The notes below the pieces were generated by a model. The model ran no database searches. It was given only the letters and a program-made list of their open reading frames with translations, and had not been told where the DNA came from. This document shows positions 1 through 56,074 of a DNA stretch of 56,074 nucleotides, one piece after another. The stretch lies in contig JAKFGP010000065.1 in NCBI GenBank assembly GCA_021502835.1, positions 1 to 56,074 of the forward strand, read 5' to 3'. This DNA comes from Streptomyces thinghirensis (GTDB lineage Bacteria > Actinomycetota > Actinomycetia > Streptomycetales > Streptomycetaceae). Within the stretch, counting starts at the first letter, position 1. The number at the start of each line of letters is the position of its first letter. The position numbers and the translations under genes are program-made.

Positions 1-1
1 A

Positions 2-220
2 CATCGTGCGGCGCCGGTGGAGGAGGCCCCCGCCGAGGTCCCCCCGCAGCGCCTCGACGCGCCGTGTACCGCCCGCGAGGTGGAGACGCTGCGGCTGCTG
101 GCGCGCGGGCTGTCCAACTCCGAGATCGCCACGACCCTGTTCGTGAGCGAACACACCGTCAAGACCCATGTCAGCAACGTGCTGGGCAAGCTCGGTCTCA
201 GGACCGGGTGCAGGCGGTGA
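2..220 (+). CDS. LuxR-type response regulator, C-terminal DNA-binding end (partial)
   Basis: Only the C-terminal helix-turn-helix of a NarL/LuxR-type regulator is present; the receiver domain lies left of the window. The motif [20 protein letters not shown] followed by [15 protein letters not shown] is the standard GerE/LuxR four-helix signature that contacts DNA. The frame stops at 220 after a shift near 200. In the neighbouring frame the usual tail ([15 protein letters not shown]) continues to about 260, so the true end is probably near there. The partner kinase and target are outside the window. An MMPL transporter follows 150 to 190 bases downstream on the same strand. Confidence 0.8.
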
Positions 221-410
221 TCTGCGCGTACGAGACCGGCCTGGTGGCCCCGGGCCCCCTGACGGGTGAGGCGGGCGGCGGACTCCCCCGTCGGGGCGAG
301 TTCCGTAGACCACTCCCCTCCGGCGATCCGGCACCGTGCCCTCGGCACCAGTCTGTTCGGCGATGCCGAAAGACGCATCCCGAGCCGGATGACGATTGCC
401 GGGAGGCACC

Positions 411-2499
411 GTGCTGTCCACACTCGCCCGGGCGGCGACCCGCCGCCCACTGACCGTGATGCTCCTGTGGGGCCTGTTCCTGCTGCTCGGCTCCGGCCTC
501 GGGACGGGTGTGTTCGGAGGGCTCTCCGACGACGTACCTGACGTCCCCGGCACCGAGTCGGAGGTGCCGCCGAGTACTTCGACGGCCCCCACCCGTCGGG
601 CGAGTCGATCACCGCCGTCGTCGAGGCTGCCACCGTCTCCGGCCCCGAGGTGCGCGCCCAGGTGCGGGGAGGTCGCCGACCTGCGGGAGATCGCGGGGTG
701 TCGCCGGGCGTGCCCGACCCGTACGCCACCCGGGCGCCTGGTCGCCGAGGACGGGCGGGCGCTGATCGTGCCCGTCACCTTCCAGGGCGGTCTGGACGAC
801 GACGCCGAGGAGGCCGGCGTGTACGCGGCGGCCGACCGCTGCACGGGATCGACGCCTCCGGGGTCCATGTCAGCGGCGGGCCGCTGTTGGGCGAACAGCT
901 CGGCGAGCGGGCCCAGGAGGACGTGAAGAACGCGGAGTTGATTTCGCTGCCGGTGGTGCTGGTGCTGCTGCTGGTCGTTCGGCGGCTGAGCGCCGCGGAC
1001 TGCTGCTGCTGGTCGCGGTGGCCGGCATCGCGGCGCTCCTGGGCCTGCCCGCCTTCAGCCAGTTCACGGACATCTCCGTGTACGCGATCCAGGTCACGAC
1101 GATGCGGGGCTCGGCCTCGCCGTGGACTACGCCCTGCTGATGCTGGTCCGCTTCCGGGAGGAACGGCGGGACACCACCGACGTGGTGGAGGCCGTGCACC
1201 GCATTGTGGCCGCGCCGGACCGACTGTGTCTCTCCCGGCTGACGGGCGGTGAGCCTGGCCGGACTGCTGGTCTTCCCGAGTACCTTCCTGCGCAGCATGG
1301 GTCTGGCGGTGGCCGCGGTGGTCGTCGTCGACATGCTCGCCGCGCTGACGCTGCGCCCGCGCCGCTGACCCGGTTCGGCGGGAAGATCGCCCCGGCGAAG
1401 GTGCGCGCGAAGGGCGAGGAGGGCCGCCTCTTCGCCCGCTCGGGCTCGCTTCGCGGCCCGCCGGCGCGTGGCTGTCCTGGCCGTCGCCGTCCCGGCCTGC
1501 TGTGCTGGCGCTGCCCGTCACCGGCATGCGGATCAACATCGGCGACGCACGGCAGCCCCGAGGAGCACCGAGGCCCGGCAGCTGTACGACGCCGTCGACG
1601 CGCACTTCCCACCGGGCACCGGGGTGTCGCCGGTCACCTGGTCCTGCGGCCCGGCACCGACGCGGCGACGGCCGACCGGATCCGCGCCCTCACGCCGGGC
1701 ACCGGGAGCCGTGACCTGTCCGGCGGGACGACCGTGCTCGAACTGCCCTGGCCGGCACCGTCGACGGCAGGGCCGCCACCGAACTGGTCGAACGGGTACG
1801 GCCGACCTACGCGGCGACGCCCCGTCCAGGTCACCGGTACCGCGTCAGCTGGTCGACTCCGGCAGATGCTGGCCGACCGGGCGCCCTAGGCGGCGTGACG
1901 AAGTTGCCGGGACCTTCGGGCTGCTCATCCCTTCATTGGCGTGTGCTGTCATCGCACCGTCGCGACCACGTTGCTCAGCTCGCCGTCGCGCTCGGCGTTG
2001 TCGGTGGTGTTCCAGACGGTCATGTCGCCGTCGGTGGCTGAGGCAGCGCTCGAGGTCTCGACCCCCCGCCGCTGATCACCGCGATCGCCTTCGACTCGCC
2101 ATGGACTACGAGGTGTTCATCCCGGCGCGGTTGGCGAGGCCCGGGCGCAACGCACTATCGAGGCCGTGGTGATCAGGCCGCGCCGCTCGGGGCGGTGGTG
2201 ACCTGTGCCGCGCTGCTCCTCGCGGTGGCTTCGGCGCCTTCATGACGGGCGGCTCCTCCCGAACCTGCAGATCGGCTGGGCCCACGCTGGCGGTGCGGAT
2301 CGACGCCACGATCGTACGGATGCTGCTGTGCTGGCGACCGCGGCGCTGCTGGCCGCCGCGCCTCAGGGCTCCGAGGCAGTTGTGCCGGGCGCACGAGCGG
2401 TTCGGTGTGCGCGAGAGGTGGCCACCGCCCTGGCCGCGCCACAACCGGCGCACCACTGAGGCACGGCCGCTGAGCGGCGACCCGGCCCCCGCCGGGTGA
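411..2499 (+). pseudogene. MMPL/RND-family membrane transporter, heavily frameshifted
   Basis: Starts at GTG 411 behind a GGGAGG ribosome site. The first frame gives a basic N-terminus and a long hydrophobic stretch (VMLLWGLFLLLGSGLG), as in MMPL-type exporters. Fragments in alternating frames continue the family: GPLLGEQLGERAQED, a hydrophobic block near 950-1080, LAVDYALLMLVRFREER near 1120, a second copy of the signature (MDYEVF, 2101) and a C-terminal membrane tail ending near 2499. MMPL proteins are proton-driven exporters of lipids or drugs with two such transmembrane repeats of about 700 residues, which fits the length. More than eight frame changes break it. Whether it is a true pseudogene or a poorly sequenced gene cannot be decided here. 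Confidence 0.75.
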
Positions 2500-2555
2500 G
2501 GGGCTCCACGCACGCGCGCCCTCCGTCGTGGCCCCGAGGGGCGCGCGCGTGGCAC

Positions 2556-3472
2556 TCAGCGCAGCTCCGCCCGAAGGCCGCCGGTGCCCGGTCCAGAAGG
2601 CTGGAAGAACTTGGAGAAGTTCGCCGAGTCCGGGAAGCCGACCGCCGCGCCGACCCGGCCGATCGGCATGTCGGTGTGGGCGAGTAGGCGCTTGGCCTCC
2701 AGGACGAGTGCGTTTGTCGATGAAACCCTGGGGCGCTCACTGGTAGAGGCGCGCACCGCGCGACGAGGGTGCGGCGGAGTAGCCGAGCGCGTCGGCGTAG
2801 GCGCTGACGCTGTGGTTGGTGGCGAAGCCCCGCTCGACCGCGTCCCGGAAGAGCGTGGAAGGTGGTGTCGCCTGGCGTGTCCGCTCGCCTGGGCGCTGCC
2901 TCGGCGGAGCCTGACCGCGCGAAGCGCGAGACGGTGCAGGAACGCGGACAGCGTGTGGGCAGTACGGCGGTGTGCAGGCTGAGGGCAGGGTGTGGCGTCC
3001 TCGTACTCGCGCCGCAGCTGGTCGAGGGCGGCCGTGAGCCCGGCGAGCCGCGCCCCGTCGCGGTGGAGCAGGGGCGGCAGGTCGAGGAAGTGAGGCCGGT
3101 GGCCTCCACGGTGGCGCGGGGCAGGAAGCCGGGCTGCATGGTGAGCACTGTTCCGCGTACTCGCTCGTCTGCGAGAAGCGGTGGACCTGTCCGGGCCGGA
3201 TCCAGCAGATCGCCGGCCGTCGCCTCGTACTCGGCGAAGTCGATCATGTGTCGGACCGGGCCGCCGGTGAAGAGCACTGACGACGTGGAAGTCGATGCGG
3301 TGCACGCGGTGGCAACGGGCCTGCAAGCGTGCCAGGTGCGGCCGGCACCCATGGGACCGACCTGCATACCGACGCCGAGGAGGCTGAGATCGACCGGGAA
3401 GGGGAACGTTCTGATTCCGTCGCCGCCCCTGCCGTCGCCGCCACTGCCGTCCTGGATGTTTTCGTCCGCCAT
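2556..3472 (-). CDS. AraC-family transcriptional regulator (frameshifted)
   Basis: Read from ATG 3472. The N-terminal part is a cupin-like sensor domain (VDLSLLGVGMQVGPMGAGRT, later SVLFTGGPVRHMIDFAEYEA). The C-terminal end is an AraC helix-turn-helix: LEAKRLLAHTDMPIGRVGAA, then VGFPDSANFSKFFQ, stopping at 2556. Several indels separate these pieces. It is divergent from the pentose-phosphate operon with a 155-base gap that holds an AT-rich dyad, so it is the obvious candidate regulator of tkt and the genes behind it. The ligand is unknown; a sugar or sugar phosphate would be reasonable from context only. Confidence 0.8.
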
Positions 3473-3561
3473 GTCCTTCTCGTGCCGTCCCACCCGGCCG
3501 CCCGGGCGCGGAGCCATGTCCCAGTTTCACCACAGGCTGGCACACCTCGACCTTCACTCTC

Positions 3562-3574
3562 AAAGTCTGACTTT
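3562..3574. promoter_or_regulatory. AT-rich dyad in the AraC/tkt divergent region
   Basis: AAAGT-CTG-ACTTT is a perfect 5-3-5 inverted repeat inside an unusually AT-rich stretch (about 3555-3590) between the divergent AraC regulator and tkt. A second, looser pair (TCTGAC at 3567, GTCAGA just after the AT-rich tract) overlaps it. Position and symmetry suggest a regulator site or promoter element. No convincing -35/-10 pair could be fixed. Confidence 0.35.
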
Positions 3575-3627
3575 AAGTTTGAACACGTCAGACCAGTTCC
3601 TCCGCTCCGATCGAGGATTTCTTGAAG

Positions 3628-5751
<2,124 letters not shown>

Positions 5752-5755
<4 letters not shown>

Positions 5756-6898
5756 TCACTGTGACCGAAGCAACCGCGACCGCGGGAGCACTGCGACGCC
5801 TGTCCGAGGCGGGCGTCTCCATCTGGCTGGACGACCTGTCGCGGCGGCGGATCGAGTCCGGCAACCTCGCCGAACTGATCGAGACCAGGAACGTCGTCGG
5901 CGTCACCACCAACCCGTCGATCTTCCAGGCCGCCATCGGCTCCGGTGCGGGCTACGAGGAGCAGCTCGCCGACCTGGCGACCCGGGGCGTCCCCGTCGAC
6001 GAGGCGGTCCGCATGATGACCACCGCCGACGTCCCGCGCCGCCGCCGACGTGCTGCGTGGCGTGTACGACGCCACCGGGGGCCGGGACGGCCGGGTCTCC
6101 ATCGAGGTGGACCCGCGTCTCGCCCACGACACCCGGGCCACGATCGCCGAGGCCCGCCAGCTGGCCTGGCTCGTCGACCGCCCCAACGTGATGATCAAGA
6201 TCCCGGCGACGAAGGCCGGTCTCCCGGCGATCACCGAGGTCATCGGCGCCGGCATCAGCGTCAACGTCACGCTGATCTTCTCCCTGGAGCGCTACCGCGA
6301 GGTCGCGGACGCCTACCTCGCCGGACTGGAGAAGGCGCAGGCGGCCGGTCTCGACCTCGCGGGCATCCACTCCGTCGCCTCCTTCTTCGTCTCCCGCGTC
6401 GACAGCGAGATCGACAAGCGCCTGACGCTGCTGGGCACGGACGACGCCCTCGCCCTGAAGGGAAGGCCGCGCTGGCCAACGCGCGACTGGCCTACGAGGC
6501 GTACGAGAACGTCTTCGCCGGTGACCGCTTCACCGCCCTCGCCGGGGCGCGCGCCAACCCCCAGCGCCCCCTGTGGGCGTCGACCGGGGTGAAGGGACCC
6601 CGGCATTCCGGGACACCCTGTACGTGGAGGAGCTGGTCGCTCCCGGCACCGTGAACACGATGCCGGAGGCCACCCTGAACGCCGCCGCCGATCACGGTGA
6701 CGTACAGGGCGACACGGTCACCGGTGGTTACGCCCAGGCCCGGGCCGACCTCGGAGCCGTGGAGCGGCTCGGCATCTCGTACGACGAGGTGTGCAGCAGC
6801 TGGAGCAGGAGGGCGTGGCCAAGTTCGAGGTGGCCTGGCAGGACCTGCTGGACGCCGTGACGAAGTCCCTCGACAGCAAGGGAGTTGACGGGGAATGA
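5752..6898 (+). CDS. tal: Transaldolase
   Basis: Transfers dihydroxyacetone units between sedoheptulose-7-phosphate and glyceraldehyde-3-phosphate. The Schiff-base lysine sits in [16 protein letters not shown] near 6190-6230. Other family motifs are [27 protein letters not shown] and [20 protein letters not shown]. Length of about 380 residues is that of the actinobacterial class. It begins in an ATGA overlap with tkt (a GTG at 5761 is an alternative start) and ends in an ATGA overlap with zwf. Frame changes occur near 6035, 6463, 6597 and 6790. Confidence 0.95.
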
Positions 6899-8671
6899 GC
6901 GAGGACCTTCCCGCTACGACGGTCCACGAGACCAAGGCGACGAAGGAGGCCAAGGAGGCGAGGACGGCACAGGAGGCCGCGGGGCCGTCGCACGCCCAGG
7001 AGGCCGATGAGTCCGGGGCCGCCGAGGCCTCGAAACCGGCCAGGACGCCCAGGTCCGCCCGGACCGCGAAGAAATCCGGGACGGCCGGCGCCGCCAAGGG
7101 CGCGAAGGCGGCCGCGGTGGACGCGAAGGCCGTGACACCCGTCGCGCCGCTCGACTGGAGCAACCCCCTGCGCGATCCCCAGGACCGGCGCCTCCCCCGT
7201 ATCGCGGGCCCGTCGGGACTGGTCATCTTCGGTGTCACCGGCGACCTGTCCCGCCGGAAGCTGATGCCGGCCGTCTACGACCTGGCCAACCGCGGCCTGC
7301 TGCCGCCGGGCTTCTCCCCTGGTCGGCTTCGCCCGCCGGGACTGGGAGAACCAGGACTTCGCCCAGGTGGTGCACGACGCGGTCAAGGAGCACGCGCGCA
7401 CGCCGTTCCGCGAGGAGGTCTGGCAGCAGCTCGCCGAGGGCATGCGCTTCATCCCCGGCGACTTCGACGACGACAACGCCTTCGAGCAGCTGCGCAAGGC
7501 CGTCGAGGAGCTGGACGCCTCCCGCGGCACCAGCGGCAACTACGCCTTCTACCTCTCGGTGCCGCCGAAGTTCTTCCCGAAGGTCGTCCAGCAGCTCAAG
7601 AAGCACGGGCTGACCGACGCCCCGGACGGCTCCTGGCGCCGCGCGGTGATCGAGAAGCCGTTCGGGCACGACCTGGACAGCGCCCGCGACCTGAACGCGC
7701 TGGTGCACGAGGTCTTCGACCCGGAGCAGGTCTTCCGCATCGACCACTACCTGGGCAAGGAGACCGTCCAGAACATCCTGGCGCTGCGCTTCGCCAACCA
7801 GATGTACGAGCCGATCTGGAACCGGTCCTACGTCGACCACGTGCAGATCACGATGGCCGAGGACATCGGCATCGGCGGCCGGGCCGGCTACTACGACGGC
7901 ATCGGCGCCGCCCGCGACGTCATCCAGAACCACCTGCTCCAGCTGATGGCCCTCACCGCCATGGAGGAACCGGCCGCCTTCGACGCACGGTCGCTGCTCA
8001 CCGAGAAGCTGAAGGTGCTGCGGATCGTGCGGCTGCCGGACGACCTGGGCGAGCACACCGTGCGCGGGCAGTACGCGGGCGGCTGGCAGGGCGGCGCGCA
8101 GGTGCCCGGTTACCTGGAGGAGGAGGGCATCGACCCGGCCTCCACCACCGACACCTACGCGGCCATCAAGCTGGGCATCGACAACCGCCGCTGGGCGGGC
8201 GTCCCGTTCTACCTGCGCACCGGCAAGCGGCTGGGCCGCCGGGTGACGGAGATCGCGGTCGTCTTCCAGCGGGCCCCGCACTCCCCCTTCGACTCCACCG
8301 CGACGGAGGAGCTGGGCGAGAACGCGATCGTCATCCGCGTCCAGCCCGACGAGGGCATGACGGTGCGGTTCGGCTCCAAGGTGCCGGGCACGTCGATGGA
8401 GATCCGGGACGTGTCCATGGACTTCGCTTACGGCGAGTCGTTCACGGAGTCCAGCCCGGAGGCGTACGAACGGCTGATCCTGGACGTCCTGCTGGGCGAC
8501 GCCAACCTGTTCCCCCGTCACCAGGAAGTGGAAGAGTCCTGGCGGATCCTCGACCTGATCGAGGGGTACTGGGCCGCGCACGAGAAGCCCGCGCAGTACG
8601 CCTCGGGCGGCTGGGGACCGCGGGAAGCCGACGAGATGCTCCGCACGAGACGGACGGAGCTGGCGCAGGCC

Positions 8672-8675
<4 letters not shown>
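6895..8675 (+). CDS. zwf: Glucose-6-phosphate 1-dehydrogenase
   Basis: Oxidises glucose-6-phosphate to the lactone and reduces NADP. Nucleotide-binding GVTGDLSRRKLMPA and the active-site motif RIDHYLGKE are intact. Other conserved blocks are VIEKPFGHD, YYDGIGAARDVIQNHLLQ and GKRLGRRVTEIAVVFQRAP. The first 75 or so residues are an unusual Lys/Ala/Glu-rich low-complexity extension before the normal start of the enzyme (NPLRDPQDRRLPRI). A frameshift near 7317 splits the N-terminus. Another near 8640 hides the natural end: shifting by one base gives ARDGRSWRRP and a TGA at 8673-8675 that overlaps the opcA start. Its neighbour OpcA is the usual assembly/activity partner. Confidence 0.95.
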
Positions 8676-11262
<2,587 letters not shown>

Positions 11263-11263
11263 C

Positions 11264-12144
11264 ATGCAGATCGGTCTTGTTGGTCTCGGCAAGATGGGCG
11301 GCAACATGCGCGAGCGTCCTGCGCAACGCCGGCCACACCGTCGTCGGATACGACACCAACCCCGAGCGTGCCGACGTCGGCAGGTCTGGTCGACCTCGTC
11401 GAGCAGCTGGAGCGGCCGCGCGCGGTCTGGGTGATGGTCCCGGCCGGCGCCGCCACCCAGCACGTCATCGACCAGCTGGCGAACCTGCTCAGGCACGGCG
11501 ACACCGTCATCGACGGCGGCAACAGCCGCTGGACGGACGACGAGAAGCACGCCGAGGAGCTGGCCAAGCGCGGCATCAACTTCGTCGACGCCGGTGTCTC
11601 GGGCGGCGTGTGGGGCCTGAAGAACGGCTACGCCCTGATGGTCGGCGGCGAGAAGGAGGTCGTCGACGACCTCGACCCCATCTTCGACGCCCTCAAGCCC
11701 GAGGGCCCCTACGGCTACGTCCACGCGGGCAAGGTCGGCGCCGGGCACTTCTCCAAGATGGTCCACAACGGCATCGAGTACGCCATGATGCAGGCGTACG
11801 CCGAGGGCTGGGAGCTGCTGGAGAAGGTCGACCTCCGTGGACAACGTCCGCGAGGTCTTCCGCTCCTGGCAGGAGGGCACCGTGATCCGCTCCGGCTCCT
11901 CGACCTGGCCGTCAACGCCCCTAGACGAGGACCACCACCTGGACGAGCTGCGCGGCTACGCGGAGGACTCCGGCGAGGGCCGCTGACGTCGAGGCGGCCA
12001 TCGACAACGCCTGCCGCTGCCCGCGATCACGGCCTCCTCTTCGCGCGGTTCGCGTCCCGGCAGGACGACTCGCCGCAGATGAAGATGATCGCCGCGCTGC
12101 GCAACCAGTTCGGCGGGCACGCGGTGGAGGCCGCCAAGAAGTAG
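11264..12144 (+). CDS. gnd: 6-phosphogluconate dehydrogenase, decarboxylating (short form)
   Basis: Oxidative decarboxylation of 6-phosphogluconate to ribulose-5-phosphate. The N-terminal Rossmann motif is GLVGLGKMGGNM. Then come VIDGGNSRWTDDEKHAEEL, FVDAGVSGGVWGLKNGYALM and the catalytic-lysine region GHFSKMVHNGIEYAMMQAYA. About 293 residues match the short class (roughly 290-300) rather than the 470-residue E. coli type. Frame changes are at about 11305, 11383, 11835, 11895 and 11990. It is the last gene of the pentose-phosphate operon. Confidence 0.93.
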
Positions 12145-12199
12145 GCGTCGCTCGAGCGCGTTGACGTGATCGGCCGGTTCGGGTCAGAGTCCATCCCTG

Positions 12200-13662
12200 A
12201 TGGAGATCAACGACCTGACACCGGCCGAGGCGCGCGTCTGGCGGGCGTTCGCCACGGGCACCGCCGTGGACTTCCGTGCCGCCGACGACGAGGACCCGGC
12301 CGAGGGTGGCACCTGGGGCCCCGAACGGACCGTACGCGCGAGCGTGTTGCGCGCACTGCTGCTCGACGGCCCCCGGGCGGACGGCGAGGTGGCCGCGCTG
12401 AGCCTGGCGGGCGCGCGCGTCACCGGGCCGCTGGAACTGGCGTACGCGACGGTCGACCACCCCGTACGGCTGCGGCACTGCCACTTCGACGACGTGCCCA
12501 GGCTCTACGCGGCCCGGCTGCGCGAGGTGAACCTGAGCGAGTCCGTCCTGCCCGGCCTGATCTCGCACGCCGTGCGGGTGGACGGCGTACTGCGGCTGAC
12601 CCGCGCCCGGTTCGGCGGGATGGTGCGGCTCGGCGGTGCGGAGATCACCGGCAGCCTCTACCTGGAGAGCACGGAGATCCACGCGCCGGACACCGAGGGG
12701 CCGGTGCTCCAGCTGAACCAGGCGGTGCTGGGGGCCGACCTGTGGGCGCCGGGGCTCCGGGCGCGGGGAACGGTGCGGCTCGACGGCGCCCGGGTCGCCG
12801 GGACGGTCAACCTCACCGACGCGGTACTCGACCGGCCGGACGGCACCGCCCTGCAGGCCGAGACGCTCGCGGCCGAGGCCGATGTGCTGATGCGGCACGC
12901 CGAGGTGCGGGGCCGGCTGGAATTCCGCCGGTGCGCGTATTAGCCCGGCCGGCTGGACCTGTCGCAGGCGCGCCTGGTCAATCCCGGGGGAACCGCGCTG
13001 CGCGCGAGCAGTTGTGTGATCGGTGAACTGTGGCTGCGGCAGTGCCCGACGGTGGAGGGCACCTCAACCTGCGCCGCTCCCAGGTGGAGGTGCTGTTCGT
13101 CGAACCGGAGGTGGTGCCGCACTGGGTCCAGCTGAACGACCTCACCTACACGTCGCTCGTCCCGCACGAACCCGCCGAGCGGCGGCTGCCGATGCTGGAG
13201 CGCGGCGACAGCTACCTGCCCTTCATCTACGAGCAGTTGACCGCCTCCTACCGCCGGATCGGCGACGACGACGCGGCCCGGCTGGTCCAGCTCGCCAAAC
13301 AGCGCCGGCACCGCCGCACCCTGCCCTGGTACGGCCGGGTCTGGGGACTGCTCCAGGACGCCGCCGTCGGCTACGGCTTCCGTCCGCTGCGGGCCGGCGG
13401 CTGGCTGCTGTCGCTGCTCGCGGTCGGCTCGGTCGCGTACGGCCTGCGGCACCCGCCGCCGCTCAAGCCCGCGGAGTCCCCCGACTTCAACCCGGTGTTC
13501 TACACGCTGGACCTGCTGCTGCCGGTGATCTCCTTCGGTCAGGAGAGCGCGTTCGCGCCCGAGGGCTGGTACCAGTACCTCGGTTACGTCCTGATCGTGA
13601 TGGGCTGGATCCTGGCCACCACCGTCGTCGCCGGTGTCACCCGCACCGTCAGCCGCCAGTGA
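12200..13662 (+). CDS. Membrane-anchored hypothetical protein with repeated soluble domain
   Basis: No function is recognised. Begins MEINDLTPAEARVWRAFATG at ATG 12200. The first 280 residues are a repetitive beta-rich region (GPLELAYATVDHPVRLRHCH, GSLYLESTEIHAPD, GTVNLTDAVLDRPDG) of pentapeptide- or beta-helix-like character. The C-terminal third (after about 13330) has two membrane segments (GWLLSLLAVGSVAYGL and YVLIVMGWILATTVVAGV) with FNPVFYTLDLLLPVISFGQE between them. Such a tail resembles proteins that anchor a surface or cytosolic domain. An in-frame TAG sits at 12941-12943 and a frameshift at about 13062. It is downstream of gnd (55-base gap) and may share its transcript. The last 14 bases overlap the convergent QsuB-like gene. 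Confidence 0.75.
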
Positions 13663-15446
13663 ACCCCGCACCGCGTGCTGCCGCGGCCAGCCGGACCGGG
13701 GCGTTGGCCGCGCCGTAGCCTCGGTAGCCGCCGTCCCGCTGGACGAGTTCGAAGAAGATCCGGCCGACGGTGTGCGTGTAGCAGTGCCGGAAGGTGCCGT
13801 GCGCGTCGCGGTCGTAGAGGATGCCCAGCTCCCGGTACGTCTCCAGCTCGCCGTCGGCGAACTCGAAGCGGGCGGCGAGGTCGTCGTGGTAGTTGCCGGG
13901 GATCGGGGAGCAGCGGGCCGCCCGCGGCGCGGAAGCGGCGGGCGGCGGCGACCACGTCGTCGGTGGCCAGGGCGATGTGCTGGGCGTGCGCGGTGTCGTC
14001 GGTGGGTGCCGCGCCGACGGTCAGGACGATGCGGACCCCGCCGTCGTCGGTGGTGACGGCTCGGCTGCGCAGCAGGCCGTAGGGGTCGGCGACGTCCACG
14101 CTCTCCTGCGGGCGCAGCCCGAGGACGCCGCGGTGGAAGAGCACCGCCTCGTCGAACTGGTGCCAGGGCTGGGTGAGGGAGAGGTGGTCGACGCGCCAGG
14201 CCGCCCCGGCCTCGGCGGGCGCGCCGGTGTCCTCGAAGTCGGCCCGCCAGTCGGGCAGTCCGGGACGCTCGGTGGCGCAGAAGAACAGCTCCGTGCCATC
14301 GGGCGCGGCAACCGCCTCCAGCGGGGCGTCCCCGGGGGCGCGGCGGCGCGGCAGCACCGGAGCGAGCAGGGCCTCGGCGCGGCCGGCCGCCCCGGCGGGG
14401 TCCGGCGACTCCAGGCCGACGGCGGCCAGCCGGGTGCCGTCGCGGCGTTCGGCCGGTCCGGTGTTGACCAGGACGCGGGCGTCGCCCCGCTGCCACAGGT
14501 CGACGGGTTTGCCGCGGTGCCGTGCGGTCCGGGCGAAGCCCAGCGGCGCCGAGCACGGCGGTAACGGGTGCGGCGTCGGGCGTGACCAGTTCGGCGAAGG
14601 CGACCCCGGTGGGCGGAGCGGGGGCGGGCGGCGCGGCGAGGCCGGCCGTCTCCTGGAGCGTCAGCAGGGAGCGCTGGGCGTCCACGGCCGTGGGACCGGC
14701 CTCGGACTGCCGGAAGACGTCGTTGAAGACCTCCAGGGACAGTGGACCGTCGTAACCGGCGCGCAGTACGTGCCGCAGCAGTCCGGCGACGTCGAAACCC
14801 CCTGGCCGGGGAAGCAGCGGTAGTGGCGGCTCCACTGGAGGACGTCCATCGCGAGCAGCGGGGCGTCGGCGAGCTGGAGGAAGAAGATCTTCTCCCCGGG
14901 ATGACCTCGATGCCCTTGGGGTCACTGCCGCGGGAGAGGATGTGGAAGCTGTCCAGGCAGGTGCCGAGCGCGGGGTGGCCGGCGCTCTCGACGACGTGCC
15001 AGGCGTGGTCGTAGGTGCTGATGTGCCGGCCCCAGGCGAGCGCCTCGTAGGCGACGCGGACGCCGTGGTCCTCGGCCAGGTCGGCGAGCCGGCTCAGCTG
15101 CTCGGCGGCGAGGGCGTCGTCGTCCACGGCGTGCGGGGGAGACGCTGGAGCAGACCAGGACGGTGTCCGCGCCGAGCCTGCGCATCAGCTCGAACTTGTG
15201 CCGGGCGCGGCGCAGGGCGCGGGCGAACTCCTCCTCGGGGAGCGCCTCGACGTCCCGCATGGGCTGGTAGAGGTCGATGGTCAGGCCGAGGTCGGCGCAG
15301 CGGGCGCGGACCTCCTCGGGGGTCAGGGGGCTGGCCAGCAGGTCGTTCTCGAAGATCTCCACGCCGTCGAAGCCGGCCAGGGAGGCGGCCGTGAGCTTCT
15401 CGGTGAGGGATCCGCTGAGGGAGACGGTGGCGATGGACGTCCGCAC
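13649..15446 (-). CDS. QsuB-like 3-dehydroshikimate dehydratase / 4-HPPD-like fusion
   Basis: Two-domain protein. The N-terminal half is a xylose-isomerase-like TIM barrel (MRTSIATVSLSGSLTEKLTA, DGVEIFENDLLASPLTPEEV, VAYEALAWGRHISTYDHAWH, LGTCLDSFHILSRGSDPKG). The C-terminal half is a vicinal-oxygen-chelate domain like 4-hydroxyphenylpyruvate dioxygenase (DHLSLTQPWHQFDEAVLFHR, then the C-terminal FRHCYTHTVGRIFFELVQRD). This fusion is the actinobacterial QsuB type, which converts 3-dehydroshikimate to protocatechuate using the N-terminal half. The start is GTG 15446 behind GAAAGAGG. The stop TCA at 13649-13651 restores the tail AARGAGFTGG. Frame changes occur near 13905, 14345, 14545, 14800, 14900 and 15140. 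It is co-oriented with aroE directly upstream. Confidence 0.88.
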
Positions 15447-15461
15447 GTGGCTACCTCTTTC

Positions 15462-16342
15462 CTACTGCGGGCGCCGAGGGCGCCCGCCAGGTCGGTGATG
15501 TCGGCGAGCATCCGCACGGCGTCGGGTTCCCGCCCGGTGAACAGCCGGAACGCGTCCGCGGCCTGGAAGACGGCCATGCCGCCGCCGTCGAGCGTGGCGC
15601 AGCCCAGCGCGCGGGCGGTGCGCAGCAGCTCGGTCTCCAGCGGGCGGTAGACGACCTCGGCGATCCACAGCCCGGGGTGCAGCAGTTCGGCGGGCAGCGG
15701 CAGGCCGGGGTGGGCGGCCATGCCGGTGGGGGTGGCGTGCACGATGCCGTCGGCCCGGGTCAGCAGCCCGGCCAGCCGGTCCGGGGCGGCGTGGTCGGCG
15801 CGGCCGTCCCCGAAGTGGCGGTTGAGCTGGGCGGCGAGGGTGGCGGCGCGCTCGGGGCATCGCGTCGACGACGGTGACCCGCCCGGCGCCCAGGGTGAGC
15901 GTGGCGTGGGCGACGGCCGCGCCCGCGCCACCGGCGCCGAACTGCACGATCCGCTCCAGCGGCGCGTCGGGCAGCCCGCGAGCGAAGGAGGCGGCGAAGC
16001 CGGTGACGTCGGTGTTGTGTCCGGTGGCGCGGCCGGTGTCGTCGAGGACGACGGTGTTGACCGCGCCGAGCGCCTCAGGCCTGCGGGGCGAGGGCGTCCA
16101 GGTGCTCGATGACGAGCTGCTTGCAGGGGTGGGTGATGTTCAGCCCGTCGAAGCCCAGGTCCCGGGCCGCGCGCAGCAGGTCGCCCACCGCCTCAGGGCC
16201 GGACACCGAGGGTGTCGATGTCGATCAGCCGGTACAGGTAGCGCAGACCCTGCCGGCCGGCCTCCCGCTCGTGCAGTGCCGGGCTGAGCGACGGGCCGAT
16301 GCCGGAGCCGATCAGCCCGACGAGATACGAGTCCTTGGCCAC
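15462..16342 (-). CDS. Shikimate/quinate 5-dehydrogenase family protein
   Basis: NAD(P)-dependent dehydrogenase acting on shikimate or quinate. Recognised by YLVGLIGSGIGPSLSPALHE at the N-terminus, FDGLNITHPCKQLVIEHLD (substrate lysine in the HPCK loop), GAVNTVVLDD, the Rossmann motif FGAGGAGAAVAHATLTLGA and GGGMAVFQAADAFRLFTG near the end. The start is GTG 16342 behind a strong AGGAGG. The end is probably TAG 15462-15464 after a small shift, since the straight frame runs into the next gene. The presence of a QsuB-like gene downstream and an MFS symporter nearby suggests a catabolic (QsuD-like) rather than biosynthetic AroE. Confidence 0.88.
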
Positions 16343-16360
16343 CGGGGGACCTCCTGAGCG

Positions 16361-16380
16361 GCTCGGGCTGCCGCCCGAGC
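16361..16380 (-). promoter_or_regulatory. Hairpin in the dehydrogenase leader
   Basis: GCTCGGGC-TGCC-GCCCGAGC is a perfect 8-base stem with a four-base loop. It lies between the putative operator (16385-16404) and the ribosome site (AGGAGG, about 16351-16356) of the shikimate dehydrogenase. It may affect translation or be part of an operator. Confidence 0.4.
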
Positions 16381-16384
16381 GACC

Positions 16385-16404
16385 AATGTACGAACCAGTA
16401 CGTT
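16385..16404. promoter_or_regulatory. Putative TetR operator in the divergent region
   Basis: The sequence AATGTACGAACCAGTACGTT is an imperfect palindrome with AA-y-GTAC half-sites separated by six bases (AAyGTACn6GTACrTT). It sits between the divergent dehydrogenase and TetR genes. Size and symmetry fit a TetR-family operator that would control both directions. No binding data are available. Confidence 0.55.
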
Positions 16405-16503
16405 AGTCATAGCAGGAGGGTGGGGCGTGTGGGAAGGCGGAGGCTTCTAGAATCACCGGCACGCCCCAGCCCGCAGTCCCCGCCCCGCAGCCGGAGGAAC
16501 CCG

Positions 16504-17169
16504 ATGACCAGCGTCGACGAACCGGCACGAGCCGCCACGCGCACCCGTGACGCCGCCCGCACCCGGGCCGAGATCCTCGACGTGGCGACGCGCGAGTTCG
16601 CCCGGGCCGGCTACGACGGTGCCCGCGTCGACGAGATCGCCGCCCGCACCCGCACCACGAAGCGGATGATCTATTACTATTTCGGCGGCAAGGAGCAACT
16701 GTTCACGGCCGTGCTGGAGCGGGCGTACGGCGTGATCCGGGAGGCCGAGCAGCAGCTCGACGTCGAGCACCTGGACCCGGTGGCGGCCATCCGGCGCCTC
16801 GCCGAGGTGACCTTCGACCACCACGAGCGGCACCCCGACTTCATCCGCCTGGTGAGCATCGAGAACATCCACGACGCGGAGCACATCGCGTCCTCGGAGA
16901 TGCTGGCCAGCATCGGCTCGCCGGCGCTCGACGTGATCCGCCGGATCCTGGAGGACGGGCAGCGGTCCGGCCTGTTCACGGCCGGCGTCGACGCCGTCGA
17001 CCTGCACGCGATGATCAGCTCCTTCTGCTTCTTCCGGGTCGCCAACCGGCACACCTTCGGCGCCCTGTTCGGCCGCGACCTGGTCGCCCCGGACCAGCGC
17101 GAGCACTACCGGGCTATGCTCGGTGACATGGTGATCGCCTACCTCACGGCGGAGCGCGCGGCGGACTGA
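16504..17169 (+). CDS. TetR/AcrR-family transcriptional regulator
   Basis: Intact 221-residue regulator. The N-terminal helix-turn-helix is AARTRAEILDVATREFARAG, then YDGARVDEIAARTRTTKRMI followed by YYYFGGKEQLFTAVLERAY. The all-alpha ligand domain has SIENIHDAEHIASSEM. Start ATG 16504 is preceded by GGAGGAAC. It is divergent from the dehydroshikimate genes and just upstream of the MFS symporter gene. It most likely represses both units and is relieved by a hydroxy-aromatic or quinate-type ligand (inference). Confidence 0.9.
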   Translation: MTSVDEPARAATRTRDAARTRAEILDVATREFARAGYDGARVDEIAARTRTTKRMIYYYFGGKEQLFTAVLERAYGVIREAEQQLDVEHLDPVAAIRRLAEVTFDHHERHPDFIRLVSIENIHDAEHIASSEMLASIGSPALDVIRRILEDGQRSGLFTAGVDAVDLHAMISSFCFFRVANRHTFGALFGRDLVAPDQREHYRAMLGDMVIAYLTAERAAD

Positions 17170-17198
17170 CCGCCGCGGCGGCGGAACGACGGAACCTC

Positions 17199-17260
17199 TT
17201 GACACGCGGGACACGTGCGCGCAACATCCCTTCCCAACCGCGACTAACTACCCAGTGGGT
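17199..17260 (+). promoter_or_regulatory. Promoter and small dyad before the MFS gene
   Basis: TTGACA (17199-17204) is followed 17 bases later by CAACAT (17222-17227), a fair -35/-10 pair in an otherwise GC-rich gap. Fifteen to thirty bases downstream of the expected start lies ACCCAGTGGGT (17250-17260), a symmetric 5-1-5 dyad that could bind a regulator as a roadblock. Confidence 0.4.
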
Positions 17261-17331
17261 TAATTAGCCGATCGGCACTTCTCCCCTCCGCTCACTCCGC
17301 CTACCGTGGAGTCCCCCGAAGGAGCAACGCC

Positions 17332-18684
17332 GTGTCCGTCCCCGCCCCCGCGTCCCAGGGCGCCGCCCCGCCCGGCCAGCCGAAGAAGGCCGCGACCGCC
17401 GCCTGGATCGGCAGCGCGCTCGAGTACTACGACTTCTTCATCTACGGCAGCGCCGCCGCGCTGATCTTCCCGGAGGTCTTCTTCGACGAGTCCGACCCGG
17501 CCACCGCGACCCTGCTGTCGCTGGCCACGTTCGGCGTCGCCTACGCCGCCCGTCCCGTCGGCGCGTTCTTCCTCGGCCACATCGGCGACCGCATGGGCCG
17601 CAAGAAGATCATGGTCTTCACGCTGATCCTGATGGGCGTGTCGACGTTCCTCATCGGCTGTCTGCCCACGCGCGACCAGGTCGGCACCCTCGCCCCGGTC
17701 CTGCTGGTGCTCTGCCGCGTCCTGCAAGGCATATCGGCGGCGGGCGAGCAGGCCAGCGCCAACTCCATGACCCTGGAGCACGCGCCACCGCACAAACGCG
17801 GCTTCTTCACCAGTTTCACCCTCAGCGGCACCCAGGGCGGGCAGCTGCTCGCCACCCTGGTCTTCCTCCCCATCGCCGCGCTCCCCGAGGACCAGCTGCT
17901 GTCCTGGGGCTGGCGCGTGCCGTTCTGGCTGAGCGTCGTGGTCGCGATCGTCGGCTACGTCATCCGCCGCAAGCTGGACGAGACGCCGGCCTTCGCGCAG
18001 CAGGCCGCCACGGAGGGCGTCGCGAAGATGCCGCTGGCGGTGCTGGCGCGCGACCACTGGGCGGACGTACTGCGGGTGGTCGCGGGCGCGCTCATCGCCT
18101 CGGTCAGCACGATCTTCACGGTCTGGGCGCTGGCGTACGCCACCAGTGACTCGGTCGGCATGTCCCGTACCGCGATGCTGTGGGTGGGCGCCCTCGCCAA
18201 CGTCGTCGTGCTCGCCGCGATCCCGCTGTGGGCGACGCTGTCCGACCGCATCGGCCGGCGCCCGGTGTTCCTGATCGGCGCGGTGGGCAGCGCGGTGACG
18301 ATGTTCCTGTACCTGTGGGCGATCTCGACCGGCTCCTACGCCCTCACCTTCCTCACGGGCATCGTCGCCTTCGGCGTCGTCTACAGCGCCGCGAACGGCG
18401 TGTGGCCCGCCTTCTACGGCGAGATGTTCTCCACCCGGGTCCGGCTGTCCGGCGTGGCGATCGGCACCCAGATCGGTTTCGCGGTGGCCGGGTTCGCGGT
18501 GACGTTCGCCGCGCGGATCGCCGGTCCGGACGGCGACGACTGGTTCGCGGTGGCGCTGTTCACGGCGGCGCTGTGCGTCCCGCCGGTGATCGCCGCGTTT
18601 CTCCGCCCGCGAGACCCACAAGGTCCCGACGGAGGCGGCTCGGCGAGCGTGCCCGCCCGGAGGCGGCACAGCCGGAGACGGTGA
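17332..18684 (+). CDS. MFS metabolite:proton symporter (shikimate/quinate-type)
   Basis: Intact 450-residue major facilitator protein of the metabolite:H+ symporter (ShiA/KgtP/ProP) family. It opens with AATAAWIGSALEYYDFFIYG. The cytoplasmic-loop motif is GHIGDRMGRKKIMVFTLILM, then LCRVLQGISAAGEQASANSM and KRGFFTSFTLSGTQGGQLLA. The second half carries SDRIGRRPVFLIGAVGSAV. It is predicted to have twelve membrane segments with both ends cytoplasmic. The GTG start at 17332 follows CGAAGGAGC. Placement next to the QsuB-like and shikimate dehydrogenase genes makes shikimate, quinate or a related hydroxycarboxylate the likely cargo. Confidence 0.9.
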   Translation: MSVPAPASQGAAPPGQPKKAATAAWIGSALEYYDFFIYGSAAALIFPEVFFDESDPATATLLSLATFGVAYAARPVGAFFLGHIGDRMGRKKIMVFTLILMGVSTFLIGCLPTRDQVGTLAPVLLVLCRVLQGISAAGEQASANSMTLEHAPPHKRGFFTSFTLSGTQGGQLLATLVFLPIAALPEDQLLSWGWRVPFWLSVVVAIVGYVIRRKLDETPAFAQQAATEGVAKMPLAVLARDHWADVLRVVAGALIASVSTIFTVWALAYATSDSVGMSRTAMLWVGALANVVVLAAIPLWATLSDRIGRRPVFLIGAVGSAVTMFLYLWAISTGSYALTFLTGIVAFGVVYSAANGVWPAFYGEMFSTRVRLSGVAIGTQIGFAVAGFAVTFAARIAGPDGDDWFAVALFTAALCVPPVIAAFLRPRDPQGPDGGGSASVPARRRHSRRR

Positions 18685-18759
18685 CGGCCTGACGTCCTTG
18701 GACGGCTGCCCTCCGCCCGCCCCTGCCAGGTCGTGGGGCCGGAATGCCACGTGGCGGGG

Positions 18760-18781
18760 CGCGCCGGTGCACACCGGCGCG
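18760..18781 (+). terminator. Hairpin after the MFS gene
   Basis: CGCGCCGGTG-CA-CACCGGCGCG is a perfect 10-base inverted repeat 75 bases past the MFS stop. There is no U-tract, as is common in Streptomyces. It is a likely terminator or transcript end for the MFS gene. Confidence 0.5.
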
Positions 18782-18855
18782 TACGGCGGGTCATCAGGCC
18801 TGAAGTCGTGCGCGGGGTATGCCGGACCCACCTCGACGAACGACCAAGGAGGGCG

Positions 18856-20093
18856 ATGGTGACGGCACCACTGCGGCAGGAGGTCGACCCGGGTGCGGCC
18901 GGGCTGGATCCGAAGGCACTGGACCGGCTCGACCGGCACTTCGCCCGGCAGGTCGACGAGGGCCGGCTGCCCGGGTTCCTGGTGGCCGTCGCCCGTGGCG
19001 GGCGGGTCGCCCACCTGACCGTGCACGGCCGGCGGGACGTCGCGGCCGGGCTGCCCGTCGCGGCCGACACGCTGTGGCGGATCTACTCCATGACCAAGCC
19101 GGTCACGTCCGTGGCCGCGCTGATGCTGGTGGAGGAGGGCCGGCTGTCACTCGACGACCCGGTGGCGCGGTACCTGCCGGCCTCGCCGAGCCGGGGTGTA
19201 CGTGGAAGGGTCCGCGGACGACGTCATCACCCGGCCGGCCGCCGGACCGGTCCCTGGTCCGGCATCTGATGACCCACACCGCCGGGCTGACCTTCGGCTT
19301 CTACCACGCCCACCCCGTCGACGAGCTGTACCGCGCGGCCGGTCTGGAGTCGTCGGTGCGGCCGGGTGCGGGGGCTGGCCGAGACGGTAGACCTGTACGC
19401 GAGCCTGCCGCTGCAGTTCGAGCCGGGCACGCGGTGGAACTACTCGGTGGCCAGCAACGTGCTGGGGCGGCTCGTGGAGGTGGTGTCGGGGGCAGCCGCT
19501 CGACACCTACTGCGCCGAGCGTGTCTTCGGGCCGCTCGGCATGACGGACACCGGCTTCCACGTCACCGACGAGCAGGCCGGCCGGCTGGCCGAGCTGTAC
19601 GGCGAGACGGACGGCGGTGGCATCGAGCCGGTCCCCCGGGCTGCCGCTGCGGGGCCGGCCAGCGGTTCCTGTCGGGCAGCGGCGGCCTGGTCTCGTCCGC
19701 GTACGACGTGCACCGCTTCGCGGAACTCCTGCGGCGCCGGGGCGAACTCGACGGCGTCCGCCTGCTCGCCCCCGGGACGGTGGACCTCATGACCCGCAAC
19801 CACCTGCCCGGCGACGCCGACCTGCGCGCCTACGGCAGCAGCCCGGCGCACGACGAACCCGGCAACGACGGAGTCGGCTTCGGCCTCGGCGTCTCCGTGG
19901 TCATCGACCCGGCCCGCACCCAGGCCCCCTCGGGGCTCGGCACGTACGGCTGGAGCGGCGTGGCGACGACCACCTTCTGGGTCGACCCGGGCCGTGATCT
20001 GACGGTGCAGTTCATGACCCAGGTAGGCCGAAGTCCTCGCACACGGTCTACCCGGACCTCAAGCGGCTCGTGCACGAGGCCGTCACCGGCTGA
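18856..20093 (+). CDS. Beta-lactamase-related serine hydrolase (CubicO type)
   Basis: Class C beta-lactamase/D-alanyl-D-alanine carboxypeptidase fold. The nucleophile is in RIYSMTKPVTSVAALMLVEE (S-x-x-K = SMTK). A second active-site motif is WNYSVASNVLGRLVEVV (Y-S-x). GLTFGFY and FGPLGMTDTGFHVT are further family blocks. The end, YGWSGVATTTFWVDPGRDLT, carries the usual G-W-x-G loop. The start is ATG 18856 behind AAGGAGGG. Frame changes are near 19185, 19245, 19375, 19495, 19640 and 20020. There is no obvious signal peptide, so it is probably a cytosolic esterase or amidase. The substrate is unknown. Confidence 0.88.
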
Positions 20094-20109
20094 TCCGGCC
20101 CCCCTGGAG

Positions 20110-20770
20110 TCAGGACGACACATGCGCCACCGCGTCCAGGTGGGGCAGATGGTGGTCGAGCCGTTCCCGCTTGGTGCGCAGATAGGTGATGTTGCTCTCG
20201 CACGGCGGTATCAGCAGCGGCACCTGCTCGGTGACCTCGATGCCGTGGCGCACCAACGCCTCGCGCTTGCGCGGGTTGTTGGACATCAGGCGCACGGACC
20301 GCACCCCGAGGTCGTCGAGGATGCGGGCGGCGACGCCGTAGTCGCGGGCGTCCACGGGCAGGCCGAGGGCGAGGTTCGCCTCCACCGTGTCAAGGCCCTC
20401 CGCCTGCAACGCCATCGCGCGCAGCTTGGCGAGCAGTCCGATGCCGCGTCCTCGTGGCCGCGCAGGTAGACCACGACGCCGCTGCCCGCGGCGGCCACCT
20501 CCCGTAGTGCGCAGGCGAGTTGGGCGCCGCACTCGCAGTGCTGGGAGCCGAACGCGTCACCCGTGAGGCACTCCGAGTGCAGCCGGGTCAGCACGCCGTC
20601 GGCGCCCGGATCGCCGTGGACCAGTGCCACTTGCTCGTCACCGCGCTCGTGGTCGTAATAGCCGAATGCCCGGAATTCGCCGTCACGGTGGGCAGAGGCG
20701 TCACCACGACCCGCTCCACATCCGTGCGCTGCGCTGCTTTCTTGCCGAGTACACCAATTTTTTCTGTCAT
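20110..20770 (-). CDS. GTP cyclohydrolase II homologue, FAPy-forming variant
   Basis: RibA-family zinc enzyme acting on GTP. The zinc-binding block is [27 protein letters not shown] and GIGLLAK follow; one indel lies here. Other motifs are [20 protein letters not shown] and [16 protein letters not shown]. The active-site helix reads AKLRAMALQ (codon at 20413-20415). By eye this places Met where E. coli RibA has Tyr105 (KIRAYALQ). In S. coelicolor SCO6655 the same Tyr-to-Met change is described as giving FAPy, the formylated pyrimidine, instead of the fully hydrolysed product. The start ATG 20770 gives [14 protein letters not shown]. It is divergent from a creatininase-family gene and probably feeds it. 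It is not expected to serve riboflavin synthesis. Confidence 0.9.
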
Positions 20771-20833
20771 GATTCTCGCGTTCCTCAACAGACTGCTCAA
20801 AGTTTCTCGACCGAGACGAAAGGCCGTGCGGGA

Positions 20834-21593
20834 ATGGATGTTTCACTGGTGCCGGCGGACACGACCGAAGACGTGCGCAGGCGGGGCTCCGGGGTTCCGC
20901 GACAGGTGGCGGTGCTGCCGGTCGGAAGCTTCGAACAGCACGGCCCGCACCTGCCGCTGGCGACCGACACGCTCGTCGCGTGCGCCGTCGCCCGGGAGAT
21001 CGCCGCCGCGTACCCGGTGCACCTGCTCCCACCGGTGACGATCGGCTGCTCCCACGAGCACGCGGACTGGCCGGGGGACCGTCAGCATCTCCTCGGTGAC
21101 CCTTCACGCGGTGGTACGGGACATAGCCGACTCGCTGCGCCGCTCGGGCGTCGACGCCCTGGGTGGTGGTCAACGGCACGGCGGGAACTACGTACTGGGC
21201 AACGTCGTCCAGGAGTCCTCCGCACGCGGCGAACGGATGGCGCTGTTCCCGGCCGCGGAGGACTGGGAGGCGGCTCGGGAGCGGGCGAGGGTGGCCACTT
21301 CGCTGCTCACCGACATGCACGCGGGGGAAATCGAGACCTCCATTCTTCTGCACACGCACCCCGAATACGTCCGGCCCGGTTACGAGGCCGCCGATTTCGT
21401 CGCGGACGACCGGCGTCATCTGCTCTCCCTCGGTATGTCCGCCTATACCGATTCCGGTGTCATCGGGCGTCCCTCACTGGGTTCGGCGGAAAAGGGGAAG
21501 GAACTGCTGGCGAGCCTCGCGGATTCCTTCGGAGCGTGTTTCTCGCTGCTGACGTCGGAGACGGTCACCGCGCCGGGCGGTGAGCGCGGGTAG
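20834..21593 (+). CDS. Creatininase-family amidohydrolase, possible FAPy deformylase
   Basis: Begins at ATG 20834 ([14 protein letters not shown]). The metal-site signature is complete: [18 protein letters not shown] (E, H and D ligands), [16 protein letters not shown] and [10 protein letters not shown] (Glu ligand). Creatininase-family enzymes hydrolyse amides; archaeal ArfB of this family removes the formyl group of FAPy made by ArfA. Sitting divergent to a FAPy-forming cyclohydrolase, this gene is a good candidate for the same step. Frame changes occur near 21080 and 21165. Alternatives are a creatinine- or mycofactocin-type amidohydrolase. The stop is TAG 21591-21593, converging on the membrane-protein gene. 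Confidence 0.87.
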
Positions 21594-22636
21594 TGCCCGT
21601 CGGGCGCGCGGTGCGGGGCGGAACGGCCGCGCAGCCCCTCGCACCAGCGGACCACGAGAACGGCGACCCCGGGCAGGCTCGCCACGAGGCTGAGCACCCC
21701 GTAGACCACGGCCACGCCCAGCCCGGTGCCCGCGCCCAGCCCGGCCGCCCCGAACGCCCAGGCGGTGACGCCCTCCCGGGGGCCCCAGCCGCCGACGTTC
21801 AGCGGCAGTCCCATGGCGAGCAGCGCCAGCACGGCCAGCGGCGTCAGTACGGCGACGGAGGCGCCGCTGCCGGCCACCCGGGCGGCGAGGACGAACATCG
21901 CGAGGTGCCCGGCCAGGACGACGACGGACGACACGGCGACCCCCGGCAGGTTCCGCCGGGACAGCAGCCCTTCGCGCGCTTCGCGGAGCGTCGCCCGCAG
22001 GGCCCCGGCCGCTGCCCGCCCCTTGCGGGAGGGGGCCCGGTTCATGCGCAGGGCGAGGACGACGGCGAGCGCGCCGAGCACGGCCATTCCCACGAGCGGT
22101 GCGAGGTGCCGGGTCCCGGCCCGCACGGGTGACTCCATCGTGAGCAGCACGACGACTCCGACGCCGATCAGCGCCAGTTGGCCGGCGGCCCGTTCGAGGA
22201 CGACGGCCCGCACGCCCCGCCCCAGGTCGCCGGCGCTCCGTCCGTGCCGAACCGCGCGGTGCACGTCGCCGAGTACGCCGCCGGGGAGGGCGGCGTTGAG
22301 GAACAGCGCGCGGTAGTAGTCGGCGACGGCCGGGCCGAGGGGCAGCCGGATGCGCAGGCCGCGGGCCACCAGGGCCCAGCGCCAGGCGCTGAACACCGTG
22401 GTGACCAGTCCGATCCCGAGTGCCGCCAGCAGCGTGGGCGCGTCGATGCGGCGCAGCCCTCCCAGGAACACACCGGTCCCCATCCGCCACAGGAGTACGG
22501 CGAGGATGGCGACGCCGGCGACGGTGCCTAGGTGGGTGCGCAGGGCGCGGCGGCGGGGGTGGTCGCCGACGGGCGCCGCGTCCCGGCGTACCGCCGCCGG
22601 CAGGGGACGCCGTCCCCGCCTGTACCGTCGGTGCAC
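21443..22636 (-). CDS. Multi-pass membrane protein, LPG-synthase transmembrane (UPF0104) family
   Basis: Intact frame from GTG 22636, immediately after the methyltransferase stop. About eight hydrophobic segments are visible ([94 protein letters not shown]). [20 protein letters not shown] and [20 protein letters not shown] are family signatures. The soluble transferase domain of MprF is absent. It could be a flippase or scaffold for a lipid-linked product of this cluster. The family ends near 21594; the last 50 residues of the open frame overlap the convergent creatininase gene and may come from a missed stop (a TGA in another frame is at 21565). Confidence 0.85.
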
Positions 22637-24160
22637 TCACGAAGCCCCGCCCGTCGGCCGGCACAGGGCCAGCAGGTCGGTGTGGTGGACGACGACGCGC
22701 AACTCCCCGCGGCGCAGGCAGCGAGGCGCTCGTCCAGGTACCGGCCGGCCGGTTCGCGCAGTTCCGGGCGCTGTTCGACGGCCGCTCGGACCCAGCCCCG
22801 TAGCCACTGGGCGGGTGAGCACGGCCTCGTCGGGGCCCAGCCGCCAGGGGCTGGGGTGCGCCCGCACGGTGGCGCCGTGCTCGGCGAAGGCCTCCGCCGC
22901 GACGGTCACGGCGTCCGGGCCGAGCATGCCGGTACGCCGCTGGTGGTCGTTGAACGCGTCGGCGATCTCGGCGTCCAGGGGGTGGGCGGGGTGAGGTCCA
23001 CGCGCCCGGCGACGGACAGGGTCAACAGGGCCGGACAGCCGGCCGAGGCGCAGGCGGCGGCGAGCGTGCCGACCTCCTCGGCGGTGAGGACGTCGAGCAG
23101 CGCGGACGCCGTCACCAGCGCGGCGCCGGCCAGCGCGTCCGGGGTGAGGCGGCCGAGGTCGCCGCGCCGAGTCTCGACCGTGACGCGGCTGCCGTCGGCG
23201 GCCGAACGCGGGGGCGGCGACGGCGGCGAAGTGCAGGAGGTAGGGATCGTGGTCGTGCAGCACCCAGTGCTGGGCGCCGTCGAGCAGCGGGGCGAGCCAG
23301 CGTCCCATCGAGCCGGTGCCGCAGCCCACGTCGTGCACGACCAGCCCGCCCGCCCGCCGCGGCAGGTTGGCGAGACGGATCCGCAGCGGGTCGAGCAACT
23401 CGTGCGCCCGCGCGGCGCCATCGGCGGGCTCACGCAGCCGTAGCCACTCGGGGGCGTACGCGGAGGTTCACCGGGGCGCCCCGGCTCCTCGCGCAGGCGG
23501 AGGGTGGCCCGCTCGGCGGAGGGCTGCGCGGGGTGGTCGGTGAGGGGATCGGCGGAGGGCTGCTCGGGGCGGTCGGTGAGCGGCTCGGCGGACTGCCGAC
23601 CGGGGCCGTCGGCCAGCGGATCGGCGGACGACCGCCCGGGGCCGTCGGCCAGCGACTCAGCGGGAGGGCCGACCGGAGATGGTCGGCGAGCGGCTCGGCG
23701 GAGGGGCTGCCCGAGACGGTCGGCGAGCGACTCAGCGGGAGGACTGCCCGGGGCCGTCGGCCAGCGACTAGCGGACGACCGCCCGAGACGGTCGGCCAGC
23801 GGATCGGCGGACGACCGCCCGGGTCCGTCGGCGAGCGGATCGGCGGACGGCCGACCGAGACGGTCGGCGAGCGACTCGGCGGAGGGCCGCCCCGGGGCCG
23901 TCGGCCAGCGGATCGGCGGACGACCGCCCGAGACAGTCGGCGAGCGGCTCGGCGGACGACCGCCCAAAAGCCGTCGGCCAGCGACTCGGTCGAGGGCCGC
24001 CCAAAGCCGTCGGCCAGTGACTCGGTCGAGGGCCGCCCGGGGCGTTCGGTGGGCGGATCGGTCGGGCCCGCGTCCGGGATCACGCCGTTCGCCGAGTCGG
24101 GGGCGTGCTGGGGGCCGGGCTGGGACGGGATCGCCCGCGTGGCCGGTGCCGTGGTCTTCC

Positions 24161-24164
<4 letters not shown>
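22637..24164 (-). CDS. SAM-dependent methyltransferase with repeat-rich N-terminal extension
   Basis: The C-terminal 250 residues are a class I methyltransferase: motif I is VVHDVGCGTGSMGRWLAPLL, then WVLHDHDPYLLHFAAVAAP and LVTASALLDVLTAEEVGTLA. The end is VVVHHTDLLALCRPTGGAS. The first 230 residues are a Pro/Ser/Ala/Asp-rich linker made of about fifteen 12-residue repeats (36 bp), such as SADPLADGPGRS and PAESLADRLGQP. Starts at ATG 24164, which overlaps the glycosyltransferase stop in an ATGA. Frame changes are near 22800, 22990, 23205, 23440, 23760 and in the repeat. Substrate unknown. Context suggests N-, C- or O-methylation of a pterin- or pyrimidine-derived product. Confidence 0.8.
23514..24060 (-). 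repeat. 36-bp tandem repeat within the methyltransferase gene
   Basis: A TCGGCGGA core recurs every 36 bases (for example ending at 23520, 23556, 23592, 23628, 23664) for about 15 degenerate units. Twelve codons per unit keep the frame. Two protein variants recur: an S-A-D-P-L-A-D-G-P-G-R type and a P-A-E-S-L-A-D-R-L-G-Q type. It encodes a flexible acidic/proline-rich linker. Indels inside the repeat could be biological copy-number changes or assembly errors. Confidence 0.85.
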
Positions 24165-25840
<1,676 letters not shown>

Positions 25841-25895
25841 CTATTACGGCTCGGTGCCTTCCCTTGTTCAGCGGCCCGTACGTCTTTTCTCAAGG

Positions 25896-26877
25896 TCAGG
25901 CGCCGGGGTACCGGATCCGGTGGCACAGCGCGGGGATGTCGCCGGAGGCCAGTCGCGCCAGCACGTCCGGCAGTTCGGTGAACGCGGACTCGCCGGTGAC
26001 GAGCGCGTCGAGCGCCGGGTCGGCGAGCAGATCGAGGGCGAGGGCGAGCCGGTCGGCGTAGGTGCGGGTGGCGCCGCGCGCCGGGGGAGACGGTGCCGAC
26101 CTGGCTGCTGCGCAGGGTCAGGCGCCGCGAGTGGAAGGCCTCGCCGAGCGGGAGGGCGACGCGCCGGTCGCCGTACCAGCTCAGTTCGAGGACCGTCCCC
26201 TCGGGCCGCAGCAGCTCCAGTGACCGGGCGAGGCCCGCCTCCGTTGCACTGGCGTGGACGACGAGGTCGAGGCCGCCGAGGGCGTCGGCGGGGGACGCGA
26301 AGCCGATCCCGAGGGCCTCGGCGACCTCGGACCGGGCCGGGTCGGCGTCGACCAACTGGACGCGGACGCCGGGGAAGCGGGCCAGCAGGGCGGCCACCGA
26401 GCAGCCGACCATGCCGCCGCCGACCACGGCGATCCGGTCGCCGACCAGGGGCGCCGCGTCCCACAGGGCGTTGACGGCGGTCTCGACGGTGCCGGCGAGC
26501 ACGGCCCGCTCGGCGGGGACCTCCGGGGGCACCGGGGTGACGGCGGCGGCCGGGACGACGTACCGGGTCTGGTGCGGGTACAGGCAGAAGACGGTGCGCC
26601 CGAGGACGGCGTCCGGACCCCTCCTCCACCACACCGACGTTGAGGTAGCCGTACTCACCGGCCCCGGGAAGTCGCCCTCCTGGAACGGCGCGCGCATGGC
26701 CGCGTACTGGTTCTCGGGCACCCGGCCGCCGAAGACGAGCGTCTCCGTGCCCCGGCTCACGCCGCTGAAGAGCGTACGCACGAGCACCTCGCCGGCCGCG
26801 GGCGCGGGCAGCTCGACGTCGCGGATCGCACCCCGGCCTGGCGATTCGAGCCAGAACGCACGTGCCATGCCTGTCAT
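25896..26877 (-). CDS. Zinc-type medium-chain dehydrogenase, NAD(P)-dependent
   Basis: MDR superfamily alcohol dehydrogenase-like protein. N-terminal GroES domain: [20 protein letters not shown] and [20 protein letters not shown]. Rossmann domain: [20 protein letters not shown], then [20 protein letters not shown]. The C-terminal end is [20 protein letters not shown]. Cysteines that usually bind structural zinc are not seen, as in shorter members of the family. Starts at ATG 26877 behind AGGAGG. Frame changes are near 26080 and 26640. It is co-oriented with PTPS after a 115-base gap. A role in oxidising or reducing a side chain of the pathway product is inferred. Confidence 0.88.
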
Positions 26878-26986
26878 CGGATGTCCTCCTGAACGATCGG
26901 GAAGCCGCCCACGTACCGAGGGATGCACGAGCCGCGCACAAGGTAGCGGCGTTGATCGACTCTGTCACACGGCCGGAGGGTGTTCG

Positions 26987-27759
26987 GTGGCCCTGAACAA
27001 CACGTACGACGCGTACGACGCGAGGCCCGTTCAGCAGGAGACCGCGGTGGGGGCGGGCGCGCAGATCCTGCTCCTGTCGCTGCTCGGCACGGCGATCGGG
27101 ATGGGCACGGCGGGCTGGCTGACCGGCCTCGCGTTCGCGTTCGCGACCTGGGCGGTGCTCTCCGGGCCCTGCACCGCTCCCGGCTGCCGTCGTTCGGCCC
27201 GGCCAACCGGGTCACCCTCGGCCGGGCCACCCTGGTCGGCGGGGTCACGGCCCTGGTCGCGGACTCCTTCCGCAGCGCGCCGCCGGTCTCCCTGCTGGTC
27301 GGCCTGACCGCCGTGGCCCTGATCCTGGACGGCGTGGACGGCAGGGTCGCCCGCCGCACCGGCACGTCGTCGCAGCTGGGCGCCCGCTTCGACATGGAGG
27401 TCGACGCGTTCCTGATCCTGGTGCTCAGCGTGTACGTCGCGATGGACCAGGGCCCGTGGGTCCTGCTGATCGGCGGCATGCGCTACGTGTTCGTCGCCGC
27501 GGCCCGGGCGTGGCCGTGGCTGACCGCCCCGCTGCCGCCGAGCACGGCCCGCAAGACGGTGGCCGCGCTGCAGGGCGTGTTGCTGCTGCTGGCGGGCGCG
27601 GAGCTGCTGCCGCCCGCGGTCAACACCGGGGTGGTCCTGCTGGCGCTGGGGCTGCTGGGGTGGTCCTTCGGCCGGGACGTGCTGTGGCTGTGGCGGACGT
27701 CGCGGACGCGGAGCGCCGCCCCGGCGGCCGAGGCGATGCGGGAACTCGTCGCTCAGTGA
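26987..27759 (+). CDS. CDP-alcohol phosphatidyltransferase family membrane protein
   Basis: Integral membrane enzyme that attaches an alcohol headgroup to a CDP-linked substrate. The hallmark D-x2-DG-x2-AR-x8-G-x3-D-x3-D is complete: LDGVDGRVARRTGTSSQLGA followed by RFDMEVD. Hydrophobic segments before (ILLLSLLGTAIGMG) and after (VLLIGGMRYVFVAAARAW, GVVLLALGLLGWSF) are consistent with six helices. Starts at GTG 26987 behind GGAGGG. One frame change is near 27168. It is divergent from the dehydrogenase. The headgroup alcohol is not determinable; with the glycosyltransferase and UPF0104 protein it hints at a lipid-linked product. Confidence 0.9.
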
Positions 27760-28004
27760 GGCTTCTCCGGCGCCCGACGGTGGCCGACGGCCGGCTCAGG
27801 CGCGTCCGCGCCGGTCGCCTCCGACCGCGCCTGACCGCGTCTGACCGCTCCTGTCCGCGTCCGTCCGTGCCAGTCCGCGTCCGCCTGCTCGTCGTCCTTC
27901 CCGCGGGCTCGCGGGCCTGTCGGATCGACTCGGCCTTCATAAACGGCAAGGCCGTCCGAAGGGCGGGTCAATGCGCCAGGGCCGGCCGAAGGTGCTCGGG
28001 TGGC
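27760..28004. other. Convergent intergenic region with a weak hairpin
   Basis: No gene is seen between the phosphatidyltransferase and MFS ends. The left half is a degenerate C/G/T-rich repeat of CCGCGTC/CCGTCC units (27800-27900). CGGCCTT (27931-27937) and AAGGCCG (27948-27954) form a 7-base stem that could act as a bidirectional terminator. Confidence 0.45.
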
Positions 28005-29250
28005 TCAGCGACGCCGGGGCAGCAACCCCGCCGCCGCCAGCGGTACGGCGGCCAGGACCAGCCACGGCACGGCGGCCGGCAGCCCGCTGTCCAGCAGCAG
28101 TCCGGTCGCGGAGCTGCCGGCCAGCACGATGAACCCGGAGACCGAGGACAACGCCCCGGTGTACAGCCCGAGCCGTCCGTCCTCGGCGAGGTCCGGCACC
28201 CAGGCACGGGCGACGGGCGCGACGAGCATCTGCCCGAGGGTGAGCAGCACCACGAACCCGGCGGCGGGCACCAGCCCACCGGTGCCCGTCCACCCGGCCG
28301 GGCCGCGCCACCGCGACGACGGCGAACCCGGCCGCGACCAGCACCAGCCCGGCCACCATCGACCGGCGCGGGGGCAGCCGCTCCCCGCCCACCGGGTCAC
28401 CGGCAACTGCGCGGTCACCACCAGCAGCGAGGACAGCGCGAACAGCCAGGCCAGCGGCGCCTGCGAACCGGCGGCGCGCTCCACCTCGGCGGGCAGCGCG
28501 AGGTAGAGCTGGTTGTAGGCGAGCAGATAGGCGCCGTACGCGCAGCACAGCGCGAGGAAGCGCCGGTTGCGCAGCAGCAGCCGTGCCCCCACCCTTGACC
28601 CGGACCCGCGCCCGCCCGGGAATGCGCTGGGGCAGCAGCCACGCGTGCCCGGCGAGGACGAGCACGAAGACGCCGGCGCCGGCCAGGCACGCCGTACGGA
28701 AGTCGACGGCGAGCAGCAGAGCGCCCAGCAGCGGCCCGACGAAAGCCCCGCGCCTGCCCGGCGACGGTGAACAGCGCGAGCACCCGGGTCCGGTCCCCCG
28801 CCACCCTCCTCCTCCCGGACGACGGCCTGTCTGGCGACCTCGGACTCGACGGCCGGCGAGAAGAGCGCGGCGGCGAACCCGATCAGCAGCACGGCACCGA
28901 CGACGGCCCAGGTCCGCTCGGCGAACCCGAGCCACCCGAACCCGGCGATCCGCAGCACGCATCCGGCGAGTACGACCGGCCGGATGCCGTACCGGTCGGC
29001 CAGCGCCCCCGCCGACCACGAACAGCCCCTGCTGGCTGAAGGTCCGCAGCCCCAACACGAAGCCGACCAGCCACCCCGCCATGCCTATGCCCTGGCCCAG
29101 ATGCTCGGCGAGGAAGGGCAGGACCGCGAAGAAACCGACGTTGAAGGCGAGTTGGGTGACGATGAGCAGCCGGAGCAGTGGGGAGAGCGGGGCGGGCGGG
29201 GCCCCGCGGCGGGGCTTCCGCACGAGCCGGCCGATGGACGGTGCGGTCAT
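28005..29250 (-). CDS. MFS exporter (drug:H+ antiporter-1 type)
   Basis: Twelve-segment major facilitator protein of about 415 residues. The N-terminal half reads LIVTQLAFNVGFFAVLPFLA and the cytoplasmic-loop motif is ALADRYGIRPVVLAG after repair. FLALCCAYGAYLLAYNQLYL, FAVVAVARP and VVLLTLGQMLVAPVARAWVP lie in the second half. It ends AAAGLLPRRR at 28005. ATG 29250 overlaps the permease stop, so it is translationally coupled to the importer. In the S. aureus Cnt system a similar MFS (CntE) exports staphylopine, which fits the operon layout here. Frame changes are near 28310, 28590, 28755, 28800 and 29010. Confidence 0.85.
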
Positions 29251-31050
29251 CGGGCGCCGACCAGTTCCTTCTCCTCGACGGCCGCTGGGCTGACGACCGG
29301 GGACGTGCGCCGCGGCCGCCGCCGGGGCCGACGCAGTCCGCCCGCGGGCGGTGACGGCCAGCGCGCCGAGCAGGGCGAGGACGGCGGCGGGGGGCGAGGA
29401 CGGCCCAGGGGGCGCGCTCGGCGTAGGGCTGGTTCTCGGCGAGGAGCAGGCCCCACTCGGGGGACGGCGGCTGGGCGCCCAGGCCGAGGAAGCCGAGGGA
29501 GGCGAGCGCGAGGGCGACGCCGGGCAGCCGCAGCAGAGCGTGCCGGAGGACGGGGGGGCAGGACGGCGGGCAGCAGTTCGCGGCGCAGCAGGTACCACCG
29601 CCCGGCGCCCAGCCCCCGGGTGGCGGTGATGTGCAGGGTGGCGCGTTCCTGCCGCAGCAGCGAGGAGGTGTGCGCGGCGAGCGGCGCCCAGGCGACGGCG
29701 GCCACGGCGAGGGCGGGCGTGGCCGTTCCGCTTCCCCGCGACGGCGGTGACGAGCAGGGCGGCCAGCACCGGCGGTACCGCGTTGACGGTGTCCACGAGC
29801 GGTGCCGACACGCGGGGTACGAGCCCGAGGAGTACGCCCGCGAGCAGCGCGGCGGCGGTGATGGCGGAGGCGAGGAGCAGCGTGTCCAGGGCCCCGTGAC
29901 CGACGCGGGCGAGCAGGTCGCGGCCGAGGGCGTCGGTACCGAAGGGATGGTCGAGGGAGGGCGCCCGCAGCCGCTCCCCGTGTTCAGGGCGAGCGGGTCG
30001 CGCGCCAGGCCGAAGCCGATGACGGCGAGCAGGACGACACCGTAGAGCAGGGGCAGCCGTCCGCCGGCGGGCGGGTGCGGGGCTGGTGCAGGGAGGAGAG
30101 GGCGTCGCCGCGCAGCGCGGGTCCGGTGGAAGCAGACGCGCGGCGACGCGGGTGGCACCGGTCGCGAGCGCGGCGAGGAGGACGAGGGCGAGGGTGCCGG
30201 CCTGGAGGACGGGCAGGTCCTGGGCGAGGGCGGCCTGGAGGGTGGTGCGGCCGAGCCCGGGGATGTCGAAGACCTGCTCGACGGCGACGGCCCCACCGGT
30301 GAGGCCCACGACGAACAACCTGAGATTGGGCAGCAGCGCGGGCACGCACCGCCGCAACGCCTCGCCGAGCGATGTGCCGGCCGGTCAGCCCCCGGGCGGC
30401 GGCGGCCAGCGCCCACGGCTCACCGAACGCGCCGGGCAGCAGATCGTCGAGCAGCCGCCCGAGCACCGCCCCGGCGGGCAGCCTCGAGGGCGAGCGCGGG
30501 CAGCACGGTCCACTGTGGCCCGTACCACCCCAGCGCGGGCAGCCATCCCAGCTGCACCCCGACGACGGTGGCGAGCACGGAGGCGACGAGGAACTCGGGC
30601 AGCGGATGCGACGACGGCGGAGGGCGGTGCCGCCACGCCGCCGCCCACCGAGCCGCCGCCGGGCGCCGAGCCTGGAGCGTGCGGGCGCAGATGAGCCCGG
30701 CGGTGAGGGCGGCGACGAAAGCGCGACGGCCATGAGCAGCAGGGAGGCGCCGAGCGCCTGGAGCACGTCGGGCAGGACCTCGCCCCCCGAGATCCACGAC
30801 CGCCCGGCGTCACTGCGCACGAGCCGCCGCCGAGCCACCGCCCGAGGCAGGTGCAGCGGCCCGTCGCCGAGCCCGAGCTGCGCGCGGATGTCGGCGAGCA
30901 CCTCGGGCGTGGGCTCACGCTCGACCGACCGTGCCTTGAGAACCGTGGGGCCGGATCGGTCCGCGTCAGCCACGGCAGCAGCCCGATCCCGCACACCAGC
31001 CCCGCCGCGAGGACGACCCGCCACACGACGGTGGCCACCTGCTGCCGCAC
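29247..31050 (-). CDS. ABC importer permease, DppB- and DppC-like halves in one reading span
   Basis: Inner-membrane permease of a peptide/nickel (PepT) type ABC importer. The first half starts MRQQVATVVWRVVLAAGLVC (GTG 31050, four bases after the binding-protein stop) and ends with RRCVPALLPNLRLFVVGLTG and VFDIPGLGRTTLQAALAQDL, a DppB signature. The second half has the DppC block SLDHPFGTDALGRDLLARVG and ALDTLLLASAITAAALLAGV. No clear start codon with ribosome site separates them, so a fused DppB-DppC is likely, though indels at the junction (around 30080) could hide two genes. No ATPase gene follows; it must come from elsewhere. The stop overlaps the MFS ATG. Confidence 0.8.
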
Positions 31051-31053
31051 GGG

Positions 31054-32518
31054 TCAGCGCCGCGTGCCGGTGCCGACGAGGGTGCGCTTCGTACGGGTCG
31101 AGGATCACGCCCTGTACGGAGCTGCCGACGCCGGTGATGATCCGCTGGTGCACGAGCGGCACGACGGCGTCGCTGCCGAGGACGCGGCCTCGGCGGCCAG
31201 CTGGCGGCGTCCTGCCGCTTCGCGGTGTCGGCGCTCTGCTCGGCCTTGGCGACGGCCGCGTCGACGTCCTTGTCGCAGAGCTGGGCGATGTGTAACCGCC
31301 GTCGCAGGTGTAGTCGCTGGCGAGGACGGCGACGGGGTCACCGGTGTCGACAAGGGTGTTCCGGGCGAGAACGAACGCGTCGAACTCCCCGCCAGGGCGT
31401 CTCCTCCAGCCGCGAGTACTCGCGGACGGTGAGCCGCACCTTGAACCCGGCCTTCTCCAGCTGCTGCTTGACCACCTGGGCGACCCCGGGCAGCTCGGGC
31501 CGGCGTGGCGAGGGTGATGGTGTCTCGGCCTTCTGCGCCGCGCGTCCGGCGGTGTCCCTCGGCCAGGTCACGGCGGGCCCGTAGACCCCCGCACCGGGTC
31601 GGCGTACCCTCGTACACGTCCTCGGCGAACACGGAGGTGTCGACGGCGGCACGGGCGGCCCCGGTCGGCGTCTCAAGACCCCGGACGAGGCGTTGAAGAG
31701 CAGGCTGGTGGTCCGGGTGGTGGCGGTGTCGCGCCGCGTCTCCTCGTCGAGGGTCGCCGCCTGGGCCACCGGGATCGCCTCGGCGATGTCGAGCTCGCCG
31801 GTCCGCAGGGCGTTGGCGCGGGCGGTGCCGTCGGCGATGAAGCGGGCGTCGATACCGGAGGCCCTGGGCGCGGCCACCCCAGTAGTCGTCGAACCGGTCG
31901 AGGGAGGTGGAGGTGGCGCCGTTGACCTTGGTCAGCTCGAAGGGGCCGGTGGCGGTGCCGACGGGGTCGACGCGGCCGCTCTTGTCGTAGGCCCCGGCCG
32001 ACAGAACGGCGAGGCTGGGACTGGACAGCCGCAGCGGCAGTACGGGGGTCGGGCTCGGCGGTGGTGATCCGGACGACCCGTTCGCCCTGGGCCTTCGCGC
32101 TGAGGGTGACCCCTGCCAGGGCGGCGGGCGCGGGCTTGGCGTCGGTGGCGTGGGTGAGCGAGTCGGCGACGGCGGCCGGGTGACCTCGCCGCCGTCCTGG
32201 AAGGTGGCGTCGCGGAGGGTGAACTCCCAGGTCTTGTCCCCGTCCCGCCGCCAGGACTCGGCGAGCGCGGGGGCGGCACTGCCGTTGGCGTCGAGCGCGG
32301 TGAGGCCCTCGGTGACGGCGAGGCGGCTGAGGAGGGTGGCGTCGCGCCGTACGGCGAGAGTCCCTCGGCGGGCGGGAAGGCGAGGGCTACGCGAAGACGG
32401 GGGAGCCGTCGCCGCCGACCGTCCCCGGAGTCGTCACCGCCTCCGGAGGCGAAGCAGCCGGCTATCAGCGGGGCGAGCATGAGGGGGCGAGCAGCCGGGA
32501 GCGGCGGTGGGAGCGCAT
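31054..32518 (-). CDS. Family-5 solute-binding lipoprotein of the ABC importer
   Basis: SBP_bac_5 protein that delivers peptides, metal chelates or similar cargo. It begins MRSHRRSRLLAP and has a lipobox LIAGC after one indel near 32490. Typical blocks are SPYG, ESWRRDGDKTWEFTLRDATF, GGEVTPAAVADSLTHATDAK, TGPFELTKVNGATSTSLDRF and WGG. The C-terminus after repair is GVILDPYERTLVGTGTRR with TGA at 31054-31056. Many frame changes affect the middle. The gene has a Zur-box-like sequence 76 bases upstream of its ATG, so zinc-responsive expression with the permease and MFS is likely. Cargo could be a zinc chelate; nothing in the protein proves it. Confidence 0.85.
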
Positions 32519-32593
32519 GGTCCTCGGATCGATCGGGGCGGGGCGGGGCGGGCGAGGGCGGGGCGGGCGAAGACGCAACGGATCGGAGACTAC

Positions 32594-32610
32594 ATGATAA
32601 TCATTTCCAT
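32594..32610. promoter_or_regulatory. Zur-box-like operator
   Basis: ATGATAATCATTTCCAT is a near-palindrome that differs at two positions from the actinobacterial Zur consensus core (TGAAAATCATTTTCA). It is AT-rich inside GC-rich surroundings and sits between the acetyltransferase stop (32624) and the binding-lipoprotein start (32518). It would repress the importer/MFS operon when zinc is plentiful. Confidence 0.65.
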
Positions 32611-32623
32611 CGACTGCCCGCCC

Positions 32624-33162
32624 TCACACCATCGGCACGTCGAAGTGCACGATCCCCTGCCCGCCCCCGCGTCCGCCCGCTCGTCGTGCACGATCTTCGC
32701 GAGCGACCGCCAGAACGGCTCGGCACCGGTGACGGCCGGGTCGGTGTGCAGATACACGGCCCGGTAACCGCCGTCGGCGGCGGCGAAGGCGAGCAGCTCG
32801 TCGACGAGCTGCCGCGCCAGCCCGCGCCGACGGTGCTCGGGCCGGACGCACACGCCGCAGCTGCGCGGTCACGCCGGAGGGGTAGCGCTCGGCGACGTGG
32901 CGAGGATTCGGCGGGTGCGCGGGACCACGGGAGTCGAGAGCACCGGTGGCGACGACCTCGCCGGCCGCGTCGACGGCGACGAGGAGGGTGTGCCGCTCGG
33001 GGGACACGTACGCCCCGGCCAGGTCGATGATGTCGCCGTGCCAGCGGGGGACGTACCCGGTGCCGAAGTCGCGTAGACGGTGTCGAGCATGACGGCTCGG
33101 GCCGGGGCGAGGTCGGCGGGGGTGGCTGTCCTGATGCTGTAGTCACTTTCACGCACTTGCAC
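32624..33162 (-). CDS. GNAT-family N-acetyltransferase
   Basis: Acetyl-CoA-dependent transferase of about 180 residues. N-terminal DYSIRTATPADLAPARAVML. The acetyl-CoA loop is RRVCVRPEHRRRGLARQLVD (R-x2-G-x-A). Then ELLAFAAADGGYRAVYLHTD and GAEPFWRSLAKI, ending GIVHFDVPMV at 32624. Starts at GTG 33162 or 33156; no strong ribosome site decides it. Frame changes are near 32665, 32862, 32965 and 33070. Substrate is unknown. It precedes the Zur-box-controlled operon on the same strand, but the gap argues against one transcript. Confidence 0.85.
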
Positions 33163-33278
33163 ATCGTACACGCATAACGGAATGCGCTGGCTCACCCCCC
33201 GATTTGGCGCCGCCGGTCTCTCGGCGAGACGCGAAGGACGGAAGAAGAGCACGGCAAGGCGTTCCTGTGTTCAATCCA

Positions 33279-33333
33279 TTGACAGTGCATTACATGGGCT
33301 TTTTACGTTCCGGCCATCTGAGAGCGTCTCAGA
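33279..33333 (+). promoter_or_regulatory. Promoter and 17-bp palindrome before the glucanase gene
   Basis: TTGACA (33279-33284) is followed 17 bases later by TTTACG. Downstream is TCTGAGA-GCG-TCTCAGA (33317-33333), a perfect 7-3-7 palindrome that resembles LacI-family carbohydrate operators (the GAGAGCG...TCTC pattern, compare CebR sites). It likely binds a sugar-responsive repressor of the glucanase gene. Confidence 0.5.
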
Positions 33334-33363
33334 GACTCCTCCTGTCACGACTTGAGGTGATAC

Positions 33364-36149
33364 ATGCCAGCTCCTGAGCGCACCAGACTGGCAACCGTGC
33401 CTGCTGCTGGCTTCGGCCCTGGCCGTCGTCGGTCTCGGCCTCGGCCGCCGCGCCGGCGGTCGCCGCCACCGTCCCCGTAGGCTCCGGCAGTTACTCCGAC
33501 ACCCGGCCCCCGGAACGTCGGGCCCCACCACCAACACGGGAACTCCGGTCACGCCCAGGTGACCGCGCCGCCAGGACCGGCCTCTGCCCACCAACGACTG
33601 GTGGTCCTCCCTCGCCTTCCAGCGCTACGGCGACAACCCGTACTCGACCCCCATGTACGGGCACCCCTCACCTACTTCAGGCCACGGCCGGCGGATCTTG
33701 ATGTCGGCTATCCGACGACCGCCGCGATCGTCGGTGACGGCCGCCAGTACGATTACGCGCACAAGCGCGACCTCACCATCGGACTGACCGGCCTCAACTC
33801 CCCCGACACCAAGCCGACGACTGGTCCGACTGGACGGTCACCCCCTACTGGTCCGACGGCGCCCGCACCCTGCGCACCACTCATCGACACGGCTCCCCGT
33901 TCGTGTACGCCAAGGGCTCCGGCGGCAACGCCCAGATCACCACCGCCGGCGCGCCCACCGTCTTCGCCGACCAGGGCAACGTCCTCGGCATCACCGTCGC
34001 CGGGCACCACTACGCCCTCTTCGCGCCGACCGGCAGTGACTGAACGTCTCCGGGTCCACCGTCACGGCGGGTCTCGGTTCCAAGGATTACTTCTCCGTCG
34101 CCTGCTGCCCTCCATCGGCGCGCTGGCGACGTTCAAGAAGTACGCCTACAGCTTCGTCATTGGCTCCAAGGTGGCCTGGGACTACCCGGGGTACCGTCAA
34201 GGCCACCTACACGCTCACCACCGAGGCGAAGGAGGGCACCGAGCGCGGCACGCTCCAGGCCCCTACCGTCACCAGGTGGCTGCACACCACGGACCCTCAC
34301 CTCTCCTACACCCACGTCCCGCCGCGCGGCAATGAAGGTCCGCGAGTCGGCCTCCTTCACGACGAGCCAGAAGGCCCTCGGCGGCGCGTTCGCGCTGCCC
34401 GAGTCGAACGGCGTGGACACCGCCCGACTGCGCGGGTACCCTGAATGAGGTCGTGAACGCCGCCGACCCCTTCTCCGGAGCGACCGACACCTACTGGACG
34501 GGCAAGGCGCTCGGCCGGCTCGCCCAGCTCGTCCCGGTGGCCGACCAGATCGGTGAGACCGCCGTCCGCGACCGGCTCCTCGGCCTGATGAAGGGCAGGC
34601 TCCAAGACTGGTTCATGGCGGGGGGCGCGAACGAGTTCAGCTACGACAAGGACTGGAAGACCCTCACCGGCTATCCCGCCTCCTACGGCAGCGACGCCGA
34701 ACTCAACGACCACCACTTCCACTACGGCTACTACGTCTACGCGGCGGCGATCGTCGCCCAGTACGACCAGGCGTGGGCCGCCGACCCGCGTGGGGCGGCA
34801 TGGTCAAGACCCTCGTGCGGGACACGGCCAGCCCCAGCCGCACCGACGCCACCTTCCCTTCCTGCGCGGCTTCGACGTCTACGCGGGCCACAGCTGGGCC
34901 TCCGGCCACCAGGGCTTCGCCGCCGGCAACAACCAGGAGTCCTCCTCCGAGTCCACCAACCTCTGCGCGGCCTTATCCCGTGGGGCTCCGCCACCAGGCG
35001 ACATCGCTGCTGGTGACCTCGGCACCTTCCTGCTGACCACCGAGTCGGTAGTCGATCGCCCAGTACTCCGGTTCGAATGCGACGAGCGGGTCTCGTCCTC
35101 GTTCGGGCACGACACGGTCGGCATGGTGTGGGGCAGCGCGCGCCTACGCCACGTGGTGGACCGCCAACCCCGAGGAGATCCACGGCATCAACGTCCTGCC
35201 CGTGACCGGCGGATCGCTCCGCCTCGGCGGCGAGAAGGCCGCGATCCGGCGCAACATCGCCGAGATGGAACGGGAGAACGGCGGACCGGCCGTCGAATGG
35301 CGCGACATCCTCTGGGAGTTCCAGTCCTTCGCCGATTCGGCTGCGGCCAATGTCAAATGGGATGCGTGGGCCACTCGGGTTACACCCCTGGAGCAGGGGG
35401 AGTCCAAGGCGCACACCTACCACCGGATCAGCACCTTCGACGCCCTCGGCGCCCCGGACGCCACCGTGACCGGCAGACATCCCCTACCTCCGCCGTCTTC
35501 TACCAATGGAACGACCCGACCTACGCGGCCCACAACCACGGTGCGACGGCCCTCACTCGGTCGCCTTCTCCGACGGCAAGCACCCTCTCCGTACCGGCCC
35601 GTTCCACGGCGACGAGCACCGGTTCGGGTCCGATAGACCCTGACCCCGACCCCGACCCGGAGCCGCCGACCGGCTTCCTCCAGCTGCGCAGCGGTGGCGC
35701 CCTGACCGCCGCGACCGGCGGCACGGGCGGGCAGGACACGACGCCTCTGGCGGCGGCGCCAACCACCGATGGCACCCCTGTACCAGCCCCTCGTCTACGA
35801 GGTACGCGACGTCGACGACGCTCACCCCGGGGCGCAGACTGCTCTTCCGGCTCCAGGTGGACGCGGGCAGCACGGTGGGGCTCTGCCAGCAGGCCCGGGT
35901 GAGCTGACGACTTCACCGGTGACGGCAGCATCGACTGGACCGAGACGTACCACTACTTCGCGACCGAATTCGGTCACCGGATGGGAGGAGTCCACCCAGC
36001 GCGCGCGGTCTGAAGGCGTCCACGGGGCACACCGGCCGATCCCAAGCGACGGCACCGTACGACTCGAGGGTGGAGCGCCATCGGCAACGGCACCTCCAGG
36101 TTTCCAGACGGGCACGGACAAGTCCGTGCTGGTCATCCCCTACAGCTGA
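33364..36149 (+). pseudogene. GH81 endo-1,3-beta-glucanase, secreted, frameshifted
   Basis: Family 81 glycoside hydrolase that cuts beta-1,3-glucan such as fungal wall glucan. Starts at ATG 33364 with an Ala-rich, signal-peptide-like beginning. Family blocks in changing frames are DYAHKRDLTIGLTGL, KKYAYSFVIGSKVAWDYP, AKEGTERGTLQ, NAADPFSGATDTYWTGKALG, GYPASYGSDAELNDHHFHYG and the catalytic-region signature SWASGHQGFAAGNNQESSSE. A PDPDPDPEPP linker near 35635 leads to a C-terminal beta-sandwich (carbohydrate-binding type) ending DKSVLVIPYS at 36149. It has many indels, so expression as one protein cannot be assumed. Confidence 0.85.
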
Positions 36150-36199
36150 ACTGGCGAGCACCTTGCGACGGGGACCGGCAAACCGGCTTGGGCCCCGTC

Positions 36200-37268
36200 G
36201 CACCGGCATTGTCCGCCGGCCCGCGCCCCGCGCTCTCCCGTCGTGCACGCGGAGTGCACCGAGTAGTACCGGCAGGGATGCGTGCAGTTCGAGTCCTCAG
36301 TACGGCCAGGCGTGAGTGCCGGGGGCCGTAGAAGTGGGTGGCTCACCGCGCCAGACGGGCGCCTTCAGCTCGACGGCCAAGGCGTGGTTCTTGCCGGTTG
36401 AAGTCGGCTTCCAGCGCGGGGCTCACGCCGCCCGAGGCGTCCTCGCGGCCCTGTCGCTCCGCTACCGCAGGACAGGTACACCGGGATCGACCTGAGCCGC
36501 TCTGGCGAGGTGGAAGGGGTCGTGGGCCTGCCGGAGATCCGGCGTTGCGTGCGACGGGGTCGCCCCCAGACGCGGAGGGGGGGTTGCTGTTCTGGCCGGC
36601 GAAGAAGCCCATGATGCGGGCCACCGACTACGTCGTCGAGGAGGTGGCCGAGCCGGAGTAGGAGGCCGTGGCCTTGACGTGCGGGGGGTGGCGGGCGGCG
36701 CGTAGAGGGGAGGGCACCCCTGGTTCCCATCGAGCAGGCTGGCTGCCGAGGTCGCGGCGCGGCGCCTCAGTCGCGTCTCCAGGAGCGTGGCGGCAGCTCT
36801 CACCGTGTGGAAGGTCTCCCACGCCGGGTCGCCGCCTCGCCGTGGTTCCACCAGTCGCTGTACCAGCCGTTCCAGCCGGCCTCCGGCATGACGACCAGCA
36901 CGTCGCGCAGGCTGTCGGTCTCCGCCACGTCGGTCATCGCGGTCCAGGAGGTGTAGTCGCCGCAGCAGCCGTGCAGGAGCCAGAGGGTGGGCCAGTGCTG
37001 TCGGCGCCGGTCGTCGGGGTTCCAGCCGTCGGGGGTCAGGAGGCGGACCTTGACTGTGCGGCCGCCTCAACGCCCGCGACCGGACCGACAGGTCGATCTG
37101 CCGGTCCGCGACCTGGGTGACGGCGACGACTTCGGCGCCGGGGCGGGCGATGTCCGGCCGCCCTGCGGCCAGTGCCGGGGCGGTCGGCGCGAGGGTGGCC
37201 AGAGGACGGCCAGGACTGGGAGGAACCTGGCTCTGAGGGGGCGGGGCGGCTGGCACGTTCGCGAACAC
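36200..37268 (-). pseudogene. Secreted alpha/beta-hydrolase, esterase/antigen-85 type, frameshifted
   Basis: Starts at GTG 37268 with a hydrophobic/Ala-rich N-terminus. Recovered blocks are VAVTQVADRQIDLSVRSRAL, VRLLTPDGWNPDDRRR, LWLLHGCCGDYTSWTAMTDV (oxyanion region), VLVVMPEAGWNGWYSDWWN, the nucleophile neighbourhood SMGTRGAL (Ser codon near 36731) and KATASYSG. The catalytic-His region is GPGTHAWPY near 36320, and a tail ELHASLPVLLGALRV follows. This is the mycolyltransferase/esterase D-like fold. The 3' end is uncertain because no frame stops cleanly before it overlaps the glucanase. It could act on acylated polysaccharide with the neighbouring glucanase (inference). Confidence 0.72.
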
Positions 37269-37330
37269 GGCGGCTCCCCGGGTGGGTTGCTGTTCGTCGC
37301 GCTGTGGTGCGTAGGGGGACTGCGCGGAAG

Positions 37331-38995
37331 CTAGGAGTCGGTTCTGTGGCTGCGGGGCCGGACCAACAGGGCCTCGCCGACGGCGCGTTCGCCTGCCGCG
37401 TCCGAGGGGTCGTTGATCACGTCGCCGTGCGCGACCATCGTCGTCGAGCCGCCGCCGTCGAGGCTCGACCGCGTCGCGCAGGCCTAGTGACGGCGACCTC
37501 GGCGCTCTCTCCGATGCTGAGCCCGAGGGAGTCCGAGCTGCGGCCGTCGGCGGTGATGAGAACGGTGGTACTGGCGGCGTCCACCTGGCCAGCGTCGCGG
37601 ATTGCGCTTGTGGACCCAGCCGTAGTACCAGCTCGGTCGCCGGGGTGGACCAGCGCCGTCGGTGGCGGGGTGATGTGGAGCCGGCCGTCGCGGACTACCT
37701 CGGGGCCGGCGTTGAGGATGTCGGCCCGGGGGAGGGTGAGACGCGGTGGCCGCGTTCGTCGAGCAGGGTTGTGCTGACGTGGAGACGGTGGCCGACGTGC
37801 GTAGCGAGGTCAGGTCGGCGACGCGGTCGCCGGTCGCCTGGATGGAGCTGCCGCTTGGCGGGAGGCGTTCCGCCCTCGTGGTGAGAGCGCGCAGCTCCAC
37901 GACCCGGTCGAGCGTTCAGTACGGCCTCCAGGCCTTCGCCCCGGGCGGTGCCGGCCGTAGTCCGTGGGAAGGTGACCAGGTCGTCGGGGTTGGTGCAGGT
38001 GACGTCGTGCAGGGGCAGCAGTGGGCGCGTCGCCCTGGTGCCGCCGCAGTTCCGGATCAGGCCCGGGACGCGGTTCACGCCGTTCAGGCGGAGGGTGGTG
38101 GAGTCGCGACCGGTGACCCGGCCTCGCCAGGTGAGACGCGTGATCTGCGTTCGCCGGCCGCTGTCGTGGATGACTAGGCCGGGACGTCCGGGCCACTGGT
38201 TCGCTGAGCAGGCGTCCGTCGTACACGCCCACGCCTGCCGGGTCGCCCGGTGCGCCCGCCTTGGGGTCGAGGACGAAGCCGGCGTTGACCGCGGTGGTCG
38301 GCGTCGGCCGACGCCGCCAGTGCGCTGGTCGTCTCGCGGTTCTCCAGGTCCGGGCCGTAGGACGCGTCGAGGCTGCCGCGGAATGCGCGCGGGTCGATGG
38401 TGAGCACGTCGACGTGCCATGGGCCGCGTCCGTGGTCTCGCCGTCCCAGCCGGTACACGGCGGATCCGGTGTGCCCGGCCGCTCTCAGGCGTGCGCGTTC
38501 GGACGTCGCGGCGGCCTGTGAGTCATACGTCCCGATGCGGACTCGCCAGCCGAGGGTGCCGCCCGCGTAGTCGGCCGTCCTCGGCGTCGTCACCTGTTCC
38601 ACGCGGGCCTGGAAGCCGTCCCGTTCCAGCTCGGCGGCCAGTTCGTCGGCGCTCGCCCTGTCCTTCAGGGCGGTGGGCGGCGCGTCGGGGTCCGGGGAGG
38701 TGTCGCCGCCGGGGATGGAGACCTCGACCGTCCAGTGGAGTGCCGGGTCGTCGGCGTTCCCGCGCACGATGCGGGTGAGGGTGACGCCCGGCTGGAGGGT
38801 CGTGGTGGTGCGGGTCTCGGGCAGGTTTGAGGGGCCCAGGGGCAGGGGGTGCGGTTCTCGGTCGCGGCGCCGGGGACGATGCCTGTGCCGGCAGGCGCCC
38901 ACTGTGACCAGGACGCCGAGGACGGCACCTGCACCGCACAGTCTCTTCTTCATCCGCACCGCCCGGATCGAGGACCGGGGACGAACACGCGCCAT
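37331..38995 (-). CDS. Phosphodiester glycosidase (NAGPA) family protein with SPOR-like region
   Basis: Exported protein: a basic start and hydrophobic segment MKKRLCGAGAVLGVLVTVGA (ATG 38953 within a longer frame from 38995). A SPOR-like region follows: GWRVRIGTYDSQAAATSERA and RLRAAGHTGSAVY. The C-terminal enzyme domain is NAGPA: VNAGFFVLDPKAGAPGDPAG, VGVYDGRLLSE, RVPGLIRNCGG and the conserved SLDGGGSTTMV. Ends RPRSHRTDS with TAG 37331-37333. NAGPA enzymes uncover N-acetylglucosamine from phosphodiesters, and bacterial members act on surface polymers. Frame changes are near 38205, 38310, 38440, 38850 and in the C-terminal third. It is co-oriented with the esterase. Confidence 0.82.
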
Positions 38996-39015
38996 CCTTT
39001 CCGTTCACCGCTGAC

Positions 39016-39705
39016 ATGGACATGGACAGCCGCCCAACGTCCACTGCACAAGTAGCGACCGGTTCCGGACCGACGTCAAGGTCGCGGCGGACCTCCGGGG
39101 CGTTGTCAGTGGTCGCCGACAGATCCGATCTCGTTCCGCCGAGGTGGCGTGAACATCCCCTTCGCATGCAGGCGGTAGACGGTGCGTTGTCCGTCTGGGA
39201 GAAGCTCGAGCACGGCGCGGGTGGTGCTGGCCGCGCGGCCGCGGAAGCTTGCCAAGGTGCCGTTCGTCGAGCTGGCCGACGGGCGGTTGCAGGGGTGGTG
39301 TCCAGTGGGTCGGACATCGGGCGCGTGTACGTGTCCTCGGTCGCGGCGGGGTCACGCGTACGCGTGCAGCACCAACAACAACCGTCCCTGCGGCGGGGCG
39401 CGCGGCTCTTCTGCAACCACATACGCGCGCTGGTCGGCGAGGCCGTGCTGCAGTACGGGGCCGAGCGCGTGGGCTGCCACCTGAAGGTCGAGGCCGGCGA
39501 CGGGGAACCCGACGCGCACTCGCTCACCTCCGCCATGACGTCCACTCGGCCCGGGTCGGACGACACTTCCGCGGCGGCCCAGGTGTTCAGCCGGTTCCTG
39601 CGGCATCTTGCCTATCTCGAACTTCCGGCCACCACTGGTCCGTTGCCCGAGATGCAGTGGTTCCCGACGGCCGGCTTCCCGACGACCGGGGCGGTGGCTG
39701 CCTGA
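39016..39705 (+). CDS. Hypothetical protein, first gene of the MoxR/vWA cassette (possible SWIM-type zinc finger)
   Basis: Not clearly recognised. The second half (from about 39400) has strong Streptomyces codon use: LFCNHIRALVGEAVLQYGAE, RVGCHLKVEAGDGEPDAHSL and LTSAMTSTRPGSDDTSAAAQ, ending TAGFPTTGAVAA. A C-N-H at LFCNH, with a C-T-C in another frame about 90 bases before, could form a C-x-C...C-x-H (SWIM) finger, as in proteins that accompany this cassette. The first half is frame-disturbed, so the true start is unknown. The stop TGA 39703-39705 shares one base with the next ATG, so it belongs to the same operon. Confidence 0.4.
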   Translation: MDMDSRPTSTAQVATGSGPTSRSRRTSGALSVVADRSDLVPPRWREHPLRMQAVDGALSVWEKLEHGAGGAGRAAAEACQGAVRRAGRRAVAGVVSSGSDIGRVYVSSVAAGSRVRVQHQQQPSLRRGARLFCNHIRALVGEAVLQYGAERVGCHLKVEAGDGEPDAHSLTSAMTSTRPGSDDTSAAAQVFSRFLRHLAYLELPATTGPLPEMQWFPTAGFPTTGAVAA

Positions 39706-41105
39706 TGCGTGTCGATCTGCTCTCCGATGACGTCGAGGGGCTCGACGAGGCCCTCGCGGTCGTGGACGGCTTCGACGAGGCTCTCGTGGGCGGCCTGCTC
39801 CGTCCGCGGCCCGCGCAGGCCGCGGGGCTGGCCGGGATCGCCGACGCCGTCGCCGGGACGCCGCTGGCTTCGCGGGTTGCCGAGGCCGCCGACAAGACGG
39901 CTCGCCGGGGCCGGCGACGAGGGGCACTTCGTCGCACTCGCCGCCGCCCGTACCGCTCTGCTCGGGTCGGTGCACGACGCGCTGATCGCCAGGGTGGCTG
40001 AGGCCCTCGATCGGCCGGGGAGCGGTCGATGTCCCCGCCGGTTCGGTGCCGGGCGGTGAGCATGCGGTGAATCTGCTGGCCGCCGCGCGCGGTTGGCTGT
40101 GCGATCTGGCGCGGGCCGGCTGGCAGGGCATCGATCACGAACTCGTCGGCGGGGCAGCGCCCGTCGTCTCCGCGATGCTGCCCGACCCGGCGCTGCGCCG
40201 GCTCGCCACGCTCCTCGACGGGTTCGCGGCGGAGCTGGCCGCGTCGTGCCCCGGCGCGACCCTGGAGCGAGTGCCGGTACGACGGTGGGCCGATCTGTGG
40301 TCACGGGCCATGCTGTTGACGCTGCCCGGGGCCGCCTCCGCGCCCGCCGTGGGCGAGGCGACCGGGCGGCTGCTGCCGCTCGGTGTCGACGTCCAGGAGC
40401 ACGCCACCGCCGTACAGGCGCAGGTGCACGCGGTGTTCGAGCCCGCGGACGGCGGTACGCCGCGCCTGGTGCGGGCCTCGGTGTCCCGCGCCGAAGCCCG
40501 GACACGGTCGTCGGGGCCGGTCTGTGGCAGCTCCTGCGGCCGCACATGCCCCTGCTCGCCGCCGTGAGCGAGGGGCGCTCCATGGACCTCGACGCGATGC
40601 CGGTCACCGCCGAGGGGGATCTGCTGTGGGACGACGCGTGCTCGTGCGGGTGAGCCCGCCGATGCCTTCGTCACCGCCCGGGTGGCGCTGCCCACCCGCC
40701 GCCCCGTTCGACGGTGTCGCCGCTGGGCCGGCATCCGGCCCGGTCGCGGTGCCTGTCCTGGTGGAGGGGTACGGCGTGGCCGACGGGGCCGACGGAGTCG
40801 TGCTGGAGGTCGCCGGGGGCCGTCTGGGCGTCGACGCCGGCCGTGTGCCGCGCCGCCGGGCCGCTCACCCCCGGAGGTCGTCGCCTCGTCCACCGCTTGC
40901 CTCGGCTGCTGCGCTGGGACGGCGGGCGGTTCCTGCTCCAGCCGCTCGCCGTCGAGCGGACCGTAAGCGGAAGAAGACCGTCGCCGTGCATGCCGGGGCC
41001 TGGGCCGGGGGAACGACCGACAAGGCCGGGGCCCGGGCCGAGAAGGCCGCCACCGACGCCGTCACGGTGCTGCGCGAGCGCGCCGGGAAGCTGCTGCGGA
41101 AATGA
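39705..41105 (+). CDS. Hypothetical cassette protein
   Basis: No family is recognised. Begins MRVDLLSDDVEGLDEALAVV. Middle part: AAARGWLCDLARAGWQGIDH and PDPALRRLATLLDGFAAELA, then ERVPVRRWADLWSRAMLLTL. Later VGAGLWQLLRPHMPLLAAVS and RFLLQPLAVERTV, ending RERAGKLLRK at 41105. It is helical, leucine-rich and has no membrane segments or signal peptide, so cytosolic. Frame changes are near 39905, 40030, 40490, 40650, 40750, 40855 and 40968. The stop overlaps the vWA gene start by four bases, which indicates coupled expression and probably a complex. Confidence 0.7.
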
Positions 41106-42534
41106 CCCGGCCCACCAGCGGGGACGTCCCCGCTCTCGACCCGCACGACAACCGGCGGCAGGTTCTCTACTGGCGGCTGCTGGCCCGGCTCTTCGACCCC
41201 GAGGAGCAGGCGACCCTGGAGTCGGCGAGCCTCGCCGTCGTCGAGGACATCGGTCTGCCTCCCGCGCTCCTCGACCCCGACGCGTCCGTCGGCTCCGTCG
41301 TGCAGCGCCATCCGGAACTGGCCGCCGAGTTGGACGGGTTGATGGCACCCGGGCCGGAGGAGGACGGCGCACGGGACCGGGCCGCCGAGGAGGCGCGCGG
41401 CGCTCGCGTCGAAGGTGCTGCTGAACGTCTTCGCCTCCCGACCCGGCAACGTCACCGCCGAGCAGCTGGCGCGCTGGCAGTCCGACGCCGAGTGGTTCGA
41501 GCGCGCCCTCGGCTGCCGGCCCGGCGAGCTGCGTGGCGGGCGGGGCGGGCAAGGCAGCGGCGCACCAAGTGCCTGCGGGGGCCGGTGGCGGCGTCAGCCC
41601 GACCGGTACCGGGGGCGGCGGGCACACGCCCGACCTCAGCCGCCTCATCCCCGCGATCGGGCCGAGCTGGGCCCCATCGAGGCCGGGCTGGTCAAGCGCA
41701 TGCAACTGCGCGAGGTACTGGCCGACCCCGCCCTGGCCTCCCGGCTGACGCCGAGTATGTCCCTGATCGAGCAGTTGCTGCGGGACAAGAACAATCCTCC
41801 GGTGGTCCTGGCCAACGCCAAGGCGCTCATCCGCCGTTACGTCGACGAGGTCACCGAGGTGCTGCGCACCCAGGTGGAGAAGTCCACGGTCGGCGAGCTG
41901 GACCGGTCCGTGCCGCCCAAGCGCGTCTTCCTGCAACCTCGACAGTCGACCGGACCATCTGGAAGAACCCTCACCAACTGGAGTCCGGAGGAGGAACGGC
42001 TCTACGTCGACCGCCTCTACTACCGGCACACCAGCCGCAAGACGACACCCCAGCGGCTCGTCGTGGTCGTGGGACCAGTCGGGTTCCATGGTCGACCTGA
42101 TGGTCAACTGCACCATCCTGGCCTCCATATTCGCCGGCCCGCCCAAGGTGGACGTCCACCTGATCGCCTACGACACGGCGTTGGATCTCACGCCCCGGGC
42201 GCACGACCTGCTCCGAGACGCTGCTGCGCACCAAGCTCGGGGCGGCACCGACGGCACGGTCGCCATGATCCTCGCCCAGCCGAAGATCTCCGAGCCGCGC
42301 AACACCGTCGTGGTGTGGATCTCCGACTTCTACGAGTGGCGCCACCAGGAGCTGTTCGACAGCATGGCCGCCATTCACCGGTCGGGCGCGAAGTTCATCC
42401 CGGTCGGCTCGGTGACCAGCTCCGACGCGGCAGCGTCAACCCGTGGTTCCGGGAGCGGTTCAAGACCCCGGCACACCGGTGATCTCCGGTCACATCAAAG
42501 AAGCTCGTGCACGAACTCAAGACGCTTCACCTGA
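41102..42534 (+). CDS. vWA-domain protein partner of the MoxR ATPase
   Basis: Starts at ATG 41102 (MTRPTSGDVPALDPHDNRRQ) in an overlap with the upstream gene. An N-terminal helical region (LLNVFASRPGNVTAEQLARW) precedes a C-terminal von Willebrand factor A domain: QRLVVVV then DQSGSMVD after one shift (MIDAS D-x-S-x-S near 42075), GGGTDG (MIDAS Thr, near 42240) and TVVVWISDFYEW. The domain binds a divalent metal and protein partners. Proteins like it (E. coli YehP) work with a MoxR AAA+ ATPase as metal-dependent adaptors. Ends LVHELKT...FT, TGA 42532-42534. Several indels are present. Confidence 0.85.
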
Positions 42535-42597
42535 TCACGAACACGCCCTTCATGCCCTTCATGTCGTCGTGATCACCGTACGGAAAGGCCTTCCCTC

Positions 42598-43732
42598 ATG
42601 TCCGGACTGCTGCGCGCGCCCGCCGAGATCAAGTATGCCGAGGAGCTCGACTGGTTGGAGTCGATCGACGACAGCCCCAAGCCAGCCCTGGCGGCTGTCG
42701 CCGAAGATGGTCCGTCTGTTCATTCTCGGCTCCGAGCGCTCCGACGGCCTGGACCGCGAGGTCCTCGCAGAAGTGGTTCGGCGACCGAAGCTTGTCGAGC
42801 GGTCCATCGTCACCCTCGCCTCCGACTGCGTCTGCTGCTCATCGGGGACCCGGGCACCGGCAAGAGCTGGCTGGCCGAGCTGCTGTCCGCCGCGATCAGC
42901 CGCAACTCCACGCTGGTGGTGCAGGGCACGGCCGGCACGACCGAGGACCACACTGGTACTCGTGGAACGTCTCCATGGTCATCGCCAAGGGCAGTCGCGG
43001 GAGTCGATGATCCCCTCGCCGATCATGACGGCGATGGAGGCCGGATCATCGGCCGTTTCTTGAGGAGCCGACCCGCTCCACGAGTGACGTGCAGGACGCG
43101 CTGATCTCCATCCTCCGAGAAGTACATCTCCGTGCCCGAACTGGAGAGCGGTGCCGGGGACGACAACATCGTCTCCTCGCCAAGCCTGGCTTCGATCATC
43201 GCCACGGCCATCAGCCGCGACCGGGGTGTCAACGACCTGTCCTCCGCGCTCAAGCGCCGTTTCAACTTCGTCCGCATCCCGGTGGTGACGAACAGGAAGA
43301 GCGAGACGGAGATCGTCCGTTTCCACCGAGGAACCCGCTGCGCCGGCATCGCGATCGACCTCGACGCCGCCGAACCTGCTCGACGTGCTCCTGCAGAGCT
43401 CGCCGACCTGGCGCGCGTCCGCCGGCGGCGGCCGGCAGCGACGACGAGAAGCTGGAGTCCGCGCCTTGTCGACGGCCGAGCAGATCGGCGTGCTGGAGGA
43501 CGCCGTCCTGCACAGCAACCTTCGGTGAGCGCGCCCTGACCGCGCGCACCCTCGCCTCCCTCGCTCGTCGGCTCCCCACCCGCCGCGAGCCGAGTGACCT
43601 GGCCATCCTCAACAAGGTACCTGCACGGTGTCGTCGAGCCGCGCAGCAGGGAGGAGGGCGGCCCGTGGCCCGAGTTCCTGGAGGGCGGCCGCGACGCGAT
43701 TGCCACGCTGTCGAGTACGCCGCAGGAGATAG
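42598..43732 (+). CDS. MoxR-family AAA+ ATPase
   Basis: AAA+ chaperone-like ATPase of the MoxR clade. ATG 42598 follows GGAAAGG. Starts MSGLLRAPAEIKYAEELDWL. Walker A is LLIGDPGTGKSWLAELLSAA near 42840-42895. Then TAGTTEDH, ESMIPSPIMTAMEAG, DVQDALISILRE, ISVPELESGAGDDNIV and the sensor/arginine-finger region RDRGVNDLSSALKRRFNFVR. ATP hydrolysis is used to remodel a partner, classically the vWA protein encoded just upstream. Frame changes occur near 42695, 42765, 42955, 43060, 43190 and 43330-43560. The stop is placed at TAG 43730-43732 after restoring the frame. Confidence 0.88.
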
Positions 43733-43733
43733 C

Positions 43734-46669
43734 ACGCCGTTCGCCGCGCTCCGTGGGCAACTCCAGAAGGCGGCCGCCACGTTCGCCGGCGGACCCGACG
43801 CCTTGGAGAGCATCCTCCCGGCCTGGTCGACGACGCCGATCCGCGCGGTGCGCGAGCCGCTGGAGATCTCTCCCCGTCTGTCACTACTCCCCCCTCGCCT
43901 CGGCGACCGCGATGGCCTGGCGGCTGCGCGAGAAGCAGCCCAGGTCGTGTACCTGGAACTGTGCGAGACATGGCGCTGCTCCTGACTGAGCTGCGCAACT
44001 GCCGGCGCTGCCGGTGGCGGCAGGCCGTGGCCTCGCCGGCGACGTCGATGGCTTTTCCCGCCGGTGGCGCCGTCGGTCGTCGCGCCGATCACGGAGGCGT
44101 CCGCCGAGTACCAGGCCATCGCGTGTAGCGCGCTGGACAACGCCGGATGTGGGAGCTGGTCCTGGTCGATCGCCCTCGACCACGTCTCCAGTGGACAGCA
44201 GAGGAGAAGCAGGCGGGGAAGCGCGGTGGCGGCGCTTCCCCGGGGCGGCCGTAGACCGGGACCGAGGCGCCTGAGGCCGGGCTGCACGGAGAGGCCGTCG
44301 GTCGAGATCGGCGCGACCTAGGCCGCGGCTTCGCCGAGTTGAGGAGTACCTGCTGCGGGCCGCAAGGTGCGGCACTGGTCCGAGTGGTGCGCACCAGAAT
44401 GTCGAGGTGCCGCTCGGCGACAGCGCCGGCGACTCCGCTGCCGACCACGACACCTACCGCCAGGTCATGTTCCTCATCGGCAGCCTGTTCCGGCGGCTCG
44501 CCTCGGCGACGGCGCCCGGGTCCGTGTGGACGAGGACCGCGGAACGCCCGACTCGATGCGCGAGCACCTGAGCGCGACCGGGACCGATCCGGCGGACTGC
44601 CCGTCGTCTGCGGGCCTTCCACGCGGCCAGCCGGGTCGCGGAGTTCGGGGTGGACGGCACCGGACATGTCTCACGATCTCCCCGCGCCCGCGACGGCCTG
44701 GCAGTACGGGCTGATCCCCTCCAGCCACACCGCGATCGAGGCGCAGTTCGGCCTCGCCGCGGGGTCCGTGTCGATCGCCTCGACGGAGTGGGCGAAGAGC
44801 CTCAAGCGCACGCGGGTGCAGCCCCTACCGGCTGGCGGTCAGGCCGGTGCGGCGTCCTCCGCGAAGAAGGCCCCGGCGAAGCAGCCTCCCCGGAAGAGCG
44901 CCACCGCCCCACCGCCGAGCCCGACGACGCCAGCGGACCGGCTTTCCGGCTTCCTGGTGCCGACCACCCGTGCTCGACGGGCTGGACGAGGCCGAACTGC
45001 TCGGCTGGTCCGTGGATCATCGTGCGCGCGGCCCGGCGCAACGGCTACCTCGCTTCCACCGCCGACGCCATCGCGGTCTTCGAGACGTCGATCCTGCTCG
45101 CCGGCATGCGGGACTGGGTTGCCGACGCCGTACGATCTCCAGGACGCGGCGGTCACCCGCATCGAGAAGGACGCCGTTCCCGGGCGGCGGGACGTGCGGC
45201 GCCTCGTCGAGATCATGATGGGCGGCGACCGGATCGCCAGGTCGGCTACGAGGCGCTGCCGCCGCTCGCTCGGACGTGCACGACTGGTTGAGCCGCTCGG
45301 CTGAAGCTCCAGCAGCGCGGCGTGCAGCGGGCGCTGCTCGACATGGACCTCCGGCCGGAACTCCAGGCGTGTTCCGACGTGCTGTGGATGCTGCGGCGGC
45401 TGCTGCCGCACCGGCGGCACGGCCGATCATGGGTGAGCGGCGGCTCGGTGAGCGTTCGATCCAGGAGTCGTGGGACCTGTGATCGGCACCCACCAGCGGG
45501 CCTGATCGAGCTCGGCTACGAGGGCGTCAGTATCGAGCAGGTCCTGGAGCAGCGGTTGCGGCGCGACGCGTACGGGCCGCAGGCGACGACGGCGACCGTG
45601 CTGGCGCGGTCGAGGACGCGACGCTGTACCTGCGCAGCCGGCGTCTCGCCGACGAACTCGGCACCCATCGCGCTGAAGGTGCTCGCCACCGAACGCAGCG
45701 TCGACGGCGCGCCGGAGGTGCCGCGCCGGGTGCGGGCGCTGCTGGCGTACTACCGGACCAGCGAGCCGGTACTGCCTTCCTTCGTGGGTCGAGGCGTTCG
45801 TCAAGACCGGATACGCGCACTACTGCACGCTGCTGCCGACGGCGTTCCAGGACGAGGAGGCGACCGTCGGGCAGGTCGCGGCGATGCTCGGCTTCCTGTT
45901 CAGCATGGAGAGCCTCGCGCTGTCGCTGGGCTGCGACCGTACGCAGCTGGAGCTGGCGGTCGCCCAGTCGCACCTCGACGATCCGTCCAAGACGGCCTGG
46001 CTGCTGTGCGGCGCGGGTGCAGTTCGGCACCCTGTCGCGGGCCGAGCTGCGGCCTCGGTGCGCGACGCGCTGCGACAACCTCGCTGGTGGTGCCCGCTCA
46101 CCCGCGCTATCTCAGCGGCTTCGTCACCGCTGGAGCCCGTGCCGGACTCGCGGACGTGGTCGTGAAGCGGGTGTCGAACGCGTTCGGGCGGTTGCCGGAC
46201 GCGGTGCTGCTGCCGTGGCTGCCGTTACTGATCAATCGACCTTGCGGTCCGGTGCCGTGGGAGCTGGCCCGCTGCTGATCCGCGAGGCGGGGCGGATCTT
46301 CCAGGCCGGCTCGCGGAGCTTGACGCGTGGGTGCCGCCGTGGCGGGCGGCTCCGGCTCTCCGCGCGCCCGCCGGACGGAGGCCGAGGAGCCCGGCCGCCG
46401 GGGTGCTCCTGCTGACGGCGCACCCGGGGACCTGCGCCGCGGTGGCGGAGCTGCTGGGCTGCGCCGGGGAGTGGGCCCGCCCCGAGGACACGGCCGGACC
46501 GGGGCCGTCGGGTGCAGGGGCTGCTGGCCGCGCACCCGGCGACCTGCGACGCGGTGGCCGACCTGATCGGCTGCGACGGACAGTGGGCCGCGAAGGCGAC
46601 TCCCACCACCGTCGGCGCCGTGCTGACGGCTCGCCATCCGGACGCGGCGGCCGCCTGGGGAGTCGCTGA
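43734..46669 (+). CDS. DUF5682-like protein, large cassette component
   Basis: Large cytosolic protein spliced from fragments: FAALRGQLQKAAATFAGGPD, MAWRLREKQP, TEASAEYQAIA, YRQVMFLIGSLFRRLAS, WQYGLIPSSHTAIEAQFGLA and AAGSVSIASTEWAKSLKRTR. Then RNGYLASTADAIAVFETSIL, YDLQDAAVTRIEKDAVPGRR and DVRRLVEIMMGGDRI. Near the end ADVVVKRVSNAFGRLPDAVL and LLIREAGRIF occur. The middle fragments resemble the DUF5682 family (E. coli YehM), a usual companion of MoxR and vWA proteins. The last 100 residues contain two copies of an AHP-x-TC-x-AVA motif. The start is uncertain (ACG/ATG near 43734, after AGGAGAT); indels every 100-250 bases. Confidence 0.72.
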
Positions 46670-46696
46670 TCGCGAGAGCCTGACTGGCGAAGGCCG

Positions 46697-46761
46697 GGGA
46701 CCGGGCCGTCCGGGGACCGGGCCGTCCGGGGACCGGGCCGTCCGGGGGACCGGGCCGTCCG
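46697..46761. repeat. Four tandem copies of a 16-bp GC-rich unit
   Basis: GGGACCGGGCCGTCCG is repeated at 46697, 46713, 46729 and 46745 (the last with one extra G). It lies between the convergent cassette and EF-G genes. Each unit contains a partial palindrome (CCGGGCCG) that could stack into hairpins. It may act as a terminator-like element. Confidence 0.8.
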
Positions 46762-46984
46762 GGGGCGGGCCACGCCCCCGCGAGCTAGTCTGGACGCGCC
46801 CCGACAAGCGAGCCCGCCGGGACGCACCCAAACGAGCGTGCATGCCGGGACGCACCCCGACAAGCCAGGGCTTCCCCGCGTCGCCCAGGGCATGCCAGGA
46901 CGACGTCCGAGCAGCTCAGGCTGGTTCGTCGGCGCCGGCGCCGGTACGGACTGCCCCTCCCGTCGGGAGGGGCAGCCCCGCCCG
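46762..46984. other. Intergenic region, no gene recognised
   Basis: No credible coding frame. Imperfect copies of a GACGCACCC/GACGCGCCCC-GACAAGC motif occur at about 46793, 46823 and 46850 and suggest degenerate short repeats. A CCCTCCC-GTCG-GGAGGGG-type stem near 46965 could terminate the EF-G transcript or its neighbour. Confidence 0.4.
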
Positions 46985-49055
46985 CTACCGCGCCGGCGTC
47001 GCGGCGGTGGGCGCCGGTGCGTAGCCGATGGGGCGGGCGGTGAAGGTTCCGCGGCCCCCTGGGTGCGGCTGAGCAGCCGCGTCGCGTAACCGAACAGTTC
47101 GGCCAGCGGCACGGTGGCCGGCACCGCACGGCCCGCGTCTCGGAGCCGGTGACCCGGCCGCGCCGCGCCGCGAGGTCGCCGAGCATCGCCGCCGACCGCG
47201 TCCTCGGGGACGGTGACCGTTACCTCCACGACCGGTTCCAGCAGGACCATCTCCGAGGCGCGCAGGGCGTCGCGGAGACCGAACCGGCCGGCGGTGCGGA
47301 AGGCCGTGTCCGAGGAGTCCTTCACGTGGGTCTGGCCGTCGGTGAGCGTGACCCGGAGCCCGGTCACCGGGTGACCGCCCAGCGGGCCCTCGGCCAGGGC
47401 GTCGCGGCAACCGGCCTCGACGGCCCGCACGAACTCCTGCGGCACGCGCCCGCCGACGACCGCCGAGCGGAACACGAAACCTCCGTCCTTCAGAGCCCAC
47501 CTCCGCGTCCTCCTCCCACGGCTCCACGTCGAGCACGACATGCGCGAACTGTCCCGCCCCGCCGTCCTGCTTGACGTGCCGGTGGACGAAGCCGGTCACA
47601 CCTTCGCCGACCGTCTCGCGGTACGCCACGCCCGGACGGCCCACGGCGACCTCCAGGCCGTGCTCGCGCCGGACTCGCTCCATGGCGACCTCCAGATGGA
47701 GTTCGCCCATGCCCGACAGAACGGTCTGGCCGGTTTCCGAGTCGGTCCGCACGGCCAGCGAGGGGTCTTCCTCGGTCAGCCGGGCCAGCGCCGAGGCCAG
47801 CCGGTCGGTGTCGGTGGAGCGCCGGGCCTCCACGGCCACGTGCACGACCGGTTCGGCCACGCCCGGAGGGCTCCAGGACGAGCGGGGCGCCCGGCGCGCA
47901 CAGGGTCGAGCCGGCGCGGGCGGACTCCAGCCCGACCACGGCGACGATGTCCCCGGCGACCGCCCGCTCCAGCGGGGTCGTGGCGGTCGGCGCGCACCCG
48001 CAGGATGCGGCCGACGCGCTCCGTGCGGCGGGTGCCCGCGTCCCCACACGGTGTCTCCTTCTCGATGGTGCCCGAGTACACCCGCAGGTACGTGAGCCGT
48101 CCCGTCGGGGTGGCGTTCACCTTGAACGCCGGTGCCGCCATCGGCGCCGCCGGGTCGGCGGGCCGTTCCTGCTCCGTGCCGTCGTGGGTGCCGCGTACCG
48201 GAGGTACGTCCAGCGGGGGACGGCAAGTAGGAGACGACGGCGTCCAGCAGCGGTTCGACGCCGCCGGTTGCGGTAGGCCGAGCCGCACAGCACCACCTAC
48301 GCCGTCGCCACCACGGGGTCAGGTCGCGCAAGCGTCGACGAGGGTGGCCGCGGTGAGCGCCTCCCGGTCGCAGAACTCCCTCCAGCGCGGCCGGGTGGCG
48401 TTCCGCCACCGCCTCCTCCAGCAGTCGGCGCCTGTGTGCTGCCTCCTCGCGCAGGACGCCGGGCACCGGCCCCTCCTCGGCCGTCTCCGCTCCGTCGGCC
48501 CACACCCAGGGCGCGCATGGGACCAGGTCGACGACGCCGGTGAAGCCGTCCTCGGCGCCGATGGGCAGCTGCACGACCAGGGAACCGGTGCAGCCGCTCA
48601 CGGATCGAGATGACGGCCGTGTCGAGGTCGGCGCCCGCGCGGTCCATCTTGTTGACGAACGCGATCCTCGGCACGCCGTGCCGGTCGGCCTGCCGCCACA
48701 CCGACTCGCTCTGCGGCTCCACACCGGCGACCGCGTCGAAGACGGCGACCGCACCGTCCAGCACGCGCAGGGAGCGCTCGACCTCGTCGGCGAAGTCGAC
48801 GTGCCCAAGGGTGTCGATCAGGTTGATCCGGTGACCGTCCCAGGAACAGCTGACGGCGCGGCGAAGATGGTGATGCCGCGATCGCGCTCCTGCGGATCGA
48901 AGTCGGTGACGGTCGTGCCGTCGTGGACCTCGCCGCGCTTGTAGGTGGTGCCGGTGGTGTAGAGGATCCGCTCGGTGACGGTGGTCTTGCCGGCGTCGAC
49001 ATGGGCAAGGATGCCCAGGTTGCGGACGGTAGTGAGGGGTTGTGTGGTTGCGCAC
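46985..49055 (-). CDS. fusA2: Elongation factor G paralogue
   Basis: Translational GTPase of about 690 residues. After frame repair the N-terminus reads [20 protein letters not shown] (G1), [12 protein letters not shown] switch (DRGITIF, G2), [20 protein letters not shown] (G3) and [12 protein letters not shown] (G4). Domain II has [20 protein letters not shown]. Domain IV is [20 protein letters not shown], and the end is [15 protein letters not shown]. Starts at GTG 49055 without a strong ribosome site. Streptomyces carry a second EF-G beside the housekeeping one; such paralogues may work under stress or antibiotic exposure. It is co-oriented with tRNA-Leu and a small peptide gene upstream. 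Frame changes are at about ten sites. Confidence 0.88.
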
Positions 49056-49141
49056 GGCCCGGTGGCCTTTCGCTGATCTGTGAAACCGATCTGTGAACAG
49101 GGCGGCGCGATTCCCGGGAGGAGGGGCTGAACGGGGCGACG

Positions 49142-49162
49142 GCCCGCCGTGTCACGGCGGGC
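49142..49162 (-). terminator. Strong hairpin in the EF-G leader
   Basis: GCCCGCCGTG-T-CACGGCGGGC is a 10-base perfect inverted repeat about 90 bases upstream of the EF-G start. It lies between a small peptide frame and EF-G on the same strand, so it may be an attenuator as well as a terminator. Confidence 0.5.
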
Positions 49163-49337
49163 GTGAGGGCTGATGCCGGGAGGAACGACCTCCTGGGCTC
49201 ACGCCGCGTCAGATGCTCGTCGCGGGCTTCCGGTGCCGGCCGCGCAGCGGACACCGGACGGCCGAGGACACCAGGATCACCTCGTACCGGGACGGGGGAA
49301 CGACGGCAGCGGTGCGGATACGCACGGCCCGGCCCCC

Positions 49338-49415
49338 TCACTCGGTGTCGACGTCGATCTCGACGTCGATGTTGATGTCGATGTGAGTGTAGGGAAGCCG
49401 GGCCGGGTGCCGCAT
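49338..49415 (-). CDS. Putative 25-residue peptide with Asp/Ile/Val repeat
   Basis: Begins ATG 49415 after AAAAGG and reads MRHPARLPYT followed by HIDINIDVEIDVDTE, stopping at TGA 49338-49340. Alternating acidic and beta-branched residues come from a GAC-rich tandem. It sits just downstream of tRNA-Leu and 280 bases upstream of EF-G. It might be a leader peptide or an unrelated low-complexity frame. No homologue is known to me. Confidence 0.35.
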   Translation of the reverse strand: MRHPARLPYTHIDINIDVEIDVDTE

Positions 49416-49443
49416 CGCCTTTTCGTCGGGCGCTCGACAACTT

Positions 49444-49477
49444 GAGATGCCGGCCGGGATCTCCCGGCCGGCATCTC
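49444..49477 (-). terminator. Terminator hairpin after tRNA-Leu
   Basis: Arms 49444-49458 and 49463-49477 form a perfect 15-base stem with an ATCT loop, 17 bases past the tRNA 3' end on the minus strand. It is a very stable GC-rich structure typical of actinobacterial terminators. Confidence 0.8.
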
Positions 49478-49494
49478 GTCTCTGCCTGACTTTG

Positions 49495-49579
49495 TGTCCG
49501 AGGGGGACTTGAACCCCCACGCCCGGATAAAGGGCACTAGCACCTCAAGCTAGCGCGTCTGCCATTCCGCCACCCGGAC
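49495..49579 (-). tRNA. tRNA-Leu (anticodon GAG)
   Basis: 85-base class II tRNA. The acceptor stem pairs GTCCGGG with CTCGGAC (one G-U). The D arm is TGGCGGAATGGCAGACGC-like. The anticodon arm is CTAGC-TTGAGGT-GCTAG, giving GAG, which reads CUC and CUU. A variable arm (GTGCCCTTTATCCGGGCGT region) is followed by a TTCAAGT T-loop. CCA is not encoded (the base after the discriminator A is C). Confidence 0.95.
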
Positions 49580-49718
49580 CAGGTGTCTGTCGCTTCGCGG
49601 GGCGTCCCCCGCGGCGACATGGACAACCATCCCAAGGTTTTGCAGTGCCTTTCACCTGCGTTTCCTTCCCTGAGCGGCGTTCCGGCACCGGCGGCCCCAC
49701 TGCGCCTAGGGTCGCACC

Positions 49719-51042
49719 ATGAGTGACTGGATGGTTACCCAGAGCCCGCTTCCGCGTCGCCGGCCGGGCGTTGTCGCCGCTCAGGGAGCATCTGCGGGAC
49801 ACGTTCTGGTTCGCGCCCACCGCGCCATGGTGGGCGTCTTCGTGGTGTGGCTGGTGGCCCAGGAACTCGACGCCGCCCTCGTCCGGTCGCTGCGGGACGA
49901 CGGTGACTACGACACACTGGCCGAGCTGCTAGGTTCGCGGGACGACGCGAAGACGGTGGTGTCCGTGGTCGGCTCGGCGATGATGACGTTCATCGGTGTG
50001 GTGTTCAGCATCTCGCTGGTCGCCGCAGATGGCGAGCGGGCAGTTCACCCCACGAGTGGTGCGGTTCTTCGTCCGCAGCCGGATCACGAAGGCGACCTTC
50101 GCGGTCTCCCTCGCCACCTTCGTCCTGACGCTGCTCGTCCTGACCTCCTACGACAGCGGCGCCGACCCCGACATCGTCACATCGGTCCCCCTGCTGCAGT
50201 CGGTGCTCACCCTCGTCATGGTCGCCCTGAGCCTGCTGCTGTTCGTGATGTACGTGAACGCGACGCTGCGGTTGATGCGGGTCAGTCATGTGATCGCCCG
50301 ATCGCCGCGGAGTCCTTCCGGGTGGCCGCGCTGATGCCCGTACCGGACGGGACGGTGGCAGGCGCTCCTCGGCCCGCGACCGCGTGGGTCGCCCACGACG
50401 GGCAGGCTCGGTGTGCTGCGGGACGTGCACCATCGCGCGGCTGGTACGGTGGCCCGTAAGTATGGCGTCGTGCTGCGGATGATCCCGCGCGATCGGTGAC
50501 TTCCCGGTGCCCGGCACTCCCGTCCTGGCGGTGCACGGCGGACAGGCCCCGCCGCGCCGGGCACCCTGGTACGCCCTGGCTGTCTGGGTGGAGTGCACCT
50601 TCCACCAGGATCTGGCCGTTCGACTCCGCCACTCCACCGCCATCGCTGCGGGCCCTGTCCAGCGCGGTCAACGCCCGATGACCGCCGTGCAGGCCCTGGA
50701 CCGCGTCGTGCAGATCCTGCCACCCCGTCCCGGCGGCCGCTGGACGCCGTCCGTGCACCGGGACCGGCGCGGGGGCGGTCCGGCTGCGCAGCCCGTGCCG
50801 GGCTGGACCGAGCTGGTGGATCTGGGGTTCACCGAGATCCGTGCCTCCGCCCGGGGAACGCCGCAGGTCACACGGTGTATGCTGGCCGGTCTCGACGACC
50901 TGCTGCGGCTCGCTCCGCCCGGACCGGCGCGAGCCGCTGCTGCGCCACCGCGAACTGCTGCGGCAGGCCGTCGAGCGGTCCGTGCCGGCCTCGGCGGACC
51001 GGGCCGCTCGGCCTTCAGCCGGACCGGCAGGGCATCGGCTGA
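49719..51042 (+). CDS. DUF2254 family membrane protein
   Basis: Predicted multi-pass membrane protein of about 440 residues. Starts at ATG 49719. Membrane segments are MVGVFVVWLVAQELDAALV, VVGSAMMTFIGVVFSISLVA, TKATFAVSLATFVLTLLVLT and VLTLVMVALSLLLFVMYVNA. The characteristic block is GQFTPRVVRFFVRSRITK. The cytosolic C-terminal half includes LRDVHIA, IGDFPVPGTPVL and MTAVQALDRVVQIL, ending LQPDRQGIG. The biochemical role of the family is not established. Frame changes are near 49770, 50030, 50305, 50400, 50575, 50650, 50730 and 50920. The end is 34 bases from the convergent aldehyde dehydrogenase. Confidence 0.88.
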
Positions 51043-51076
51043 AGGTCGGACGCCCCGTGCGCCCGGCTCACGGCCG

Positions 51077-52668
51077 TCACGGCATGAGGTGGTGGTCCGG
51101 GAAGTTCCAGGGCAGCCGCTCCTCCGCCGGGCCCCGCGTGACGGCGCGTACCAGCAACTCGCCGCCGACGAAGGCCCCGCGCCAGGACGCGCCGTGTTCC
51201 GCCGAACAGCTCGTCACGGTCACCGCGGAGCGCGGCACGCCGTGGCCGACCTTGAACGCGCGGATCTGCGGCGCCAGCCTGTCGTACGTCGCCGGGTCGT
51301 CCGTGGACAGCGTGGCCACCAGCGCGCCGTTGGAGGCGTTCATCGCGGCGAGCAGCTCGGCCTCGGTGTCGACCAGGACGATGGTGTCGACCGGGCCGAA
51401 CGGTTCCGCGTGGTGCAGCGGCGAGGACCGGGGCGGGTCCAGGAGCGTGACCGGCTGGACGTAGGCCGAGGTGTCCTGGCCGGGCAGGGAACCGCGCGTC
51501 CGCTGTGCTGCCGCGGTGCAGGGGTACGGCGCCGCGCTCGACGGCCTCGGCGACCTGGTCCCGCAGTTCCTTGGCCTTCGACGCGTTGATCACCGGCCCG
51601 AAGTCGAGCGTGGGGTACGGGTCCTCCGGTGCCCCGACGGCGAGCGGGTGGCCGACGCGCAGGGTGCGGACCGCCGGGAGGTAGGCCGCGAGGAACGCGT
51701 CGAACAGCCGGCGCTGGACGACGAAGCGCGGGTAGGCCGCGCAGCGCTGCTTGCCGTAGTCGAAGAGCCCTCGGGACCACCGCCGTGAGCGCGTCCCAGT
51801 CCGTGAAGTTCCAGATGCCCCAGGTGTTGAGTCCTTCCTGTTCGAGGATGTGCCGCTTGCCCAGGTCGGCGACGGCGGTGGCGACGGCGGCCTCCGGTGT
51901 CGCGGCCGCCGACGAAGGAGACGCAGCCGATCTCGGGCGCCCGCACCAGCGCCTGGGACAGCTCGCCTCCGCTGCCGCTGACGAGGGTGACGGGAATTCT
52001 CTCGCGGGCGGCGAGCGCGCAGGCCAGGGTCAGACAGGCGACACCGCCGTCGGTCGGGGTCTTGGCGATGACCGCGTTGCCCGCCAGTGCCTGTACCAGC
52101 AATGCGTGAACGAGCACGCTCATCGGGTAGTTCCAGCTCGCGATGTTGGACACCGGCCCGTCCAGCGGGGCCCTGCCTTCGGCCATCTCCTCGATGCCGT
52201 CGACGTACCAGCGCACACCGTCGACGGCCCGGTCGACGTCGGCCTGCGCGAGCCGCCAGGGCTTGCCGATCTCCCAGACGAGCAGCAGCGCGAGCAGTTC
52301 GCGGTGCTGGGCGAGGGCGTCGAGGGTGGCCGCGACGCGGGGCGCGGCGTTCGGTCAGGGGGACGTGGCGCCAGGCCCGGTGCTGGTCGAGGGACGCGCG
52401 TACGGCTTTCGTGGGCCGTCGCGCCGTCCAGCCGGGGCGGGCCGGTGATCGGGGTGCCGTCGACGGGGCTGGTGGCGGGCAGGACACGGCCGTCCGCCCG
52501 CCAGCCGGCGTTCCAGAGGTTGAGGACACGGTCGTCCCGGAACGCCTCGGGTGCGACGGTCAGGCAGCGCTGCCAGGCGTCGGCCCAGGAGGTGCCGGAC
52601 TTGAGGACGAGCGCGGACGCGGCGGCCGTCGTCCCCGTGACCGGTGTCGCGTCCGCGGCGGATGTCAT
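51077..52668 (-). CDS. Aldehyde dehydrogenase family protein
   Basis: NAD(P)-dependent oxidation of an aldehyde or acyl compound. Starts [20 protein letters not shown] (ATG 52668, overlapping the sucD stop). Conserved blocks are [50 protein letters not shown] (cofactor), [26 protein letters not shown] and [20 protein letters not shown]. The catalytic cysteine lies in [20 protein letters not shown], and a late block is [20 protein letters not shown]. It ends [10 protein letters not shown] at 51077. It is translationally coupled to sucCD, so it may act on succinate semialdehyde, a glyoxylate/oxalate-type acyl, or another short aldehyde. Frame changes are near 51480, 51775, 51895 and 52345. Confidence 0.85.
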
Positions 52669-53569
52669 ACGGCGGCTCCGTCCCGTGCTTCGCGCCCCAG
52701 GGCGGCGGCGACGTGGCGTGCCGTCCCGGTCGGCGTGCTGCCGACCCGCACCCCCGGCGGCCTCCAGCGCGTCCCTCTTCGCCTGCGCGGTGCCCGAGGA
52801 CCCGGACACGATCGCGCCGGCGTGGCCCATGGTCCGTCCCTCGGGCGCCGTGAAGCCGGCGATGTAGCCGACGACCGGCTTGGTGACGTGGTCGCGGATG
52901 TAGGCCGCCGCGCGCTCCTCCGCGTCGCCGCCGATCTCGCCGATGAGGACGACAGCTCGGTGTCGGGGTCGTCCTGGAACGCGGCGAGGCAGTCGATGTG
53001 GCTGGTGCCGACGACCGGGTCGCCGCCGATGCCGACGCAGGTCGAGAAGCCGATGTCGCGCAGCTCGTACATGAGTTGATAGGGTGAGCGTGCCCGATTT
53101 GGAGACCAGTCCGATGCGGCCGGACTTGGTGATGTCGGGCGGGATGATGCCCGCGTTGGACTGGCCGGGCGTGATCACGCCGGGACAGTTGGGGCCGATG
53201 ACGCGGGTGCCCCTGGTCCCGGCGTACGCGGTGAAGGCGACGGAGTCGTGGACCGGGATGCCATCGGTGATGACGACGGCGAGGCCGATGCCGGCGTCGG
53301 CGGCCTCGACGACCGCCGCCCTGGCGAAGGCGGGGCGGCACGAACACGACGGTGACGTCCGCGCCGGTGCGTTCGACGCCCTCGCGCACCGATCCGAAGA
53401 CCGGCACGGCCCGCTCGTCGAACTCCACGGTGCGGCCCGCCTTGCGCGGGTTGACGCCGCCGACCACGTCCGTACCGGCGGCCAGCATGCGGCGGGTGTG
53501 CTTCATGCCCTCGGCGCCGGTCATGCCCTGGACGAGGACCTTGCTCTCCTGGGTGAGGTAGATCGCCAT
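52665..53569 (-). CDS. sucD: Succinate-CoA ligase, alpha subunit
   Basis: CoA-binding subunit of succinyl-CoA synthetase. Starts [20 protein letters not shown] at ATG 53569. CoA-domain blocks are [28 protein letters not shown] (here [20 protein letters not shown]) and [15 protein letters not shown]. The phosphorylated His is in [20 protein letters not shown]. About 300 residues, normal length. Frame changes are near 52755, 52950, 53085 and 53335. The 14-base gap to sucC and the ATGA overlap with the aldehyde dehydrogenase gene show a three-gene operon. It is probably a second SucCD set separate from the TCA-cycle copy. Confidence 0.93.
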
Positions 53570-53583
53570 GTCGTCCTGTCTCC

Positions 53584-54729
53584 TTATCCGGCGGTGGATG
53601 CCGCGGTGGCGAGTCGGGCGGCACGCGGGCGGCGCCGTCCATGGTGGTGGCCTGTTCGACGAGCGGGTGCGCGCGTGCGTCGAGCAGGGCCTCGGCCCTG
53701 GCGGCGCTGTTGCCCTCGAGGCGTACGACGAGCGGTTTGGTCAGCCTGACCTCCTCCAGGGCCCGGACGATGCCGTCGGCGATCGCGTCGCAGGCGGTGA
53801 TGCCGCCGAAGACGTTGACGAGGACGGACTTCACGGCGGGGTCGGAGAGGACGACCGAGAGTCCGTCGGCCATGACCCGGGCGGAGGCGCCGCCGCCGAT
53901 GTCGAGGAAGTTCGCGGGCCGGGCACCGCAGCCGGCGACCACGTCGAGCGTCGACATGACCAGGCCCGCGCCGTTGCCGATGACGCCCACCTCGCCGTCG
54001 AGCCTGACGTAGTTCAAGCTTCCTTGGCCGCGGCCCGGCGCCTCCAGCGGGTCCGCGGACGCCGTCCGCTCGCCGCCCCAACGGGACTGGCGGAAGGCGG
54101 CGTTGTCATCGAGGGTGACCTTTCCGTCGAGAGCCACGATGCCCCCTGTGCCGTCCGGACGAGCGGGTTGACCTCGACGAGGAGGGCGTCCTCGCGGACC
54201 AGTACCTCCCAGAGCCGTACGAGTACGTCGACGGTCTGCGGGGGCAGGCCGGCGGCGTCCGCGATGCGTGCCGCCGCGCCGTGGTCACGCCCTCGGCCGG
54301 ATCGACGGGGATCCGCGCCACGGCCCCGGGCCGCCTCGGCCGCGACCTGCCTCATCTCCGTGCCGCCCTCGGCGGAGGCGATCGCGAGGAAGCGACCGGG
54401 CCGCGCGGTCGAGGACGTAGGAGACGTAGAACTCCCGGTCGATGTCGACCGGTTCGGCGAGCATCACCGTGCCGACGGTGTGCCCCTTGATGTCCATGCC
54501 GAGGATCCGGCGTGCCGCGTGTTCGGCTGCTGCCGGGTCGGCGGCGAGCCGCACTCCGCCCGCCTTGCCCCGCCCGCCGGTTTTCACCTGCGCCTTGACG
54601 ACGGGCGCGTCCGCCGAGGGCGCGGGCGATCCCACGGGCCCGGTCGGGCGAGTCGGTGACCTCGGCCCTCGGCACCACGATGCCGTGTTTCTCGAGGAGT
54701 TCCCTTGCCTGGTGTTCGTACAGGTCCAT
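53584..54729 (-). CDS. sucC: Succinate-CoA ligase, beta subunit
   Basis: ATP-grasp subunit. Starts [20 protein letters not shown] at ATG 54729 behind AGGAG. Then [20 protein letters not shown] (nucleotide binding), [45 protein letters not shown] and [20 protein letters not shown], ending near 53584. Normal length of about 380 residues. Frame changes are near 53620, 54015, 54140, 54290, 54385 and 54618. Operon partner of sucD. It is divergent from an oxalyl-CoA decarboxylase-like gene across a 142-base region with a strong inverted repeat. Confidence 0.93.
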
Positions 54730-54796
54730 TCCGGCTCCTGACTGAAAGTGCCGCACGCCCCTGGACACCACCCACTGGATGCGGGATAACAAGCTT

Positions 54797-54820
54797 CATA
54801 CAGTATTCGTCGACTGTATG
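54797..54820. promoter_or_regulatory. Perfect 8-8-8 inverted repeat in the divergent region
   Basis: CATACAGT (54797-54804) and ACTGTATG (54813-54820) are exact reverse complements, spaced by eight bases. The site lies between divergent sucC and the decarboxylase-like gene, in a locally AT-richer stretch. It resembles operators of GntR/IclR-type regulators of acyl or organic-acid genes. Confidence 0.6.
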
Positions 54821-54871
54821 CAACGTACCGCGAGAGCGCCCCAACCCCTCGTGAAGGGACAGGACTTCGCC

Positions 54872-56074
54872 ATGCCCGACGACACCCAGGACGTCATTTC
54901 CGGCGGTCACCTCGTTGCCAAGGCACTCAAGGCCGAGGGGTCGACCGCATCTACACGCTGTGCGGCGGCCACATCATCGACATCTACGACGGTTGCGTCG
55001 ACGAGGGCATCGAGGTCGTCGACGTACGCCACGAGCAGGTCGCCGCGCACGCCGCCGACGGTTACGCCCGCATCACCGGCAAGCCCGGCTGCGCGGTGGT
55101 CACCGCGTGGACCGGGTACGACCGACGCCGTCACCGGTGTCGCCAACGCCTTCCGCGCCGAGTCGCCGATGCTGCTGATCGGCGGTCAGGGCGCGCACAC
55201 CCAGCACAAGATGGGGGTCCCTCCAGGACCTGCCGCACGTCGACATGATGACGCCGATCACCAAGTTCGCGGCGACCGTGCCGACACCGCGCGGGCCGCC
55301 GACATGGTGTCGATGGCGTTCCGCGAGTGCTACCACGGGGCGCCCGGGCCCTCCTTCCTGGAGATCCCGCGCGACGTGCTGGACGCCAAGGTGCCGACCG
55401 AGAAGGCGCGGGCCCCGGAAGGCCGGGGCCTACCGCGCCTCGACCCGTTCGGGCGGCGACCCGGAGGCGGTCGAGCGGCTCGCCGACCTCCTGGTCCACG
55501 CGGAGAAGCCGGCCGTCCTGCTCGGCAGCCAGGTGTGGACCACCCGCGCGACCGAAGCAGCCGTCGAACTGGTCCGCACCCTGAACGTCCCGGCGTACAT
55601 GAACGGCGCCGGACGCGGCACCCTGGCGCCCGGCGACCCGCACCACTCCCAGTTGTCGCGCCGGTACGCCTTCTCCAACGCCGACGTCATCGTCATCGTG
55701 GGCACGCCCTTCGACTTCCGTATGGGTTACGGCAAGCGGCTCTCCCCGGACGCGACCATCGTGCAGATCGACCTCGACTACCGCACCGTCGGCAAGAACC
55801 GCGACATCGACCTCGGCATCGTCGGCGACGCGGGGCTCGTCCTGCAGTCGGTGACCGAGGCCGCGTCGGGGGGGGGTCAACGGTGGCGCGTCGAAGCGCA
55901 AGGAATGGCTCGACGAGCTGCGCGCGGCCGAGCAGACCGCGCTGGACAAGCGGCTGCCGCAGCTCAGGTCGGACGCTCTCCCCCATCCACCCGTACCGGC
56001 TGGTCAGCGAGATCAACGACTTCCTCACCGAGGACCTCGGTCTACATCGGCGACGGCGGCGACATCGTCACCTT
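54872..56074 (+). CDS. Thiamine-diphosphate enzyme, oxalyl-CoA decarboxylase-like (partial)
   Basis: Starts at ATG 54872 ([20 protein letters not shown]); GTG 54851 is in frame upstream. The N-terminal pyrimidine domain has [20 protein letters not shown] and the catalytic Glu in [19 protein letters not shown]. Then [20 protein letters not shown] and [20 protein letters not shown]. The middle domain has [20 protein letters not shown] and [20 protein letters not shown]. The window ends in the C-terminal cofactor domain ([10 protein letters not shown]). This is the acetolactate-synthase-like superfamily. Assignment to oxalyl-CoA decarboxylase rests on the sucCD neighbours and on recollection of the S. 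coelicolor locus, so it is tentative. Frame changes are near 54940, 55112, 55217, 55283, 55420, 55870 and 55977. Confidence 0.8.

Follow-up and report, generated by a model that had tools for sequence, protein, structure and literature searches.

A locus in which a GTP cyclohydrolase II (GCHII) gene without the codon for the reaction-completing tyrosine stands head to head with a gene of the creatininase family raises the question of whether the second enzyme finishes a reaction that the first one leaves half done, and of which pathway such a reaction would serve. The locus is contained in the DNA analysed here, a stretch of 56,074 nucleotides from Streptomyces thinghirensis (referred to as the window). 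A sequence-only reading of it had proposed a two-step route through FAPy (2-amino-5-formylamino-6-ribosylamino-4(3H)-pyrimidinone 5'-phosphate), by which either the archaeal path would be rebuilt in bacteria or FAPy itself would enter a specialised product.

The locus in the window and its intact counterpart

The window has a high GC content (68-78% in 2-kb steps), and frame breaks divide many of its genes; the GCHII gene runs across three frames and the creatininase-family hydrolase gene across more than one. The nearest genome compared, G001, has 43% of the window's sampled 31-letter words and matches the region in five blastn pieces of 95-98% identity. Between window positions 15978 and 22641, 23 frame-changing indels separate the two in 6648 aligned bases, so the broken frames look like sequence error rather than gene decay; the G001 copies are intact. 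The window sequence thus appears unpolished, which makes any "broken gene" in it suspect. Because of the split frames, the intact G001 copies (locus L003) were used for protein analysis. The features of the locus are as follows.

20110..20770, minus strand: GTP cyclohydrolase II (GCHII) variant, SCO6655 type; 220 aa in G001; PF00925 220 bits (G001 copy); frame broken in the window
20413..20415, minus strand: Met codon (ATG) at the position of Tyr105 of E. coli RibA, placed by alignment
20771..20833, no strand: gap of 63 bases between the divergent genes, with ATG start codons on both sides
20834..21593, plus strand: creatininase-family hydrolase, proposed FAPy deformylase; 252 aa in G001; PF02633 218.6 bits (G001 copy); frame broken in the window
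21446..22603, minus strand: membrane protein of the LPG_synthase_TM (flippase-like) family; PF03706 105 bits (G001 copy)
22664..23503, minus strand: class I SAM methyltransferase (Methyltransf_25 type), based on a 41% tblastn match to the relative at locus L063 and on Pfam of relatives; the G001 copy reads N
24164..25262, minus strand: GT4-type glycosyltransferase; PF00534 93 bits (G001 copy); frame broken in the window
25382..25804, minus strand: PTPS homologue, orthologous to SCO6650 (3D7J), which the G001 copy matches in the PDB at E 1.6e-81; frame open in the window
25899..26877, minus strand: medium-chain (zinc-type) dehydrogenase homologue; matches below cut-off to PF00107 (28 bits) and to the BchC model (44 bits); in all 64 regions described below
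27101..27756, plus strand: CDP-alcohol phosphatidyltransferase homologue; PF01066 53.7 bits (G001 copy); in many of the 64 regions

The locus is assigned to the SCO6650-SCO6655 type. The same genes are annotated on a plasmid of S. fungicidicus, in the order GCHII (with Met at the switch position), creatininase family protein, methyltransferase, glycosyltransferase, PTPS-type protein, zinc-binding dehydrogenase and CDP-alcohol phosphatidyltransferase. The PTPS homologues are unusual in that the third zinc His of the motif, which we take to lie in L-H-G-H of PTPS/QueD, is replaced by Ala in 63 of 64 cluster proteins and by Val in the other one; this agrees with SCO6650 reportedly being without zinc. 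Between the glycosyltransferase and methyltransferase genes the window carries a tandem array of about 15 copies of a 36-base unit (23511-24061), and G001 reads N in the neighbouring stretch.

The cyclohydrolase and its switch residue

The GCHII of G001 matches positions 20113-20770 of the window in pieces (tblastn). The sequence-only reading had described a divergent pair and a KLRAMALQ peptide with Met in place of Tyr105, and both descriptions are accurate: the GCHII gene (minus strand) and the creatininase-family gene (plus strand) stand head to head with the 63 bases between them, and the peptide is encoded at 20404-20427 (minus strand) with its ATG at 20413-20415. In the alignment with E. 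coli RibA (2BZ0), which that reading had recommended as a check, Met 120 of the G001 copy falls on the Tyr of KIRAYALQ.

Apart from this position the protein resembles canonical RibA/RibBA in its family, its zinc cysteines and its other checked residues, and it scores above the cut-off of TIGR00505 (213.2 bits against 205.85; PF00925 220 bits). The zinc ligands Cys54, Cys65 and Cys67 and four further positions, whose roles and numbering we assume, are unchanged in all 39 non-Tyr members of the first sample (see below), in the 13 Tyr enzymes from the same type of cluster and in 14 other GCHII domains from the sampled genomes. The latter have Tyr at the switch position in all 14 cases. The cluster enzyme differs from the canonical ones by the absence of Tyr105 (replaced by Met in the window and by Met, Leu, His or Gln across the clade) and by being encoded as a separate gene within a specialised cluster. 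Moreover, G001 carries a second, RibBA-like GCHII elsewhere in its genome, and this copy has Tyr.

SCO6655 of Streptomyces coelicolor was reported in 2006 to make FAPy, and a Met-to-Tyr change is said to restore the full reaction. The window GCHII is taken as the SCO6655 orthologue on the grounds of its position in the locus and of Met at residue 120, presumably the switch residue. The same reaction is extrapolated to the Leu, His and Gln enzymes, given that the reported reaction concerns Met only.

Distribution of the hydrolase in the first sample

A phylum-wide search with the pattern K-x-R-A-M-A-L-Q was tried and abandoned: it found 5 of 296 genomes, all from the genus of the window, and it misses variants of the KLQAMKLQ type as well as all Leu, His and Gln forms. 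As this pattern was too strict, searches with the PTPS protein and a residue-blind alignment were used instead. Of 393 genomes of the class, 63 were positive, and 64 regions of up to 20 kb around the PTPS gene were read (genome G303 has two; a few end at contig ends, L021 at 4 kb). The dehydrogenase, PTPS and glycosyltransferase were matched in all 64 regions. GCHII was found in 52, without Tyr at the switch position in 39 (Met 26, Leu 7, His 4, Gln 2) and with it in 13.

A creatininase gene was present in each of the 39 non-Tyr loci, 38 times inside the fetched piece and once (L078, genome G617) about 16 kb from the GCHII gene in the same locus. Neither the 13 Tyr regions nor the 12 in which GCHII was not found contained it. 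As the naive chance of the 39/13 split (1.6e-12) takes no account of common descent, this figure is not counted as evidence. When the whole genomes behind the 13 Tyr regions were searched, one (G636) had a strong hydrolase relative (56%, on another contig), six had weak relatives and six had none at E 1e-10. A search at E 1e-15 of the genomes behind nine of the 12 GCHII-less regions gave two weak relatives and seven genomes with none. Three GCHII-less clusters (L066, L079 and L081), from genomes with a single GCHII, have no cluster-type hydrolase either and come from the family to which many non-Tyr clusters also belong; they read as cases of joint loss of GCHII and hydrolase.

If the hydrolase finishes the reaction of the Tyr-less GCHII, it is expected where Tyr is missing and should be absent where Tyr is present. 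The proposed two-step route gains strong comparative support from the counts given above (39/39 non-Tyr loci, 0/13 Tyr regions), while its chemistry remains a prediction. We consider it quite probable that the variant GCHII stops at FAPy, that the creatininase-type enzyme deformylates this compound and that the product feeds a specialised pathway of the cluster.

In such a mechanism the variant GCHII would open the imidazole ring of GTP, remove pyrophosphate and, being without the reaction-completing Tyr, release FAPy. The adjoining creatininase-family metallohydrolase would then take off the formyl group. The resulting 2,5-diamino-6-ribosylamino-4(3H)-pyrimidinone 5'-phosphate, the ordinary RibA product, would enter the specialised pathway of the same cluster and not riboflavin synthesis. 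The genes predicted to act in this pathway are those of a reductase (in some clusters), the non-canonical PTPS, the dehydrogenase, the methyltransferase, the glycosyltransferase and the flippase-like membrane protein. The gene linkage, the residue with its unchanged surroundings at the checked active-site positions, and the correlation of linkage with residue can be read directly from the loci; deformylation by the cluster hydrolase and every step downstream of it are what we infer.

Leu, His and Gln enzymes in further genera

A second sample was collected by scanning named genomes with a pattern in which the switch residue is Leu, His or Gln; being selected for these residues, it tests one direction only. 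At least 80 loci were obtained, of which 12 were set aside, 11 because they had no GCHII match and one (L157) because its match was weak (113 bits). Among the matches listed, 68 were true GCHII (His 58, Leu 8, Gln 2); 67 of these 68 were actinomycete, from 12 named genera and one MAG.

A cluster-type creatininase was present in the assembly in all 67 actinomycete cases among the matches listed. At 34 of the listed loci it was contained in the retrieved DNA (pieces of 8 kb or less). Another thirty genomes were searched in full; 29 were actinomycetes, and all of these had a close hydrolase (E 4e-79 or better), which in 27 was on the GCHII contig, 0.1 to 27 kb away, and in 2 on another contig. 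The remaining four loci represent the same DNA as first-sample regions with the hydrolase (five loci overlap the first sample in all).

The arrangement of the two genes varies. They stand head to head in Streptomyces and most Amycolatopsis, share one strand with about 3 kb between them in Lentzea and Saccharothrix, and occupy opposite cluster ends, about 5 kb apart, in Actinomadura. Several non-Tyr clusters outside Streptomyces (L019, L024, L068, L073, L075, L080 and L084) contain an extra MFS exporter gene and a Methyltransf_19 gene.

The hydrolase and its relatives

The full creatininase metal signature (E-x-H, D, H, H-x2-E) claimed for the hydrolase is indeed complete in the G001 copy, and the metal residues (those which we take to bind metal) are identical in all 39 cluster proteins compared. 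The protein falls below the cut-offs of the specific models of the family: 37.3 bits against 180 for ArfB (NF033501), 137.4 against 172 for MftE (TIGR03964) and 98.7 against 235 for creatininase (TIGR04448). Among the 8 PDB sequences that match it, none is named ArfB or BrbF.

Membership in the creatininase family alone proves nothing, because relatives with other surroundings exist. A strong match to the hydrolase (E 1e-35) was found in 16 of 158 genomes, in 12 of which it belongs to a non-Tyr cluster. The other four (G306, G309, G335 and G354) have only a subtype of 58-63% identity and no PTPS match. In all six loci examined (L093-L098) this subtype follows a conserved ORF, which in the two loci scanned codes for a TPR regulator resembling NsdA. 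The creatininase genes of the plasmid loci L265, L266, L269 and L270 are likewise preceded by a gene of about that size. A plasmid of S. coelicoflavus (L264, 9001-9792) carries a creatininase gene on its own, with 88.7% identity to the cluster type, and within 9 kb of it no GCHII is annotated or matched by motif. In protein searches of a large database, nearly all named entries among the best 120 per search were from Streptomyces, which made these searches little informative on diversity.

Archaeal-type and riboflavin-directed alternatives

The archaeal ArfA/ArfB path resembles the proposed route in proceeding through FAPy in two steps, the second of which is catalysed by a creatininase-family enzyme (ArfB). 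ArfA is not known to be related to GCHII. The suggestion that the archaeal path has been rebuilt here is not borne out: the hydrolase reaches 37 of the 180 bits set as the ArfB cut-off, the enzyme for the first step belongs to the GCHII family, and a further GCHII, with Tyr, is encoded in G001.

A related possibility is that the pair provides a back-up entry into riboflavin synthesis, as a bacterial path similar to that of ArfA and ArfB. Its product would be the normal riboflavin precursor, and the creatininase-family enzyme BrbF serves riboflavin in Sinorhizobium, according to PMC9478397. We nevertheless regard this as very improbable. Another GCHII is present in G001, in 10/10 non-Tyr genomes and in 29/29 actinomycetes of the second scan, and in the three genomes in which the other copy was read (G001, G183 and G617) it has Tyr. 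Furthermore, the neighbours of the pair encode PTPS, dehydrogenase, methyltransferase and glycosyltransferase, and no lumazine or riboflavin synthase occurs among the annotated conserved gene groups (all but two small groups).

The reductase gene and the direction of the pathway

A RibD_C gene is present in all 13 Tyr regions, although the similarity is weak in two (L089 and L091), where the gene may be part of a riboflavin operon instead. Three of the Tyr-region copies were scanned against NCBIfam and scored best, below the cut-off, on TIGR01508, the model of the reductase of 2,5-diamino-6-ribosylamino-4(3H)-pyrimidinone 5'-phosphate. The same gene (46-55% identity) occurs in eight Leu/His/Gln loci among the matches listed, seven of the His type and one of the Gln type, from Saccharopolyspora, Crossiella, Saccharothrix, three Lentzea, Umezawaea and Pseudonocardia. 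A weaker homologue (28-30%) was detected in five Met regions, in two of them as Pfam RibD_C; the two Met-region homologues scanned score higher on the general RibD C-terminal model than on TIGR01508. In 33 of the 38 non-Tyr regions with the hydrolase in the piece no RibD_C gene was found, which is a point against a fixed pathway. Four regions (L022, L030, L082 and L083) contain the reductase gene and no GCHII gene in the part read; their precursor is perhaps supplied from elsewhere in the genome.

These data bear on the proposal that FAPy, with the formyl group kept, is itself the building block, and that the creatininase-type enzyme works at a later stage, on an amide or lactam of the product. 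Such a scheme would fit the release of FAPy reported for SCO6655, the 33 regions of 38 in which a reductase of the deformylated compound is missing, and the existence of enzymes for other amides in the family (the creatininase and MftE models match). However, the same core genes occur with a Tyr GCHII, which is expected to yield the deformylated compound, the cluster hydrolase of the first sample is confined to loci where Tyr is missing, and eight of the listed Leu/His/Gln loci carry the reductase. The use of FAPy itself, the second option of the sequence-only reading, is therefore less likely, because the core cluster elsewhere employs a Tyr GCHII and a reductase-like gene for the deformylated pyrimidine; we judge it unlikely. 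The simplest reading would be that all versions of the cluster need the deformylated compound, obtained either from a Tyr GCHII or from the pair. To judge from the genes for a glycosyltransferase, a methyltransferase and a flippase-like protein, the end product may be a modified molecule of the pyrimidine or pteridine type that is perhaps exported.

Evolution of the pair

In the phylogenetic tree the non-Tyr GCHII form one clade (support 97/89). Eleven of the 13 Tyr cluster enzymes are placed on a different branch, together with a third GCHII of genome G183 (presumably SCO2687-like), which represents a second type of paralogue; the other two have long branches and their place is unsure. Since 11 of the 13 are on another branch, the same cluster appears to use either a canonical GCHII or a non-Tyr GCHII with the hydrolase.

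The single origin of the variant is the main limit of the pairing argument. It leaves room for the view that the role of the hydrolase is unrelated and that the gene merely travels with the cluster by common descent, so that the correlation reflects one ancestral event. The monophyly of the non-Tyr enzymes and the solitary and differently placed relatives of the hydrolase would agree with this. On the other hand, the linkage is kept across several gene orders and 12 named genera beside Streptomyces, the three genomes whose cluster is without GCHII are also without the hydrolase, and the switch residue of the first sample drifts among four amino acids and is never Tyr where the hydrolase is present. 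An unrelated role of the hydrolase is thus decidedly unlikely in our opinion, and a functional pairing is preferred. The association is best described as one evolutionary event followed by drift, retained linkage and probable co-losses, and not as many independent gains; the loss of Tyr and the gain of the partner may have been a single event inherited together.

We lean towards a broader scenario in which a one-enzyme reaction was split in two: a deformylase joined, Tyr was no longer needed, and by drift the position came to hold Met, Leu, His or Gln. Sister clusters would have kept the canonical GCHII for the same step. The product in many actinomycete genera would be a glycosylated, methylated compound, perhaps a pteridine, derived from 2,5-diamino-6-ribosyl(or ribityl)amino-pyrimidinone phosphate. 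The coexistence of a split and a single version within one cluster type would offer a clean case of the division of a multi-step active site.

Relation to known systems

The window locus and that of SCO6655 are of the same type (the PTPS matches SCO6650/3D7J) and share Met at residue 120. The work on SCO6655 reportedly dealt with GCHII alone. The present comparison links the residue to a creatininase partner, adds Leu, His and Gln as alternatives at the position and brings out a version of the cluster with a Tyr enzyme. It would thereby give the FAPy-releasing GCHII found in Streptomyces a partner and a reason. FAPy formation by SCO6655 is thus, by report, already known.

The same applies to a bacterial creatininase-family FAPy deformylase, BrbF of Sinorhizobium meliloti and Brucella abortus, described in PMC9478397. 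Its gene is flanked by genes for MarR and CobW; the partner that opens GTP for it is given there as not known. This activity provides the proposed reaction with a precedent within the family in bacteria. BrbF and the cluster hydrolase, whose metal site is complete, are both creatininase-family proteins; the deformylation of FAPy to the diamino compound has been shown for BrbF and is proposed for the cluster hydrolase. They differ in that BrbF serves riboflavin, whereas the partner of the cluster hydrolase is a GCHII variant in a specialised cluster, and in their neighbours (MarR and CobW genes against GCHII and membrane protein genes). The former context was seen in Shinella (L268, 2836-4944), where a creatininase gene between MarR and CobW genes encodes a protein 38% identical to the cluster hydrolase and matching the same four NCBIfam models; it is probably BrbF. 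Inspecting the switch residue of GCHII homologues may help to trace the GTP-opening partner of BrbF. Two RibA encoded on Rhizobiaceae plasmids have Tyr, which gives nothing firm on this point.

The 8-azaguanine and pseudoiodinine clusters (PMC7109123, PMC9911603) are similar in having recruited GCHII-type chemistry or a GCHII-like gene to a specialised pathway; neither "creatinin" nor "formyl" was found in the main texts of the two papers. A literature search with most subscription papers outside its scope gave, in the sources accessible to it, no title or opening lines of an abstract that report a GCHII-creatininase pairing apart from BrbF, and no paper combining creatininase, cyclohydrolase and Streptomyces. 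Within this scope, we have not found the GCHII-hydrolase coupling, its breadth or its exchange with a canonical GCHII described. A residue other than Tyr at position 105, which can be read from sequence, may serve as a predictor of a separate deformylase, and the occurrence of the PTPS gene in 63 of the 393 sampled genomes of the class points to an uncharacterised pathway.

A His-type cyclohydrolase in Abditibacteriales

The one GCHII of the second scan from outside the actinomycetes belongs to an Abditibacteriales MAG (L231, 6948-8168). It is a RibBA-like protein with His at the switch position, encoded among rib genes (by eye), and is the sole GCHII matched in this genome, which also has two distant creatininase homologues on other contigs. 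It was considered as an independent second case and set aside: from 59 genomes with a match, 30 loci were read for its phylum, and in 29 of them the GCHII domain has Tyr (L231 being the one exception among the matches listed); the Tyr and His codons are one base apart. As a lead from a single MAG, it represents a possible independent loss of Tyr.
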